Assembly: GCF_009828775.2 (NCBI RefSeq)
Contig: NZ_WTSY02000005.1
Coordinates: forward strand, 1 to 64,000
Reading direction: 5' to 3'
DNA from: Erysipelothrix aquatica
Lineage (GTDB): Bacteria > Bacillota_I > Bacilli_A > Erysipelotrichales > Erysipelotrichaceae
Length of the DNA: 64,000 bases
Both the position numbers and the translations under genes were made by a program. The notes beneath the pieces were generated by a model. The model ran no database searches, was not told where the DNA came from, and saw only the letters and a list, made by a program, of their open reading frames with translations. Shown in pieces: positions 1 to 64,000 of this stretch (the stretch's first letter is position 1; the number at the start of each line of letters is the position of its first letter).

Positions 1-170
1 CTTATATATTATCTTGCTATAAGTTATCATGTTCTTGGTACCCCTTACATGCACAATTATAAGTTATTTTGTCTATAACAAGAAAGCATAAAGCAAGCAC
101 AAGATTATTATGGCTCGATAAGATATTAAGCCGTATTATGTAAGTGCATACATTACTAAAAGTCAGTAGC

Positions 171-185
171 GACTCAACTTGAGTC
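171..185. promoter_or_regulatory. Palindromic operator candidate upstream of sugar ABC operon
   Basis: A perfect 7+1+7 palindrome (GACTCAA-C-TTGAGTC) lies 33 bases before the start codon of the solute-binding protein. Two copies of ATAAGTTAT, at about 19-27 and 59-67, lie further upstream in the same 218-base gap. No regulator gene is adjacent inside the window. A repressor site controlling the glycosaminoglycan operon is an inference from position and symmetry. The rest of the gap holds no supportable gene. Confidence 0.4.
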
Positions 186-218
186 ATTACAAATAGGTGT
201 ATCCCAGGAGGAAATAGT

Positions 219-1532
219 ATGAAGAAAATACTAGTATTATTATTGAGTTTATTAGTGCTTACTGCTTGTGGATCAAAAGCTAGCGGTGGTGCTCAAACTG
301 AAGCAGATATGGCCAAAGCAGAACGCGTTCTTGAAGGGACGATTCAAATCTATGCGCCAAAAGGAAAAAACTCTGACTATCTTACGAAGTCAATGGAATT
401 ATATAATCAAAAATATTCAGCAAATTTAAAATTAGATTTAGTTGATGTTGCTCCAGCAATTCCAATGGTACAAAAAATTACACCAATGCTTGTATCAGAT
501 GAAAAAATGCCAGAATTAGTATTCATGCAAGATTCAGTTGCAGGATCTATCTTTGAAAAATTCGAAGACCGTTTCTACTCAGCTGAAGCATTCGGATTTG
601 TTGGTGAACACGGAAGCAAATTCTACCCTGCAAAAATGAACATGCTAAAAAATATCGCACCAAGTAAACAAACATTTGGATTCCCTAATGACTGGGGTAA
701 TGCCGCAATGTTCTATAACGATGCAGCATTCAAAGAAGCTGGGGTCAACATGGAAGAAGTCAAAACATGGGACCAATTCATTGAAGCAGGTAAAAAACTA
801 AATGCAGCTACAGGTAAAAAATTAATGTATATGCGTGATACAGGTGAAGTCGATATGATCAACTATCTGACCGAACAACAAGAGGTATCCATGTTTGATG
901 AATCAGGAAACTTGAACTTACTTAATGATGCGGTCATCAAAGCATATGATGTTGTAAACCAAATTCAAGAAGCAGATCTTGCAGCTTATGGACCATCAAA
1001 TGATTATATTAAAATTGGACAAGAAACAGGTGTTATCTTACAAGGTGGTTGGTTAGCGTCAATGCAATCAAAAGATTTCCCAGATGATTCAGGAAACTGG
1101 CGTGTCGCAAAATTACCACAAATGATTGAAGGTAAAGACGTCGCTCCAATGAGTGGTGGATCAAGCTACTATGTTACAAAAAATTCTGAAAATGCAACGG
1201 CTGCATACCAATTCATTACCTTTGCACTCACAGACCTTGATGCCTTACAAGCATACATGGGATTCATGGGACTTCCTGCAAACATGGAAGCCTATGAAAC
1301 AGAAGCTGCTAAGAAACAATTCGAATACTACGGTAACCAAAGCATTCTCGAAGAACTCAACGAAATTAGTAAAACAAGCGTGAATGGCTATGTCTACCCT
1401 TACTCAACAGACCTTGCAAACTATATTCAACAAGCAAGTTATGACATTCAATATAACGGTGCAGATGTTAAAACAGCACTCGAAAAACAAGCAAACGATT
1501 TTGCTCAAAAATATGGCATTAAAGTGAACTAA
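219..1532 (+). CDS. Sugar ABC transporter substrate-binding lipoprotein
   Basis: This 437-residue protein is the extracellular binding component of a carbohydrate ABC importer. It begins with a lipoprotein signal peptide ending in the lipobox LTAC, with the lipidated cysteine at residue 17, and the mature part has the length and composition of family 1 solute-binding proteins. An AGGAGG ribosome binding site lies just before the ATG. It is the first gene of an operon with two permeases, a heparinase II/III-like lyase, a GH88 hydrolase and KduI, so the ligand is probably an unsaturated uronic-acid oligosaccharide. No ATPase gene is nearby; a shared MsmX-type ATPase elsewhere in the genome would be expected. 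Confidence 0.93.
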   Translation: MKKILVLLLSLLVLTACGSKASGGAQTEADMAKAERVLEGTIQIYAPKGKNSDYLTKSMELYNQKYSANLKLDLVDVAPAIPMVQKITPMLVSDEKMPELVFMQDSVAGSIFEKFEDRFYSAEAFGFVGEHGSKFYPAKMNMLKNIAPSKQTFGFPNDWGNAAMFYNDAAFKEAGVNMEEVKTWDQFIEAGKKLNAATGKKLMYMRDTGEVDMINYLTEQQEVSMFDESGNLNLLNDAVIKAYDVVNQIQEADLAAYGPSNDYIKIGQETGVILQGGWLASMQSKDFPDDSGNWRVAKLPQMIEGKDVAPMSGGSSYYVTKNSENATAAYQFITFALTDLDALQAYMGFMGLPANMEAYETEAAKKQFEYYGNQSILEELNEISKTSVNGYVYPYSTDLANYIQQASYDIQYNGADVKTALEKQANDFAQKYGIKVN

Positions 1533-1547
1533 GTACTCTGATTTATG

Positions 1548-1579
1548 AGCACCTTCTCAGGTTTATTGCGGGGGGTGCT
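1548..1579 (+). terminator. Attenuator-like hairpin between binding protein and permease genes
   Basis: The arms AGCACC (1548-1553) and GGTGCT (1574-1579) can pair across a 20-base loop and are followed by TTCTTT. A partial terminator or mRNA-stabilising hairpin here would let the binding protein be made in excess over the permeases, as in many ABC operons. The stem is short, so the call is tentative. Confidence 0.4.
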
Positions 1580-1602
1580 TCTTTGATTATTAAGGAGCAT
1601 AT

Positions 1603-2481
1603 ATGAAAAGCAATATCGAATCACAACAATCCAAATCAGCTTATAAAATGTTGTCGCCGTTTATTTTCTTCTTTGTCCTAACGGTGCTAATACCTACTAT
1701 CGCATCTCTCTTCTTTAGCTTTATGAAAATTTCATCTCAGTTTGAGTGGGTGGGATTCGATAACTTTATAGGGATTTTTAAAGATCCATTATTCTTCAAA
1801 TCGTATGTGAACGTCTTTATTTTTATGGCTGGTTCAATTCCGATTACAATACTACTTGCATTAATCTTTGCGGTTATTCTTAATAAACCGATGGTCAAAG
1901 GACGTACGTTCTTCCGTACGGTTTACTATCTTCCTGCGATTACTTCAATTGTTGCAGTATCGTCTATCTTTTTAACATTTTACAATCCTACGGGACTCTT
2001 TAACCAAGTACTTGCATTAGTAGGGTTAGGGCCTATTCCGTGGCTAACTGACCCGTTTTGGGCCCGTGTATCAATCATAATTGTTTCGATCTGGCTCAAT
2101 GTTGGTTACTATACAATCCTCTTCTTAGCAGGGTTACAAAATGTTCCAGGTGAAATTTATGAAAGTGCAGATATTGATGGTGCCAACAAAGTCCAACAAT
2201 TCTTCCGTATTACGATTCCAATGCTGAAACCTGTTATTTTGATGGCAATCATCCTATCGACGATTAATGGTTTGGGAGCATTTGAAGTTCCAAACATCTT
2301 GTTCAAGAATGGATTCGGTCCAGAATCATCTGTTGTTACTGTGGGGGTTAACCTCTATAAAACAAGTTTTGAGATGGTTGACTTCGGTCGTGCATCAGCA
2401 ATTTCATGGACAATGGTCTTTGTATCAGCAGTTCTATCGATAATTCAGTTCAAGCTTGGAGGTAAAGATAATGAAGCGTAA
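1603..2481 (+). CDS. Sugar ABC transporter permease (MalF/UgpA type)
   Basis: A 292-residue inner-membrane permease with about six transmembrane segments. It carries the binding-protein-dependent transport signature, including the cytoplasmic EAA-like loop around residues 187-206 (YESADIDGANKVQQFFRITI), which contacts the ATPase. The ribosome binding site is AAGGAG before the ATG. Its end overlaps the next permease by 11 bases, so the two are probably translationally coupled. It forms the channel with the product of the following gene and takes substrate from the upstream lipoprotein. Confidence 0.93.
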   Translation: MKSNIESQQSKSAYKMLSPFIFFFVLTVLIPTIASLFFSFMKISSQFEWVGFDNFIGIFKDPLFFKSYVNVFIFMAGSIPITILLALIFAVILNKPMVKGRTFFRTVYYLPAITSIVAVSSIFLTFYNPTGLFNQVLALVGLGPIPWLTDPFWARVSIIIVSIWLNVGYYTILFLAGLQNVPGEIYESADIDGANKVQQFFRITIPMLKPVILMAIILSTINGLGAFEVPNILFKNGFGPESSVVTVGVNLYKTSFEMVDFGRASAISWTMVFVSAVLSIIQFKLGGKDNEA

Positions 2482-3298
2482 ATTACCATCATTAACTCTA
2501 ATTTATTTTGTATTAATATGTGGTGTTGTTGTCTTTGCGCTTCCATACCTATACATGATTATTTCATCTACACAAACCAATGAAGTCATTCTTGGAACAA
2601 CACTAAATTTCAAATTTGGACCGCACTTCGGTGCTAACATTGGCGAAGTTCAAGAGAAGTATGATTATGTTCGCGTCTTGATGAATACAGCAATTATTAC
2701 AATTGTCGGAACGGTTATCTCAACGTTCATCACAACTTTAGCGGGATATGTTATGGCTAAGTACAAGTTTAAAGGTCAAAAATTGATGTTTAACCTCGTT
2801 ATGGTTTCACGGATGGTACCACAATTTGCTGTGATCATTCCACAATTCTATATCTTAAGCAAACTTGGACTTACAAACACCTATGCTGGTGTGATCATCC
2901 CTGCACTTGCATCAACAAACTCTGTGTTTATCATGCGTCAGTACGCCAAGCAGATTCCAGATGAAATCTTGGAGGCACCACGTATTGATGGTGCTAACGA
3001 ATGGACAATATTCTCAAAAATTGTAGTTCCAATTTTAATTCCAAGTATCATTACGACTGCACTTCTTACATTCATGGCATACTGGAATGCATATCTCATG
3101 CCATTAATTATGTTAACAGATCCAAAGAAATTTACAGTGCCACTTATCATTCAAAATATGACACAAAACTTCTACGATCCATTAAATTACGGTGCTTTAA
3201 TGGCATTGCTTGCAACATCAGTAATTCCAATCATTTTAATCTACGGTTGGTTACAAACAAAATTCAAAGCGACCAATTTGGATTCAGCAATTAAATAA
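2471..3298 (+). CDS. Sugar ABC transporter permease (MalG/UgpE type)
   Basis: A 275-residue permease and partner of the preceding one. I chose the ATG at 2471 because GGAGG at 2459-2463 is well placed before it, although the frame is open a little further upstream. It has a hydrophobic N-terminus, about six membrane segments and the EAA loop (EAPRIDGANEWTIFSKIVVP). The C-terminal part matches the MalG class that pairs with CUT1-family sugar permeases. No ATP-binding gene follows, and the operon instead goes straight into catabolic enzymes. Confidence 0.92.
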   Translation: MKRKLPSLTLIYFVLICGVVVFALPYLYMIISSTQTNEVILGTTLNFKFGPHFGANIGEVQEKYDYVRVLMNTAIITIVGTVISTFITTLAGYVMAKYKFKGQKLMFNLVMVSRMVPQFAVIIPQFYILSKLGLTNTYAGVIIPALASTNSVFIMRQYAKQIPDEILEAPRIDGANEWTIFSKIVVPILIPSIITTALLTFMAYWNAYLMPLIMLTDPKKFTVPLIIQNMTQNFYDPLNYGALMALLATSVIPIILIYGWLQTKFKATNLDSAIK

Positions 3299-3302
3299 TG
3301 CT

Positions 3303-3338
3303 AAGACTGCTTGGAGCGAAACGGCTTGAAGCAGTCTT
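3303..3338 (+). terminator. Hairpin terminator between transport and catabolic genes
   Basis: A perfect 10-base-pair stem (AAGACTGCTT with AAGCAGTCTT) is followed by TTTTA. It lies directly after the permease stop codon and before the lyase gene. It may partly terminate transcription, setting a ratio between importer and enzymes; no new promoter is obvious before the lyase. Confidence 0.65.
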
Positions 3339-3371
3339 TTTATGAATAAAATCTAAAGGAGATAAGAATCT

Positions 3372-5306
3372 ATGCATGATTCATTTGTTGGAAATATTAA
3401 TTTGACACGTCACAAATTAAAACAAACATTAATGCTTCTCGACAGTACTGAACGGCGTGCACTTATCGCGCGTGCAGAGCTTATACTTACAGACACGTTT
3501 GTGTTTGATAATGAATGGGATATGGAACGTTCTCATGAACCAATTAACCTACCCAAAATGGATCGTGAATGGAACTATGTCCATAATAGTGATCTAGAAT
3601 GGTCGTATATGTTTCACCGTCATACATTCCTAAATGATTTGTGGGCTGCTTATGCGCTAACGGACGACTTTAAATATATTGCCTATCTCATGGATTTTAT
3701 TGATTTATGGATTTTGGAAAATCCGCATACAAAAGTAAATCACCCATTCAGTTGGCGAACAATAGATACTGCCATTCGTATGAACAATTGGATTCGGATT
3801 ATTGATGCATTACGCGTGATGGAAGTTTTGGATACACAATGGGCAAACCGTCTTTGTGTGTCACTGGATGAGCAAGCTAAACATGTCTCTGATAATCTCA
3901 GTATCATTCGAGCACAGAGTAATTGGGTTGCTATTGAAACCAGCAGTGTCATTGTCTACGAAATATTTAGATATCGCGATGCGTCCAAACGAAGCACTTA
4001 TAAAAATGCGGTATCGTTGTTACAACTCTGTATGAAGCTGCAGATTAACCGCGATGGACTCCAGTGGGAACAATCGTTTATGTATCATCATGAAGTCTTG
4101 ATGGTCTTACTACAAGCATTATGGATTCAAAAGCAAAATGGATTAAAGTCACACAGCCTATTTCTTGAAAGTGCGGAACTGATGACCCGTGCTTCAGAAA
4201 ACCTACGACGTCCGGATAGTACCCAAAGTAATTTTGGAGATAGCGATGTCGAGGTTATGGATGGAATTTTGGCTTTTGCGCAAACAGTCCTCGGTCGGGA
4301 AGTCGAAGGCGCAAAAGGAAATCTCTTTTCAGTCATGCTTTCAGGGATCAACGAGACCGCTGGCGATGTAAATTCAGCATTAATCTCGACGCATATGTAT
4401 GAGTCAGGAATATCTATTATTAAGCATGCTGCATCTGGAAACTTCCTTATGTTTACGCACGGTCCCTTAGGAGGGGGCCATGGTCATGACGACTTGTTGC
4501 ATCTAGAACTTATGTATCGTTTCAAACCAGTCCTCATTGATTCAGGAAGATTTACCTATTTCGAAACCAATCGATCACGTCTAAAATTTAAAAGTTCACG
4601 TGCCCATAATACTGTTTTATTGGATGATCAGGACTACAATGAACACAAAGATGCATGGGATACATTAAAAAACGTTGCGGCAGAGAATCGTGAATTCATT
4701 AATGGATCACGTCTCACTTATTTAAAGGCTGGACACTTTGGGTATAGTACTGTCGCCAATGCTGTATATGTACAACGTGAGGTAATTGCGTTAGAAGATA
4801 TGCGAATTCTCGTCATTGATACGTCTCACGGTCAACAAAATCAAGCATTAACCCATCATTTTATCTTTAATTCAAAAGAGGTCACCATTTCAGAACAGAC
4901 AGCAATCCATAACGAAACAGGGTATCAAGTTCAAAGTTTTGGCTCAACACAGCCCTGGATTCAAGAAACAACAGAAGTTTCTGAAACTTATAATAAAAAA
5001 AGAGAAACAATCCGTATCATCAAAAAGCATGCTGAACAAAAAGTAGTCACATACTTAAGTCCTGTTCAGTATCGAGATATTACGAGTATACCGGTCTATG
5101 ACGAACGTGGTGCACTGATTGATCCGACTATTGTGAGTTGTTATCGCTTCGAGATTGATACTGTATACGAACATGTTTTGATACAACACCAAGAACCTCA
5201 AGATGGCCGTAAGGTTTACGTGGTTTCAGGTCATTATTTTTACGGGACACTTATCCATTTTGTGACTGATGGCGAGACCCTTATTTATGAAGAAAAAATA
5301 CGATAG
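3372..5306 (+). CDS. Cytosolic heparinase II/III-like polysaccharide lyase
   Basis: A 644-residue protein of the heparinase II/III type. The N-terminal half is alpha-helical and rich in Trp, as in the (alpha/alpha) toroid of these lyases. The C-terminal half has the hallmark stretch GGGHGHDDLLHLELM near residue 367, followed by DSGRFTY and RAHNTVLLD, which hold the candidate catalytic His and Tyr. There is no signal peptide, so it should act inside the cell on imported oligosaccharides. By family knowledge it cleaves uronic acid-containing glycans by beta-elimination. GH88 and KduI downstream fit the unsaturated product. Whether it prefers heparin, hyaluronan or another glycan cannot be read from the sequence. 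Confidence 0.85.
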   Translation: MHDSFVGNINLTRHKLKQTLMLLDSTERRALIARAELILTDTFVFDNEWDMERSHEPINLPKMDREWNYVHNSDLEWSYMFHRHTFLNDLWAAYALTDDFKYIAYLMDFIDLWILENPHTKVNHPFSWRTIDTAIRMNNWIRIIDALRVMEVLDTQWANRLCVSLDEQAKHVSDNLSIIRAQSNWVAIETSSVIVYEIFRYRDASKRSTYKNAVSLLQLCMKLQINRDGLQWEQSFMYHHEVLMVLLQALWIQKQNGLKSHSLFLESAELMTRASENLRRPDSTQSNFGDSDVEVMDGILAFAQTVLGREVEGAKGNLFSVMLSGINETAGDVNSALISTHMYESGISIIKHAASGNFLMFTHGPLGGGHGHDDLLHLELMYRFKPVLIDSGRFTYFETNRSRLKFKSSRAHNTVLLDDQDYNEHKDAWDTLKNVAAENREFINGSRLTYLKAGHFGYSTVANAVYVQREVIALEDMRILVIDTSHGQQNQALTHHFIFNSKEVTISEQTAIHNETGYQVQSFGSTQPWIQETTEVSETYNKKRETIRIIKKHAEQKVVTYLSPVQYRDITSIPVYDERGALIDPTIVSCYRFEIDTVYEHVLIQHQEPQDGRKVYVVSGHYFYGTLIHFVTDGETLIYEEKIR

Positions 5307-5314
5307 GAGTACTT

Positions 5315-6442
5315 ATGACAGCAGAAATAATTAAGCAAGCGTTGGATCGTGTAGCAATCCAAACAACATTGAATATGGAATACTTTGTAGACACATTTCC
5401 GTCAGCTTCGACAATTCATAACCAATATCAGAAGGTAAAAAACGAAGATTGGGTAGAAGGTTTTTGGACAGGTATATTGTGGATGATGTTTGAATACCAA
5501 CAACTACCAGTTTATCGTGAGATGGCACAAAGTCATGTCATCTCATTTATAGATCGTATGGATCGTAATATTGTGCTTGATCATCATGACATGGGATTTC
5601 TCTATTCATTATCGTGTGTTGCCTCATATCGCCTAACAGGGGATGAAGCAGCGAAAGATGTTGCCCTCAGGGCTGCAGATAAACTCATCGCAAGATGGCA
5701 TGAAAACCCAGGTTTCATCCAAGCATGGGGTGCTAAAAATGACCCACAAGAACATCGCTTTATTATTGATTCGCTCTTGAATCTACCCCTTTTATACTGG
5801 GCTAATGATGAAACAGGAATTGGTGAGTATCGCGATATAGCAGATCGACATTATCAAATTTGCTTAACATACCTCATTCGAGATAACGGGAGTAGTTATC
5901 ACACCTATTACGTTGATCCAATAACGCACGTTCCAAGTCATGGACTGACGCGACAAGGATTTAGTGATGACTCGTCATGGGCAAGGGGACAGGCGTGGTC
6001 AATTTATGGAATTGCTCTTGGCTATAAACATTATCCACATGCTGAGACCATGAGCCAATTTATGGCAGTTACTGATTACTTTCTCGAAAAACTTCCAGAC
6101 GATCAGGTAGCATACTGGGATTTAATCTTTACTGATGGATCAGACCAGCCACGTGACAGCAGTGCGGCTGCTATTGCGGTATGTGGCATGCTCGAGATGC
6201 TACCCCATATCACAGATGCCAACTATAAGAAGAAAATCGTATCAGCAGTTGATGCAATTATGCTTAGCCTCATCAAAAATTATTCCAATAAACAACCGGT
6301 CAAAGGTCATGCGCTTCTTAATGAAGGTGTATATTCGTGGCATGACAAGTTTGGCATAGAAGAAGGAAATATTTGGGGAGATTACTTTTATGTTGAAGCT
6401 CTGATGCGCCTCAACAATCCATCATGGAAGCCGTACTGGTAA
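5315..6442 (+). CDS. GH88 unsaturated glucuronyl hydrolase
   Basis: A 375-residue cytosolic hydrolase of glycoside hydrolase family 88, which removes the 4,5-unsaturated uronic acid from oligosaccharides made by lyases. The two aspartates needed by the Bacillus enzyme (88 and 149) correspond to D92 (HDMGF) and D152 (IIDSLLNLPLL). The motifs DDSSWARGQAW and DSSAAAIA are also typical. It starts 8 bases after the lyase gene behind AGGAG. Its product isomerises to the KduI substrate, so its place in the operon is functionally logical. Confidence 0.93.
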   Translation: MTAEIIKQALDRVAIQTTLNMEYFVDTFPSASTIHNQYQKVKNEDWVEGFWTGILWMMFEYQQLPVYREMAQSHVISFIDRMDRNIVLDHHDMGFLYSLSCVASYRLTGDEAAKDVALRAADKLIARWHENPGFIQAWGAKNDPQEHRFIIDSLLNLPLLYWANDETGIGEYRDIADRHYQICLTYLIRDNGSSYHTYYVDPITHVPSHGLTRQGFSDDSSWARGQAWSIYGIALGYKHYPHAETMSQFMAVTDYFLEKLPDDQVAYWDLIFTDGSDQPRDSSAAAIAVCGMLEMLPHITDANYKKKIVSAVDAIMLSLIKNYSNKQPVKGHALLNEGVYSWHDKFGIEEGNIWGDYFYVEALMRLNNPSWKPYW

Positions 6443-6491
6443 CAAAAAAACACATTTATATAACCGGTTTACTAGCACTGTTTACTAAATA

Positions 6492-6518
6492 ATTGCGATA
6501 CAGCACGTTATTCGCAAT
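6492..6518 (+). promoter_or_regulatory. Inverted repeat in the gap after the GH88 gene
   Basis: The 212-base gap at 6443-6654 contains arms ATTGCGA (6492-6498) and TCGCAAT (6512-6518) around a 13-base loop. There is no U-tract, so it looks more like an operator or processing hairpin than a terminator. TATGAT at about 6559 may be a -10 box but has no good -35 partner. No gene is visible in this gap. Confidence 0.3.
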
Positions 6519-6654
6519 CTATTGTCTGAACCCGGCAGTTCTACAAAAAGTATATGGTATGATAGAAATGTTGTTGCATGTGTCGTTGCGTTGATTAAAA
6601 CGAAACATGAAGCATATGCCATCACAATTAACCCTATTGGTAAAAGGAGAATCT

Positions 6655-7488
6655 ATGATTAAATTAGGTATTTACAATAAAGACAATCAGATCGTACGTG
6701 AAAAATTTGATCCTAAATATGAATTGCCAGATCGTTTACTGTATGGCGAATCGGAAGAAGCGGTTCACATTGGGAGTCGTAAAATTGCACTTCAAGAAGG
6801 AGATTTTATTCGCCTTGAAGTTGATCAACCCAATCAATACATTTGGGTCAAGTTCGATGATACATTCGAACCAAGCCTTGTGTACATTAAAGATGCAATA
6901 ACATGGGACTATCAAATTCCATTTGAACAATTAGAACGTAGTGCATTGAAAGATACATCATTCACTGGCAATGGTCACTATATTTATGCACGTTATGCCT
7001 ATGATTTTGAAATTAGTCAGTATCGCAACTTGGCATTAAACCGCCATGCAGAATATCTCAACAAAGGGGTATACCCACATGCATCAGCAAATGTCGAAAC
7101 GCGAAATGACCCAACTTTCTTTGCTCGTAATGCAATTGACGGTGTTTGGGCAAATGATGATCACGGAGCTTACCCCTATCAATCTTGGGGTATTAACCAA
7201 CAAGATGATGCAGCATTAACGATTGATTTCGGACGTGAGATTGTGACGGATATGATTAGCATTACTTTGCGTTGTGACTTCCCTCATGATACGTGGTGGA
7301 ATCAAGTATCGATGTCATTCGATGATGGATCCGAAGCAGTCTTTGAGACCGTTAAAACGGATGCCCGTCAAGTCTTCAAATTCGAAGCTAAAACTATTAC
7401 CTCACTAACAATGCATTCATTGATTAAAGGAGAGCCAGGACCATTCCCAGCCCTCACCCAACTTGAAGTTTTTGGAACTAACAAATAA
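6655..7488 (+). CDS. Cytosolic discoidin-like protein of uronate operon
   Basis: A 277-residue protein. I start it at the ATG at 6655 because AAAGGAGA precedes it; the frame is open upstream but without a binding site. The N-terminal half (about residues 1-120) is beta-rich and unrecognised. The C-terminal half resembles an F5/8 type C (discoidin) galactose-binding fold, from NLALNRHAEY through the AIDGVWAND segment to the end. There is no signal peptide, which is odd for a sugar-binding module. Homologous proteins are, from memory, common in uronate-utilisation loci. It could be an isomerase, a hydrolase accessory factor or a sugar sensor; I do not assign a reaction. Confidence 0.7.
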   Translation: MIKLGIYNKDNQIVREKFDPKYELPDRLLYGESEEAVHIGSRKIALQEGDFIRLEVDQPNQYIWVKFDDTFEPSLVYIKDAITWDYQIPFEQLERSALKDTSFTGNGHYIYARYAYDFEISQYRNLALNRHAEYLNKGVYPHASANVETRNDPTFFARNAIDGVWANDDHGAYPYQSWGINQQDDAALTIDFGREIVTDMISITLRCDFPHDTWWNQVSMSFDDGSEAVFETVKTDARQVFKFEAKTITSLTMHSLIKGEPGPFPALTQLEVFGTNK

Positions 7489-7505
7489 GATAAGGAGCCT
7501 TTATT

Positions 7506-8342
7506 ATGAAATTAGAAACACGCTATGCAGCAAGTCCACGCGAAATGGAACGTTTAAATACAACCGAACTGCGCGAACAATATTTAGTTGAATCAATCTT
7601 TATTCCTGGAGACATCTTGTTAACATATACGCACAATGACCGTATGATTTTTGGTGGTGTAACACCAACAACGACGCCATTAGAAATCGTTTTAAGCACA
7701 GAACTCGGTGTGGAATACTTTTTAGAACGTCGTGAATTAGGTGTCATCAACATTGGAGGTAGTGGATCCATCACGATTGAAGGTGAAACGTTTGCCATGG
7801 AAAAACAAGATGGCTTCTACATTGGTAAAGAAACGAAAGACATTCAATTTATGTCAAACGATGCAAGTCACCCAGCAAAATTCTACGTCGTCTCGGTACC
7901 TGCACATAAAAAATATCCAAACGTTAAAATTAGCATCGATCAAATTACACCACGTCTTGCTGGTGAAGCAAAGAGCATGAACGATCGCGAAATCTTCCAG
8001 TATATTCATCCAAATGTATGCGAAAGCTGCCAACTTCAAATGGGATATACGATTTTAAAGGAAGGTTCATCATGGAATACCATGCCAAGTCATACTCACG
8101 AACGTCGCATGGAAACGTATCTTTACTTTGATATTCCTGAAGGAAACCGTGTGTTCCATTTTATGGGTCAACCTCAGGAAACACGTCATTTACTCGTATC
8201 AAATGAACAAGCATGTATCTCACCAAGTTGGTCAATTCATACGGGTGTTGCGACATCAAACTACTCATTCATCTGGTCAATGTGTGGGGAAAATATTACA
8301 TATGACGACATGGACCATGTCGCAATGGAAGACTTACGTTAA
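7506..8342 (+). CDS. kduI: 5-dehydro-4-deoxy-D-glucuronate isomerase
   Basis: A 278-residue cytosolic metalloenzyme that converts 5-keto-4-deoxyuronate to 2,5-diketo-3-deoxygluconate. The zinc ligands known in the E. coli enzyme fall at the same numbers here: H196, H198, E203 and H245 (MPSHTHERRMETY and SWSIHTG). Length is exactly that of the family. It follows the discoidin-like gene by 17 bases with AAGGAG before the ATG. It is the last gene of the operon, so kduD, kdgK and kdgA, needed to finish the pathway, must lie elsewhere. Confidence 0.97.
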   Translation: MKLETRYAASPREMERLNTTELREQYLVESIFIPGDILLTYTHNDRMIFGGVTPTTTPLEIVLSTELGVEYFLERRELGVINIGGSGSITIEGETFAMEKQDGFYIGKETKDIQFMSNDASHPAKFYVVSVPAHKKYPNVKISIDQITPRLAGEAKSMNDREIFQYIHPNVCESCQLQMGYTILKEGSSWNTMPSHTHERRMETYLYFDIPEGNRVFHFMGQPQETRHLLVSNEQACISPSWSIHTGVATSNYSFIWSMCGENITYDDMDHVAMEDLR

Positions 8343-8346
8343 TTTA

Positions 8347-8375
8347 AAGGGGTACTTTGTATCCTTTTTTTTGTG
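8347..8375 (+). terminator. Probable terminator after kduI
   Basis: An imperfect stem pairing AAAGGGGTAC with GTATCCTTT is followed by a T-run. It sits immediately after the kduI stop codon and before the promoter of the sirtuin operon. The bulge makes it weaker than the other terminators here. Confidence 0.5.
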
Positions 8376-8389
8376 CTTGTGCATTTGAA

Positions 8390-8417
8390 CTGACTATCCC
8401 CGGAACTTGCGTATAAT
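8390..8417 (+). promoter_or_regulatory. Promoter of the sirtuin operon
   Basis: A perfect -10 box TATAAT (8412-8417) has CTGACT (8390-8395) 16 bases upstream as a four-of-six -35 box. The start codon of the first sirtuin gene is about 30 bases downstream, leaving room for an AGGAGA binding site at 8431-8436. Confidence 0.6.
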
Positions 8418-8448
8418 GAATATTAAGACGAGGAGACGTAGAAATTAT

Positions 8449-9012
8449 ATGATTATAGCATTAACCGGAGCGGGGATTAGTAAAGCTTCAGGACTAAAAA
8501 CATTTGATGAAATGCCGGGGGTACGCCAAATGTTGAATAAAGAATTCTTAGAAAAAAATCCCGATGCATTCCGTAATTCGGTATACAACATGCATGATTT
8601 GTTCATGGTTGCTGAACCCAACGATGCACATCTCGCATTAGCTGAATATGGTGTTCAAATATTGACGATGAATGTGGATGGATTGCATGAAAAGGCGGGA
8701 AGCAAGCCGATTAACTTACATGGTACAATTCCGACACAGTTTCAAATTGACAATGATTTGGACCTAGAAAATCGTCCTGTACTATATGGTGAAGCAGCTC
8801 CAAACTATCCAAAAGGCATTGAGGCTATTAAAAAGCTAGGAAAAGATGATATACTTTTAGTAATAGGAGCATCGGAGTATACCGTCATATCCAATGACAT
8901 TCGCCGCATTGCAGCAGAAAATGGCGCCCATGTTATTGAAATTCAACAAAATGCGGTTGCGAATACTCGAATTGTTCTTGAGAATCTTATAAAGGCGGGT
9001 ATACAAGTATGA
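8449..9012 (+). CDS. Zinc-less Sir2 family NAD-dependent protein, copy 1
   Basis: A 187-residue minimal sirtuin. I place the start at the ATG at 8449 behind AGGAGA; the reading frame continues upstream into the promoter. It keeps the NAD-binding GAGISKASG motif, the MNVDGLHEKAG segment (canonical TQNIDGLH, here with Met for Gln), the catalytic His in NLHGTI, RPVLYGE and the GAS loop. It has no cysteine at all, so the four-cysteine zinc module of ordinary sirtuins is absent, and it is shorter than a typical bacterial CobB of about 240 residues. Deacylase, ADP-ribosyltransferase or NAD hydrolase activity are all possible. Its stop overlaps the next gene by four bases. Confidence 0.85.
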   Translation: MIIALTGAGISKASGLKTFDEMPGVRQMLNKEFLEKNPDAFRNSVYNMHDLFMVAEPNDAHLALAEYGVQILTMNVDGLHEKAGSKPINLHGTIPTQFQIDNDLDLENRPVLYGEAAPNYPKGIEAIKKLGKDDILLVIGASEYTVISNDIRRIAAENGAHVIEIQQNAVANTRIVLENLIKAGIQV

Positions 9013-9557
9013 TATTAGCATTTACAGGAGCAGGAATTAGTAAAGACTCAGGCATTAACACATTCATGGAGATGCCTGAAGTACGTGATCGTTTGTACCG
9101 TACATTTGCGACGGCACATCCTCAAGCGTATCAAGAAACGATTCGCGACCTTGTAAATGCAGTCAAAAATGCGGAACCTAATGATGCACATCGTGCCCTT
9201 GCTGAATACAAAATTCCAATCATCACGATGAATATTGATGGGTTGCATGAACGTGCTGGAAGCACCCAAGTTCTTGAAGTTCATGGAGTACTCCCTTCTG
9301 AAGATGAAATTGAGTATGCACATGAACTCTTTCATAAGCCCGTTCTTTATGGCGATCCAGCACCCAATTATGCCAAAGCAATTCAGAAAGTTTCAAAATT
9401 AGAATCTGGAGATATTCTTTTGGTGGTTGGTGCATCGCGGTATACACAAATTGCTGTTCAGATACGCGAAATTGCCTATATGAATGGCGCAAGCATCATA
9501 GAAATTCAAGATGATGCAACTGCAAAAGTACGGGATTTTCTATCACGAAATGCTTGA
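9009..9557 (+). CDS. Zinc-less Sir2 family NAD-dependent protein, copy 2
   Basis: A 182-residue paralogue of the preceding gene, overlapping it by ATGA, so the two are translationally coupled. It keeps GAGISKDSG, MNIDGLHERAG, the catalytic His in EVHGVL, KPVLYGDPAPNY and GASRYT, and likewise contains no cysteine. The two are clearly a tandem duplication that has diverged, which suggests a heterodimer or two related substrates. A pyrophosphatase/Nudix fusion follows 30 bases later, so the products of NAD consumption may be processed by the same operon. The exact reaction is not deducible. Confidence 0.85.
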   Translation: MILAFTGAGISKDSGINTFMEMPEVRDRLYRTFATAHPQAYQETIRDLVNAVKNAEPNDAHRALAEYKIPIITMNIDGLHERAGSTQVLEVHGVLPSEDEIEYAHELFHKPVLYGDPAPNYAKAIQKVSKLESGDILLVVGASRYTQIAVQIREIAYMNGASIIEIQDDATAKVRDFLSRNA

Positions 9558-9587
9558 TGGGGATATAAAATCCCTAAAGGAGGATGT

Positions 9588-10334
9588 ATGGAAACAACGA
9601 TATTAGGTCGCACAGTAAACGTTAAGATACATCGCCCAATGGGAAGCATGCATCCTGTGTATAGTTCGTTACTTTACGAACTTAATTATGGTGAGGTAGA
9701 GGGCGTATATACACATAATAACGAACTCCAAGACGCCTACTTAGTTGGTGTTGAAGGGCCGGTGTCAGAATTTACGGGACAAGTTATCGCTGTTATACAC
9801 CGTGACAATAGTCCAATTACGAAGTGGGTAGTGGCCCAAGAGGGAGCTATTTTCTATCATGACGACATTTTACGTCAAGTAAACTTTCAAGAACAGTACT
9901 TCAATATTACGATTGATGCACTCTATAAAGTATCGGCTGGGTTTTTAGTATATCGTGAACAACCGGAGCGTGAATACTTGTTGATTCGACTCCAAGACCA
10001 AGAGAACTGGTCATTACCTAAAGGACGTATCAAACGTGATGAATTATCATGGGATACCGCAAATCGTGAGCTTTACGAAGAAGTGGGATTATCGGTTGAC
10101 AGTGTCGAGACAACGCATTTTGTGCTAGAGTACGACTATCGTGATCAGTATCATAAGAAAATCATTCTATATTTGGGATCTATTGACACCGAGCAAGAAG
10201 TTATAAAGCATCCAAAAATTGAAACATATGCATGGATGTCATATGATAAAGCCTATCAAGCGGTTGCAGGAACCTACTGGGAATCTATCATTGTTTCTGC
10301 AGAGCAATGGCTCAATCCAATACCATTACAATAA
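9588..10334 (+). CDS. Pyrophosphatase-like domain fused to Nudix hydrolase
   Basis: A 248-residue two-domain protein. Residues 1 to about 107 resemble small stand-alone inorganic pyrophosphatase-like proteins of Firmicutes (HPVY, ELNYGEVEG, QDAYLVG, AVIHRDN, KWVVA, FQEQYF). Residues from about 113 form a Nudix hydrolase with a perfect box: G146, E152, then REL.EEVGL at 160-168. Nudix enzymes split a nucleoside diphosphate linked to another group, for example ADP-ribose, a sirtuin-related product, or dinucleoside polyphosphates. AAAGGAGG precedes the ATG. It sits 30 bases after the sirtuin pair, suggesting a common NAD-related job. Catalytic competence of the first domain is uncertain. Confidence 0.82.
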   Translation: METTILGRTVNVKIHRPMGSMHPVYSSLLYELNYGEVEGVYTHNNELQDAYLVGVEGPVSEFTGQVIAVIHRDNSPITKWVVAQEGAIFYHDDILRQVNFQEQYFNITIDALYKVSAGFLVYREQPEREYLLIRLQDQENWSLPKGRIKRDELSWDTANRELYEEVGLSVDSVETTHFVLEYDYRDQYHKKIILYLGSIDTEQEVIKHPKIETYAWMSYDKAYQAVAGTYWESIIVSAEQWLNPIPLQ

Positions 10335-10373
10335 AGACATTCGTCAGATTAATACGATCTTCCGAATGTCTTT
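10333..10373. terminator. Bidirectional terminator overlapping a coding end
   Basis: The arms AAAGACATTCG (10333-10343) and CGAATGTCTTT (10363-10373) form an 11-base-pair stem between convergent genes. The right arm and part of the loop encode the last residues of the small membrane protein on the minus strand, so one sequence serves as both coding end and terminator. Confidence 0.7.
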
Positions 10374-10594
10374 ATTGCGATATAGATAAAACCCAAAATA
10401 TTGACGATAACTGCGATTAATGCCAGCGACTGAAAAAAAGGCAAGGTAAATCCGATTTGATCGTATAGCGTTGGATAGTTCATGTTTAAATTGAAACCAA
10501 TAAGTGATGTAAGCATGACATAACATGCAGCCGTAACGATACAGTTAAAAACAATGATCAAGATAAGAATGTAACGATTTTTATTGTGAATCAT
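10349..10594 (-). CDS. Small membrane protein of unknown function
   Basis: An 81-residue protein with two hydrophobic segments (about residues 8-32 and 52-74) joined by a polar loop. I start it at the ATG complementary to 10594 because GGAGG lies just upstream on the minus strand; the open frame is longer but its extra part lacks a binding site. It is convergent with the Nudix gene and divergent from mnmE. I do not recognise the family. Confidence 0.6.
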   Translation of the reverse strand: MIHNKNRYILILIIVFNCIVTAACYVMLTSLIGFNLNMNYPTLYDQIGFTLPFFQSLALIAVIVNILGFIYIAIKTFGRSY

Positions 10595-10696
10595 AAGTTC
10601 CTCCATTAAATACAGTATAAAATGAGAATGTAGTCTTAGGATGTGAAACTGAACAAAAAAAGCGACATAATAAACTCGTATGACATAGCATTCAAT

Positions 10697-10725
10697 TTGA
10701 TTAAACAAAGAAATATCCTTATAAT
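10697..10725 (+). promoter_or_regulatory. Promoter giving a leaderless mnmE transcript
   Basis: TTGATT (10697-10702), a 17-base spacer and TATAAT (10720-10725) form a strong sigma-A type promoter. Six bases separate the -10 box from the ATG of mnmE at 10732, so transcription should begin at or within a base of the start codon. No Shine-Dalgarno sequence is present before the ATG. Confidence 0.7.
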
Positions 10726-10731
10726 TAACCT

Positions 10732-12069
10732 ATGATAACAGATACAATAGTTTCAATCATTACGGCACTTCAAGAAAGTGCTATATCCGTAATTCGGTTG
10801 AGTGGTGTTGAGGCAATCGCCCATGCCAATCAACTTTTTTCTCGTGATTTAACAAAGGCAGAATCGCATACTGTGCAATACGGACACATCGTTGATCCTG
10901 TCACAAACAATGTCGTGGACGAGGTTTTAGTGAGTGTTTTTAAAGCGCCTAAAACATACACACGAGAAGACGTCGTAGAGATAAGCTGTCATGGTGGTGT
11001 ATTAGTAACAAAGAAAGTATTAGAACTATGCTTATCGGTAGGTGCTCGTATGGCCGAGCCAGGAGAATTTACCCAACGCGCCTTTTTAAATGGACGAATT
11101 GACTTATCACAAGCGGAATCAGTCATGGAATTAATTCAAGCTCCCAATGAATTTGCTCAAGAGATGGCAATTTCCGGAGTTCAAGGAAGTGTTAAAAAGC
11201 TGATTGATCCTCTGCTCGAGCGATTGATTCAAATAATTGCAAATATTGAAGTTAATATTGATTATCCTGAATATGATGATGTTCAAGTGCTAACCGAAGA
11301 TGTAATTTTACCGTTGTCAAAAGAATTCTTATCGGATCTAGATCGTATCTTAAAAGAATCAAAGAGTGGTCGAATCATGAAAGAAGGCGTTAAGACGGTT
11401 ATCCTTGGGAAACCAAATGTTGGAAAATCAAGTATTCTTAATGTACTCTTAGATGAAGAAAAAGCTATTGTGACGGATATAGCCGGAACAACCCGAGATC
11501 TTGTGGAAGGATGGATTCGTCTTGAAAACGTTGCCCTCCATCTTGTGGACACAGCTGGACTTCGAGAAACTGGTGATGTGATCGAGCGTATTGGAATTGA
11601 GAAGAGTCGCAAGGCTCTCGAATCCGCAGAGTTAGCAATTCTTGTGTTTGATGCCTCTAAAGAACGGGACCAAGAAGACCAAGAATTACTTGAAGCAACA
11701 AAAAATAAAGAACGAATCATCGTCTACAATAAGCAAGACCTCATTCAAAGTCATGATGAAGATGGTGTTTACGTGAGTGCGTTAGATGGGGATGTGGAGG
11801 CCTTGAAGGAGGCTATAAACGTTCGTTATGTTGAACATACTCAAGCTTTAAGCAAACCAACACTGTCCAATCAACGCCATATCGCAGCAGTGCAACGCAG
11901 TTATTTGGCAATGAAACGTGCGATTGAAGCCTTAGAATTTGGAATGGAACTTGATCTTGTTACGATTGATCTTAATGAATCGTATGTGGAATTAGCTTCC
12001 GTTGTAATGGCGAAAGAGGACATCAATGTTTTAGATGAAATCTTTGCTAGATTTTGCCTTGGAAAGTAG
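10732..12069 (+). CDS. mnmE: tRNA modification GTPase MnmE
   Basis: A 445-residue GTPase that, with MnmG, installs the carboxymethylaminomethyl group on wobble uridine of certain tRNAs. The N-terminal tetrahydrofolate-binding domain spans about residues 1-120. The inserted G domain has GKPNVGKS (226-233), the TTRD switch and DTAG (273-276). The C-terminus FCLGK carries the conserved cysteine used in catalysis. The usual N-terminal glycine-rich segment is replaced by a shorter LQESAISVIRLSG. The gene is followed after 7 bases by tatD, not by mnmG. The start has no ribosome binding site but lies exactly where transcription should begin. Confidence 0.97.
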   Translation: MITDTIVSIITALQESAISVIRLSGVEAIAHANQLFSRDLTKAESHTVQYGHIVDPVTNNVVDEVLVSVFKAPKTYTREDVVEISCHGGVLVTKKVLELCLSVGARMAEPGEFTQRAFLNGRIDLSQAESVMELIQAPNEFAQEMAISGVQGSVKKLIDPLLERLIQIIANIEVNIDYPEYDDVQVLTEDVILPLSKEFLSDLDRILKESKSGRIMKEGVKTVILGKPNVGKSSILNVLLDEEKAIVTDIAGTTRDLVEGWIRLENVALHLVDTAGLRETGDVIERIGIEKSRKALESAELAILVFDASKERDQEDQELLEATKNKERIIVYNKQDLIQSHDEDGVYVSALDGDVEALKEAINVRYVEHTQALSKPTLSNQRHIAAVQRSYLAMKRAIEALEFGMELDLVTIDLNESYVELASVVMAKEDINVLDEIFARFCLGK

Positions 12070-12076
12070 GAGTAAT

Positions 12077-12862
12077 ATGGAATTAGGATGGATTGACTCA
12101 CACGCCCACATCGCCAGCGACCCTTTGTTCGAATCATTTGATGAGATTGTGGTCCGCGCACAAGAGATGGGAATTACCAAAATTAATATTATTTGTGGAA
12201 CATTAGCTGAAATAGAACAGGCACTTTCAAAAGTCGAAGGGAATCCGTTGTTTGATTTATCGGTTGGTGCTCACCCTATGGAACTGAATGCGTTGGATGA
12301 ATCAGAACTGAAAGCAATGGAAGCGTACTATACGCATCCTCAAGTAGTTTGTGTTGGTGAAATCGGTATTGATTACTATTGGGATGATTCGTATAAGGCC
12401 CACCAAGAAGCAATGTTGATTCGCCAAATCGAGTTAGCGAATGAGTATGAACTTCCTGTTGCCATTCATGTTCGTAATGAAAAAGACGGAAGTAGTGCAA
12501 TTGATGATGTGATTCGTATTTTTAAAGAACATCCTGTAAATCATCATGGTGTCATTCATTGTTATACCGATTCGGTTGAGAATGCGAAAACACTCTTAGA
12601 TATGGGATTTTATCTCGGATTTGGTGGTGTTGTTACCTTTAAAAATGGCCAAAATGTTCGGGATGCATTAGAAGTTACGCCGATAAACCGAATCCTAACG
12701 GAAACAGATTCACCGTACTTAGCACCAGTTCCAATGCGTGGTAAGCAAAATGAACCAGGGTTTGTATCCTATGTTGGAAAACATATGAACAATCACTTTG
12801 GAAAAGATATGCGCGAACAACTTCAAGAAAACTATAAACGTCTCTATACAAAGACACAATAA
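12077..12862 (+). CDS. tatD: TatD family metal-dependent DNase
   Basis: A 261-residue TIM-barrel hydrolase of the TatD/YcfH family. It shows the metal-binding IDSHAH near the N-terminus, VGEIGIDYYWD, PVAIHVRN, HCYTD and the closing TETDSPYLAP. These proteins are 3'-5' DNases or, in some cases, D-aminoacyl-tRNA deacylases. I use the ATG at 12077 behind TAGGAG; the longer frame runs back into mnmE. It is the second gene of the mnmE operon and is followed by a strong terminator. Confidence 0.94.
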   Translation: MELGWIDSHAHIASDPLFESFDEIVVRAQEMGITKINIICGTLAEIEQALSKVEGNPLFDLSVGAHPMELNALDESELKAMEAYYTHPQVVCVGEIGIDYYWDDSYKAHQEAMLIRQIELANEYELPVAIHVRNEKDGSSAIDDVIRIFKEHPVNHHGVIHCYTDSVENAKTLLDMGFYLGFGGVVTFKNGQNVRDALEVTPINRILTETDSPYLAPVPMRGKQNEPGFVSYVGKHMNNHFGKDMREQLQENYKRLYTKTQ

Positions 12863-12885
12863 AAAGACTCCATATGGAGTCTTTT
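12862..12885 (+). terminator. Terminator after tatD
   Basis: AAAAGACTCC and GGAGTCTTTT form a perfect 10-base-pair stem with a four-base loop, ending in a T-run. It directly follows the stop codon. Confidence 0.88.
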
Positions 12886-12985
12886 GCTTTATAAGCCTAT
12901 ATCATAGACTTGATGTGTACGATGACAACCATCGTGTTAGGAGCAATGGTTGTTGTTATTGCCAAAAGATTGAGAAAAAGGAAGG

Positions 12986-13954
12986 TCAATTGGCAATACT
13001 TTGTTTTAAATTATAGATAATCTGCGGTGTTACGGAGATGGATGCAGTTTTGAACCCTAAAATAACACTACCAAGGGAAGGTTCGAAAACAGGGGCAACA
13101 ATTTCGACATTCAAGTCGCTTAATGCTTCTTTGAAAGGATCAAGTATAAAGACGCCACTGTTGAAGACACCGCCGGCATAAGAAACACGGACAGTATCTT
13201 CGAAATTTAGATTGCTATAAATACTACGAACCAGGCTAGCAAGTTCTATTCCTGCTTCTTCAAATAGCGCTATAGCATAGGGGTCACCGATCTTCGCAAG
13301 AACTCCAATATCCGTTGCCAATTGTGCAATAATAGTTCGGTTATCACCATGCTCAATCACAAATTTCTGAATTAAGTCAGAATCTTCCTTAAAGCTATGC
13401 TTCTGTTTCATGTATTCATACAGTTCGGTCCGTGGAAGACGGCCATCACTTTGTTTGGTAAATAATTGCATATAATGTTGCGCAATCCATGCAGCACTAC
13501 CCTCATCACCGCCGAAGGTATAATACCAACCGCCACTTGTATAGCGATTTCCGTTATCATCAATACCTAGACCAATTGAACCGGTACCAGCAATGACACA
13601 AATTCCGTGATCATCAGTTAGTGATCCTGCAAGTGCATTATCGGTATCGTTGCCAATAGCATGCGGAATATCAGCCAAAGCACGCGCAATACTTGCTTCA
13701 ATCAGTTGCATATCTTCAGCAATATTACCGTATCCTGGGCAACCGACAAAACAACCCTTGATTTCATTAAGAGAAATACCGCTATCATGTATCACGTTTT
13801 CTAATCCAGCTTTAAGTGTATCGTGAAGCCCTTCTAATCCGACTTGAAGGTAGTGAATTGTTGGGGTGATTAATTCGTGGATTATTGTGCCATCAGTTTG
13901 TACTAATGTAAATTTCGTTTTGGTGCCACCACCATCTATTCCAAGAATATACAT
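12986..13954 (-). CDS. BadF-type N-acetylhexosamine kinase, copy 1
   Basis: A 322-residue sugar kinase of the ASKHA superfamily, BadF/BcrA branch, which includes N-acetylglucosamine and N-acetylmuramic acid kinases. The phosphate-binding GIDGGGTKT is at residues 5-13, the adenosine-binding VIAGTGSIG near residue 120, and SYAGGVFNSG near residue 270. It should phosphorylate a free amino sugar in the cytosol, such as one released from glycosaminoglycan or cell wall turnover. The ribosome binding site is weak. A paralogue lies just upstream, with its own terminator in between. Confidence 0.85.
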   Translation of the reverse strand: MYILGIDGGGTKTKFTLVQTDGTIIHELITPTIHYLQVGLEGLHDTLKAGLENVIHDSGISLNEIKGCFVGCPGYGNIAEDMQLIEASIARALADIPHAIGNDTDNALAGSLTDDHGICVIAGTGSIGLGIDDNGNRYTSGGWYYTFGGDEGSAAWIAQHYMQLFTKQSDGRLPRTELYEYMKQKHSFKEDSDLIQKFVIEHGDNRTIIAQLATDIGVLAKIGDPYAIALFEEAGIELASLVRSIYSNLNFEDTVRVSYAGGVFNSGVFILDPFKEALSDLNVEIVAPVFEPSLGSVILGFKTASISVTPQIIYNLKQSIAN

Positions 13955-14067
13955 AGACCGTTGCTCGCTTTCTTTGTTGAACTCATTATGTCATACCAAT
14001 GGTAAAAAGCGTATGTTTTACTTGTAGAACCTCAAGATACTACAAGTATAATTCAAGATATAACAAA

Positions 14068-14089
14068 AAAACTATCGGTTGATAGTTTT
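14068..14089 (-). terminator. Terminator between the two sugar kinases
   Basis: AAAACTATC and GATAGTTTT pair around a GGTT loop. On the minus strand the stem ends in a long T-run. It overlaps the stop codon of the second kinase, so the two kinases are probably on separate transcripts. Confidence 0.75.
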
Positions 14090-15016
14090 CAAGTTATTCA
14101 AGATACGGGATGATAGTGGAATGTCAGCATATTTGAACGCGAGAATGACACTTCCGATATCCGGCGTAAACACAGGAGCTTGTGTATTTGGGAAAACAGA
14201 TTTGATGGGGTCGAGGATGAGATTACCACTTTCGAAGACGCCTCCGGCATAAGAAACTCGGACAGACGCATCTGGTTCGAGACAACAAGCTCTAATTATT
14301 TGAATAAGTTCAGAGGCTGCTCGTTGAAATATCTCAAGTGCGTACGGATCGCCCGCTTCTGCGAGGGTGTATACAACTTTAGAAAATGCTGCGGTATGGG
14401 TCCGTTGATTGTGGAGCTGTATTAAATCAGGATTAACGGCTGCATCTCCAAAATGGTGGGTAAGTGCCTGTACTGCGAATTGAAACATGCTTGATTGGGG
14501 GTGGCGTCCATCCATTTGTTTATGAAGTAATGCGATGTAGTGCGAAGCAATCCAATAAGCACTACCTTCATCGCCACCGAATGCGTGATGCCAACCACCA
14601 CTGATAATGCGTTTTTTACCAAGTACGCCCATGCCAATTGAACCCGTTCCGGCGATGATACATACACCATCATATCCTTGTAGCGCCCCAGCATGAGCAT
14701 TCTCAATATCATTACCGACTCGGTGCCTAATAGGTCCCATAGCGTGCGCAATGGCATCTCGTATCAAAGCTTCGTCATCTTTAATATCGCCAAATCCGGG
14801 ACAGCCAATATATGCATAATCGATGAGCGTTTCATGAAGCCCAGTTACTGAAAGAAGGTCGTTAAGACCTTCTCTAATAATATGAGTGATACCATTGAGG
14901 CCAACCTGCATATAGTGAATTGTTGGATATGTGTTACGGTAAATGATTTCTCCATACTGATTTGTAAGAATAAACGCTGTTTTGGTGCCACCACCATCAA
15001 TTCCTAAATAATACAT
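14072..15016 (-). CDS. BadF-type N-acetylhexosamine kinase, copy 2
   Basis: A 314-residue paralogue of the neighbouring kinase with the same GIDGGGTKT, IIAGTGSIG and SYAGGVFESG motifs. The two share most of their N-terminal third, so they arose by tandem duplication and may split GlcNAc and MurNAc, or GlcNAc and GalNAc. AGGAGG precedes the ATG. It starts 18 bases after the RlmM-like methyltransferase gene, so it is probably transcribed with that unrelated gene. Confidence 0.85.
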   Translation of the reverse strand: MYYLGIDGGGTKTAFILTNQYGEIIYRNTYPTIHYMQVGLNGITHIIREGLNDLLSVTGLHETLIDYAYIGCPGFGDIKDDEALIRDAIAHAMGPIRHRVGNDIENAHAGALQGYDGVCIIAGTGSIGMGVLGKKRIISGGWHHAFGGDEGSAYWIASHYIALLHKQMDGRHPQSSMFQFAVQALTHHFGDAAVNPDLIQLHNQRTHTAAFSKVVYTLAEAGDPYALEIFQRAASELIQIIRACCLEPDASVRVSYAGGVFESGNLILDPIKSVFPNTQAPVFTPDIGSVILAFKYADIPLSSRILNNLKTINR

Positions 15017-15034
15017 AGGATCCTCCTGTTTTGA

Positions 15035-16021
15035 TTATCGCTTACGAACAATGACCGTAAACTCACTTCGGTTATGGAAAAGTTGACGTGCTGCTTCTAT
15101 ACGAACTGATTTACGTAATTGTGCAAGTGCAAGTAAGACATGGGTATATTGGAAATTTTTCCCCATTTTAATTGTAATAATACCCCATCCATGATCTTCA
15201 AGGTGTGATGCAACATTCGCAAAGAGTTCAACACTTAGCTTGGATGACATTTTCATATCATTGACGACCATTGCATACTTGGTATCATGCACTGAATCTA
15301 AGAAATGCTGTGCAGTATCTTTGTAGTGGGTAACACCTTTGAGTTTTGCGACACGTGGGTCAAGCTTCGCAGGGTCAACTGCAATAACATGGTATCCACG
15401 TTCTTGTAAGACCCAAGTCCAACCACCAGGAGCTGCACCAAGGTCAACAGCAAGCCCGTTAGGGTCTACTGGAATGTTGAAGACATCAAATACTTCGCGA
15501 AGTTTAAATTCGGCACGTGAGATAAGTGCAAGATCACGGGAAAAGTGAATCATTCCGCCCGACCATTTTGAAAGTTGGAGTTGTGGCGTGTTATAACCGT
15601 AGTAGATTGTCCATTCGTGGAAGTATAGCGAAATGACGCGTTCAGGATTTTTAACATCGAGCGTATAGCCTTGAGCTACTAATTGGTCAGCCCAATCATT
15701 ACGGAATGCAACAGCCTCTTCACGGAATGCTTTCTCTGAACGGATCTGGATGGCGAATGAATGATTTTTGTCGATATGAGCACGTTCGATTAAATCACCA
15801 GCGGTTTCAAACGGTTCTTGGTCGATGATTTCAAATAAATGACGGATGAAGACAATTGGCGTTGTACGGATAACTTCGTTGAGTTTATCAATTGGAAGTT
15901 TGCTGTCTAATATTGCTTCGGTCTCCGTCAACCAAGTGAGCGTTCCCATTCCAGGGTGATGCTTAATTTCATAGATTAAATGTGATTGTGCATTTTCGTT
16001 ACATGTAATGATATATTTCAT
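15035..16021 (-). CDS. RlmM-like THUMP/FtsJ RNA methyltransferase
   Basis: A 328-residue SAM-dependent RNA 2'-O-methyltransferase. The start complementary to 16021 has AGGA at the right distance; the longer frame does not. The N-terminal half is THUMP-like. The FtsJ/RrmJ domain has LGAAPGGWTW for SAM binding and the K-D-K-E tetrad: the Lys in SRAEFKLRE, Asp in VVNDMKM, Lys in IITIKMG and Glu in NRSEFTV. The layout resembles RlmM, which methylates C2498 of 23S rRNA in enterobacteria, but the target here is inferred from architecture only. Confidence 0.82.
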   Translation of the reverse strand: MKYIITCNENAQSHLIYEIKHHPGMGTLTWLTETEAILDSKLPIDKLNEVIRTTPIVFIRHLFEIIDQEPFETAGDLIERAHIDKNHSFAIQIRSEKAFREEAVAFRNDWADQLVAQGYTLDVKNPERVISLYFHEWTIYYGYNTPQLQLSKWSGGMIHFSRDLALISRAEFKLREVFDVFNIPVDPNGLAVDLGAAPGGWTWVLQERGYHVIAVDPAKLDPRVAKLKGVTHYKDTAQHFLDSVHDTKYAMVVNDMKMSSKLSVELFANVASHLEDHGWGIITIKMGKNFQYTHVLLALAQLRKSVRIEAARQLFHNRSEFTVIVRKR

Positions 16022-16096
16022 AAGGTTCCTCAAGGTTTCTATTAACTGCACCCATCATACCATGCCAACGCTCAGATTAAAATTGGGGACAAAAGA

Positions 16097-16118
16097 AAAC
16101 TCCACTTTTGTGGAGTTT
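16097..16118 (-). terminator. Terminator after metI
   Basis: AAACTCCAC and GTGGAGTTT pair around a TTTT loop. On the minus strand it follows the metI stop codon directly and runs into TCTTTTG. Confidence 0.78.
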
Positions 16119-16120
16119 CG

Positions 16121-16798
16121 TTAGTGAGTTGTCTTTTTAATGATAATATCACAGACAATTTGGATAATGAAGACAATCACAAGGATAACAATAACGCCAA
16201 CCCATGTGACATCGGCCATTGAACGTCCATGTCCATACCGAATTACAAACGATGCAAGTCCACCACCACCTACGACGGCCCCAGATGCAGATAAACCGAG
16301 AAGACTAATAAGCGTGATTGAGATAGATCTGAAGATGGAGGGAATACTTTCACGTAAATAGACTTTCCAAATGATTTGGAGTCTTGATAAACCCATAGAT
16401 TGCGCCGCCTCAATCAAACCGCTGTCGACTTCCGAAAGCGAGAGATCTACTTGACGAATGAAGAAGGGCGTACATGCGACAATTAATGGGAAGATAACAC
16501 CTTCGGCACCAATAATCGTTCCAGAAATGACACGTGTTAGTCCGGTTAAGACGGCAATTAAGATAACAAAGGGAATCGATCGGAACACATTCGTGAAAGC
16601 ACTAAGAGTTTGATGAACGATTTTATTCTCATAAATCTTTCCAGGCCCTGTAGTGACGAGAATAACTCCGAAAATAAGACCAAGAATGATGGAAAAGAAT
16701 CCTGACACAGCAAGCATATAAACGGTTTCGATAATACTAATGATAAACTCGTGCCAGTTTGCTGCGACGTTGGGAGCAAGTGATGTAATAACTTCCAT
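16121..16798 (-). CDS. metI: Methionine ABC transporter permease
   Basis: A 225-residue permease with about five membrane segments and the EAA-type loop EAAQSMGLSRLQIIWKVYLRE typical of MetI. Together with the preceding ATPase it imports methionine. It abuts metN, the two sharing one base. The binding lipoprotein metQ, usually the third gene, is missing here and should be elsewhere. Expression is governed by the T-box upstream of metN. Confidence 0.95.
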   Translation of the reverse strand: MEVITSLAPNVAANWHEFIISIIETVYMLAVSGFFSIILGLIFGVILVTTGPGKIYENKIVHQTLSAFTNVFRSIPFVILIAVLTGLTRVISGTIIGAEGVIFPLIVACTPFFIRQVDLSLSEVDSGLIEAAQSMGLSRLQIIWKVYLRESIPSIFRSISITLISLLGLSASGAVVGGGGLASFVIRYGHGRSMADVTWVGVIVILVIVFIIQIVCDIIIKKTTH

Positions 16799-17820
16799 TA
16801 TTTGTAGACCTCAACTTTCGCATCGATGGTTTGTAGATAATCAAGTGCTTCATGACGGCGTTCGCCAGATAAAATCACGACCATGGAACCAATAATGTCA
16901 TGCTTGATAACTTCAATATTCGCGAAGACAATCGAGGTATCAACATCAAAAACACGACTAATATATGAAATAGTGGAGTCTTTTGTGCTTTCACCGTAGA
17001 AATCGATGCGAATCAATTCCTGGTCGTCTGCAAGATTGATGATTTCGGGGTTATCTTGGAAAATTTGATGCAGTTGGTTAATGTTTGTTGTATTTGCAAC
17101 AAAGTCCTTGGAAATTTGTGCCTGCGGTTTGGAGAAAATGGAGACAACGTCACTAATCTCTTTTACTGATCCACTTTCCATAACTGCGACACGGTCACAA
17201 ATCTCTTTAATGACATCCATCTCGTGGGTAATTACAACGATTGTAATACCGAGCTTTTGATTCAGTGATTTAAGCAGTGTAAGAATAGTTTTAGTCGTTT
17301 GTGGGTCCAACGCACTTGTTGCTTCATCACACAGTAAAATTTTAGGGTCATTGGCGAGGGCACGCGCTATCGCGACACGCTGCTTTTGACCACCAGATAA
17401 TTGAGAAGGATAGACGTCTTGTTTTTCGGGAATTCCTACAAGTTCAAGTAAGGACTCCGCTTTTGCGTTTTTCTCAGCTTTACTCATTTTAGTATTATGC
17501 ATTGCAAGCAAAACATTCTCTTTGACAGTGCGTGATGTCATAAGATTAAATTGCTGAAAAATCATCCCAATATCACGACGGTGCTCTAAGATTTCTTTTT
17601 GACTTAGATCGGTCATGATGGCTCCATTGACGATGACATCGCCTTGGGTTGGTCTTTCTAATAGATTAATACAGCGTACGAGTGTACTTTTTCCTGCGCC
17701 ACTGTATCCGATAATACCAAATATTTCACCCGCATCGATTTTGAATGATGCGTCTTTAACGGCATATAAAACACTGTGATTGGTTTGAAATTCTTTTGTT
17801 ACATTTTTAAATTCAATCAT
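16798..17820 (-). CDS. metN: Methionine ABC transporter ATP-binding protein
   Basis: A 340-residue ATPase. Walker A GYSGAGKST is at residues 38-46, the signature is LSGGQKQR, and Walker B is ILLCDEATSALD followed by the H-loop ITHEMD. The last third is a NIL domain, which in MetN binds methionine and shuts the transporter down. It begins right behind a T-box riboswitch with the binding site AAAGGA, and metI follows immediately. Confidence 0.96.
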   Translation of the reverse strand: MIEFKNVTKEFQTNHSVLYAVKDASFKIDAGEIFGIIGYSGAGKSTLVRCINLLERPTQGDVIVNGAIMTDLSQKEILEHRRDIGMIFQQFNLMTSRTVKENVLLAMHNTKMSKAEKNAKAESLLELVGIPEKQDVYPSQLSGGQKQRVAIARALANDPKILLCDEATSALDPQTTKTILTLLKSLNQKLGITIVVITHEMDVIKEICDRVAVMESGSVKEISDVVSIFSKPQAQISKDFVANTTNINQLHQIFQDNPEIINLADDQELIRIDFYGESTKDSTISYISRVFDVDTSIVFANIEVIKHDIIGSMVVILSGERRHEALDYLQTIDAKVEVYK

Positions 17821-17840
17821 AGGAAGTCCTTTCTAATAAT

Positions 17841-18090
17841 AAAAAGCGCCCATCCATAAGGATGAGCGCGCTCATGTTACCACCTTAATGCGCCTTATCC
17901 TCACGAATAAAGCCTTAACAAGTATACGAAATACTTACACGATAACGGGTGATCCGATATGATTTTGGTTTCCCTTGACCATATAGCTCCAAGTCCATTT
18001 TCCGTATCCGTTATTTATCTGTTCGCACCTTGTCAGACTCTCTTAGAAACACTTGATACATACTCAACTCTTCGTTGCTTTGATGTAATT
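17841..18090 (-). ncRNA. T-box riboswitch, probably methionine-specific
   Basis: Read on the minus strand, this leader holds the conserved T-box AAGGTGGTAACATGAG (17886 down to 17871), which pairs with the tRNA acceptor end. It is followed by a terminator stem at 17865-17846 (GGATGAGCGC class, one mismatch) and a TTTTT tract before metN. The Stem I region contains AAAATGGAC, giving a candidate Met specifier ATG at 17998-17996. Uncharged tRNA-Met should therefore turn on metNI. The 5' limit is approximate. Confidence 0.9.
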
Positions 18091-18255
18091 ATCATGCATC
18101 ACATAGAAATTGTCAAATTGTAAGCGGTAGTTTTTTCGATTAATATGTATGAGTGGTTCAAAGATATGCGAAGAAGGCACATTGATGTATAATAAGAGTA
18201 TTAATTAGTGACCGTCAGAAAACGTGGGGTCACATTTCTGGGGAAGGGGGATTCA

Positions 18256-19587
18256 ATGGATATTATCGAAAGACAGCGTCACTATTATAAGGAAGGGCAC
18301 ACGCTTAATCCAACGTGGCGCAAAGAACAATTACGTCGTTTGAAAGATGCCATAAAAGACTACGAGCCTTCCTTATATATAGCGTTTGAAAAAGATCTCG
18401 GAAAACATGCTCAGGAAGTCTATCTCACCGAGATTGCAATCGTGTATCGTGAGATAGATCATATGCTTAAGTATCTCCATAAGTATCAACGTCCTAAACG
18501 TGTTAGAACACCATGGATACTAATCGGCCGAAATAGTAAAATTTATCACCATCCCCGGGGCAATATCCTTATAATTAGTCCCTTCAACTACCCGTTCCAG
18601 CTTGCAATCATGCCTTTAGTAGGAGCAATAGCGGGTGGTAACACAGCAATCATAAAAACATCTGAACTGACACCCCATGTTTCAGCAGTACTTAAAGATA
18701 TGATTACATCTATTTATGATCCGGCATTTGTCTGTGTCATTGAAGGCGATGTTCATGTCAATCAAGAACTTTTGAAAGCGTCTTATGATTTAATCTTCTT
18801 TACGGGAAGTCCCCGTGTTGGGAAAATTGTAATGGAATGCGCTTCCAAGCATCTGACACCTGTTGTATTAGAACTTGGAGGAAAGAGTCCTGCAATTATT
18901 TTTGAAGATGCAGATTTGCGGCTTGCAGCACAACGAATTGCCTACGGAAAATTCGTAAATACTGGTCAAACTTGTATCGCTCCAGATTATGTTTTAGTCC
19001 ATGAAAATATCAAGGAAAAACTCGTCCTATATATTAAGGAAGAGATTTTGAAATTGTATGGTCCAAATCCACGTGAAAATCCTGATTACGGACGGATCGT
19101 ATCAGAATCTCATGCCCATCGTTTACAGCAAATGATTGACGCAGAAAAAAACAATATTTTGTATGGCGGAATGTATGATGGTCGATATATAGAACCAACA
19201 TTGATCGACAACGAGATCTATGACGACGAAATATTTGGTCCGATACTTCCAATCAGAAGTTTTCGAACAGAGACAGAAATTATTGCGACCGTTAATATAC
19301 ATCCTAATCCGTTAGCCGTCTATGTTTTCACGAAGACACATCAAGCAATTATTGATGAACTAAGTTTTGGGGGTGGAATGATAAACGATACACTGCTCCA
19401 CATTACGAACGAAGCATTACCTTTTGGGGGTGTACGCACATCAGGGATCGGAAGCTACCATGGGAAATACAGTTTCAAAACATTTACCCATCAAAAAGCG
19501 ATTATGAAGTCAGGGAGCTTTCCCTTAACCATGATGATGCCACCTTATTCAAAGTGGTATCATAAATATATTAGAAGATTCTTTTAA
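18256..19587 (+). CDS. Aldehyde dehydrogenase, class 3-like
   Basis: A 443-residue NAD(P)-dependent aldehyde dehydrogenase. The start at 18256 follows a G-rich binding site; the open frame reaches further back. The general base Glu is in LELGGKSPA and the nucleophilic Cys in NTGQTCIAPDY. Short length and a hydrophobic, basic C-terminus (YSKWYHKYIRRFF) match the membrane-associated fatty-aldehyde branch (YwdH/AlkH type). The C-terminal tail may anchor it to the membrane. TATAAT at 18188-18193 is a candidate -10 box. Substrate unknown. Confidence 0.9.
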   Translation: MDIIERQRHYYKEGHTLNPTWRKEQLRRLKDAIKDYEPSLYIAFEKDLGKHAQEVYLTEIAIVYREIDHMLKYLHKYQRPKRVRTPWILIGRNSKIYHHPRGNILIISPFNYPFQLAIMPLVGAIAGGNTAIIKTSELTPHVSAVLKDMITSIYDPAFVCVIEGDVHVNQELLKASYDLIFFTGSPRVGKIVMECASKHLTPVVLELGGKSPAIIFEDADLRLAAQRIAYGKFVNTGQTCIAPDYVLVHENIKEKLVLYIKEEILKLYGPNPRENPDYGRIVSESHAHRLQQMIDAEKNNILYGGMYDGRYIEPTLIDNEIYDDEIFGPILPIRSFRTETEIIATVNIHPNPLAVYVFTKTHQAIIDELSFGGGMINDTLLHITNEALPFGGVRTSGIGSYHGKYSFKTFTHQKAIMKSGSFPLTMMMPPYSKWYHKYIRRFF

Positions 19588-19598
19588 GGAGAGAAATT

Positions 19599-20522
19599 AT
19601 GAACAAAACAGAATTTATTCAGGATCTTGGGGTTATTGTTGGATCCAAAAATGACATCTACTTTATTATCCAGTATGATGCCAAAAAACGACTTAATACG
19701 TTACAAATTAATGTTGGTGATGAAGAAAATGGCGCATTCTTGGATTTTTTGTCCGGATATCGCGATTTTCATCCAGGAATTGGCTCACGCATTGAATTTC
19801 AAGGAAATATCAGTCGCCTTTATATACCACTAGATTTTAGTCAGATTGACCAGGAAAATGAGCTCGACCAAATTCTTGAAGCAATTACCTTGGAACTCGC
19901 AACACGTCGTTATATTCAACGGTGCGGTGTGAGTGGTCGTACAGATAATCTTGCAATCTATCGTCTTGATAACAATGTTGAAATTCTAAATGCTGAAGTC
20001 TACAACCAACGTGTCCGTGATTTCGAAGAAAACCGAAACAGTGGTTCTGAACGTTCACCTCTTGCGTACCTTGGAGCTCTTGGCGGTGTATTGCTGGGGA
20101 TGGCGCTTTGGGTAATTGTGGGTCTGATTGGCTTTATCGTAGGAATCATTGGAGCAGTTATGATTTTGTCCGGAATCAAGGGATATCAAATGTTTGGTGG
20201 TAAGAAATCAAAACAGTCCATTATCATCATTGCAATAATGTCTATTCTTGGAATTATTTTAGCAGAATACATTTCGATAAGTATTTCGTATTATCAAGCA
20301 ATCGATGGACTGATTCCTTTTCAATACATACTCTTCGATATAATGCCCACACTCATTCAAGATCCAGAAATCATTCGCATCATGCTCTTTGATATTTCGT
20401 TTGGAATATTGTTGTCACTACTCTCAACATGGTCACTCATAAAAGAAGAAATTAAATCTGTTGAAAACCCAACAATCTATTACGAAGTTTATCGTGATGT
20501 TGATACATCACACCAATTTTAG
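19599..20522 (+). CDS. Membrane protein of unknown function, paralogue 1
   Basis: A 307-residue protein with a soluble N-terminal domain (about residues 1-155) and about four membrane segments. The first membrane hairpin carries the repeated signature YLGALGGVLLGMALWVI, then GIKGYQMFGGK. I recall the same Gly-rich hairpin in many Firmicutes proteins of unknown function. It follows the dehydrogenase by 11 bases behind AAGGAG. A paralogue lies directly downstream. I cannot assign a function. Confidence 0.8.
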   Translation: MNKTEFIQDLGVIVGSKNDIYFIIQYDAKKRLNTLQINVGDEENGAFLDFLSGYRDFHPGIGSRIEFQGNISRLYIPLDFSQIDQENELDQILEAITLELATRRYIQRCGVSGRTDNLAIYRLDNNVEILNAEVYNQRVRDFEENRNSGSERSPLAYLGALGGVLLGMALWVIVGLIGFIVGIIGAVMILSGIKGYQMFGGKKSKQSIIIIAIMSILGIILAEYISISISYYQAIDGLIPFQYILFDIMPTLIQDPEIIRIMLFDISFGILLSLLSTWSLIKEEIKSVENPTIYYEVYRDVDTSHQF

Positions 20523-20591
20523 TTCTTTCACAAGATACTCAATCGAATCTGCGTGAAAGTATGCGACAATAAATACAAAAGGATGGTCACT

Positions 20592-21506
20592 ATGATTCAA
20601 CATATCAAAGAATTTAATCGCCACTATAACTACCTGTCAGATATTGAAGGATTATATGGCAAACATGGGGGATACTATTTTACTGCGATTCAACTCGATC
20701 AAAAAAATATGATCGGATTGACATTCTCAGTAACGGATGTGAATGCAATTTTGCCTGAAATCGAAGCGCTACGAACACAATACGAGAGTATGCCTCATGG
20801 CGGGGTTTATGCAGATGGTCCAGAACTAATTGTAGAGCTAAACATGGTAAACATGAATGACTCGCAAGATCTTGTCGATATTGTGGAAGCAATCACGAAA
20901 GTGATGCGTAATCATAATTCACAAAACCAATGCTCAATTTCGGGAAGTACAGAGGATATCGGAATCTTCCGAATCGGAACTAAAATGTTTATCCTCAGTG
21001 AAGCGGCATATCGTGCCCAAGTTCATACCAACGAAGCACAATACAATCACAAAGAGCCAGCGCCAATCATTCCGTTCCTTGGAGCCCTCGGGGGTATGCT
21101 ACTGGGTGTAGTGGTATGGATTCTTTTCTCAATGATTCGAATCGTTACAGGACTTGCAGGGTATTTCATCTTGAAATTTGGATTGAATGGCTATGAAAAA
21201 ATGGGTGGAAGCGTTACAAAACGTGTTGCCAAGATATTAATTGGTCTATCCGTCGTTATGATTGTCTTTGCGCAAATACTCACGTATGCATGGCCCTTGT
21301 TCATGAATGGCGTGCCATTCTTCATGTCGTTTAAAATTGTGGTCGCACAGATTTTTAACGGATCTATCGCAACCAATTTTATTATCAATATCGCAATTGG
21401 AATTGGATTATCATTGTGGTCAAGTTGGGGGTTAATCAATCACTTACTCAACTTTGCACCGACTTCAACAAAACGCGTCCGACGTAAAAATAACCGTTTG
21501 CTCTAA
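20592..21506 (+). CDS. Membrane protein of unknown function, paralogue 2
   Basis: A 304-residue paralogue of the previous gene with the same order: soluble N-terminal domain, then FLGALGGMLLGVVVWIL and GLNGYEKMGGS, and two more membrane segments. Both soluble domains contain a QCSISG/RCGVSG motif at matching positions, suggesting a shared fold or cysteine function. I use the ATG at 20592 behind AAAAGGATGG; an ATG nine bases earlier is too close to that site. Function unknown. Confidence 0.78.
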   Translation: MIQHIKEFNRHYNYLSDIEGLYGKHGGYYFTAIQLDQKNMIGLTFSVTDVNAILPEIEALRTQYESMPHGGVYADGPELIVELNMVNMNDSQDLVDIVEAITKVMRNHNSQNQCSISGSTEDIGIFRIGTKMFILSEAAYRAQVHTNEAQYNHKEPAPIIPFLGALGGMLLGVVVWILFSMIRIVTGLAGYFILKFGLNGYEKMGGSVTKRVAKILIGLSVVMIVFAQILTYAWPLFMNGVPFFMSFKIVVAQIFNGSIATNFIINIAIGIGLSLWSSWGLINHLLNFAPTSTKRVRRKNNRLL

Positions 21507-21548
21507 ACCAAGGGGTGGTGTAAAATAGAACCACTTAGGGAGTAAACT

Positions 21549-22019
21549 ATGAAAACAAAAGATTTAGCAATACAAGCCATGATCGCTACAGTATATGTAG
21601 CAGTATCCTTGGCATTTCAACCATTATCATTTGGAGCCGTTCAAGTTCGATTTGCCGAGCTAACACTCTTACTACTACTGATCAACAATAAACATGCGAC
21701 CGGAATCATTCTCGGATGTTTCATTACGAATTTGTTCAGTCCACTTGGAATGGCGGATGTAATCTTTGGTACATTAGCAACAGCATTGACATGTTTCTTA
21801 ATGGCAAAAACAGAAAACGATGTTTTGAAACTGTTATGGGCGGCCATTATTAATGGCGTCATCGTTGGTGCTGAACTCACAATATTATTTGGTGGAGTAC
21901 CCTTTTTATTCAATCTTGCAACCGTATTCGCAGGAGAAATCATTGCAGTCTTTATTCCAGGAATGTTATTTAAAACAAACATCCGTAATAATAAGGCATT
22001 GCAACAATACTTCAATTAA
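21549..22019 (+). CDS. queT: QueT-type queuosine precursor ECF transporter S component
   Basis: A 156-residue membrane protein with about five hydrophobic segments. It matches the QueT (COG4708) family by VQVRFAELTLLLLL near residue 33 and FITNLFSPLGMADVIFGT near residue 58. The S component binds a queuosine precursor and works with a shared ECF energising module not present here. The 42-base leader has a small hairpin (GTGGT with ACCAC) before GGGAG, but I could not fit it to a preQ1 riboswitch. A terminator follows. Confidence 0.88.
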   Translation: MKTKDLAIQAMIATVYVAVSLAFQPLSFGAVQVRFAELTLLLLLINNKHATGIILGCFITNLFSPLGMADVIFGTLATALTCFLMAKTENDVLKLLWAAIINGVIVGAELTILFGGVPFLFNLATVFAGEIIAVFIPGMLFKTNIRNNKALQQYFN

Positions 22020-22054
22020 TCACATAATTTCACACAATTGCGTTAATTATGACT

Positions 22055-22077
22055 AAACCCACTAAAACAGTGGGTTT
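22055..22077 (+). terminator. Terminator after queT
   Basis: AAACCCACT and AGTGGGTTT form a nine-base-pair stem with a short loop, followed by TTT. Confidence 0.85.
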
Positions 22078-22183
22078 TTTAATACATGTATTTTGATGAC
22101 TTCACGAAAAAGTAACTTTTATTTGACCGCACGAGTGAGATTTGCTATATTTTCGTGGTCTTTTTCGAAAGGAGACAAATTTA

Positions 22184-22987
22184 ATGAAGAAATACATAAT
22201 GACTGTGGTTTTATTAGTCATGGTAACAATCATTAGCGGATGCGCCGTTAATGCGGATGCAACACCACAAATAACTTATCCAAAACTGAATGAACTAACT
22301 GATACTGATGAGGAACCCTATAGGTTTGAGATTGAAACCGTAACGGAACCTTTAGAAGAACCAGGAATTGAAGAACGTGAAGCAAGTTACGTTGTTGACG
22401 GAGGTGCAGAATGGATCTATGCCAAAACTCAAGACGGAACAACTGGAACGAAAACTACAAAATACAAAAATATTTATAACAAAAAAGACGAATTATTATC
22501 ACGTGTAGAAATTCCCGATGCTGTCGAAATTGCTGACACAACACCAACTGTTTATGAGGGTGGACAAAAAGCACAGGTTGATGCATACTATCGCGCATCA
22601 CGTATTACCCGTTACGGTGTTGACTGTAATGGCTGTAACATGGGTGCCAATGGGCGTGGATCTACAGCTCTTGGAATTGGTGTAGGACTTGACGAAGTAC
22701 GTCAAAGTGATGGAACTTGGAAAAAGGGCCTCACCTATGATGGATATTATATTATCGCAACATCTGCAGCGATTCCTTTTGGAACAATTGTAGAAATCTC
22801 AAATCACACTGTTAGTGGTGCTGGAATTACACCAGGTGTTCCATTTCAAGCGATTGTAGCTGATCGCGGTGGGGCAATTACTGGAAGTAAGATTGACCTC
22901 TATGCAGGAAGTGAACACAACATGCTCATGTCACAAGGTGGTATGCAATCTGCCGATGTTCGCATTGTTGGAATGAACGGAATCTAA
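22184..22987 (+). CDS. Lipoprotein with C-terminal 3D domain
   Basis: A 267-residue lipoprotein with its lipidated Cys at residue 20 (TIISGC). I start it at the ATG behind AAAGGAG. The last about 90 residues form a 3D domain, a double-psi beta-barrel related to the lytic transglycosylase MltA, with AIPFGTIVEI and the Asp-rich ADRGGAI..SKIDLY that gives the domain its name. It probably cleaves or remodels peptidoglycan at the outer face of the membrane. CNGCNMG just before the domain has two cysteines that could form a disulfide. Confidence 0.86.
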   Translation: MKKYIMTVVLLVMVTIISGCAVNADATPQITYPKLNELTDTDEEPYRFEIETVTEPLEEPGIEEREASYVVDGGAEWIYAKTQDGTTGTKTTKYKNIYNKKDELLSRVEIPDAVEIADTTPTVYEGGQKAQVDAYYRASRITRYGVDCNGCNMGANGRGSTALGIGVGLDEVRQSDGTWKKGLTYDGYYIIATSAAIPFGTIVEISNHTVSGAGITPGVPFQAIVADRGGAITGSKIDLYAGSEHNMLMSQGGMQSADVRIVGMNGI

Positions 22988-22996
22988 TTAAAAAAT

Positions 22997-23022
22997 AAAC
23001 TGGGGGCCTAAGCTCCCAGTTT
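22997..23022 (+). terminator. Terminator after 3D-domain lipoprotein
   Basis: AAACTGGGGGC pairs with GCTCCCAGTTT with one G-T wobble, followed by TTT. It overlaps the -35 region of the rnmV promoter. Confidence 0.8.
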
Positions 23023-23048
23023 TCATCATTTTTCAAACATGATATAAT
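23020..23048 (+). promoter_or_regulatory. Promoter of rnmV, probably leaderless
   Basis: TTTTCA (23020-23025), a 17-base spacer and TATAAT (23043-23048) precede the rnmV ATG at 23055 by only six bases. Transcription would begin at the start codon, and no Shine-Dalgarno sequence is visible. This repeats the arrangement seen at mnmE. Confidence 0.55.
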
Positions 23049-23054
23049 ATTGGT

Positions 23055-23600
23055 ATGAAGAAACAACGAATCAAAGAGGTTATTGTTGTCGAAGGAAAAC
23101 ATGACCGTGAAAAGATACTCAAATGTATCGATGCAGATATTATTACATCAAGTGGAACCCACATGTCGCAAGAATTTTTGGAGTTATGCAAGAAGATGCA
23201 TGCTTCTCGCGGTTTAATCGTCTTTACCGATCCGGATGGACCTGGTGAAATGATTCGCCGTCGGATTATTGAAACAGTAGGTACTACAAAACATGCATCC
23301 TTGCATGTAATACAAACCAAGAAAAAACAAAAAGTCGGGATTGAGCATGCCGATTGCGAAGATATCCTTGAGGCGCTCGCTAAGGCGGCTACTTTTGACA
23401 TTTACAATGAATCCATGACGTGGGGTGAATTTATTGATTGCGGCCTTTCAGGCCTCCCAGATAGTCAATTAAAACGGGAAACACTATCTGAAGCTTTACA
23501 TTTCCCCAAGTCCAATGCAAAAACTACATTTAAGTATCTGAATATGATGAACATAGACGTAGCAACCTGCCGCACTATTTTGAAAGAGAGTAACCTATGA
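23055..23600 (+). CDS. rnmV: Ribonuclease M5
   Basis: A 181-residue endonuclease that matures the ends of 5S rRNA. The Toprim domain fills the first half: VVEGKHD near residue 12, then FTDPDGPGE with its metal-binding acidic residues, and HADCEDILEAL. The stop overlaps the ksgA start (ATGA), a conserved pairing in Firmicutes. The start lacks a ribosome binding site and seems to coincide with the transcription start. Confidence 0.95.
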   Translation: MKKQRIKEVIVVEGKHDREKILKCIDADIITSSGTHMSQEFLELCKKMHASRGLIVFTDPDGPGEMIRRRIIETVGTTKHASLHVIQTKKKQKVGIEHADCEDILEALAKAATFDIYNESMTWGEFIDCGLSGLPDSQLKRETLSEALHFPKSNAKTTFKYLNMMNIDVATCRTILKESNL

Positions 23601-24412
23601 AAACAATTGCTAATTATTCCGTAAGTATGGAGTTGCTAAAACGATACGAACGCCGTGCCAAGAAACACTTTGGTCAAAATTTTATTATTGATCCGTCAAT
23701 CGTTAAAAACATTGCAGCCCACAGCGGCGAAAAAGGAACAGTCATTGAGATTGGTCCTGGTTTGGGTGCATTGACGCAACAACTTGCTGAACGCTATGAC
23801 AAAGTCATTGCGTATGAAATTGATCCACATATGGTTGAAATTTTACAAGAAACGCTTGAAGACTACTCCAATATCGAAGTCATTCATCAAGATTTTTTGA
23901 AAGCGGATTTAAGTCATTTTACAGAACCTGTAACGGTTTGTGCGAATTTACCGTACTATATTACAACACCGATCCTCTTTAAATTAATGGAATCAGTTCA
24001 AATGGTTGCGATGACCATAATGGTCCAAAAAGAAATTTCTGACCGACTCACTGCGCTTCCAAATACAAGAGACTATGCTGCACTTAGTATCCAAATGCAA
24101 TACTATTTTGATATCAAGACAGTAATGCATGTATCCAAAGAGAGTTTCCATCCACGTCCAAATGTGGAATCAAGTGTTATTAAATTTACACCAACTCATA
24201 ATACGATGCCTTATGATGAGAAAGCATTCTTTAGTTTTGTAAAAAAATGTTTCCAGTTCCGACGTAAGACACTTACCAATAACTTGAAAACTTTAGAACT
24301 TGACGTAAATTATGCTGACGTATTAACAAGCCTGGGAATTAATCCAAGTATTCGTGCCGATGCATTGAGCTTTGATGACTACCTAAGACTTTACGGAGCC
24401 TTGTATGCGTAA
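23597..24412 (+). CDS. ksgA: 16S rRNA dimethyladenosine transferase
   Basis: A 271-residue SAM-dependent methyltransferase (RsmA/KsgA) that dimethylates two adjacent adenines near the 3' end of 16S rRNA. It shows KKHFGQNFIID, IEIGPGLGALTQ for SAM binding, and the catalytic NLPYYIT. It overlaps rnmV by four bases and ispE by eight, so the three genes are translationally coupled. Confidence 0.97.
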   Translation: MKTIANYSVSMELLKRYERRAKKHFGQNFIIDPSIVKNIAAHSGEKGTVIEIGPGLGALTQQLAERYDKVIAYEIDPHMVEILQETLEDYSNIEVIHQDFLKADLSHFTEPVTVCANLPYYITTPILFKLMESVQMVAMTIMVQKEISDRLTALPNTRDYAALSIQMQYYFDIKTVMHVSKESFHPRPNVESSVIKFTPTHNTMPYDEKAFFSFVKKCFQFRRKTLTNNLKTLELDVNYADVLTSLGINPSIRADALSFDDYLRLYGALYA

Positions 24413-25238
24413 AAAAGCGTATGCAAAATTAACATTATATTTGCATGCGAAAGATCGAAAGGATGGCGTGCTACATTTTCAAAACATCACGGTGCCAATC
24501 GATCTTTTTGATATGGTTTATTTGGATAAGCATGAAACGATGCATATCGAGACGGATAAAACCTATCTCCCTAATGACAAACGAAATACAGTATATAAAA
24601 CACTCATGATTCTTAAACGAACCTACAAAATAAGTGATAACTTTAAAGTACGTATCGTTAAGAACATTCCAGCACAATCTGGTCTGGGTGGTGGAAGTGC
24701 TGATGCTGCAGCTGTTATTCATATGATTAATGATATGTACCAGTTACAGATGAGTGACCAAGCAATGATTGATGTTGCAGCACAAATAGATGAAGATACG
24801 CCCTTCTGCCTTTTTAACCGTCCGATGATTGTTGAGGGTGGCGGCGAAATTTTAACGCCGGTAAAACTAGATTTGGATTTATTCTATTTGATTGTGAAAC
24901 CGGGATTTGGAGTGAGCACAAAATCATTCCTTAAGAAATTTGATAACTTTCAAGATCCTTTAGGTTTTCACCAAGTTCTTGAAGGTATAGAGACGAATAA
25001 CTATCATCAAATTGTTGACCATACACACAATGATTTTCAACGTGCTGTCATTAAACGGAATGGCCGCCTTCGCAAAGTCATACGTACCCTTAAAGAGGGA
25101 GACCTTGAAGGTGTTTGCATGAGTGGTAGTGGAACAACAATTTACGGATTAACGCAAGATTTAAGTAAGGCAATGACTCTATATAATAAAATCGTCTTTG
25201 ACTACCCATTCGTGAAATATGGCCGAATTGGGAAGTGA
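24405..25238 (+). CDS. ispE: IspE-type GHMP kinase
   Basis: A 277-residue GHMP kinase matching 4-diphosphocytidyl-2-C-methyl-D-erythritol kinase. AYAKLTLYL is at the N-terminus (usual AKINL), the ATP-binding PAQSGLGGGSADAA near residue 93, and GVCMSGSGTTIYGL near residue 233. IspE belongs to the non-mevalonate route, yet this window encodes two mevalonate-route enzymes. The gene keeps its usual place between ksgA and glmU. It may be an orphan with another role, or part of a second route. Confidence 0.88.
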   Translation: MRKKAYAKLTLYLHAKDRKDGVLHFQNITVPIDLFDMVYLDKHETMHIETDKTYLPNDKRNTVYKTLMILKRTYKISDNFKVRIVKNIPAQSGLGGGSADAAAVIHMINDMYQLQMSDQAMIDVAAQIDEDTPFCLFNRPMIVEGGGEILTPVKLDLDLFYLIVKPGFGVSTKSFLKKFDNFQDPLGFHQVLEGIETNNYHQIVDHTHNDFQRAVIKRNGRLRKVIRTLKEGDLEGVCMSGSGTTIYGLTQDLSKAMTLYNKIVFDYPFVKYGRIGK

Positions 25239-25282
25239 AAGACGCTTTCTTATGTTAAAATAAAAATGGAGGGCAATGAATT

Positions 25283-26647
25283 ATGAAAAATGCAATTGTA
25301 CTAGCAGCGGGTAAAGGAACACGCATGCAGTCAAATAAAAACAAAGTAATGCATGAAATTTTACGCAAACCAATGATTGGGATGCTTGTAGAGAATCTTA
25401 AAAAAGTTGATATTGATAAGATTGTAGTTGTTACAGGACATCAAAAAGATGAAATTGAAGCATACTTAGGCGATAGTGTCGACTATGCAGTTCAAGATGA
25501 ACAAAAAGGAACAGCAGATGCGGTTGCGAAAGCGACACAACTCAAAGACGATTCAGGATCAACCCTTATTCTCTTTGGTGACGCAGCATTAATTCAGCCA
25601 GATACATTCACGCAACTCTTTGATGCTCACGAAGGTCATGATTTGACGATAATGAGTGCACAAGTACAAGAGCCGGGAAACTACCGACGTATTATTCGCG
25701 ATAACCAAGGTCAAATCGATCATATCGTCGACTTTAGAAATCTGACGGACTCAGAGCGCAACATTCAGGAAATTAGTTTGGGAATCTTTTGTGTCAACAA
25801 CGAACTTCTCTTTAAATATTTACCAGAATTTAAAGATGATACCAATACAGAAGAGATCAATCTAACGCAACTTGTCAAAATAATGAAAACAAATGGTCAT
25901 AAGATTCAATCATTACGCGCCGAAGATTATCAAGAATTTATGGGTGTTAATGATCGATTCCAACTCAATACCTCAATGCGTTGGTTGCAAGAACGCATCA
26001 ATGCTCAGCATATGTATAATGGTGTCACAATTATAAGTCCAAGCGATACATATATTGGACCGGATGTTATCATTGAGCCAGATGCGACGATTTATCCAAA
26101 TACGCATATTTATGGGAAATCAATTATTCGCTCGGGTGCAACAATCTACCCAAATAGTTGGATCGAGAATGCAACCATCGGTGAAAATACTACCATCGAT
26201 AGTTCTCGAATTACGGATAGCACAGTTGGTGCGCAAACAACAATCGGACCGAATGCCCATATTCGTATGCATTCAGACATCGGAAACAAGGTTCGCATCG
26301 GTAATTTTGTCGAAATGAAGAATGTAATCTTCGAAGATTTATCAAGAAGTGCACATTTAACGTATTTAGGCGATGCAAAAGTTGGAAAAGATGTTAATAT
26401 AGGTTGTGGTGTTGTAACTGCCAACTATGATGGAAAGAATAAATACCGTACTGAAATTGGTTCTGGTAGCTTCATTGGAAGCCATTCTACGCTAATTGCG
26501 CCTGTTACAATTGGGGAAAACGCATTGGTTGCCGCGGCAAGTGCTGTTTCGGATGATGTCGAAGATGGAGCAATGGCCATCGCTCGCACACGCCAAGAGA
26601 CAAAGCCAGGCTATGGAGAGAGATTCAAAAACAAAGAGGGAAAGTAG
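25283..26647 (+). CDS. glmU: Bifunctional GlmU (UDP-GlcNAc synthesis)
   Basis: A 454-residue bifunctional enzyme. The N-terminal pyrophosphorylase domain (about 1-230) has AAGKGTRMQSNKNKVMH. The C-terminal left-handed beta-helix is the acetyltransferase, with many hexapeptide turns and HLTYLGDAKVGKDVNIGCG. It makes UDP-GlcNAc, the substrate of murA at 60028. GGAGGG precedes the ATG, and prs follows by 3 bases. Confidence 0.98.
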   Translation: MKNAIVLAAGKGTRMQSNKNKVMHEILRKPMIGMLVENLKKVDIDKIVVVTGHQKDEIEAYLGDSVDYAVQDEQKGTADAVAKATQLKDDSGSTLILFGDAALIQPDTFTQLFDAHEGHDLTIMSAQVQEPGNYRRIIRDNQGQIDHIVDFRNLTDSERNIQEISLGIFCVNNELLFKYLPEFKDDTNTEEINLTQLVKIMKTNGHKIQSLRAEDYQEFMGVNDRFQLNTSMRWLQERINAQHMYNGVTIISPSDTYIGPDVIIEPDATIYPNTHIYGKSIIRSGATIYPNSWIENATIGENTTIDSSRITDSTVGAQTTIGPNAHIRMHSDIGNKVRIGNFVEMKNVIFEDLSRSAHLTYLGDAKVGKDVNIGCGVVTANYDGKNKYRTEIGSGSFIGSHSTLIAPVTIGENALVAAASAVSDDVEDGAMAIARTRQETKPGYGERFKNKEGK

Positions 26648-26650
26648 ATT

Positions 26651-27616
26651 ATGATGAGTGAAAAAAACACTGTAGTATTTGCATTATCGTCAAATATTGA
26701 ATTAGCAGATGAAATCTGTGGACATTTAAATATCAATCGTGGAAAAATTGATGTCCGTCATTTTGCGGACGGAGAAATTCTGATTGAACCGTTGGAGTCG
26801 GTACGTGGAAAACACGTATACATTATCCAATCAACATGTGCTCCAGTAAGTGAGACTTACATGGAAGTCTTAATTGCAATCGATGCGTGTCATCGTGCAT
26901 CGGCAGACGAAATAACAATCGTCATGCCTTATTACGGATATGCTCGTCAAGACCGTAAGGCACGTGCACGTCAACCGATATCTTCAAAATTAATGGCTAA
27001 TCTGTTAACAACAGCTGGTGCAGACCGCGTTGTAACAATTGATTTACATGCACCTCAAATTCAAGGGTTCTTTGACATCCCTACAGATGACTTAACAGCT
27101 GTAGCGATGATTGGACAATACTACCGTGCTAAAGATTTTGCGGACGAAATTGTTGTTGTCTCACCAGATCATGGTGGTGCAACACGTGCTCGTAAATTAT
27201 CAGATACAATTCCTAATTCAACGATTGCGATTATCGATAAACGTCGTACAAAACCAAACGTTGCGGAAGCAATGAACCTTATTGGTGATGTTAATGGCAA
27301 AATTGCTATTGTTATCGATGATATGGTTGATACAGCAGGTTCACTCATGGGTGGAATCGATATGCTTTATGAAAAAGGCGCTAAAGAAGTCTATGCAGCA
27401 TGTACTCATGGAATTCTTTCAGGACCAGCAGTTGAGCGTATCGCAAACTCACAAATTAAAGAACTACTCATCACAAATACAATTCCACTTCGTGAAGAAG
27501 CGAAGCATGTAGAAAAAATCAAACAAATTTCTGTTGGTTATATGCTTGCGAAAGCAATCGAAGCGATCCAAGATCATACTCCTGTAAGTACTTTATTTGA
27601 CCTATTTAATGACTAA
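26651..27616 (+). CDS. prs: Ribose-phosphate pyrophosphokinase
   Basis: A 321-residue enzyme that makes phosphoribosyl pyrophosphate from ribose 5-phosphate and ATP. It shows the metal-binding TIDLHAPQIQGFF, the SPDHGGATRAR loop, and the PRPP-binding IVIDDMVDTAGS. The glmU-prs order is conserved in Firmicutes. A second ATG lies one codon in. Its last eight bases overlap the start of a frameshifted Nudix gene. Confidence 0.98.
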   Translation: MMSEKNTVVFALSSNIELADEICGHLNINRGKIDVRHFADGEILIEPLESVRGKHVYIIQSTCAPVSETYMEVLIAIDACHRASADEITIVMPYYGYARQDRKARARQPISSKLMANLLTTAGADRVVTIDLHAPQIQGFFDIPTDDLTAVAMIGQYYRAKDFADEIVVVSPDHGGATRARKLSDTIPNSTIAIIDKRRTKPNVAEAMNLIGDVNGKIAIVIDDMVDTAGSLMGGIDMLYEKGAKEVYAACTHGILSGPAVERIANSQIKELLITNTIPLREEAKHVEKIKQISVGYMLAKAIEAIQDHTPVSTLFDLFND

Positions 27617-28048
27617 TTTAACTTATAAACAAGTTAATGTTGTGATTGTCTTCAATACCGATGAAACGGATGTCCTCATGTGTTTACGCATGAAGAATCC
27701 TTATCTCGGGTTGTATAACTTTTTAGGTGGTAAAAAGGAAACACAGGAAACAGATTTAGAGGGTGCCTACCGAGAACTTTATGAAGAATCAGGAATTTAA
27801 AAAATAATATTGAATTAAAACCGCTCTTCACAACTCAATATCATCAAGATGGTATCGAGCTCCAAGTATTTTATGGAACTTTACAAGATATGACGATAAC
27901 ATTAGTTCCGGAAAAACACCCATTGCATTGGATAACTATAATTGGCACTGACTTTGCAGATGAAACCAAATTTGCGGGTCAAGGTAATATCAAACATATG
28001 ATAGAAATTATTCGTGAGTCCAAACAAAAAGAAGGCCTTGTCATTTAG
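27609..28048 (+). pseudogene. Nudix hydrolase broken by one-base deletion
   Basis: The ATG at 27609 overlaps the prs end. The first frame runs through GGKKETQETD and the Nudix box end RELYEESG, then stops at 27798-27800. Adding one T to the TTT run just before would continue the protein without a break as ILKNNIELKPLFTTQY, ending at TAG 28046-28048. The second part has normal composition for a Nudix C-terminus. Loss is therefore recent, or it is a sequencing error, or the gene is decoded by slippage at the T3A6 run. Total intact length would be about 146 residues. Confidence 0.82.
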
Positions 28049-28058
28049 ACAAGGCCTT
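28032..28058 (+). terminator. Terminator after the prs operon
   Basis: AAGGCCTTGTC and GACAAGGCCTT form an 11-base-pair GC-rich stem with a five-base loop, followed by TTTT. It overlaps the end of the Nudix pseudogene. Confidence 0.9.
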
Positions 28059-28172
28059 TTATGTGTATTACATACAAGAATATACATTTTTAAAATTGAA
28101 TGAAGTAAAAGTATGTATGTTGAATGAATACAACGTGTCAGTTATTAGAAAATGAAATCCAATCAAATGAAA

Positions 28173-28201
28173 AAAGAGACTACAATGTGTAATCTCTCTT
28201 T
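28173..28201 (-). terminator. Terminator after addA
   Basis: AAAGAGA and TCTCTTT can pair; on the minus strand a T-run follows. The stem overlaps the addA stop codon. The 120 bases between this and the previous terminator hold nothing I can support. Confidence 0.55.
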
Positions 28202-31200
28202 AAATATGTTTGAAGATGGAAAGAATAAATATATGCACTCACATTATGATTCGGGTAATAACTACGCATCATTGCGATGTAACCATCGACTTGTGGCGCA
28301 TAGCGTTGCCAAAGTGTTGCGGCATCTGCATTATCGCTTTTGAAATCTACAATAACTATTTCTTTATCGCTTTGCGCGAAAAAGTCGATAATACCCTCGC
28401 TGTTGGCGTCAATAAACGGAATCTCTTTTTCGATGATTGGCGCAAGATAAAGTTGCTGGGTAAATGGATGTGCGTTGTATGTCATTAGCGGTTGATGGTA
28501 ACGCGCCTCAATAGACGATAGGTCATCGTGCGTCCATGTACGATTTGGGAGTGCCTCAATCGATTCGTGAAGAATCGTTCCATAGACCATTCCAAATTCG
28601 GAGTATTTATCTGGGTCGAGCAGTGTATTCTGTGCAATAAGAACAGGTTCGGGAACCATCTCAAATGTTTTGTCAAAGGATTCATTCTGAACCGTCGTTA
28701 CTTGGCCTTGTAATTTTTCAGTTCCAATTTCTTCGGCATCGATGACTTTAAGAATCCGTGATGGTGGACTTGCTGCGAAGAGTAGTTCCGTCTTATTGCG
28801 ATGACCACGTAGCAGTGCACTTGAAAGTGGTTCAGGTTTAAATTCCTTTGTAACATCCACTAAAATGAGGTGTTTCTGTGGTCGGGTGAGTGCGACATAA
28901 AGTAAACGCAAAGACTCTTCAAGTTCTTCGTGATCTTGTTTGTATTCAACAATGGTTCGAAGCATGTTCTTTTCTTGTGTGCGATAAGGCATTTGAATAT
29001 GATTTAAGGCAAGACCAAGGGCATCATCAGTGACAAGCGTGCTTGTATGGTCTCGTACCGTATGTTTGCCAAGTCCCCATAAGAATACAATTGGAAATTG
29101 CAGTCCTTTAGACTGGTGAATTGTCATCGATGTAACGACATCAGCATCCTTACTTAGTGGTGATGCTTCGCTGCTTGTGTCATCTTTGAATTCGCGGATG
29201 AAGCGGATGAACCCCAGTAGCGTGGGGGTACGCGAAGCCTGATATTGAACGGCTTTTTCAAGTAAAAAATCAACATTAGTTTTATCTTGTAATGATAATT
29301 GTGATTGATAGGTGTTACGCATCACAATAATATCTTGAATGATCGAGACGACATCTTTAGTACGCCATGTTCGAATTGCATCATGAATCATAAAGTGTGT
29401 TTGAGGGTCCATGATCTTAAGTGCTTCCTTGATGGAAGCATGTCCGGATAGCTTTAAAGCAGCAATCTTATCGTCTGAATATCCGATAAAGACTGATTTT
29501 AAAACATAGACAAGATAGAAATCGTGACGGTTTAGCGCATAGTTTAAGATGTGGATAATATCTTGAATAACTTCTGAATTGTAGAAACCACTTCGGTCAT
29601 CAATGTAATGTGGAATGTTTGCAGCGACGAACGCTTCTTTTAGATACGCTTTGCTTGCGTGGGAGCGCACCAAGATGACCATATCTTTGAAAGCATAGCC
29701 CTGCTTGTGGAATTTAATAATTTCCTGGGCAATATAATCGGCTCTCTGTTGGTTAACTGATGCCTCGAAGTAACGATCACCACGCTCGATAATGTGAAAT
29801 TCTACAGGGTGAGAGTCTTCTGATTGTTGTGGGATTCCGACATTTACATGGTCATGTTCACTATACGATATCCCTAAAGAAAGGTTCATCAACTTATCAA
29901 AAACATAGTTGTTGTAATCTACGATATCTTTTTTGGAACGATAATTGAAAGATAAAAACAAATTCTGAGTCGTTGTATCTTTCATTAAGTCTTGCATGAT
30001 ATTCGGTTTTGCACCACGGAATCGATAAATAGATTGTTTAATGTCACCGACACGAAAAATGTTGGTTCCATTAGAGATTAAGCGAATAATTTCATCTTGA
30101 TACTCATTGGTATCCTGGAACTCGTCTACCATAATCTCTTGATAGCGGGGTTGAATCAACGTTGCGATTTCAAAGTTATTAACAGTAAGAATTTCTAGAG
30201 CGAGAGATTCAAAGTCACTAAAGTCGAGACAGTTCTCGGAAATTTTAATGTTATTGTAGGCGCTCATGAAATCTTGAGTCATGTGCAACAAGTTGGCGAC
30301 ATCATCATATTGTTCGTGGAGTAGTGCAAACTGTGCTTCTAAAGGTCGGTGATATTCTAAAATATCATGAATGCTATCACCAAGTTGTTTGCGGGCTTTG
30401 GTATAATCTTCATTTTTAGTGTCTGCATGGAGTTTGAAGTTGAAAAGATCTTGGAAGAAGTCATAAAAAAGAATATCGTGATTCTTAACTGCAGTTTCAA
30501 CATCCAATAACTTTCCAAAAACATCATTAAGCATTGTTGATTGGTCAAAAAACTTTACTTGTTTCTTGTCGTTAGCATCATAGGATGCATCCGCTATTGA
30601 AACCAAAGTCTGAATATTTGTCTTGATTGCTTGAATTGCGTGTAAATATTGATGGAAAAAATAATCTTTGAATATAGGTGGTAGTGCGTCAAAGTTATCT
30701 GTTTGGTAGAGGTTTAAAGTACGTGCTGCTTCCGCAAGCGGCTCTTTTTTGCTTAGTAACCATGATGCGGTTGTTTGTAGAGCATCTTTTAATCCGTCAA
30801 AATCAATCGGATTCGTCGAAAAGATATCCAGTAAACGCTCTGTTGCTTCAGGATTGGTTTGCAACCACCCATCCAAAGTCGCATCTAAAGCGCGATTTTG
30901 AAGTAATGTAACCGATGCATCGTCTAAGATGTTTTCAGCACGTTCAGGATTCATACCAATGATATAACCGTAGTTTTTGATAATCGTCAGGCAGAAGGAA
31001 TGGATGGTTGATATTTGTGCTGTCTCGACGAGTGCGATTTGTTCGGCAATAAATGGTGTTGCATGCGTTTCATACTCTTGATTAAGGGCTGCAAGTAATC
31101 GTGTTTTCATTTCCGAAGCAGCAGCCTCCGTAAAGGTCATAGCGCACACTTCATCAATGCGAACGTTATCATGGATGATACGTTTCATTAATCGAGCAAT

Positions 31201-31299
31201 TAACACAGTTGTCTTTCCAGCTCCAGCCGAAGCGGAAACAATAACATTTTGATTCAATGCATCAATGGCAAGCTGTTGTTGCGGGTTAAACGTTGTCAT
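28180..31299 (-). CDS. addA: ATP-dependent helicase/nuclease subunit A
   Basis: A 1039-residue UvrD-type helicase-nuclease that processes double-strand breaks with AddB. Walker A SASAGAGKTT is at residues 22-31, DEFQDTNEYQ is the Walker B region, and LLYVALTRPQK the last helicase motif. The C-terminal RecB-like nuclease has IIDFFAQ and VIVDFKSD with the catalytic Asp and Lys. It is about 190 residues shorter than the Bacillus protein. It overlaps addB by four bases. Confidence 0.96.
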   Translation of the reverse strand: MTTFNPQQQLAIDALNQNVIVSASAGAGKTTVLIARLMKRIIHDNVRIDEVCAMTFTEAAASEMKTRLLAALNQEYETHATPFIAEQIALVETAQISTIHSFCLTIIKNYGYIIGMNPERAENILDDASVTLLQNRALDATLDGWLQTNPEATERLLDIFSTNPIDFDGLKDALQTTASWLLSKKEPLAEAARTLNLYQTDNFDALPPIFKDYFFHQYLHAIQAIKTNIQTLVSIADASYDANDKKQVKFFDQSTMLNDVFGKLLDVETAVKNHDILFYDFFQDLFNFKLHADTKNEDYTKARKQLGDSIHDILEYHRPLEAQFALLHEQYDDVANLLHMTQDFMSAYNNIKISENCLDFSDFESLALEILTVNNFEIATLIQPRYQEIMVDEFQDTNEYQDEIIRLISNGTNIFRVGDIKQSIYRFRGAKPNIMQDLMKDTTTQNLFLSFNYRSKKDIVDYNNYVFDKLMNLSLGISYSEHDHVNVGIPQQSEDSHPVEFHIIERGDRYFEASVNQQRADYIAQEIIKFHKQGYAFKDMVILVRSHASKAYLKEAFVAANIPHYIDDRSGFYNSEVIQDIIHILNYALNRHDFYLVYVLKSVFIGYSDDKIAALKLSGHASIKEALKIMDPQTHFMIHDAIRTWRTKDVVSIIQDIIVMRNTYQSQLSLQDKTNVDFLLEKAVQYQASRTPTLLGFIRFIREFKDDTSSEASPLSKDADVVTSMTIHQSKGLQFPIVFLWGLGKHTVRDHTSTLVTDDALGLALNHIQMPYRTQEKNMLRTIVEYKQDHEELEESLRLLYVALTRPQKHLILVDVTKEFKPEPLSSALLRGHRNKTELLFAASPPSRILKVIDAEEIGTEKLQGQVTTVQNESFDKTFEMVPEPVLIAQNTLLDPDKYSEFGMVYGTILHESIEALPNRTWTHDDLSSIEARYHQPLMTYNAHPFTQQLYLAPIIEKEIPFIDANSEGIIDFFAQSDKEIVIVDFKSDNADAATLWQRYAPQVDGYIAMMRSYYPNHNVSAYIYSFHLQTYLKRDYTL

Positions 31300-33704
31300 G
31301 CGTCATCATCCTTTCTTAGATTAAGGTCTTTATCGACATCAATAGTAATTGCTTCAGGATCTAAGATACCCGATAAGATATGAAACTGAATGGTATCGTA
31401 AACATGGTGGAGGAGGGGTCTGATTTTGTCCATATCAAACGGCTTACGCCATAATCCCATACCCATTTTACCCAGACGCAGTCCTCCATAGTAGGCATCC
31501 GTTTCGAACATTTCTTCGGGCAAGTCAAACATCCAGCCACTATATTTCTTTTGCTTTTTCCAAAGATCTTCGGGAAGTTCTTCGTTGTAAATAACGCCTT
31601 TTGAAATATTATAGGACAGTGGTGCAAGTGAAATATTACTGTTACGAAGTCCAAAGTAAAAGACGCCCAGGACAGATTTACTGAACAATGTTTCGCAAAT
31701 CATAGCGTACGTTAAAAGTTGGAGTTGCTGTCCCGATTGGACCGAACCTTGACTTAGCGATTGAGCTGTCGATTTATAATCGACGATAAGTGCATGGTTA
31801 TCGTTCAAATCGATACGATCGATAATACCGCGCAGGTGAATATTCTTGAACAATGAATCGGCCTCAAACCACTTTTCAGTATCGGCGACATCAAAAGTCG
31901 ACGTTGCAATGGATTCCTTCACAAAATCTATATTCATGGTCATGAGTGCTTCGTTACGCCGTTGAATCATCTTGATTCTATTAGAATTTTGCGGGAACAC
32001 ACGTCCGATTGTATCCCATGCATCATTAGGAAGTTGTTTATGCATTGTTTCCATAATGCGATGATTGATCGTTCCAATAACACGAGGATCAAAGGTAAAT
32101 TTTTCAGGTTCTCGTAATGCCAACCCGCGTTCTACAAAAAATTGGTAAGGGTTGTTGATATACATTTGGAATGCCGAAATAGATCCAACAATCTTTCCAT
32201 CCTTTAAATAAATTTGTGGTGCAAGATCAGGACTTAGTGAGCGGAGTGCGGGTGTTCGTTCGCTAATTTGTTTTAATGTCCACGGTTCAAGTTGAATGTT
32301 ACGATCAGCACAGAAACGTTCAATTGGATAGGAAACTTCAATACCCTTTCCTTCATACGATGACGCATGGTAGGACAATGTGAGGTGCGTGCTGTGTGTG
32401 AAGATTATGTTTTGTTGATCTAAAAGATACTGTGTACGAACGTCGAGGCTCGGAAAGTTTTGTATTTGGGCAACGTAGCTTTCGTCCAAAATGCCTGTTC
32501 GAGAAGCAATCGCCGGAAATTGCTTCGCACTCAAACCAAGAACATAAAGATGCTGTGGTGCGAGATACGGCAATTCTCGAATATCAATCCATCGAATGAC
32601 GTGTTGTGTTAATGCACGACTCTGAACACTTTTAAAGTGATTCATAAAGAATAAATGTGTTGAAGCGTCATAGAGATGCATGTGAGATTCTAGGAAAGAC
32701 TTAATCGGGCGAATGTCAATGCGCGAATTAAGGGCAAGGGTATCGTAGGCAAAGGTTAGGGCGCCAACATAATCTTTGGTTGAAAGATCAAGCAAAAATT
32801 GCTGTAACGTAAGTACATCAGATTGAATATGCTCTTGTAGGCGATAGATTTGCGGATAATCAGGATGTGCTTGCGCATGATTAAACGGTTCAAACAACTG
32901 TGCGTACGTTAATTCAAAATGTTGAATGTAATAAACAAGGTCATCGATAAACTGTAATTTCAATGGATTCGCTTCAATAAGAGCTAAAACTGATTGAACT
33001 GAATTATCTAAAGCAAGAGTAACCATAGCAAGAAATTGTGCTTTCGCAAGATCAAAGCGTTTGTCTGAAAATTTTTGGTGTAAACCATAACGCGCGAGTG
33101 TTGCTTCAATCAATGCATGATGAGCATTAAAATTTGGAATTGCAACGACAGCGTCTTTAATGTCTCTTTCGAGAATATCCTGGATGACACTCTCAATTTC
33201 AGACCGAATGTTTAAAGCAACTCGAAAGCGGATGGAAGTAGGCTCCATTGGTAAACGTGATGCAAGGGGAATCTCGTGTCGCGCTAAAAATGCACGATGC
33301 GCATGTGAGAGACCTTGATCATATGCGATATATGATTGCGGTCCTATAATCGGTTCAGGAATCATAGTGCGAACAATTGTCATCACCTGTGCAATTTCAC
33401 GTTGTAATGGTGTCGCTTTGGGTAAATCACTCAAGGATACACCATAGGCATCCATTTCATCCAAAAGAGCCATAAACGATTGAATTGTTTTCGGGTAATT
33501 CAAAACGTCGTTTAATTTTGTAAATGTTTGTTTTTTTAAGGCATGATAAATAGCAACTTCAATTGATTTACGGTCCAAAGACGCTTCGCTAAATGCAAAG
33601 TTAAAAGGACGAACTTGTACACCAAGTGCGAACTCGCGACCTTCTAAAAGTGCCTTTCGATAATCATCAACAAGATGAGAAGCAGTAATATAGGTTTGTC
33701 TCAT
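31296..33704 (-). CDS. addB: AddB/RexB nuclease subunit without iron-sulfur cysteines
   Basis: An 802-residue partner of AddA, starting at the ATG complementary to 33704 behind AAGGAGG. The C-terminal nuclease domain has RGIIDRID and LIVDYKST. The segment that normally carries the first iron-sulfur Cys reads ISAFQMYINNPYQFF, with Asn in its place, and no later Cys triplet is seen. The N-terminus lacks the Walker A found in Bacillus AddB. Both losses, and a length far below the usual 1150, fit the streptococcal RexB type. Confidence 0.88.
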   Translation of the reverse strand: MRQTYITASHLVDDYRKALLEGREFALGVQVRPFNFAFSEASLDRKSIEVAIYHALKKQTFTKLNDVLNYPKTIQSFMALLDEMDAYGVSLSDLPKATPLQREIAQVMTIVRTMIPEPIIGPQSYIAYDQGLSHAHRAFLARHEIPLASRLPMEPTSIRFRVALNIRSEIESVIQDILERDIKDAVVAIPNFNAHHALIEATLARYGLHQKFSDKRFDLAKAQFLAMVTLALDNSVQSVLALIEANPLKLQFIDDLVYYIQHFELTYAQLFEPFNHAQAHPDYPQIYRLQEHIQSDVLTLQQFLLDLSTKDYVGALTFAYDTLALNSRIDIRPIKSFLESHMHLYDASTHLFFMNHFKSVQSRALTQHVIRWIDIRELPYLAPQHLYVLGLSAKQFPAIASRTGILDESYVAQIQNFPSLDVRTQYLLDQQNIIFTHSTHLTLSYHASSYEGKGIEVSYPIERFCADRNIQLEPWTLKQISERTPALRSLSPDLAPQIYLKDGKIVGSISAFQMYINNPYQFFVERGLALREPEKFTFDPRVIGTINHRIMETMHKQLPNDAWDTIGRVFPQNSNRIKMIQRRNEALMTMNIDFVKESIATSTFDVADTEKWFEADSLFKNIHLRGIIDRIDLNDNHALIVDYKSTAQSLSQGSVQSGQQLQLLTYAMICETLFSKSVLGVFYFGLRNSNISLAPLSYNISKGVIYNEELPEDLWKKQKKYSGWMFDLPEEMFETDAYYGGLRLGKMGMGLWRKPFDMDKIRPLLHHVYDTIQFHILSGILDPEAITIDVDKDLNLRKDDDA

Positions 33705-33813
33705 AAATGCCTCCTTATACACCATTATAAATCATAATCACATTCGAGTGTGACACACTTTCATTTCTTTTGAGAATGTGCCAAAATAAGAGTACATGGG
33801 GGGAAATATATAA

Positions 33814-34605
33814 ATGAGTCTGTACACTACTTTGAAGGAAATAAAAGATTTCCGCGTAGGTGCTAAAGACTGTGCTTTCAACGGATATGTAGAAGATTAT
33901 CTGAACCGGGACAATGTACAATTTAGCGACACGCTGGAGGGCATTTTGGAAATAGATTCTGAAGTGCGTGTGATTGAGGCATTTAGTGTTTTTATTAATA
34001 AAGAAGTGATTGCCAATAAAATTATAAGTTACAAAGATATTCATAAAATTCCAAAGTGGTATATTAAAGCACCGCTTATACTATATACAGAAATAGAAGG
34101 TCGCGAGTTTGCTATGATTTTGGTCGATCGTAACTATTATGAAGCAAAAGGTATTTTCTTCAGTTTGACTGAGCGCGATGCATTGCTGGAGCCGTTTGTT
34201 GATAATGTTATGGTGATGGATACGTCCGATTCAGAACGAATCGTAGCCTTGTATACGTTGCTGTTTGAGGGAAAGGCACGATGCTCAGTGCTCCAGCGAG
34301 AGCAGGACCGACGCTACTTTACAACACCGCAAGAATTATTGGTACAAAGTCATGCGAAGAGCCAAAGCATTAAAGAAACTCTCGAACTAAGTTTTGAAAA
34401 TGATCCGAAAGGACGTGCACAACGGATTCACGATGCAATCGCATCCTGGTATCTCATAAAAAAAATGGTCTACGTTCAATATATGATAGACCGCGAAACC
34501 TTAATCAATGAAAATGAAAATGATATTAAGAAGCACCGTCAGAGTGCTAAACAAATGAGTTCAAGCATTGAATTCAAACCATTTAGTGAAATGTGGAGGC
34601 AATAG
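33814..34605 (+). CDS. Protein of unknown function upstream of xth
   Basis: A 263-residue soluble protein with no signal peptide, no membrane segment and no motif I recognise. The first half is beta/alpha with a repeated acidic-hydrophobic pattern. The last 70 residues are helical and charged ([11 protein letters not shown] at the end). GGGGG before the ATG can serve as binding site. It begins just past the divergent addB gene and ends two bases before the exonuclease III gene, so it is likely co-transcribed with a repair gene. A DNA-related role is only inference from place. Confidence 0.75.
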
Positions 34606-34607
34606 AC

Positions 34608-35363
34608 ATGAAATTGGTATCTTGGAATGTGAATGGATTACGAGCAGTAATGGGAAAAGATTTTGTAGGTATTTTTGAAAGTTTAGATACAGATGTGTTG
34701 TGTCTTCAAGAAACGAAAATGCAGGCAGGTCAATTGGACTATCATCCTGAGGGCTATCACGCATACTATAATTATGCGGTGAAAAAAGGGTACTCAGGAA
34801 CTGCTGTATATTCGCGCCAAGAGCCACTATCGGTCAAATATGGCATTGGAATTTCTGAGCACGATCAAGAGGGTCGTGTCATAACATGCGAATTTGATGC
34901 GTTCTACTTAGTGTGTGTATATACCCCAAACAGTCAGCAAGAACTAAAACGTTTAGAATATCGTATGAAGTGGGAAGATGACTTCCGTGCATTTATTACG
35001 ACACTAGAAGCAGATAAACCAGTTGTTATATGTGGTGACCTCAACGTTGCGCACAAAGAAATCGATCTCAAAAATCCAAGTACAAACCGGAAAAATCCTG
35101 GTTTTTCAGATGAAGAACGTGGGCAATTTACGAATTTGTTGGATGCAGGTTACCTTGATTCATTCCGTCATGTCCACGGAGATGTCACAGATCGCTACTC
35201 GTGGTGGAGCTACCGTGCAGCAGCGCGGAGTCGAAATGTAGGGTGGCGGATTGATTATTTTGTTGTTTCAGAGCGCTTGCGTGATGCGATTGTAGGTGCG
35301 GATATCTATGATCAAGTTGTTGGAAGTGATCACTGTCCGGTCATGTTAGAACTTCAAGTCTAG
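34608..35363 (+). CDS. xth: Exodeoxyribonuclease III
   Basis: A 251-residue exonuclease III/AP endonuclease for base-excision repair. It shows [11 protein letters not shown] at the N-terminus, LCLQETKMQ with the metal-binding Glu, GDLNVAH, and the closing [10 protein letters not shown] with catalytic Asp and His. I start it at the ATG at 34608 behind GGAGG; the frame is open a little earlier. A terminator follows. Confidence 0.97.
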
Positions 35364-35379
35364 AGTAGGATTCTACTCT
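35362..35379 (+). terminator. Terminator after xth
   Basis: AGAGTAG and CTACTCT pair around a GATT loop, then seven T. Confidence 0.87.
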
Positions 35380-35401
35380 TTTTTTATAATAAGTACAGAA
35401 A

Positions 35402-35430
35402 ATGACAAGCCTTTCTATTTATGTTATACT
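35402..35430 (+). promoter_or_regulatory. Promoter of DEAD-box helicase gene
   Basis: ATGACA (35402-35407), a 17-base spacer and TATACT (35425-35430) are five-of-six matches to both sigma-A boxes. The start codon is 35 bases downstream. Confidence 0.7.
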
Positions 35431-35465
35431 TTAACGCGTGTACTAGAAAAGAAGTAGGAAAATAA

Positions 35466-37214
35466 ATGACATTTTTAGAATTAGGATTATCAGAGGAAGT
35501 CGCTCGCGCGATAACGGAAAAAGGATATGAAAATCCAACCGATATTCAACAGCAAGCACTCCCTATTTTATTAAATGGTCATGATTTATTAGCGCAATCT
35601 CAAACAGGAACAGGTAAAACTGCGGCGTTTGGATTACCAATCGTGACTGCAGTTGAACATGTAGATAAACAAACACAAGCTTTGATCTTATGTCCAACAC
35701 GCGAACTAAGTATGCAAGTTGCCGAAGAAATTCGTAGCTTTGCTAAATACAAAAAACTTAGTGTCGTAAGTATATACGGAGGCGCACCAATTGACCGTCA
35801 AATTAAAGATTTGAAACGTGGTGCAGATATTGTGGTAGCAACACCGGGACGTTTGATGGATCATATCCGTCGTCGTACGATTCGCTTAAATCACACAACA
35901 AGAATTGTTTTAGACGAAGCCGATGAAATGCTGAACATGGGTTTTGTTGATGATATTCGTGAAATTTTCGAATATCTTCCTGAAGAACGTCAAATGGCTT
36001 TCTTCTCTGCAACAATGCCTAAAGAAATTATTCGTTTAAGTGATGATTTCTTAGTTGAGCCAGAACGTATTGCATTATCACGCAATAACCTAACGGTCTC
36101 ACGCATCGAGCAACGTTACTATACAGTTGAATCAAACCAAAAAATTAGTTTAGTAACACAATTACTACAAATTCACGACGCAAACGGAATCATGATCTTC
36201 TGTAATACGAAGAAAATGGTTGACGAGCTCACAACAGAATTAAATAAAGCTGGATTCCCCGCTTTAGGATTACATGGTGACATGAAACAAGAAATGCGAA
36301 GCATGGTTATGGGACGCTTCAAGCGAGGCATGGTTAAAGTGCTTATCGCGACAGATGTTGCAGCTCGAGGAATCGACGTTGACAGCATGGATGTTGTTAT
36401 TAACTATGATGTACCGCAAGAACTTGAATACTATGTACACCGTATTGGACGTACTGGACGTGCGGGTAAAGAAGGATTGGCAATTACACTTGTAACACGC
36501 CGTCAACGCTACGCAATTCGTCAAATCGAACGTCTTTCAAATTCAGAAATTAAAGAAACACCACTTCCTACTAAAGAACAACTTAACGCAGTATTGGTGC
36601 AAAAACTTGCAGCTGATATTCGCCAATGGTCATCGGCAGAACGTGGTAAACTCTTTGATATAGCATATGAAGGTCTTTCAAAAGAAGGCTTCACACAAGA
36701 AGAAATCATTATTGCATTCATCAACAAATCTGTTGCAGAAAATAACTTAGCAGCAATTAAAGGTGAAGCAGCAAGCAAACGTGTTCAAAACCGTGACCAA
36801 TTCTCAAAAATCGCATTAACAATTGGAGGACGCCAAGGTATTTCGGCATCACACCTTGTTAGTGCAATTGCAACAGCTACAGGAATTCGTGGAAAAGATA
36901 TCGGACGCATCATAATTGACGATACTGTTTCCACAGTTGAAGTTCCTCGTGAACATGCAGCCTCAATAATGGAAGACTTGAAAAAAGTAACCATTAAAGG
37001 CAAAAACTTCGATACGGAGATGTTAGAGGTTGAAGCAATTCGTGAACCACGTCGTCGTGACCGTGGCGGAGATTCTCGCCGTCGTGATGGTGGTGGAGGC
37101 CGTGACCGCGGAAACCGTGGTGGCGATCGCCGTCGTCGTGGGTCAGATTCAGACTCCAAACAAGCACGCTCACGTCGTTACGACAATGACCGTCGTAAAG
37201 ACCGCGGAAAATAG
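35466..37214 (+). CDS. DEAD-box RNA helicase with DbpA-like domain
   Basis: A 582-residue RNA helicase. Motif Q is in the first 30 residues, followed by QTGTGKT, DEADEML, SATMP and HRIGRTGRAG. A DbpA-type RNA-binding domain follows at about 455-525 (KIALTIGGRQGI). The last about 55 residues are a basic, glycine-arginine rich tail that should bind RNA without sequence preference. It probably serves ribosome assembly, RNA turnover or cold growth (CshA/DeaD/YxiN group; the exact name is not decided). It is monocistronic, with its own promoter and terminator. Confidence 0.94.
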   Translation: MTFLELGLSEEVARAITEKGYENPTDIQQQALPILLNGHDLLAQSQTGTGKTAAFGLPIVTAVEHVDKQTQALILCPTRELSMQVAEEIRSFAKYKKLSVVSIYGGAPIDRQIKDLKRGADIVVATPGRLMDHIRRRTIRLNHTTRIVLDEADEMLNMGFVDDIREIFEYLPEERQMAFFSATMPKEIIRLSDDFLVEPERIALSRNNLTVSRIEQRYYTVESNQKISLVTQLLQIHDANGIMIFCNTKKMVDELTTELNKAGFPALGLHGDMKQEMRSMVMGRFKRGMVKVLIATDVAARGIDVDSMDVVINYDVPQELEYYVHRIGRTGRAGKEGLAITLVTRRQRYAIRQIERLSNSEIKETPLPTKEQLNAVLVQKLAADIRQWSSAERGKLFDIAYEGLSKEGFTQEEIIIAFINKSVAENNLAAIKGEAASKRVQNRDQFSKIALTIGGRQGISASHLVSAIATATGIRGKDIGRIIIDDTVSTVEVPREHAASIMEDLKKVTIKGKNFDTEMLEVEAIREPRRRDRGGDSRRRDGGGGRDRGNRGGDRRRRGSDSDSKQARSRRYDNDRRKDRGK

Positions 37215-37221
37215 TAAAATC

Positions 37222-37248
37222 AAAACTCATAGGTTCACTATGAGTTTT
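37222..37248 (+). terminator. Terminator after DEAD-box helicase gene
   Basis: AAAACTCATAG and CTATGAGTTTT pair around GTTCA, then T-run. Confidence 0.88.
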
Positions 37249-37322
37249 TTTGTGGAAGTAATTCAGCGCATATTTATGAATACATGGTATGATGTGCATA
37301 AGTGACAAAAGGGGGAAGTACT

Positions 37323-38201
37323 GTGGAGAAAAAACATCATAAAAAGTACAACAAGTATCTCGAACATCAAATTTATAACTTGATTCGCCAAGATGAACAT
37401 TCTACACTCGCGAACGTTGTGGATGCCTTCTTAATGATTGTTGTCTTAGTGAGTGTTGTCGTTGCGTTTATCAGCACATTTGATTTACCAACCCATTACA
37501 CAACAGCGATCAATACTATGGAAATGGTGTTTGTCGTACTCTTCACGTTAGAATACGCCGTGCGACTTTGGACTGCTGATTTAATGTATCCAGAACTATC
37601 ACCCACAAAAGCACGACTAAAATATGCAAAGAGTGGTATGGCAATTGTTGATCTATTGTCGATTTTACCATTCTACATGCCAATGTTTGGGCTCAGTGCG
37701 GGAGCAATGCGCGGCATCAAATTGCTTCGATTGTTACGTGTGTTCAAGATTAATCGCTATACGTCATCATTAAGTTTAATTGGAAACGTCCTCAAAACAC
37801 GAGCATCACAATTGTTATCATCGATAGTAATTATACTTTTGCTAATGTTTATTGCTTCAATGTTAATGTATGACATTGAACATCAAGCTCAACCCGATAA
37901 ATTCAAAAACGCATTTTCGGCGATGTGGTGGGCAATGTCAACAATTACAACTGTGGGATATGGCGACATCTATCCAATTACAACGGCAGGGCGAATCTTA
38001 AGTGCAATTATTACCTTTTTAGGAATTGGTTTAACGGCCATTCCGACTGGTATTGTATCCGCTGGATTTATCGAACAGTCACGAAAACTAGAAGCGCAAA
38101 AAGCACCAAAACTTAAAGTCGAACCACACCATAAATATTGTCCATGTTGTGGTCAACAGTTACCTGATAGTGACGAATCGACTGTAATTGATAATCTATA
38201 A
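37323..38201 (+). CDS. Voltage-gated potassium channel with zinc-ribbon-like tail
   Basis: A 292-residue six-segment ion channel. The S4 voltage sensor is IKLLRLLRVFKINRY with regularly spaced basic residues, and the selectivity filter is TTVGYGDI between S5 and S6. I start it at the GTG at 37323 behind AAAGGGGGA; an earlier in-frame GTG overlaps that site. The C-terminus ends with HHKYCPCCGQQL, a CPxCG zinc-ribbon-like knuckle rarely seen on channels, which may sense metal or redox state or aid assembly. Confidence 0.9.
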   Translation: MEKKHHKKYNKYLEHQIYNLIRQDEHSTLANVVDAFLMIVVLVSVVVAFISTFDLPTHYTTAINTMEMVFVVLFTLEYAVRLWTADLMYPELSPTKARLKYAKSGMAIVDLLSILPFYMPMFGLSAGAMRGIKLLRLLRVFKINRYTSSLSLIGNVLKTRASQLLSSIVIILLLMFIASMLMYDIEHQAQPDKFKNAFSAMWWAMSTITTVGYGDIYPITTAGRILSAIITFLGIGLTAIPTGIVSAGFIEQSRKLEAQKAPKLKVEPHHKYCPCCGQQLPDSDESTVIDNL

Positions 38202-38228
38202 AAGAGAATGTTTGGTATTTGGCGACCG

Positions 38229-38240
38229 CTTGTGAAAAGT
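38229..38240 (+). repeat. Direct copy of lipoprotein-upstream repeat
   Basis: CTTGTGAAAAGT here recurs exactly at 38384-38395, and its core is inverted at 38353-38363. Three copies within 170 bases of non-coding DNA upstream of the cAD1-type lipoprotein gene suggest binding sites. Confidence 0.5.
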
Positions 38241-38352
38241 GAATTAGAGACAATGAATGAAATCTGAGATTTTATGAACGGGAATTGAAAGTGCACATTG
38301 AATACGATGTGTATGAAAGCACTTAAAAATACCTTAGTAAATATTATGTATT

Positions 38353-38393
38353 TTTTCACAAGTTAGTAAAAAAAATGATGTAACTTGTGAAAA
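38353..38393. promoter_or_regulatory. Perfect 13-bp inverted repeat upstream of lipoprotein gene
   Basis: TTTTCACAAGTTA (38353-38365) and TAACTTGTGAAAA (38381-38393) are perfect inverted copies separated by 15 bases. They lie about 36 bases before the -35 box of the lipoprotein promoter. The spacing would place the two sites on neighbouring helical turns for a dimeric regulator; alternatively it terminates the channel transcript, though the 3' arm is followed by GTATGG and not by T. The 285-base gap has no supportable gene. Confidence 0.55.
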
Positions 38394-38428
38394 GTATGGG
38401 TATAACCTAACAATCTCAATAATATGAA

Positions 38429-38458
38429 TTGACCGAATAAACATAAAATTCGTACAAT
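38429..38458 (+). promoter_or_regulatory. Promoter of cAD1-type lipoprotein gene
   Basis: TTGACC (38429-38434), an 18-base spacer and TACAAT (38453-38458) precede the ATG at 38487, with GGGAGGA in between as the binding site. Confidence 0.65.
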
Positions 38459-38486
38459 GGAAGAGCAGACACGGGAGGAATATGCA

Positions 38487-39443
38487 ATGAAAAAATTAGT
38501 TGCTTTATTATTAGTTGGCCTTCTTGTATTAACAGGATGTGGCGCATCAAAGCCAAAAGGGCAAGATGTAAAAATTGGAACTGCAGTTACTGTTAAGGCA
38601 AAAGCCGCAGCACCAGAAGGGGACAAAAAAGGAAACTTCGAAACAAACGTATACTACGGAACAGTTGTATTGAAAGATGACAAAATTGCTCAAGTGCAAA
38701 TTGACGTTGCTCAAAACAAACAAGCGTACAACGCAGACAACTCAATTGAACCATTCAAATTTGACGGTTCAAAGAAAGTTTTAGGCGATGAATACGGAAT
38801 GGTCAAAGCAAGTAAAATCGGTCAAGAATGGTACAAACAAATGGAAAATCTTGAAACTTGGATGACAGGAAAAACAGTTGCTGAAGTATTGGCAATGGAA
38901 ACAGTAGAAAAAGATGCAGCTCACCCAGCTGTACCTGCAAATGCAGATTTAACATCATCAGTTTCAATTGATGTTTCAAACTACTTAGAAATTGTAAAAT
39001 TAGCAGTTGAAAATGCAGTTGACGTAAAGAATGCAGCAACAGTAGGAAATGTTTCATTCACAACAGGCGCAGCTGACAAACTTGACCTAACAACAACAGT
39101 AGCAGCAACAGCATACGACCCAAATGGAAAAGTTGTGTACTCATTCATCGATGCAGCACAAGTTACCGGAAAAGTTGAAAACGGTGTTGCTACATTGAAC
39201 GAAGAAGTTCAACGTACAAAAGGTCAGAAAAAAGATGAATATGGTATGAAGATTGCAAGTTCAATCGGGAAAGAATGGTACGAACAAGTTGCAGCATTTA
39301 ACGAATATGTTATCGGAAAAACACCAGAAGAAGTCAAAAAAGGTGCAGATGCAGATCTTAAATCATCAGTAACAATGGGTAAAACACCATTATTATCACC
39401 AATTGAAGTTAACAACGAAAAAGCTATCGCAATCGTTAAATAA
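38487..39443 (+). CDS. Duplicated cAD1/PplA-like lipoprotein
   Basis: A 318-residue lipoprotein with the lipidated Cys at residue 18 (VLTGC). It consists of two related repeats. Each contains a D-E-Y-G-M motif, A-S-K/S-I-G-x-E-W-Y, GKT and DLTSSV/DLKSSV. This is the family that includes, from memory, the enterococcal cAD1 pheromone lipoprotein and Listeria PplA, an FMN-carrying lipoprotein in extracellular electron transfer. Repeat 2 keeps SSVT, resembling the S-x-x-T flavinylation site, while repeat 1 has SSVS. Repeat 1 is longer. It has its own promoter and terminator. Flavin attachment is inference. Confidence 0.75.
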   Translation: MKKLVALLLVGLLVLTGCGASKPKGQDVKIGTAVTVKAKAAAPEGDKKGNFETNVYYGTVVLKDDKIAQVQIDVAQNKQAYNADNSIEPFKFDGSKKVLGDEYGMVKASKIGQEWYKQMENLETWMTGKTVAEVLAMETVEKDAAHPAVPANADLTSSVSIDVSNYLEIVKLAVENAVDVKNAATVGNVSFTTGAADKLDLTTTVAATAYDPNGKVVYSFIDAAQVTGKVENGVATLNEEVQRTKGQKKDEYGMKIASSIGKEWYEQVAAFNEYVIGKTPEEVKKGADADLKSSVTMGKTPLLSPIEVNNEKAIAIVK

Positions 39444-39450
39444 TTATAAA

Positions 39451-39472
39451 AAACAAGCCTTCGGGCTTGTTT
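39451..39472 (+). terminator. Terminator after cAD1-type lipoprotein gene
   Basis: AAACAAGCC and GGCTTGTTT pair around a TTCG tetraloop, then TT. Confidence 0.88.
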
Positions 39473-39534
39473 TTACGTGTAGATGATTTTTGAATTAAAT
39501 CCAGGGATTTACATAAATCGCTTATTACTCTAAA

Positions 39535-39556
39535 AAAAGCTCCGTATGGAGCTTTT
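39535..39556 (-). terminator. Terminator after cyclophilin gene
   Basis: AAAAGCTCC and GGAGCTTTT pair around GTAT; on the minus strand TTT follows. It overlaps the stop codon of the cyclophilin gene. Confidence 0.82.
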
Positions 39557-40208
39557 AATTTTTCTCAGGTGCAGGATATGTTACACCTTTAGTATCGACA
39601 GTAATTGATGCGATAACATTATCACTGTCTGTTGTTGGACGATCACTTCGATCACGATCCAATGCAGCAATTTTATCGACAACTTCTAAGCCGCTAGTGA
39701 CCATACCGAATGCAGCATAGTCTTTGTCTAGGTGTGGTGAATCTTTATGCATGATGAAGAATTGTGAACCTGCAGAGTTTGGATCTTGCGCACGTGCCAT
39801 TGAAAGCACTCCACGATTGTGTTTTAAATCATTTGGGAAGCCATTGTTTGCGAATTCCCCTTTGATACCATAACCCGGTCCACCCATTCCAGTTCCATCA
39901 GGGTCTCCCCCTTGAATCATAAATCCCGGAATTACCCGGTGGAAAATAACGCCATCATAAAAGCCACTACTTGCCAACGTGATAAAGTTGTTGACGGTAT
40001 TTGGAGCAACCTCAGGATACAATTCAGCGGTGATGACATCGCCATTAGTCATTGTAATTGTAGCAACTGGATTGGTCTCTTTACTATAATTAGTTTTTGT
40101 TTCGGTTTCTTTTTTTGTTTCTGGTGGTGAAACAGGTTCTTCTTTGGGTTTGGATGAACACCCCACCAACAAAATGCCGAGAATCAGCAATACACTCAGT
40201 TTTTTCAT
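39555..40208 (-). CDS. Cyclophilin-type peptidyl-prolyl isomerase lipoprotein
   Basis: A 217-residue lipoprotein with Cys17 (LLVGC), followed by a Glu/Lys/Thr-rich linker to about residue 45 and a cyclophilin domain. Motifs are IFHRVIPGFMIQGGDP, SMARAQDPNSAGSQFFI and AFGMV. It should help secreted proteins fold at the outer face of the membrane. AGGAG precedes the start complementary to 40208. A small monocistronic unit between two terminators. Confidence 0.94.
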   Translation of the reverse strand: MKKLSVLLILGILLVGCSSKPKEEPVSPPETKKETETKTNYSKETNPVATITMTNGDVITAELYPEVAPNTVNNFITLASSGFYDGVIFHRVIPGFMIQGGDPDGTGMGGPGYGIKGEFANNGFPNDLKHNRGVLSMARAQDPNSAGSQFFIMHKDSPHLDKDYAAFGMVTSGLEVVDKIAALDRDRSDRPTTDSDNVIASITVDTKGVTYPAPEKN

Positions 40209-40265
40209 ACATGTCTCCTCTTTGTACATCTTAGTCATTATAGCATTCTCAATGTGATAAAGCGG

Positions 40266-41750
40266 TTAAAAATTTGTGGAGGAGGACGTGAATCCCTCGG
40301 TAGTTAGCGTAAAACAGGTATCAAAAATGGCTGCCATCAATCCACGATCGTGTGTAATGCAAAAAATTGCTCCAGGAAATGCTTCAAGCATTCCGGTGAC
40401 TTCCTTTTGCGTGTCTGGACTGAGGTTGCGCGTTGGTTCGTCAAGAATTAAGAGTTGGGGTGATTGATTCATAGCATGGAGCAAGGCAACCTTTGTGCGT
40501 TGTCCTCCCGATAGTTTATGCAAGGGAAGTGTCATTTCTTCACGCGAAAAACGCAAGTGTGAGAGTGCATTTCGTGTTGATTCAAGGGCATCACGCATGC
40601 CACTGGGTGCGCAATGATCCAAAGGACTTAACGATAAATCCAAGTTTTTCCAAATATCTTGATACACGACTTGATATGTAATTGAGGAAGTTGCGAGCGA
40701 TTCGATCCATAAATTAATGAATGTAGATTTTCCAATTCCATTCGAACCTGTGCAAGCAATCTTACTGGTGCTCGTCATCGAAAAATGAATGGGCGTAGCT
40801 ATCATCGGGTGAGACACATCCACATCGACAAGATGACGCTGTGAAATCGGTGCGACAGTATCAAGTACAAAAGTACTTGGCGACTCGACAGTACGCTGTT
40901 CGATATGTGGCTGTTTATCATAACGTGCCTTTTGGGCCTTAAGATTCTTCATTTTCTTTTGAAGTCCTGGGTCTGCCCGATTGACGTTTTGCAATTGATG
41001 TCCTACTTTTTGATACTGTTGCTGCCACGTATCAAGTTGTCTTTTGTGTTCACGTTCTTGACTTGCGACAATTTGGTTATGATGGGCAATTTTTCGTTGG
41101 CGAATATCCCAATAATCTGCGTACGATCCTTCAAAGAGTGTGATTTGTTGCGTGGTCTTTTTGTTGAGTAACTCAAAGTGGATAATACGATTTGCAGTAT
41201 GAGTGATGAGTGTAACGTCATGCGATACAAAGAGAATCGGCGCATCTTGTTCTAGCATCCAAGCTTCGAGCCATTGCAAGGTATCGACATCGAGATTATT
41301 GGTAGGTTCATCAAGAACGTAAACATCGACATCTTCGAGCATGAGTTTGACCAACTGTAACTTGACACGCTCACCACCACTTAAGGTGGCAAGTGTACGG
41401 TCAAAATCTTCTTCCGTAAGATTGGGTAAAAGTTTATGAAATAGTTTGAGAAATACGGCGTAACGATCCCACTGATTATTTAATGCGAATTCGAGTACAC
41501 TGAGATCAAGATCGCCCAGTGATACATCTTGGGATACGTAGCCAAAAACAAGATTTGGTTGTGATATTGACCGTTGGATTTCAAGATCCATTACATCAGG
41601 GTGCTGGATAAGTGTTTTTAAAAAGACACTCTTGCCATTGCCTTCTTCACCGATGAGAGCGATGCGGTCATGTTGATTTACAGACATAGAAAAAGACGTG
41701 ACAAGTTCACGTCCTTCTTTTGTCTTAGTGTTGAGACTAAAAGTAAACAT
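40266..41750 (-). CDS. ABC-F family ATPase
   Basis: A 494-residue protein with two ATPase domains and no membrane part, as in ABC-F translation factors and ribosome-protecting resistance proteins. Domain 1 has GEEGNGKS (Glu-rich Walker A), LSGGERVK and LDEPTNNLD. The charged linker (about residues 210-290) would reach the peptidyl-transferase centre. Domain 2 has GSNGIGKST, LSGGQRTK and ILDEPTRNL, where the Asn-rich Walker B tail and LSP replace the usual DEPTNHLD. Length fits the antibiotic-resistance ABC-F group (Lsa/Vga/Msr), but the class cannot be fixed by eye. Confidence 0.85.
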   Translation of the reverse strand: MFTFSLNTKTKEGRELVTSFSMSVNQHDRIALIGEEGNGKSVFLKTLIQHPDVMDLEIQRSISQPNLVFGYVSQDVSLGDLDLSVLEFALNNQWDRYAVFLKLFHKLLPNLTEEDFDRTLATLSGGERVKLQLVKLMLEDVDVYVLDEPTNNLDVDTLQWLEAWMLEQDAPILFVSHDVTLITHTANRIIHFELLNKKTTQQITLFEGSYADYWDIRQRKIAHHNQIVASQEREHKRQLDTWQQQYQKVGHQLQNVNRADPGLQKKMKNLKAQKARYDKQPHIEQRTVESPSTFVLDTVAPISQRHLVDVDVSHPMIATPIHFSMTSTSKIACTGSNGIGKSTFINLWIESLATSSITYQVVYQDIWKNLDLSLSPLDHCAPSGMRDALESTRNALSHLRFSREEMTLPLHKLSGGQRTKVALLHAMNQSPQLLILDEPTRNLSPDTQKEVTGMLEAFPGAIFCITHDRGLMAAIFDTCFTLTTEGFTSSSTNF

Positions 41751-41849
41751 TAGAAAACTCCTCCTTATTAAATATTTGATTTTAAATAATAAGAAATTGT
41801 CCCAATTGATTCACCAGTTTAGCGATGTGCTACCTCTCTAGTCAAAATA

Positions 41850-41878
41850 AGTGTACAAGTGGATAACGAAAAAGTCAA
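41850..41878 (-). promoter_or_regulatory. Promoter of ABC-F gene
   Basis: On the minus strand TTGACT (41878-41873), a 17-base spacer and TACACT (41855-41850) give a good promoter. The leader is about 90 bases, room for attenuation, but I see neither a clear leader peptide nor a terminator in it. Confidence 0.6.
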
Positions 41879-41881
41879 ATC

Positions 41882-43132
41882 TCATACTTTTTGTTTCAAC
41901 TTACGTAAATTGTTCGTACGCTTAATCTTCTTAAGTGCAGTGCGATTGGCACTGTAGGTTTTCTCGGCAGAGTTTTCATTTCCAGGGATATAGAACTCAG
42001 TATCTTTAAGTTCATTGGGCAAGTACTGGATTTTATTCCATAAATCGGCACGATCATAATCGTACATATCAATCGGATCGACCCCGACAGCATTCAAGCG
42101 CAAATATTTAGGAACTTGGTACGCGGTATTACGAACTGTATCTAAGGCACGATCAATGCCATGTTCGGCACTCTTGGATTTTGGGGATAAGGCGCACTCA
42201 ATAACGACGACACTTAACGGAATCCGTGCTTCTGGAAAACCGATTCTGCGTGCGGCAGCAACTGCTTCAGCGACACGTGCACATAATGCAGGATTAGCTA
42301 GACCGATATCTTCGTAGGCAATCGTAATCAAGCGGCGTTCAATGGAATCAAAATCCCCGACTTGGATTAACTTAGCGAGATAATATAAGGCACCATCAAC
42401 ATCGCTTCCACGAATCGACTTTTGGAAGGCGCTTAAAGTATCGTAGTAATTATCAGAATCTTTATCCATTGAAATATTCATGGATAAAGAAAGTGCGTTA
42501 AGATGCTGTGCTGTGAGGTCTGTATCTAATGTTGATTTGGTCAGAATTTCCAAGGCGTTTAAAGCATAACGAGCATCACCGTTTGCGCTTTTAGCGATGG
42601 TTGCAATGACATCATCATCAATCGATTTATCCGGATAATGCTTGAAAGCACGTTTAAGAACAGCTTCTAAATGCGTGGTATCAATCGGATTAAATTCGAA
42701 TAAGTGAACACGTGAACGGATTGCTGGATTAATCGAAAAATAAGGATTGGCGGTTGTTGCTCCAATCATCGTAATGAGCCCACTTTCAATATGAGGTAAA
42801 AGGACATCTTGTTTGTCTTTGTTGAGGCGGTGGACTTCGTCAATAATCACAACAAGTCCTTGACTCATCTCGGCCTCAACAAATAACTGATCTAATTTTT
42901 TCTTATTATCAGTGACCGCATTGAAAAGTCGAAACGGACGTCCTAAAGTGTTTGCGATTGCCATCGCTGTAGTGGTCTTTCCAGTGCCCGGAGGACCGAA
43001 AAAAATCATGGATGGAATTTCTTTGTTGGTGACAAGATTGCGTAAAATTTGACCTTCCCCGAGTAAGTGGTCTTGGCCGGCAATTTCATCAATAGTTTGT
43101 GGTCTCACAGTATGTGCTAAAGGTTTATTCAT
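41882..43132 (-). CDS. rarA: Replication-associated recombination protein RarA
   Basis: A 416-residue AAA+ ATPase of the RarA/MgsA/WRNIP1 family, acting at stalled replication forks. It shows FFGPPGTGKTT (Walker A), VIIDEVHRLNKDKQD (Walker B), GATTANPYFSINPAIRSR (sensor 1 and arginine finger region), and a C-terminal tetramerisation domain with ALYYLAKLI and YEDIGLANP. Divergent from dtd with a short shared promoter region. Confidence 0.96.
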   Translation of the reverse strand: MNKPLAHTVRPQTIDEIAGQDHLLGEGQILRNLVTNKEIPSMIFFGPPGTGKTTTAMAIANTLGRPFRLFNAVTDNKKKLDQLFVEAEMSQGLVVIIDEVHRLNKDKQDVLLPHIESGLITMIGATTANPYFSINPAIRSRVHLFEFNPIDTTHLEAVLKRAFKHYPDKSIDDDVIATIAKSANGDARYALNALEILTKSTLDTDLTAQHLNALSLSMNISMDKDSDNYYDTLSAFQKSIRGSDVDGALYYLAKLIQVGDFDSIERRLITIAYEDIGLANPALCARVAEAVAAARRIGFPEARIPLSVVVIECALSPKSKSAEHGIDRALDTVRNTAYQVPKYLRLNAVGVDPIDMYDYDRADLWNKIQYLPNELKDTEFYIPGNENSAEKTYSANRTALKKIKRTNNLRKLKQKV

Positions 43133-43193
43133 ACAAATCTCCTTGTATATATTGTATCATGATTCATGTAAAATAAGGCATAGAGGTGACACC

Positions 43194-43649
43194 ATGAAAA
43201 TAGTAATTCAGAAAGTTAAAGAAGCAAAAGTTATTGTTGATTCGGAAAGTGTTGGAGCGATTCAAGAGGGCTTTATGTTACTGGTAGGGATTGAAGTCGA
43301 TGATGACGAACGTGATATCCAAAAAGCAGCGGATAAAATTGCGCAAATTCGCCTTTTTGAAGATACCGACGGTAAGATGAACCGGAGCATTCAAGATGTC
43401 GGTGGAAAAATTCTATCAATCTCACAGTTTACACTTGCAGCCGATGCCCGCAAAGGAAATCGCCCCAGTTTTATTGGTGCAATGCGTCCAGAGTTGGCAA
43501 ATGAATATTTTGAACAGTTTAATGCGAAACTTAGAGCGCATGGGATTGAGGTTCAAACAGGCAAGTTTCAACACCATATGAACGTCATATTAGACAATGA
43601 TGGACCGGTTACCGTGATTCTAACGATCAAAGATGGTAAGGTCATTTAA
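43194..43649 (+). CDS. dtd: D-aminoacyl-tRNA deacylase
   Basis: A 151-residue deacylase that removes D-amino acids (and glycine) mischarged on tRNA. It has the active-site SQFTLAADARKGNRPSF and the C-terminal VILDNDGPVTV, the conserved NxGPVT segment with Asp in place of the usual second Asn. I start it at 43194 behind GAGGTG; the earlier open frame runs into the rarA promoter region. Confidence 0.95.
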   Translation: MKIVIQKVKEAKVIVDSESVGAIQEGFMLLVGIEVDDDERDIQKAADKIAQIRLFEDTDGKMNRSIQDVGGKILSISQFTLAADARKGNRPSFIGAMRPELANEYFEQFNAKLRAHGIEVQTGKFQHHMNVILDNDGPVTVILTIKDGKVI

Positions 43650-43693
43650 GGTGTGATATTATTATGGGTGGAAATCGCTAAGGAGGGATAAGT

Positions 43694-44542
43694 ATGAGTA
43701 CACGTCTTGATGGTTTGCATGTTTCGAAAGAAATTCGAAAACAAATTGCACAAGAAGTTTCTGAGATTACGATGCTAGGAAACCGCGCCCCATCACTTTC
43801 AGTTATCTTGGTAGGGAACGATCCAGCTTCTGAAACCTATGTAAATTCGAAAATGAAGCAAGCGAGTGCAGTTGGGATGATTTCCAATACCATTCGCCTA
43901 GAAGAAAATACGTCTGAAGATGATGTACTACGTCATATCCATGCCTTAAACGATGATGCAGATGTAGATGGAATTCTCGTCCAACTGCCATTACCAAAAC
44001 ATATCAATGAAGACATAATTGTGGATGCCATCAGCCCACGTAAAGATGTTGATGGACTTCATCCACTTAATGTTGGCCTATTGGAAATTAAACGCCCTCA
44101 GTTCGTTTCGTGTACACCCAAAGGGATTATGCGCTTATTGAACTGGTATCATATTGATGTAACAGGCAAACGAGCGCTTGTCATTGGGCGAAGTCGTCTT
44201 GTGGGGAAACCCATTGCGACACTCCTAACCCATGCAAATGCAACAGTTACCCTAGCACATTCTCGCACTCAAAATCTCGATGCGTTGATTCAAGATAGTG
44301 ACATTGTAGTTGTAGCGATTGGGCAACCAAACTTCATTAAGGCATCTCAAGTTCAATCACATCAAGTATTGGTGGATGTTGGAATTCATCGTATTGATGG
44401 CAAGATTGTGGGAGATGTTGATCCAAAAGCATATGAAAAAGTTGCTTATGCGACACCAGTACCGAAAGGTGTTGGTCCGATGACTATCGCAAGTTTATTG
44501 GAAAACACACTGCAAGCATACCGTGCGCATCATGCGCAATAA
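43694..44542 (+). CDS. folD: Bifunctional methylenetetrahydrofolate dehydrogenase/cyclohydrolase
   Basis: A 282-residue FolD, interconverting 5,10-methylene- and 10-formyl-tetrahydrofolate. It shows ETYVNSKMKQ with the catalytic Lys, DVDGLHPLN, VIGRSRLVGKP for NADP binding and PVPKGVGPMTIASL. AAGGAGG precedes the ATG. DUF951 and ychF follow closely, so the three form one operon. Confidence 0.97.
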   Translation: MSTRLDGLHVSKEIRKQIAQEVSEITMLGNRAPSLSVILVGNDPASETYVNSKMKQASAVGMISNTIRLEENTSEDDVLRHIHALNDDADVDGILVQLPLPKHINEDIIVDAISPRKDVDGLHPLNVGLLEIKRPQFVSCTPKGIMRLLNWYHIDVTGKRALVIGRSRLVGKPIATLLTHANATVTLAHSRTQNLDALIQDSDIVVVAIGQPNFIKASQVQSHQVLVDVGIHRIDGKIVGDVDPKAYEKVAYATPVPKGVGPMTIASLLENTLQAYRAHHAQ

Positions 44543-44554
44543 TAAGGAGACCCT

Positions 44555-44755
44555 ATGATTAAAAAAGAATATGGCCTTGGTGATATCGTTCAGATGAAAA
44601 AAGACCATCCCTGTAAAAAATCACAATACTTCAAAATTACACGTATGGGTGCGGATATTAAAATAAAATGTGAAGGCTGTGGTGCTGTCATCATGATGGA
44701 ACGCCACGAATTTGAAAAGAAACTCAAAAAAATAATTGAAAGAAATGAGGCATAA
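44555..44755 (+). CDS. DUF951 family small protein
   Basis: A 66-residue conserved protein placed, as in many Firmicutes, just before ychF. It holds one Cys in HPCKKSQ and a pair in KCEGCGA, suggesting zinc binding, plus an SH3-like beta pattern (GDIVQMKKDHP). It follows folD by 12 bases and ends two bases before ychF, so it is likely co-translated with that GTPase. Function unknown; nucleic-acid or ribosome binding is plausible. Confidence 0.9.
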   Translation: MIKKEYGLGDIVQMKKDHPCKKSQYFKITRMGADIKIKCEGCGAVIMMERHEFEKKLKKIIERNEA

Positions 44756-44757
44756 AT

Positions 44758-45861
44758 ATGGCATTAACAGCAGGAATTGTTGGTTTACCAAACGTTGGAA
44801 AATCAACACTATTTAACGCAATTACAAAATCACAAGTTGAAGCAGCGAACTATCCGTTTGCGACAATTGAACCCAACGTGGGTGTCGTTAAAGTAAACGA
44901 CAAACGCTTGGAAGATATTCGAAGTAAAATTGAATCTGAAAAAATTATTCCAACAACATTTGAATTTACTGATATTGCAGGACTTGTAAAGGGTGCATCA
45001 AAAGGGGAAGGTTTAGGAAACCAGTTCCTTTCAAACATTCGTGAAGTGGATGCAATCGCGCACGTCGTTCGTTGCTTTGCAAATCCAGATATCGTGCATG
45101 AACACGGGGTTGTCGGAGATCCAATCTCTGATATCGAAATTATAGAAATTGAATTGATGCTTGCCGATTTACAATCAGTTGAAAATCGATTAAATCGTGT
45201 CGGCCGTAAAGCGAAATCAAACGATAAAGATGCACAGAACGAACTTAAAGTTCTTGATAAGTGTAAAGCAGTGCTTGAAGACAACCGTCCGCTTTCTGAT
45301 TTGTCACTAACCGATGATGAAATGAAGTTAATTCGTACATTCCACTTTCTAACGATCAAACCTGTAATCTATGTTGCGAACGTTGATGAAGATAGTATCG
45401 CAAATGTTGAAGAAAATGAAATGTATCAAAAAGTTAAAGCATATGCTGAGGCACGAGATAGTCGTGTTGTTACTGTATGTGCAAAAGTAGAAGAAGACTT
45501 GTCAAGTCTTGCGGATGAAGAACGAGATGAGTTCTTAAGTGAACTTGGTGTCGAAGAGAGTGGTCTTGACGTTTTAGTACGAAACGTCTACGATATTCTA
45601 AGCTTGCGCACTTTCTTTACAGCAGGTCCGAAAGAAATTCGTGCTTGGACATTTACTGAAGGCATGAAGGCACCACAATGTGCTGGAGTAATCCATACTG
45701 ATTTTGAAAAAGGATTTATTCGTGCGGAAGTCTACCATGTTAATGATCTTGTGGAACTCGGTTCCGAACAAGTCGTTAAAGAAGCTGGGAAACTACGTTC
45801 GGAAGGTAAAGAGTATGTCATGAAAGATGGCGATATTGTCCATTTCCGCTTTAATAACTAA
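44758..45861 (+). CDS. ychF: Redox-regulated ATPase YchF
   Basis: A 367-residue OLA1/YchF-type P-loop protein related to Obg GTPases but using ATP. It has GLPNVGKST at residues 8-16, DIAGLVKGAS, and NVDE in place of the NKxD that would select guanine. The C-terminal TGS domain has FTAGPKEIRAWT, with the ending FRFNN. It binds ribosomes and affects stress responses. A terminator follows. Confidence 0.97.
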   Translation: MALTAGIVGLPNVGKSTLFNAITKSQVEAANYPFATIEPNVGVVKVNDKRLEDIRSKIESEKIIPTTFEFTDIAGLVKGASKGEGLGNQFLSNIREVDAIAHVVRCFANPDIVHEHGVVGDPISDIEIIEIELMLADLQSVENRLNRVGRKAKSNDKDAQNELKVLDKCKAVLEDNRPLSDLSLTDDEMKLIRTFHFLTIKPVIYVANVDEDSIANVEENEMYQKVKAYAEARDSRVVTVCAKVEEDLSSLADEERDEFLSELGVEESGLDVLVRNVYDILSLRTFFTAGPKEIRAWTFTEGMKAPQCAGVIHTDFEKGFIRAEVYHVNDLVELGSEQVVKEAGKLRSEGKEYVMKDGDIVHFRFNN

Positions 45862-45881
45862 ACTTAACAAAAAATTCACCA

Positions 45882-45910
45882 AATATCGCAAGTCATTGAC
45901 TTGTGATATT
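45882..45910 (+). terminator. Terminator after ychF
   Basis: AATATCGCAAGT pairs with ACTTGTGATATT with one G-T wobble, then TTT. The apparent TTGACT box at 45896 is part of this stem. Confidence 0.82.
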
Positions 45911-45953
45911 TTTCTTTGTGTTATAATAAACGTAATAAGAGGGGAGAATACTT

Positions 45954-46277
45954 ATGAAATTAGTACTCGCAATTGTATCAAACGATGATAGTTCATCTGT
46001 TTCAACAGCGCTAAACAAAGAGAATTTCCAAGTAACACGTCTTGCAACGACAGGAGGATTCCTACGAGCAGGTAACACAACTCTAATTATTGGTTGTGAT
46101 GATGATCGTGTTGATTCTTGTTTAGAGATTATCGGTCGTGAAGGTAAAAAACGCACCGAAGTGGTTCCTTCCACAGCATCTTATGACATCGGACGCTATG
46201 CCTCATTCCCAGTTGAAGTTCAAGTGGGTGGTGCAACAGTATTTGTTGTAGATGTCGAAGCATTCCACAAACTATAA
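45954..46277 (+). CDS. darA: PII-like cyclic di-AMP receptor DarA
   Basis: A 107-residue trimeric signalling protein (DarA/PstA) that binds c-di-AMP. KLVLAIVSNDD at the N-terminus, TRLATTGGFLRAGNTTLIIG and the C-terminal VGGATVFVVDVE match the family over its whole length. AGGGGAG lies before the ATG, TATAAT at 45922-45927 is the likely -10 box, and a terminator follows. Its presence implies c-di-AMP synthesis in this organism. Confidence 0.95.
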   Translation: MKLVLAIVSNDDSSSVSTALNKENFQVTRLATTGGFLRAGNTTLIIGCDDDRVDSCLEIIGREGKKRTEVVPSTASYDIGRYASFPVEVQVGGATVFVVDVEAFHKL

Positions 46278-46279
46278 TC

Positions 46280-46301
46280 AAGTACCGCTGCGGCGGTACT
46301 T
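46280..46301 (+). terminator. Terminator after darA
   Basis: AAGTACCGC and GCGGTACTT pair around a TGCG loop, then TTTATTT. Confidence 0.88.
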
Positions 46302-46318
46302 TTATTTAAGGAGACGTT

Positions 46319-47491
46319 ATGAAAGCATTATTATTAAAAATGATTGAGGACCGGATGGATGAAATGATTGCAATCCGTCGGCATCTCCATCAATTTCCAG
46401 AACTATCATTCGCAGAAGTTGAGACAGCAGCATACATTAAAAACTTCTATGCGGGAAAACCTGTACAAATAGATACGATTTCAGAGCGTCACGGTTTTGT
46501 AGTTACGATTAACCCAGGAAAATCAGAACGCGTCCTCGCATTGCGAGCAGACTTTGACGCCTTGCCAATGCAAGAGTTAGTCGAGAGTTCGTTTAAGTCT
46601 CAACATGATGGTATTATGCATGCGTGTGGTCATGATTTACATACAGCAGCTCTTATGATCGCTGCTGATAGCCTCATCACGCTACGTGACCAGTTACCGA
46701 TTACTATCAAGATTATTCATCAACATGCCGAAGAAACACCTCCAGGGGGTGCTGTAGATTTCATGAATTCCGGACTTCTTGATGACGTAACTCGTATTTA
46801 CGGAGCACATGTTATGCCTGATGAAAAGCTCGGAACCATCCGCTATGCGAAGGCATCAATGATGGCCGGTAATGCCGCAATCACAGTTGATATTACTGGT
46901 TTAGGTGGTCATGGGGCATCGCCACATCTAGCGAATGATGCCATTGTTGCTGCAAGTCAATTTGTTGTAGCGAGCCAAAGCATTGTGTCTCGCCGTATTG
47001 ATCCTCAAAAACCAGCCGTAATTACCATCGGATCGTTTGAAGGGAAAGGCGCTGATAACGTCATCCAGGAGCATGTTCATCTTGCTTTAAGCACGCGTTA
47101 TTTCGAGGAAAGTGTTGAAAAATCTCTTGAATCAGAACTTGAAGCACTGTGTCATGGTATTGCCGCTATGTACAAGGTAGAGGTCCAAATGAATCATTTA
47201 GGAGGATACCCAGCACTTGTAAATCATCCTGAAGTGGTATCGAAGATAATTCCAGTTCTTAAAAAAGCAGCCTTTCTTGATACGGTTGAAGCAATTGAAC
47301 CTGTACCATTCTCAGAAGATTTCGCAACGTATTTAAAAAAAATTCCAGGTGCGTTTCTATTTGTAGGATCGTCGGCAACGCCATCTCCATATTTTTTACA
47401 TAATCCTAAATTTGAAGCTGATGAACGGGTATTGATAATGCTTGCGCAAACGATGATTGAACTAACAATTGCTTATATCAATGAGCCATAA
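46319..47491 (+). CDS. M20 family amidohydrolase
   Basis: A 390-residue metal-dependent amidohydrolase/peptidase of the M20D group. Metal ligands appear in MHACGHDLHTA and HQHAEETPPGGA, with a dimerisation domain at about 180-290 and the last ligand in FLHNPKF. Relatives remove acyl groups from amino acids (hippurate, N-acetyl-diaminopimelate or indole-acetyl amino acids); the substrate here is undetermined. It starts 17 bases after the darA terminator behind AAGGAGA. Confidence 0.9.
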   Translation: MKALLLKMIEDRMDEMIAIRRHLHQFPELSFAEVETAAYIKNFYAGKPVQIDTISERHGFVVTINPGKSERVLALRADFDALPMQELVESSFKSQHDGIMHACGHDLHTAALMIAADSLITLRDQLPITIKIIHQHAEETPPGGAVDFMNSGLLDDVTRIYGAHVMPDEKLGTIRYAKASMMAGNAAITVDITGLGGHGASPHLANDAIVAASQFVVASQSIVSRRIDPQKPAVITIGSFEGKGADNVIQEHVHLALSTRYFEESVEKSLESELEALCHGIAAMYKVEVQMNHLGGYPALVNHPEVVSKIIPVLKKAAFLDTVEAIEPVPFSEDFATYLKKIPGAFLFVGSSATPSPYFLHNPKFEADERVLIMLAQTMIELTIAYINEP

Positions 47492-47555
47492 CACATGAAA
47501 CTTTGTGTATTAAGGTGATAAAATCACAACATAACGAATAAAAAACAAACAAAAA

Positions 47556-47571
47556 AGGAGCGAAAGCTCCT
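47556..47571 (-). terminator. Terminator after mvaS
   Basis: AGGAGC and GCTCCT pair around GAAA; on the minus strand a TTTTTTGTTTG tract follows. It sits just after the mvaS stop codon. Confidence 0.8.
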
Positions 47572-47572
47572 C

Positions 47573-48721
47573 TTATTTATTATAAATGCGTTTGTGGTGT
47601 TTGATTTCTTTAAGATAGAATGGTGATGTTTCGTGGGTTGTATCCAAGATTTGGTGGGAACCATCTTTAATTAACGATACATTATACATCACTTCATAGG
47701 CATGAATCGATAGGCGTTTGCGGGCATCAATCATGGTTTGATGATCTGAAACAAGTTGGTCTTTGTAACCGTCCTCAAGAACACCACTGAAGAATTCTCC
47801 AACGGCTCCTGAACCGTAACTAAACAATCCAATTCGCGAACCTGCGGCTAATGACCCTTTTTCCAGTAATGAAATAAGACTCAAATAGAGCGAACCTGTG
47901 TAAATATTTCCAACCGTTCGGTTGTAGTAAGTAGCGTAATTAAAATTCTCAAACAGATCGGGGCGAGTATCTATATCTGCGACCATACGTAGTGATTTAA
48001 GTCCTAGTTTGGTATACGGAATATGGAATGTCAATGCGCTGAAATCATCAAGTGTGCGACCTGTATTCTCCATATAGCGATTAAATGTTGCTTCAAAGAA
48101 GCGTTGATATTGTTCGTTCGAATACTGCCCATCGACAAATGCATAATCGCTGTAATTTGGACGCCAGAAATCCAAAATATCATCGGTAAAATATGCGGCA
48201 TCATTATCCAAACTCATAATGCGTGGATTTGCAGCAATTAAAATTGCAACAGCACCGGCACCTTGTGTCGGTTCACCACCTGAATTTAAGCCGTATTTGG
48301 AAATATCTGATGCGATAATCAGAGCCTTTTTGGTAGGGTTTAGTGCAATATGACCTTTTGCAAGTTGAATTCCTGCCGTTGCAGCATAACAAGCTTGTTT
48401 CATTTCGATTGCACGAGCATAGGGGTTAATACCCAATAAATGGTGGATTGCAGTCGCACCTGCTTTTGACTGGTCGGTGCCACTTTCGGTACCTAAGATA
48501 ACCAAGTCGATTGCTTCTAAATCTTCTTCAGATAAGATTCCAACGGCGGCATTCGCAGCCATGGTTATGGTATCTTGTGTGATAGGAGGCATTGCCATTC
48601 TATCTTGTCCAAGTCCAATGGTATACTTGTTCACGTCAGCGTTACGCGCTGTAGCTAAATCGGCCATATCCAGAAAATATTCTGGAGAATAGAACCCGAT
48701 TTTATCAATACCTATTTTCAT
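47573..48721 (-). CDS. mvaS: Hydroxymethylglutaryl-CoA synthase
   Basis: A 382-residue enzyme that joins acetyl-CoA and acetoacetyl-CoA to HMG-CoA, the first committed step of the mevalonate route. It has the N-terminal IGIDKIGFYSP, the acylated Cys in MKQACYAATAG, and FHIPYTKLGLK with catalytic His. It is divergent from the thiolase gene, which makes its substrate, with a 138-base shared control region. HMG-CoA reductase is not in the window. Confidence 0.96.
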   Translation of the reverse strand: MKIGIDKIGFYSPEYFLDMADLATARNADVNKYTIGLGQDRMAMPPITQDTITMAANAAVGILSEEDLEAIDLVILGTESGTDQSKAGATAIHHLLGINPYARAIEMKQACYAATAGIQLAKGHIALNPTKKALIIASDISKYGLNSGGEPTQGAGAVAILIAANPRIMSLDNDAAYFTDDILDFWRPNYSDYAFVDGQYSNEQYQRFFEATFNRYMENTGRTLDDFSALTFHIPYTKLGLKSLRMVADIDTRPDLFENFNYATYYNRTVGNIYTGSLYLSLISLLEKGSLAAGSRIGLFSYGSGAVGEFFSGVLEDGYKDQLVSDHQTMIDARKRLSIHAYEVMYNVSLIKDGSHQILDTTHETSPFYLKEIKHHKRIYNK

Positions 48722-48791
48722 AAAGTACTCCTTTTAATAGTAAAACTATTATACGGAGATTTGCCCAAATAGGCAAAGAATACGAAAAGTT

Positions 48792-48820
48792 TTGTTTTTG
48801 GATTAAACAAAAGGTATAAT
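48792..48820 (+). promoter_or_regulatory. Promoter of thiolase gene
   Basis: TTGTTT (48792-48797), a 17-base spacer and TATAAT (48815-48820). It lies in the gap shared with divergent mvaS, so joint control is possible. Confidence 0.65.
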
Positions 48821-48859
48821 ATACAGGCTAACACTATAAAACAAAAAGGAGTGATCTAT

Positions 48860-50023
48860 TTGCGCGACGTAGTAATTGTAGGCGCGGCCCGTACTGCTAT
48901 TGGGAAATTTGGGGGAAGCCTCATTGGAACCACAGCCGTAGAAATCGGGACTGCCGTAATAAAAGAAGCGATGAATCGTGCACGAATCAAGCCGGAAGAC
49001 GTTGATTATGTTGTTATGGGAAACGTGATTCAGTCGGGGTTGGGCCAAAACCCAGCGCGACAAGCATCCGTTCATGCGGGAATTCCATACAGCACACCAG
49101 CGATGACAATCAATGAAATGTGCGGTTCTGGGATGAAGTCAATTCATCTTGGAATGCAGTCAATTTTGCTGGGAGAAAGTGATATTGCAGTTGTGGGAGG
49201 TTTTGAAAACCTATCACAGGCCCCACATATTGTAAAAAACGGTCGATTCGGTTCGAAAATGCGGAATCTTGAAACACAGGACACGATAACAGTTGATGGA
49301 TTTACGGATGCCTTTACACAAGAATTAATGGGAATGACAGCAGAGCATGTTGCGGATCAATTCAATGTGACCCGCGAAGACCAAGATGCATTTGCATTGG
49401 AATCTCAACTTCGTGCAAGCAAAGCACAACGCGAAGGTATCTTTAAAGCAGAAATTGTACCTGTAGAAACAAAAAAAGGGATTTTTGAGGAAGATGAATA
49501 CATTCGTCATAACTCAACACTTGAAGGACTTCAGAAATTAAAACCAAGTTTTCGTGAGGGTGGTTCTGTAACTGCAGGAAATGCATCTGGAGTTAATGAT
49601 GGAGCAGCTGCGTTGGTTATTATGAGCCGAGAAAAAGCAGAAGCTATGAATCTTGAAATTCTGGCAACTATTAATGGGTTTGCGGAAATTGGTATGGATC
49701 CTTCAATTATGGGATATGCACCCTATCTTGCGGTTTCAAAACTCGTTGAAAAAACAAAGATTGATTTAAACAGTGTTGATCGTTTTGAATTAAACGAAGC
49801 ATTTGCCGCACAGTCATTAGCGGTTATTCGTGATTTAAACATTGATGCTAATAAAGTTAATGTGAACGGTGGTGCAATCTCTTTGGGGCATCCAATTGGA
49901 GCTTCTGGAGCACGTATTATGGTTACACTTATCTATGAAATGCTTCGATCCGACTCAAAACGCGGTGTTGCATCACTATGTATTGGTGGTGGAATGGGCG
50001 TTGCGATGCTGTTGGACCGTTAA
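48860..50023 (+). CDS. Acetyl-CoA C-acetyltransferase (thiolase)
   Basis: A 387-residue thiolase making acetoacetyl-CoA for mvaS. The nucleophilic Cys is in [10 protein letters not shown], and the second active site is in [11 protein letters not shown] and CIGGGMG. The best start is the TTG at 48860, eight bases after AAAGGAG; a GTG three codons earlier overlaps that site. An insertion sequence sits 31 bases past its stop and may have removed its terminator. Confidence 0.94.
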
Positions 50024-50048
50024 AACAATCAATAAGAAAAGGTTGGTA

Positions 50049-50054
50049 CAATGT
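50049..50054 (+). repeat. Left target-site duplication of the IS element
   Basis: CAATGT immediately before the left inverted repeat is repeated at 51408-51413 just after the right one. Six bases is longer than the three to five usual for IS3 relatives, so one base may match by chance. Confidence 0.65.
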
Positions 50055-50140
50055 TGAAGTTGTAAACTAAAAGTAGACATGTAAAAAAAACATGTCTACT
50101 TTTTCTGTGTAATAATTATATTTATATAGGAGGATTTCTT

Positions 50141-50512
50141 ATGGGAAGACCCAAGGGTGGTAAAAATAGAAAATGGACTTACGAAGATCGAGCACACGTA
50201 ATATCTTTATATTTGGATGAACACTTGAGTATGCCTCAAATCGCAAATAAAAAGGATATTCCGTTGGGCACTGTTCGGGGGTGGATATATAGATTCCTTG
50301 AAAAAGGTGAAGAGGGTCTAGTCAATCAGAAGAAAACAGGTAACCAATTTGCTGCTCTACATTCGAGTAAGTCACTTACAGAAGTCGAACGCTTAGAATT
50401 AGAAATATTGAGGCGTGACATAGAGATCGAACGGTTAAAAAAAGGGTATTTAGTGAAAGGAGTTGGTGCAAACAAGGAGTTCGTTACTTCAAAAGACTGG
50501 AATATGAAATAG
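50141..50512 (+). CDS. IS3-family transposase OrfA
   Basis: A 123-residue helix-turn-helix protein (AHVISLYLDEHLSMPQIANK near residues 24-43) with a C-terminal leucine-rich coiled coil. AGGAGG precedes its ATG. At 50437-50443 seven A align with the codons as A-AAA-AAA, a classic -1 slippery site. Slippage there fuses residues 1-101 to OrfB, giving a 410-residue transposase. Confidence 0.92.
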   Translation: MGRPKGGKNRKWTYEDRAHVISLYLDEHLSMPQIANKKDIPLGTVRGWIYRFLEKGEEGLVNQKKTGNQFAALHSSKSLTEVERLELEILRRDIEIERLKKGYLVKGVGANKEFVTSKDWNMK

Positions 50513-50559
50513 CATATAATTTATCAAATCAATACCCTATTACATTTATTCTATCAATC

Positions 50560-51372
50560 ATGAACATCAATCGGTCGGGCTACTATAAATGGCTCAGAAG
50601 AAAAGGTACTTATAATAGATATGAAGCCAATCGCAAAATTCTAAATTTTTGTATTAGCGACTGTCATCATCGTTATCCAAGCTATGGGTATCATGATATT
50701 GCTTCAGTCGTTCGAAAAAATAATGAATTGGATTTTTATTTTTCAGATAATCTCGTTCATAAATGCTGCAAACAACTAAGTATAAAATCAAAAGCAAAAC
50801 ATTATCAATATAAGAAATCCGGCGATGAAAGTCTCATTTATCCAAATATAGTGAAGAATAATTGGGATGCATCTGAACCACTCGAGATTATTGTGTCAGA
50901 TATGACTCACATAAGAAATAAAGGCGTTAACTACGAGTGGACACTCATGATAGATACTTTTAATAATGAGATTATTAGCTCTGCTCTGTCACGTACGGCA
51001 GGCGACCCAAAGCCATATTATAAATGTTTAGATGATCTTCTTAAGCTTATAGAGAAACATAAAAAGACAACTCCCACGATACTTCACACAGATCAAGGAG
51101 CTGTCTATCACTCTAAAGCATACTTTAAAGCTCATGAAAATTATAACATAAAAAGATCAATGTCGCGTTCCGGAACACCTACAGATAATCCAATTATTGA
51201 ATCTTTAAATCGATGGATTAAAGCAGAAATGGCATGTGACTTCCAATACTGGAAAATTAATGACTTTGAAAATTTCATTGAGAAATATGTAGAATACTTC
51301 AACAACGAAAGACCAGCATATTGTCTTAATTATAAAACCCCTATCCAATATAAATTGGATAAGGGCTTCTAG
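50560..51372 (+). CDS. IS3-family transposase OrfB (DDE integrase)
   Basis: The catalytic half of the transposase, 270 residues from the first ATG, but its frame is open from 50419 and is normally entered by -1 frameshift from orfA. DDE residues are present: Asp in IIVSDMTHI, Asp in LHTDQGAVY and Glu in NPIIESLNRW. A YYKW motif opens the domain, and YFNNERPAYCLNYKTPI closes it. No damage is visible. Confidence 0.93.
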   Translation: MNINRSGYYKWLRRKGTYNRYEANRKILNFCISDCHHRYPSYGYHDIASVVRKNNELDFYFSDNLVHKCCKQLSIKSKAKHYQYKKSGDESLIYPNIVKNNWDASEPLEIIVSDMTHIRNKGVNYEWTLMIDTFNNEIISSALSRTAGDPKPYYKCLDDLLKLIEKHKKTTPTILHTDQGAVYHSKAYFKAHENYNIKRSMSRSGTPTDNPIIESLNRWIKAEMACDFQYWKINDFENFIEKYVEYFNNERPAYCLNYKTPIQYKLDKGF

Positions 51373-51407
51373 TTTTTATGTCTGTCTACTTTTGTTTGAC
51401 AACTTCA

Positions 51408-51413
51408 CAATGT
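51408..51413 (+). repeat. Right target-site duplication of the IS element
   Basis: CAATGT, identical to 50049-50054. From here to gltX at 51557 only the gltX promoter is seen. Confidence 0.65.
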
Positions 51414-51495
51414 ATCAATCTTTTTGTTTTCGTTGAAATATACAAACATATCACGTGAAAATACAAGGTAAACCATGTAAAAGCACATACTTAAA

Positions 51496-51525
51496 TTGTA
51501 GGGAAAACACAGAACGTGATATAAT
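51496..51525 (+). promoter_or_regulatory. Promoter of gltX operon
   Basis: TTGTAG (51496-51501), an 18-base spacer and TATAAT (51520-51525) precede the gltX ATG by 31 bases. It lies to the right of the insertion sequence, so gltX keeps its own promoter. Confidence 0.6.
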
Positions 51526-51556
51526 AAATGCAATGTTTTTGAAAAGAGGTAAAAAT

Positions 51557-52999
51557 ATGGAAAGAGTTCGAGTTAGATATGCACCAAGCCCAACTGGGTT
51601 TTTACATATCGGAAACGCGCGTACAGCGTTGTTTGACTATTTAATTGCAAAACACTATGGGGGAGATTTCGTATTACGTATCGAAGATACAGATGTAGAA
51701 CGTAATGTTGAAGGTGGCGAAGCGTCACAAACATATTTCTTAAATTGGTTAGGGATTGAAGCAGATGAGTCTCCTGATAAACCCAACCCGAAATATGCGC
51801 CATACCGTCAAATGGAACGTTTGGATATCTATCGAGAATATACAGAAAAACTACTTGAAAGTGGACATGCATATAAATGCTACTGTACTTCAGAAGAACT
51901 CGAAGAAGACTATAATCGTCAAAAAGCAGCTGGATATGCATCAACACGATACAATCAAAAATGCTTACATCTTGATGCAACTACGAAAGCTGCTTATGAA
52001 GCTGAAGGACGCCAACATTCAATTCGTCTCCATGTTCCAGAAGATCAAACGTACACGTTTGACGACATGGTACGTGGTGAAATCACTTTTGAATCTAAGG
52101 ATATTGGTGACTGGGTAATCGTTAAATCAAATGGGATTCCAACGTATAACTTTGCTGTTGTAATTGATGATCACTTGATGGAAATATCACATGTATTCCG
52201 TGGCGAAGAGCATATTTCGAATACACCAAAACAAATGATGATTTTTGAGATGTTCAATTGGGAAATTCCACGATATGGTCACATGACACTTATCGTTAAC
52301 GAGAACGGCAAAAAACTCTCAAAACGTGATAACTCAGTGATGCAGTTTATCAGTCAATATAAAGATCAAGGATATCTTCCAGAAGCAATGTTTAACTTTA
52401 TGGCACTTCTTGGATGGTCACCAAAAGGTGAGAAGGAACTCTTCACCAAAGAAGAATTAATTGCTGAATTTGATGAATCCCGTTTATCAAAAGCACCGTC
52501 TATGTTTGATGTCACCAAATTAACATGGATGAATCACCAATACCTAAAAGAAAAATCAGATGCTGAATGGCTTGAATTTGTGAGACCTTATGCTGCTGCA
52601 AGTCATGATCTTGCATCAAAAGATGAAGCATGGGTCGAGAAACTCTTGTTACTCTATAAAGACCAAACGCAATATGGTTCAGAAATTGGAAGTTTGATTG
52701 ATAGTTTCTTCAATGAGCCAGTTATTACAGAAGCTGAAGAAGAAGTGCTTTCATGGGAAACAACTAAAACAGTGGCTGCATCATTCTTGAAAAACCTACC
52801 AGAAGCGTGGTCAGTTGAAGCACTTAAAGAAGCATTTAACGCAACTAAAAAAGAAACTGAACTTAAAGGAAAACCATTATTTATGGGCCTTCGTGTCAGT
52901 GCTACCCATCAATCACACGGACCTGATCTCATGAGTGCGTTATACTTAACAGGTTATGATGTGGTTAAAAAACGTTTAGAAACTTATGTCAACGCTTAA
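51557..52999 (+). CDS. gltX: Glutamyl-tRNA synthetase
   Basis: A 480-residue class I aminoacyl-tRNA synthetase. It shows RYAPSPTGFLHIGNART (HIGH motif) at the N-terminus, RIEDTDVERN, and KLSKRD (KMSKS-type loop). The start at 51557 follows AGAGG; the frame is open 34 codons earlier without a binding site. The C-terminal end overlaps the HD gene by 14 bases. In organisms lacking GlnRS this enzyme also charges tRNA-Gln; that cannot be judged here. Confidence 0.97.
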   Translation: MERVRVRYAPSPTGFLHIGNARTALFDYLIAKHYGGDFVLRIEDTDVERNVEGGEASQTYFLNWLGIEADESPDKPNPKYAPYRQMERLDIYREYTEKLLESGHAYKCYCTSEELEEDYNRQKAAGYASTRYNQKCLHLDATTKAAYEAEGRQHSIRLHVPEDQTYTFDDMVRGEITFESKDIGDWVIVKSNGIPTYNFAVVIDDHLMEISHVFRGEEHISNTPKQMMIFEMFNWEIPRYGHMTLIVNENGKKLSKRDNSVMQFISQYKDQGYLPEAMFNFMALLGWSPKGEKELFTKEELIAEFDESRLSKAPSMFDVTKLTWMNHQYLKEKSDAEWLEFVRPYAAASHDLASKDEAWVEKLLLLYKDQTQYGSEIGSLIDSFFNEPVITEAEEEVLSWETTKTVAASFLKNLPEAWSVEALKEAFNATKKETELKGKPLFMGLRVSATHQSHGPDLMSALYLTGYDVVKKRLETYVNA

Positions 53000-54224
53000 T
53001 AAACGCTGTGCTGAACAGAAAGTGATGCGTGACACGGTTCACGGGTATATCCATGTAAATTACCAAGTAATCTGGGATCTGATTAACGCACCAGAATTCC
53101 AACGACTCCGTCGAATCCACCAATTGGGCGGTACCTACATGGTTTATCATACTGCGGAACACTCACGGTTTTCTCACTCATTAGGAGTCTATGAAGTCGT
53201 ACGCCAAATGATTGAAAAAGTTAGTGGTCTGAAAGAAAGTCTGTCCGAAGAAGAGCAAATTGCCCTTCTTTGTGCAGGGCTTTTGCATGATGTTGGCCAT
53301 GGTCCTTTTTCGCATGCGTTTGAATCCGTAACCTCGGTTCACCATGAAACATTCACAGATCGAATTATCCGTGAGCCGTCTGAAATTAATCGGATTTTAA
53401 AACAGGCGAGTCCTGATCTACCGGACATTGTGAGTGATATTATTGCGCATCGCCATGAACGAACATTATTAACACAGATTATTTCAAGTCAACTTGATGC
53501 CGATCGTATGGATTATCTATTGCGTGATTCATACTTCACAGGCGTTAGTTATGGAGAATTTGACCTACAACGAATTCTTCGAACTATGAAGTTGGAAGGC
53601 GATCGTATCGTCATGAAAGAAAGTGGCATTCATGCGGTTGAAGATTACATCATGGCGCGGTATCAAATGTACTGGCAAGTTTATCTTCACCCTGCATCAC
53701 GAAGTTTTGAAGGAATTTTACTTTCAATCTTCTTAAGAATGCGTGATTTGATGACAACCAATCCAGAATTATTGGATTGCGTTGCGTTCTTCAAGCCATT
53801 TTTGAATAATACAGAAATATCACTTGAAGACCATTTCAAACTTGATGAGCCAGCGGTTACCCATGGTTTCACTGTGCTTACAGACAGTGATGATCCAATT
53901 TTAAAAGACTTAGCGTTACGTCTTTTAAATCGAGTTCTCTTTCAATATGAAGATTTAACGGGAACGAACCAACTTGAAAAAATTCGTCGGGCAACGACAC
54001 AGAATGGATATGATGCGAGTTATTATGTTGTTGAGGATTTCACAACACAGACCTTGTATCAAAAGCCATATCGCAAAGAAGACACAAATTCAGGAATTTA
54101 TGTATCGATCAAAGGTGACCTCGTTGAGTTATCTGAAGCATCATCGATTGTAAGGGGATTTGTGCAAGGGGAAGATAAAGAAGATCGAAAGGTTTTCTAT
54201 CCAAAGGAGATTGTATATGAATAG
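52986..54224 (+). CDS. HD-domain phosphohydrolase (dNTPase-like, YwfO type)
   Basis: A 412-residue protein of the SAMHD1/dGTPase-like HD superfamily. Metal ligands are in EHSRFSHSLGVYE and LLHDVGHGPFSHAFE, with a later Asp in SQLDADRMDYLLRDS. It matches the YwfO-type proteins of Firmicutes, which hydrolyse deoxynucleoside triphosphates. It overlaps both neighbours, by 14 bases with gltX and by 8 with pepP, suggesting a coupled operon. An alternative ATG at 53025 is possible. Confidence 0.9.
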   Translation: MSTLNKRCAEQKVMRDTVHGYIHVNYQVIWDLINAPEFQRLRRIHQLGGTYMVYHTAEHSRFSHSLGVYEVVRQMIEKVSGLKESLSEEEQIALLCAGLLHDVGHGPFSHAFESVTSVHHETFTDRIIREPSEINRILKQASPDLPDIVSDIIAHRHERTLLTQIISSQLDADRMDYLLRDSYFTGVSYGEFDLQRILRTMKLEGDRIVMKESGIHAVEDYIMARYQMYWQVYLHPASRSFEGILLSIFLRMRDLMTTNPELLDCVAFFKPFLNNTEISLEDHFKLDEPAVTHGFTVLTDSDDPILKDLALRLLNRVLFQYEDLTGTNQLEKIRRATTQNGYDASYYVVEDFTTQTLYQKPYRKEDTNSGIYVSIKGDLVELSEASSIVRGFVQGEDKEDRKVFYPKEIVYE

Positions 54225-55443
54225 TCAAACATACATCACAATTCGTGAAAATATTATGAACGCACTACCCAAAAATACTGTAACGTTCTTATTTAGTGGT
54301 AAAGGTGTGCGCAAATCAGCAGATGCACAGTATCCATTTCAAGCAAACCGTAATTTCTACTATGCAACAGGGATTCAAGAACCAGAGGCTGTAGTTGTAT
54401 TTGATAAGACTACCCAAGATGTGACGTTGTTCCTTCGCGAAATTGATCCTAATATGGAAAAATGGGTCGGTCACTACATGACTGAAGAAGAGGCACAACT
54501 CATTTCTGGAATTGAAGATATTCGATACTTCGATGAATTTGATGCTTTTGTAAATTCGGTCATGGAACGAGACGTACAAATCGGTCTGGATTTTGATCAC
54601 GATACAATAACAGAAGAATTCCACGGTTCTGGTTTGGCATTTGTGGATTTTGTGAGTGAAGATCGCGTTGTTAATATCTTTGAAGAACTTGTTAGACTAC
54701 GAATGGTCAAACTTCCAGAAGAAGTTGAAGCGATTAAGCATGCACTTGTTGTTACAAATGATGCCATCATGGGTGCTCTTGAAGAAGTGAAACCAGGAAA
54801 TAATGAAAATGATGTTGCCGCTCGTTTCTACTATGAAGGTATGAAGCAACACGGTGACTTGATGTTTGATACGATTTTAGCCGGAGGAAAAAATGCAACA
54901 GTCCTCCACTATATCGAAAATAATCAAGAACTATTAGATGGAGACCTTGTCTTATTCGATTTAGGAATCCGTGTTAATGGCTATGGTGGAGATATTTCTC
55001 GAACATTCCCAATCAACGGTAAATTTACAGATCGTCAACGTGATGTTTATCAAGTTGTCTTGGATACGTTCCATGCAGTTAATGAAGCAATTCGTCCAGG
55101 CATTAGCATTAAAACATTGAATGATCTTGCAAAAGAGTATCTTGCTGAGGGATGTATCCAATTGGGGCTCATAGAAGACCCTCAAGACGTCTCACGTTAC
55201 TACTATCACGGTATTGGACACTCATTGGGGTTAGATACTCACGATGTCTGGATTGACCGTGAGGAGCCGCTCCAAGCTGGTAATGTTATCACCAATGAAC
55301 CAGGCCTTTACATCGCTGAAGAAGGCATCGGAATCCGTATTGAAACAGATGTCTTGGTAACTGAAGAAAGCAACGAAGATCTTGCCCCACAAATAATCCG
55401 TGAGGTTTCAGATATCGAAGCTTACTTCGAAAGCAAACAATAA
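54217..55443 (+). CDS. pepP: Xaa-Pro aminopeptidase (M24B)
   Basis: A 408-residue metallopeptidase removing N-terminal residues before proline. The N-terminal domain is creatinase-like. The pita-bread domain has all five metal ligands: Asp in LFDLGIRVNGY and GGDISRTFP, His in YYHGIGHSLG, Glu in ITNEPGLYI and Glu in GIRIETDV. I start it at 54217 behind AAAGGAG, overlapping the HD gene end. A terminator follows. Confidence 0.95.
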   Translation: MNSQTYITIRENIMNALPKNTVTFLFSGKGVRKSADAQYPFQANRNFYYATGIQEPEAVVVFDKTTQDVTLFLREIDPNMEKWVGHYMTEEEAQLISGIEDIRYFDEFDAFVNSVMERDVQIGLDFDHDTITEEFHGSGLAFVDFVSEDRVVNIFEELVRLRMVKLPEEVEAIKHALVVTNDAIMGALEEVKPGNNENDVAARFYYEGMKQHGDLMFDTILAGGKNATVLHYIENNQELLDGDLVLFDLGIRVNGYGGDISRTFPINGKFTDRQRDVYQVVLDTFHAVNEAIRPGISIKTLNDLAKEYLAEGCIQLGLIEDPQDVSRYYYHGIGHSLGLDTHDVWIDREEPLQAGNVITNEPGLYIAEEGIGIRIETDVLVTEESNEDLAPQIIREVSDIEAYFESKQ

Positions 55444-55460
55444 GAAATGTGAATTCTGTA

Positions 55461-55490
55461 TGAAAGTGCAACGATATCCGTGCACTTTCA
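55461..55490 (+). terminator. Terminator after pepP
   Basis: TGAAAGTGCA and TGCACTTTCA form a perfect 10-base-pair stem followed by nine T. Confidence 0.9.
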
Positions 55491-55510
55491 TTTTTTTTTG
55501 TTAAAATGTA

Positions 55511-55538
55511 TTGACATTGTACCGTATTTTCATATAAT
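55511..55538 (+). promoter_or_regulatory. Consensus promoter of the DUF1934-rpoE operon
   Basis: Both boxes are perfect: TTGACA (55511-55516) and TATAAT (55533-55538) with a 16-base spacer. This is the closest match to the sigma-A consensus that I found in the window and suggests high, constant expression. Confidence 0.85.
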
Positions 55539-55574
55539 GCAATGGTAAATAAGTAAGGGGGCAATCTATCCGTT

Positions 55575-55949
55575 TTGAAAATTACAGTTATACAAAAATC
55601 ACGAGAAGCGAATGCAAAGACAGTTGATGAAAACGCAACATTACAAGATTTAGGTGTGTACAAGCGTATTAGTTATGTCGAAAAAAATGGCGCAGTTGTG
55701 ATACTCGACATTACGGACCATGAAATTTCGCTCAAACGCCAAGACAGTTGGCTAACACAAGGTCTATTTCGCCGAGATGAATCGACAGAAATGCTCGTTA
55801 AAAACGAACATGGAACAATTGTATTTGATGTAAGTGTAGATGAAATGAAGATTGACAACAATGTATTTTATATTAGGTATCATTTAGACCAAGAAGGTCA
55901 GCGTGTTGACACACTTGAGTTTGAATGTTGGTGGGAACCGGAGGTATAA
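55575..55949 (+). CDS. DUF1934 family beta-barrel protein
   Basis: A 124-residue protein with a lipocalin-like all-beta pattern, matching DUF1934 (YwiB type). The motif GTIVFDV and the repeated charged-aromatic strands up to FECWWEPEV fit. The best start is a TTG at 55575, 13 bases after AAGGGGG, an unusually long spacing, so the exact start is uncertain. It precedes rpoE by four bases. Function unknown. Confidence 0.8.
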   Translation: MKITVIQKSREANAKTVDENATLQDLGVYKRISYVEKNGAVVILDITDHEISLKRQDSWLTQGLFRRDESTEMLVKNEHGTIVFDVSVDEMKIDNNVFYIRYHLDQEGQRVDTLEFECWWEPEV

Positions 55950-55953
55950 CATT

Positions 55954-56277
55954 ATGGCATCTAAATCGTTAAGCGATATTGCATTTGATAAATTACAAAA
56001 GAAAAAGAAAGAAACTACTTTCCAAAAATTATGGGCAGAAGTTTCAGAAGAAGTTAAGCTACCCGAAGAAGCAGCTAAAAGAAAAGTTGCATCGTTTTAC
56101 AATGCGTTAATGATGGACTCACGTTTCATCTCGTTAGAGGGAAACAAATGGGACCTTCGTGAACGTCATACCCTTGAAAGTTTACAAATTGACCCGGATC
56201 TTCTTGATGGTTATGATGACTATGAAGAAGAGTTTGAAGATTACCCAATTGAACTCAGCGTTTCAGACGACGAGTAA
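55954..56277 (+). CDS. rpoE: RNA polymerase delta subunit
   Basis: A 107-residue delta subunit, found only in Firmicutes. The folded HARE domain (about residues 1-85) has FQKLWAEVSEEVKLPEE and MMDSRFISLEGNKWDLRE. The acidic tail (YDDYEEEFEDYP) is much shorter than in Bacillus, where it spans about 80 residues. It helps polymerase recycle and respond to initiating nucleotide levels, which matters for the pyrG promoter downstream. AGGAGGT-type site before 55954. Confidence 0.95.
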   Translation: MASKSLSDIAFDKLQKKKKETTFQKLWAEVSEEVKLPEEAAKRKVASFYNALMMDSRFISLEGNKWDLRERHTLESLQIDPDLLDGYDDYEEEFEDYPIELSVSDDE

Positions 56278-56292
56278 TTAATACAATAACCC

Positions 56293-56320
56293 AAACCTGC
56301 ATTTTAGCGAATGCAGGTTT
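56293..56320 (+). terminator. Terminator after rpoE
   Basis: AAACCTGCATT and AATGCAGGTTT pair around TTAGCG, then TTAAA. Confidence 0.82.
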
Positions 56321-56384
56321 TTAAACCCTAAGTGTAAATTTTCCGCTATATAAGTGGCTTTTTGTAGTGTCTCGATTTTTATGG

Positions 56385-56413
56385 TTGAATACCCATAACG
56401 AGTTTGATAGAAT
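56385..56413 (+). promoter_or_regulatory. pyrG promoter with GGGC start site
   Basis: TTGAAT (56385-56390), a 17-base spacer and TAGAAT (56408-56413). Six bases later transcription would start at GGGC (56420-56423), the same initially transcribed sequence as Bacillus pyrG. Confidence 0.8.
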
Positions 56414-56418
56414 AATAA

Positions 56419-58092
<1,674 letters not shown>

Positions 58093-58118
58093 AAGAGAAA
58101 TTAGGAGGAAGCATAACT

Positions 58119-58985
58119 ATGGCATTAGTTTCAGCAAAAGAAATTCTGGAAAACGCACGTGATGGACATTACGCGGTTCCAGCAATCAATATCAACAACT
58201 TAGAGTGGACAAAAGCAGTTCTCTCAACAGCACAAGAAATGAACTCACCAATCTTGGTTGCAGTTTCAGAAGGTGCTGGAAAATATATGACAGGTTACAA
58301 AACTGTTGTAGGTATGGTTAAAGGTATGATGGAAGAAATGAACATTACTGTTCCTGTTGCATTACACTTAGACCACGGTAGCTTTGAAGGTGCTAAAGAA
58401 GCGCTTGCTGCTGGATTTACATCTGTAATGTTCGATGGATCACACTTAGCAATCGATGAAAACTTGGAAAAAACTCGTGAAATCGTTGCAATCGCTCATG
58501 CACAAGGTGCATCAGTTGAAGCAGAAGTTGGATCAATCGGTGGAGAAGAAGACGGAATCATCGGTACAGGTGAATTAGCTGATCCTCAAGAATGTAAAAC
58601 AATGGCTGACACAGGCATTGACTTCTTAGCAGCTGGTATCGGAAATATCCACGGTAAATATCCAGAAAACTGGGTAGGATTAAGCTTCGAAACATTAGAT
58701 GCAATTAAACAAGCTACAGGAAGCATTCCTTTAGTATTACACGGTGGTTCAGGAATCCCTGAAGACCAAATCAAAAAAGCTATCGATTTAGGTGTTTCAA
58801 AAATCAACGTTAACACAGAATTACAATTAGTTAACGCTGCAGCACTTCGCGACTTCATCGTTGCTGGTAAAGACCTTGAAGGTAAAAACTACGATCCTCG
58901 TAAACTTTTAGCTCCAGGATTTGAAGCAATGAAAGAAGCTGTTAAAGAAAAAATCGAAATCTTCGGTTCAGCTAACAAAGCTTAA
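58119..58985 (+). CDS. fba: Class II fructose-bisphosphate aldolase
   Basis: A 288-residue zinc-dependent aldolase of glycolysis. It shows zinc ligands in LHLDHGSFE and VEAEVGSIGGEEDG, NIHGKYPENW, and VLHGGSGIP for phosphate binding. AGGAGG precedes the ATG. Codon use is that of a highly expressed gene. The order rpoE-pyrG-fba-murA is conserved in Firmicutes, here broken by a channel gene. Confidence 0.97.
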   Translation: MALVSAKEILENARDGHYAVPAININNLEWTKAVLSTAQEMNSPILVAVSEGAGKYMTGYKTVVGMVKGMMEEMNITVPVALHLDHGSFEGAKEALAAGFTSVMFDGSHLAIDENLEKTREIVAIAHAQGASVEAEVGSIGGEEDGIIGTGELADPQECKTMADTGIDFLAAGIGNIHGKYPENWVGLSFETLDAIKQATGSIPLVLHGGSGIPEDQIKKAIDLGVSKINVNTELQLVNAAALRDFIVAGKDLEGKNYDPRKLLAPGFEAMKEAVKEKIEIFGSANKA

Positions 58986-58996
58986 TTGAACTTCTA

Positions 58997-59020
58997 AAGA
59001 AATCGCTTCGGCGGTTTCTT
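58997..59020 (+). terminator. Terminator after fba
   Basis: AAGAAATCGC and GCGGTTTCTT pair (one G-T) around a TTCG tetraloop, then TTTTT. Confidence 0.88.
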
Positions 59021-59176
59021 TTTTTATGCGTAAGAAGGAATAAATTCACGTAAGTAACAACAAATATCGAAAAAAGAATGTAAGATACCTCAAAAAGACA
59101 GTCTTGTGATGAAAACATCTTGATTAAAGTGCGCCGCATGGATAAGATATCAAAGGAAAGTTTTTTGGAGGAGAAT

Positions 59177-59932
59177 ATGTATTCAATGGAAGAAACAGTT
59201 CAAAAAGTAACTGAACTGGGCCGTAAAAAAGTTGATAAACCATTTATGGCGAAAATAATTTTAGGTTTTTTGGCAGGGGCACTAGTTGCGTTCGCCTACT
59301 TAACCTACATTATCGTGACAGCACGTATCCCGGGATTAGTTGGGGTATTAATAGGTGCTTCAATTTTCCCAGTTGGAATCATTGTGATTCTAGTAGCTGG
59401 AGGAGAACTGATTACATCAAATATGACAATTGTTTCCACTGCGCTCTTTAACAAAGAAGTGTCAATTAAAGAACTCTTAGGAAACTGGGCAGTTGTAACG
59501 CTTGGGAACTTCTTAGGTTCATTATTTGTGGTTTTAGTTGGTGTACAAATTCTAGGTATGCTTAACCCGTATGTGGATCAGCTGCATACGATTGCGGAAG
59601 GAAAAATGCACTATACTGCATTTCAAATCTTTATCTCAGGCGTGATGTGTAACTGGTTTGTTGGGTTCGCATCGTGGATGAGCGTTGGGGTTAAAGATAT
59701 GAGTGCTAAAATCTTCTGTATTTGGTTCCCGGTTATGTTGTTTGCATTACTTGGATTCCAACATAGTGTTGCGAACATTTTCTTGCTCCTTGCAAGTAAT
59801 GTAATGGGTGGTGTATCAATTGGAGGGTTTATCTTCAACTTTACATTCGCATATCTTGGTAATATTATCGGTGGTGGTGTCTTAGTGGGTCTTGCTTACA
59901 CACTTGCAGCGCGCCATAAGCCAGTAAAATAA
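59177..59932 (+). CDS. Formate/nitrite transporter family channel
   Basis: A 251-residue membrane channel of the FocA/NirC family with about six hydrophobic segments. It shows the family NMTIV-type break ([19 protein letters not shown]) and [12 protein letters not shown] near the centre, with HSVANIFLL later. I start it at 59177 behind GGAGGAG. It could export formate or import nitrite or hydrosulfide; no partner enzyme is beside it. It separates fba from murA and has its own terminator. Confidence 0.92.
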
Positions 59933-59953
59933 GAGTCTTCACAAAAGACTCTT
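59931..59953 (+). terminator. Terminator after formate/nitrite channel gene
   Basis: AAGAGTCTT and AAGACTCTT pair around a short loop, then TTTT; the stem starts at the stop codon. Confidence 0.87.
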
Positions 59954-60027
59954 TTTATATGCGGTGCTTAGACTATAATTGTTTGACCATTTGGGGTATA
60001 ATTACTATGACTAAAGGAGTTGTACAA

Positions 60028-61290
60028 ATGGTAGAAATTATTAAAATCGAAGGTGGAAAACGTCTAAACGGAAAAGTAACAATTGGTGGGGCAAAGAATG
60101 CAACGGTCGCTTTAATACCTGCAGCAATCTTAGCGGATAACAGTGATGTCAATATCTATGGGGTTCCAAACATTTCAGATGTTGAATCATTGACTGAGAT
60201 TCTTGAATCATTGGGAGTATCAGTTGAATCTCCGGAGTCTGGCCATTATAAAATTAACACTTCAAATATGAAAAATGTTGACTTGGATATTGATGCAGTC
60301 ACACGCTTACGTGCATCGTATTACTTTATGGGAGCATTGCTTGGCAAGTTTAAATCAGTGCGAATGATTATGCCAGGGGGATGCTATTTAGGACCACGTC
60401 CATTTGACTTACATTTAAAAGGATTTGAGGCTTTGGGAGCAACGGTTGATTATTCTCAAGGATACTACACGATAAAAGCAGACCATCTTGTTGGTGCTAA
60501 AATCTATCTTGATTTTGCATCAGTGGGAGCGACAATTAATATCATGCTTGCGGCTGTATTAGCGGAAGGTCGAACAGTGATTGAAAATGCTGCGAAAGAA
60601 CCAGAAATTATTGATCTCGCAAACTTTTTGACTAAAATGGGTGCAAACATTCGTGGTGCAGGTACTAATGAAATCACCATTGAAGGTGTTACTTCATTGA
60701 GTGGAAAACCTCATGATATTATCCCTGATCGTATTGAAGCTGGGACTTACATTATTATGGCAGCTGCAATGGCTGATGATGTGACCATTGAAAACATTAT
60801 CCCATTACATGTCGAAGCGTTGACGTCTAAATTAATTGAGATGGGAGTCAATATGGAAATTGGTGTTGATTCAATTCGTATCTTGAAATCAGAAGAGTTG
60901 AAGGCTGTAGATTTTACGACGCAAACGTATCCAGGCTTTGCTACAGATCTTCAACAACCAATGACAACGCTGCTGACGCGTGCGGAAGGGGCTTCAACCG
61001 TTAAAGAAACAATCTATGCGGAACGTTTCAAACATACGGCAGAACTCCAACGTATGGGTGCTACAATTAGCGTAGGGACTGCACAGGCAACCATTACAGG
61101 TGTTACACCATTATTTGGTAATAAAGTAACAGCGACTGACTTACGAGCTGGAGCATCATTGGTAATTGCCGGTCTGATGGCAGATGGTATTACTGAAATT
61201 CATGATATTTATCACATTGATCGTGGCTATGATGAAATTGATAGTAAACTCAAAGCATTGGGCGCTAAATTCTGGCGAGAAACAATCTAA
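60028..61290 (+). CDS. murA: UDP-N-acetylglucosamine 1-carboxyvinyltransferase
   Basis: A 420-residue MurA, the first committed step of peptidoglycan synthesis. It shows [13 protein letters not shown] near the N-terminus and the active-site Cys119 in [15 protein letters not shown], the fosfomycin target. The Cys-to-Asp change of resistant species is absent. I start it at 60028 behind AAAGGAG. It uses UDP-GlcNAc from GlmU. Confidence 0.97.
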
Positions 61291-61304
61291 AACTAATTTT
61301 TGAC

Positions 61305-61328
61305 CCTACATTCAACGATGAATGTAGG
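61305..61328 (+). terminator. Terminator after murA
   Basis: CCTACATTC and GAATGTAGG pair around AACGAT, then seven T. Confidence 0.9.
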
Positions 61329-61459
61329 TTTTTTTATGCTTGAATGGAAGTAACAAAACCGATAGGGCGTGTAATACGACCACTAAACCATAGAAGATTG
61401 AAGACTAAATAAAACTATGCAAGGATGGTGATGTCATAATTCGACTAGGAGGTAAAATA

Positions 61460-61855
61460 ATGAAACAATCTACAAATAAGTTATTGTTGTTTTTAATCTT
61501 ACTGATGCTCTGCACAAGTTCTATATGTGCAGCATGGAGTCCACTTATATGGGTTAGTGTACCACGTTTTGGGAAATGGTCAGAGACATCCCGCGGCGTA
61601 CAAAAAGATAATTATGCGCATACTGCGTGGATTCAAAAAAATACCCAATCAATTGCCATGAATATTTATGCAGACCTAGTTAGTCCTGTAACGGGAACGC
61701 GTTCGGTCACAGACTACATATTGTTAGATGGAACTAGACAAACTCTGTACTATAATGAATCATTTGGAGGGTTGGGAAGTTACCATATGGGAAGAATATC
61801 GTCGGAAAATTGGGAGCCACTTCCAAACCAAGTTAGCTATTGGTTCTACCCGTAG
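61460..61855 (+). CDS. Small secreted protein linked to ABC transporter
   Basis: A 131-residue precursor with a clear Sec-type signal peptide, probably cut after SSICA, leaving about 106 residues. The mature part has no cysteine and is rich in Trp, Tyr, Ser and Gly (WSPLIWVSVPRFGKWSE, then LYYNESFGGLGSYHMG and WFYP at the end). In size, composition and context (ABC genes follow at once) it resembles lactococcin 972-like bacteriocins or the DUF2712-type secreted proteins, but I see no decisive motif. AGGAGG precedes the ATG. It could be a bacteriocin, a surface protein or the transporter's signal. Confidence 0.65.
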   Translation: MKQSTNKLLLFLILLMLCTSSICAAWSPLIWVSVPRFGKWSETSRGVQKDNYAHTAWIQKNTQSIAMNIYADLVSPVTGTRSVTDYILLDGTRQTLYYNESFGGLGSYHMGRISSENWEPLPNQVSYWFYP

Positions 61856-61873
61856 ATTACACGGAGTATATCA

Positions 61874-62689
61874 ATGAAAATGGAGATTAAGCCAATGAGA
61901 TTCAAACTCATCAAGATTGGATGTATCCTTGTTCTTATAAATGCTGTTAGTTTTAACGTAAGTTTTTGGACGTCTTCGCTGAGTCCGCACCCCGGAAATG
62001 GTCCATTTCAATACGTTGTGCTGCAGGAAAGTGCGACAACTGTTTTGTACCCATTAATAATGTGGGTCACGATCGGGATTGCTTTGTATCCTATCTATGG
62101 AATATTTCATTCTCAAGCGGTATCGAGTATGGCAATACGAATGGGGTGGGAGCATCTGTATCGACGTAGTATCGTAAAGATATTTATGAGTGCGTGTATC
62201 ATTCGTTTTTTAACTGAACTTCTAAACATCGCGGCAGTACATTGGTGGAACCCATTTACAGTGGAACCGTTTCAGATTGAATCACTATGGACGATGTCAG
62301 AATTGATTAATCATGCGAATATAGGTATTGTTTTGGCACATTGGATACTTGCGTCGGTAGGGACTGGGATTTACGTTGTATTTGTATTCCTAATGGCAGA
62401 TTACATTCGCAATGCGTATGTCTATATTTTTGTACCAATAATTCAAAAATTCTTGAGTATATTTATATACATTGCAGCTTTTACATCTATGGTTACGATG
62501 ATCCCTAACATCGGTGAGAGAACACCGATGAAAGCAATATTATCGAGCATTATGCCATCCTCAATCTTATCGCCGGGGACACACTATGGGTATGTGCTTC
62601 AAAGTTTCCTATCAGCTGCGGCACTCTATGGTGTTTTGTCGTACATTCTCTATCACTTTACATTGAAACGGAGAAGCTTCAATGGGTAA
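61874..62689 (+). CDS. ABC-2 type membrane subunit, 271 residues
   Basis: A membrane protein with about six hydrophobic segments, the first followed by a long outer stretch (residues about 35-50). It is likely a permease for the ATPase encoded at 63262. It starts 18 bases after the secreted-protein gene behind CGGAG and overlaps the next gene by eight bases. I do not recognise a named family. Confidence 0.68.
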   Translation: MKMEIKPMRFKLIKIGCILVLINAVSFNVSFWTSSLSPHPGNGPFQYVVLQESATTVLYPLIMWVTIGIALYPIYGIFHSQAVSSMAIRMGWEHLYRRSIVKIFMSACIIRFLTELLNIAAVHWWNPFTVEPFQIESLWTMSELINHANIGIVLAHWILASVGTGIYVVFVFLMADYIRNAYVYIFVPIIQKFLSIFIYIAAFTSMVTMIPNIGERTPMKAILSSIMPSSILSPGTHYGYVLQSFLSAAALYGVLSYILYHFTLKRRSFNG

Positions 62690-63248
62690 ATCATGGATTA
62701 AAATAAAAAAATCACGATACCTTGTTATCTACATGTGTGCAGTGTCCTATTCGATGTATACCCTTTACCCCCACATCAGTACGACTTTGAAAGTGGAAGA
62801 AAAACTAAAAGTAGAAAGCTTTATTATGAGTTCCAATATTATTCCTATGTTAGTGACAACAACGTTTTTCATTTACCTCATCCACAACGCACGTCTGATT
62901 AAACGAATGCGTGATTCTATTCAAATTCGAATCGGGAAGGATGCTTTGGATCGGTCGTTACGGGTACAAGCAGTTGTAGATACGATGCTATATTGCGTCG
63001 CTGGATTTGGCCCACTTATCATAATTGGTTGGGATGGAATATATGAGAAACAACTTGTATTTATATTCTTAGGCTGGATTGCGATTAGTATGTTTTTATG
63101 GTGCCTTATCATTAACGTTTCTATATCTTTCAAAGGGATTGTATCAGGAATAGTGATTACGATTCCTATTGTGATGAGTCTAATGCTTCATTATTCGAAT
63201 ATTAATGTAAAAGTTGTTGAGTTTTTGTCCGGTATTAGATTGACATAA
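62682..63248 (+). CDS. Membrane protein of the ABC cassette, 188 residues
   Basis: A protein with about five hydrophobic segments and basic inner loops. Its N-terminus (KKSRYLVIYMCAVSYSMYTLY) resembles that of the incomplete gene at 63860 (KFSKYKSYLLVLSISLYTLF), so the two may be paralogous subunits. GGAG lies before its ATG inside the previous gene. Not recognised by name. Confidence 0.65.
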   Translation: MGKSWIKIKKSRYLVIYMCAVSYSMYTLYPHISTTLKVEEKLKVESFIMSSNIIPMLVTTTFFIYLIHNARLIKRMRDSIQIRIGKDALDRSLRVQAVVDTMLYCVAGFGPLIIIGWDGIYEKQLVFIFLGWIAISMFLWCLIINVSISFKGIVSGIVITIPIVMSLMLHYSNINVKVVEFLSGIRLT

Positions 63249-63261
63249 GAAAGGAAATTCA

Positions 63262-63870
63262 ATGAAAAAAAGTGTAGCAGTTAGGTCTTTGAAAAAATCA
63301 TTTAAAGGAATGATCGTATTAGATGGGTTAAGTTTAGAGGTGAAAAAAGGAGCGCTGATTCATATTCGAGGTGGTAATGGGTCTGGGAAATCAACACTTT
63401 TGAAGCTCATTGCAAAACTTATTGAACCTGATTCGGGAAGTGTTTATGTAGAAAAGACGCAAAAAATTGGTGGTCTGATTGAAAATCCAATGTTCATTGA
63501 ACATGAGACTGCTTTATTCAACTTACAATTTTTGGCTGAATTAACGGGAACGTTTGATTGGGAAAAAACCCGAGATCTTATGCAACAGTTTGATCTCGAA
63601 ATATCAAACAAAAAACCTGTCAAGAGTTACAGTTTAGGAATGCGTCAAAAACTTGGAATCATACAAGCAATCATGGAAAATCAAGACTTGATACTGCTAG
63701 ATGAGCCTACTCGCGGTTTGGATCGAAAAAGCGTAGCGGTGTTTAATGAAATCATTGAGTCGCTACGAGATGCGAAAAAGACTTGTATAATTTGTGCCCA
63801 TGATGGCGTATCAAATATTCATTTTGATGCCGTGTATGAGTTAGAATATGGGGAAATTCGTGAGATATAA
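63262..63870 (+). CDS. ABC transporter ATP-binding protein
   Basis: A 202-residue ATPase. Walker A GGNGSGKST is at 37-45; the signature is SYSLGMRQKLG, Walker B LILLDEPTRGLD and the H-loop CAHD. This DrrA/CcmA-like class works with ABC-2 type permeases and exports drugs, peptides or lipids. AAAGGAA precedes the ATG. The next gene begins inside its end, so the cassette continues past the window. Confidence 0.9.
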   Translation: MKKSVAVRSLKKSFKGMIVLDGLSLEVKKGALIHIRGGNGSGKSTLLKLIAKLIEPDSGSVYVEKTQKIGGLIENPMFIEHETALFNLQFLAELTGTFDWEKTRDLMQQFDLEISNKKPVKSYSLGMRQKLGIIQAIMENQDLILLDEPTRGLDRKSVAVFNEIIESLRDAKKTCIICAHDGVSNIHFDAVYELEYGEIREI

Positions 63871-64000
63871 GTTTAGTAAATATAAATCATATTTGCTCGT
63901 TCTTTCGATTAGTCTCTATACGCTATTCTCGTCAGAAGTTGCACGGCAATTTCAGTTGCTTAATTTTGGGATTTCCGAATTACCAATTGACACACTTGTG
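63860..64000 (+). CDS. Membrane protein of the ABC cassette, incomplete
   Basis: An open frame from the GTG at 63860 (or the ATG at 63848) to the window edge, overlapping the ATPase gene by 11 or 23 bases. The first about 45 residues contain a membrane segment (YLLVLSISLYTLF) similar to the start of the 188-residue subunit. It is probably another subunit of the same transporter; the rest is outside. Confidence 0.55.
   Translation, partial: MRYKFSKYKSYLLVLSISLYTLFSSEVARQFQLLNFGISELPIDTLV

Follow-up and report, generated by a model that had tools for sequence, protein, structure and literature searches.

Compact sirtuins without a zinc module in Erysipelothrix and their possible takeover of the role of CobB

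The adjacent genes sirA and sirB of Erysipelothrix aquatica encode two mini-sirtuins for which we favor, with some reservation, one explanation: they would be compact sirtuins of the CobB type that have secondarily lost the zinc module and have taken over the job of CobB, namely, NAD-dependent deacylation. This reading is based on sequence comparisons and a predicted structure. SirA and SirB belong to a zinc-less clade of canonical sirtuins that is real and, in the open-access literature searched, unnamed; the search of this literature retrieved no paper on zinc-less CobB-type sirtuins or on Erysipelothrix sirtuins.

Locus layout and features of SirA and SirB

The window, that is, the whole stretch of 64,000 nucleotides analyzed, is located on contig 5 of an Erysipelothrix genome (2.15 Mb), the nearest named relative being E. 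anatis. The run of three genes (Table 1) is flanked by a polysaccharide-use cluster on one side and by mnmE on the other (names assigned by eye). The former, a probable cluster at 219-8342, includes genes for a sugar ABC transporter and for heparinase-like, unsaturated glucuronyl hydrolase-like, and KduI-like proteins, also named by eye. The start ATG of sirB and the stop codon of sirA overlap by 4 bp, and 30 bp, containing a strong Shine-Dalgarno sequence, separate sirB from the third gene, which encodes a fusion protein. As judged from their arrangement, the three genes probably form a single transcript; the hairpin, the promoter-like element, and the inverted repeat are each weak signals and are jointly compatible with it. 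The loop of the inverted repeat exceeds what the hairpin scanner handles. Position 8390, the start given in the original prediction, belongs to the promoter-like element and is no coding start. Computed dN/dS values with respect to the E. anatis orthologs were 0.035 for sirA, 0.095 for sirB, and 0.035 for the fusion gene, and all three are therefore working genes under purifying selection.

Table 1. Features of the three-gene run and its flanks, in window coordinates
Feature	Position	Strand	Comment
Terminator-like hairpin, 3' of the preceding gene and 5' of sirA	8346..8368	+	1 site versus a shuffle mean of 1.8; weak alone
Promoter-like element CTGACT-16-TATAAT, 5' of sirA	8390..8417	+	As many such motifs in the region as expected by chance; location and perfect TATAAT suggestive only
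sirA, mini-sirtuin copy A, diverged paralog	8449..9012	+	187 aa, 0 Cys
sirB, mini-sirtuin copy B	9009..9557	+	182 aa, 0 Cys; copy kept in 13/13 Erysipelothrix genomes
Fusion gene, class-I-pyrophosphatase-like (aa 1-112) and Nudix hydrolase domain (aa 114-222)	9588..10334	+	248 aa
N-terminal pyrophosphatase-like domain of the fusion	9588..9923	+	Partly degenerate
Exact Nudix box GRIKRDELSWDTANRELYEEVGL	10023..10091	+	aa 146-168 of the fusion
11-bp perfect inverted repeat AAAGACATTCG / CGAATGTCTTT, right at the fusion gene end	10333..10373	+	Possible transcript end; read from sequence

The original prediction described two coupled, cysteine-free, zinc-less mini-sirtuins that keep the NAD pocket and the catalytic His, and the analysis bore this out. 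SirA and SirB are 51% identical. The Pfam family SIR2 (PF02146) covers residues 7-95 in both (E values of 3e-12 and 1e-14), with scores of 47.2 and 55.2 bits versus a cut-off of 24, the match being restricted to profile positions 1-106 of 180; SIR2 aside, the Pfam search of the two proteins yielded no credible family match. Neither protein contains a single cysteine, so the four-Cys zinc module is absent, and an alignment with canonical sirtuins of the same bacterial family revealed that the entire zinc module and the long cofactor loop are missing. Both proteins keep the GAGIS motif, the nicotinamide-pocket residues Asn and Asp, and a His of the catalytic type (N75, D77, and H92 in SirB); the motifs retained by SirA are GAGIS, N, D, and HG. 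Among 53 homologs, the motifs GAG-S, T-M-N-x-D, H-G, L-Y, and G-x-S are invariant, and the acyl-peptide strand VLYG is nearly so. The Gln of TQN is replaced by Met in 53 of 53, and the Arg of GIPDFR is replaced as well. In canonical sirtuins, this Gln and this Arg help to place NAD; on their role, nothing usable was found in the open-access literature.

The AlphaFold model of SirB (mean pLDDT of 95.2, pTM of 0.90) has a CobB-like Rossmann core, and its best match among solved structures is Escherichia coli CobB (1s5p; Z of 21.4, 1.8 Å over 176 residues). All of the 50 matches listed per solved-structure comparison were canonical sirtuins of the CobB/Sir2Tm/Sir2Af/Sirt5 kind, that is, of the deacylase type; SIR2_2 and SLOG-like folds were not among these 50 listed matches, an absence that excludes nothing. 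The mini-sirtuins thus share with CobB, Sir2Tm, and Sir2-Af (PF02146, NAD-dependent protein deacylases) the fold (Z of ~19-21), GAGIS, the N and D, the His-Gly, and the acyl-peptide strand, whereas they differ in the missing zinc module, in a length reduced by ~60 residues, and in the altered Gln and Arg positions. All NCBIfam equivalog models scored far under their cut-offs (91 bits versus 320 for the CobB model). The lack of a zinc module is shared with the SIR2_2 sirtuins (ThsA, DSR1/2, FAM118), but the mini-sirtuins fall inside the canonical family in the tree, whereas SIR2_2 is considered ancestral (PMC12700824). SIR2_2-type profile searches of SirA and SirB gave no match. Another comparison concerns SirTM, the macrodomain-linked class M: a macrodomain gene lies just upstream of the zinc-bearing short relatives at loci L126, L127, and L130, whereas none was seen by eye among the immediate neighbors of the window pair. 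A ferritin-like gene is found downstream of the zinc-bearing short sirtuin at L126 and L127, and the genomes of L127 and L130 additionally hold a canonical sirtuin.

Phylogeny and distribution of the zinc-less clade

A scan of GTDB genomes for mini-sirtuins and relatives retrieved 79 loci plus 4 viral contigs. The loci are spread over Erysipelotrichia, Clostridia, Acholeplasmatales, Psittacicella (Gammaproteobacteria), Veillonellaceae, and Calditrichales; the 4 contigs (L142-L145), 2 of them of 174 and 211 kb, come from a viral collection. Distant homologs of ~200 aa bear CxxC...CxxC pairs, which are lacking in the remaining homologs. In a maximum-likelihood tree, 49 of 49 zinc-less rows grouped in one clade (support of 100/99), with the zinc-bearing short sirtuins adjoining it and the canonical sirtuins placed on the zinc-bearing side. 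The tree was rooted at the midpoint, and the direction of the zinc change rests on the canonical family being zinc-bearing; with this rooting, the simplest reading of the sequences would be that the zinc module was lost once, secondarily, in a lineage of the canonical sirtuin family.

The genome of the window encodes no SIR2 protein besides SirA and SirB. Among 209 Erysipelotrichales genomes that were at least 90% complete, the mini form was present in 43 and the canonical form in 133, and both were present in 0 of the 209. The observed overlap of 0 compares with 27 expected, corresponding to a hypergeometric probability of 4e-24, a value that ignores kinship. A similar picture was obtained for one family of the sample (f2), which we call Coprobacillaceae after the organisms to which its matching loci belong, with 28 mini versus 8 canonical forms and both in 0 of 38 genomes (p of 9e-7). 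Genera g67 and g53 each include species with the mini form and species with the canonical form, and the swap therefore occurred more than once. Furthermore, the mini form is the sole SIR2 protein found in the genomes of Psittacicella, Acholeplasmatales, Anaerofustis, and Veillonellaceae. Outside Erysipelotrichales, exclusivity is not general because three Oscillospiraceae genomes carry both forms. This distribution suggests that the mini-sirtuin may do the job of CobB in place of the ordinary sirtuin, a pattern that does not by itself prove the chemistry.

Within Erysipelothrix, a single sirtuin gene is the rule: the B-type gene was identified in 13 of 13 genomes and the A-type gene in 4, always with a B copy in the same genome. 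The coupled A-B pair is present in three genomes (window, E. anatis, and G083), and the A and B genes of E. urinaevulpis are not linked. The tree places the A/B duplication inside Erysipelothrix, with a long branch leading to SirA (stem of 0.78). The best explanation for these data is that SirA would be a faster-evolving paralog from a duplication inside the genus and SirB the conserved enzyme.

The fusion protein and the genomic neighborhood

The third protein had been described as a pyrophosphatase-like domain joined to a perfect Nudix box, and this description proved accurate. The NUDIX family (PF00293) matches residues 114-222 (E value of 1.8e-15), and the 23-residue box GX5EX7REUXEEXGU is exact at the residues given in Table 1. 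The N-terminal 112 residues are a member of a 110-residue family that is common as a stand-alone protein in Erysipelotrichaceae. Stand-alone and fused relatives match the profile of class I inorganic pyrophosphatase (PF00719; E values of up to 1.9e-7), whereas the domain in the fusion has ~110 rather than ~175 residues and the window copy has no Pfam match in this region; some acidic positions conserved in relatives are lost in this copy, which is partly degenerate. At L035-L062, this family occurs either stand-alone or fused to several domains, including Nudix in the reverse order (L050), GrpB (L043), GNAT (L053), a VCA0040-like translocase (L037), and others. The predicted structure of the fusion (mean pLDDT of 41) was too low in quality for use, and no relatives of the fusion were found in the viral contigs.

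In both profile and PDB searches, the best matches of the Nudix domain were RppH, Ap4A hydrolase, and Dcp2; the fusion differs from these in scoring far under the equivalog cut-offs and in having the additional pyrophosphatase-like domain. The proposed cleavage of ADP-ribose compounds by this Nudix partner found no backing, the ADP-ribose pyrophosphatase model TIGR00052 scoring 12.6 bits, below its cut-off of 79.55. A PADLOC search of the fusion revealed no defense family beyond a weak generic Nudix match (PDC-S07, E value of 1.1e-5). The fusion is most likely a hydrolase with a housekeeping role in cleaning up nucleotides. The complete fusion was found in just two genomes, those of the window and of E. 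anatis, and its location next to the sirtuins therefore tells little about function. The two species are nearly identical (97-98% identity between the proteins), and in the third species the sirtuin pair stands without the fusion. The gene order is thus not kept beyond close relatives, and the idea of a self-contained three-gene system was rejected on the basis of the genome distribution across Erysipelothrix. The fusion is a recent, lineage-specific neighbor of the sirtuins and is probably on the same transcript.

Clustering of the neighbors across the 79 loci revealed no widespread operon partner. Neighbors are lineage-specific and include mnmE, rpiA, rpiB, and genes for endonuclease IV, a maltose-type acetyltransferase, and GNAT. 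The mini-sirtuin gene overlaps or abuts rpiA, rpiB, or the maltose-type acetyltransferase gene at L066, L070, L068, L115, L069, L083, L085, and L111, and this adjacency in different lineages is a possible functional hint. The acetyltransferase neighbors were set aside as proof of deacylation since there are few independent cases.

A different context was observed in five Coprobacillaceae-type genomes, in which the mini-sirtuin gene is followed by the Septu genes ptuA-ptuB. The loci at which the mini-sirtuin gene would be an integration hotspot are L103 (4974-10528), L146 (G196:C27, 7000-26900), L110 (4956-8817), L088, L093, and L108. Displaced 3' sirtuin copies are stacked downstream at this site, and at L103 and L110 every extra copy is cut at the same place, at codon ~20. 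On contig C27 of the L103 genome, positions 7982-8050 still hold the 5' end of the native sirtuin gene. Behind it comes an element with genes for a relaxase and for a large serine recombinase in degraded form. At either end of the element there are perfect 19-bp inverted halves around TT (left, ATTCCAACTTT/AGTGGATACACAATAAGGC; right, GCCTTATTGTGTATCCACT/TTCATGGA), which look like the two halves of a serine-recombinase attP. The element supplies a complete sirtuin gene, restoring the broken one, with Septu behind it and a second layer that holds PDC-M38. A search for the 18-bp element end in the viral contigs gave no hit. In Acholeplasmatales, L079 (1917-5552) contains a different insertion, at codon ~27, which carries AbiEi-AbiEii together with a second, complete copy of the sirtuin gene. 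An origin of the tandem pair of the window from such a hotspot was rejected because neither copy is truncated and their identity is only 51%. The open-access literature search retrieved no paper on sirtuin genes as integration sites. We consider it a lead that the mini-sirtuin gene may be an integration hotspot for defense cargo (Septu, PDC-M38) in Coprobacillaceae; in these gut bacteria, it would be a concrete route for the accumulation of phage-defense genes.

Function of the mini-sirtuins

According to the explanation that we favor, the zinc-ribbon module would have been lost secondarily and the cofactor loop shortened within the canonical CobB-type PF02146 family, the resulting mini-sirtuins would have replaced the ordinary sirtuin in Erysipelotrichales, and, in the lineage of the window and in one further lineage, SirA would have come to lie ahead of SirB in an overlapping frame. 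NAD+ would bind across the GAGIS/N75-D77/H92 pocket, nicotinamide would be released, and the ADP-ribosyl unit would be transferred to the acyl group that the VLYG strand holds, amounting to zinc-free NAD-dependent deacylation. Three aspects speak against this. The loss of zinc could mean a loss of deacylase activity, the Gln and Arg discussed above are changed across the whole mini-sirtuin subfamily, and the two forms coexist in the three Oscillospiraceae genomes. According to a 2025 paper, canonical sirtuins need the zinc module for deacetylation, and the zinc-less SIR2_2 proteins ThsA, DSR2, and FAM118, considered older than canonical sirtuins, are NADases (PMC12700824). Since the zinc module is said to be required for deacetylation, a reversion to NAD hydrolysis stays a real rival: the mini-sirtuins would pass ADP-ribose to water, like the SIR2_2 defense enzymes, and tune or deplete NAD. 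The altered pocket residues are in line with this possibility, but we consider it unlikely, as fold and sequence group the mini-sirtuins with CobB and other deacylases, the acyl-peptide strand is nearly invariant, and an always-present core gene that is the sole sirtuin of the genus fits poorly with a toxic NADase.

It appears somewhat less probable still that one or both copies bind NAD or ADP-ribose without turnover, with SirA regulating SirB as a heterodimer. The long branch to SirA, the constant presence of a B copy, and the overlapping frames, from which similar protein amounts are expected, would agree with such an arrangement, but SirA keeps the motifs of the pocket and is under strong purifying selection, and the two genes are unlinked in E. 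urinaevulpis. We see little prospect for the proposed set, with the sirtuins as producers of ADP-ribose compounds and the Nudix partner as the enzyme that clears these. The three genes share a strand, a short gap, and probably a transcript, Erysipelatoclostridium An173 contains an independent pair of mini-sirtuin and stand-alone pyrophosphatase-like genes 122 bp apart, and some relatives abut rpiA or rpiB, the products of which would use ribose-5-phosphate; against these points stand the confinement of the gene order to two near-identical species and the similarity of the Nudix domain to RppH, Ap4A hydrolase, and Dcp2. A role in the response to phages, also part of the original prediction, is the least probable of all and very improbable in itself: Septu genes lie directly 3' of the mini-sirtuin gene in Coprobacillaceae-type genomes and mini-sirtuins occur on viral-collection contigs, but integration inside the mini-sirtuin gene accounts for the Septu neighbors, the window pair has no such neighbors, and PADLOC found no match on SirA or SirB.

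In published opinion, deacetylation goes together with the zinc module, and NAD hydrolysis with its absence from an older branch of the family; the clade described here permits a direct test of this idea. On the basis of the sequences, we propose only tentatively that a canonical sirtuin without the zinc module and without two NAD-positioning residues could still be the NAD-dependent deacylase of the cell, CobB having been displaced several times. If true, the view of the zinc module as a requirement for deacylation would be overturned, and a minimal sirtuin would comprise ~180 residues. To our knowledge, this would be the smallest sirtuin scaffold, useful for studies of mechanism and for engineering. 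The clade is of moderate interest now, and its interest would be high if deacylation were shown.
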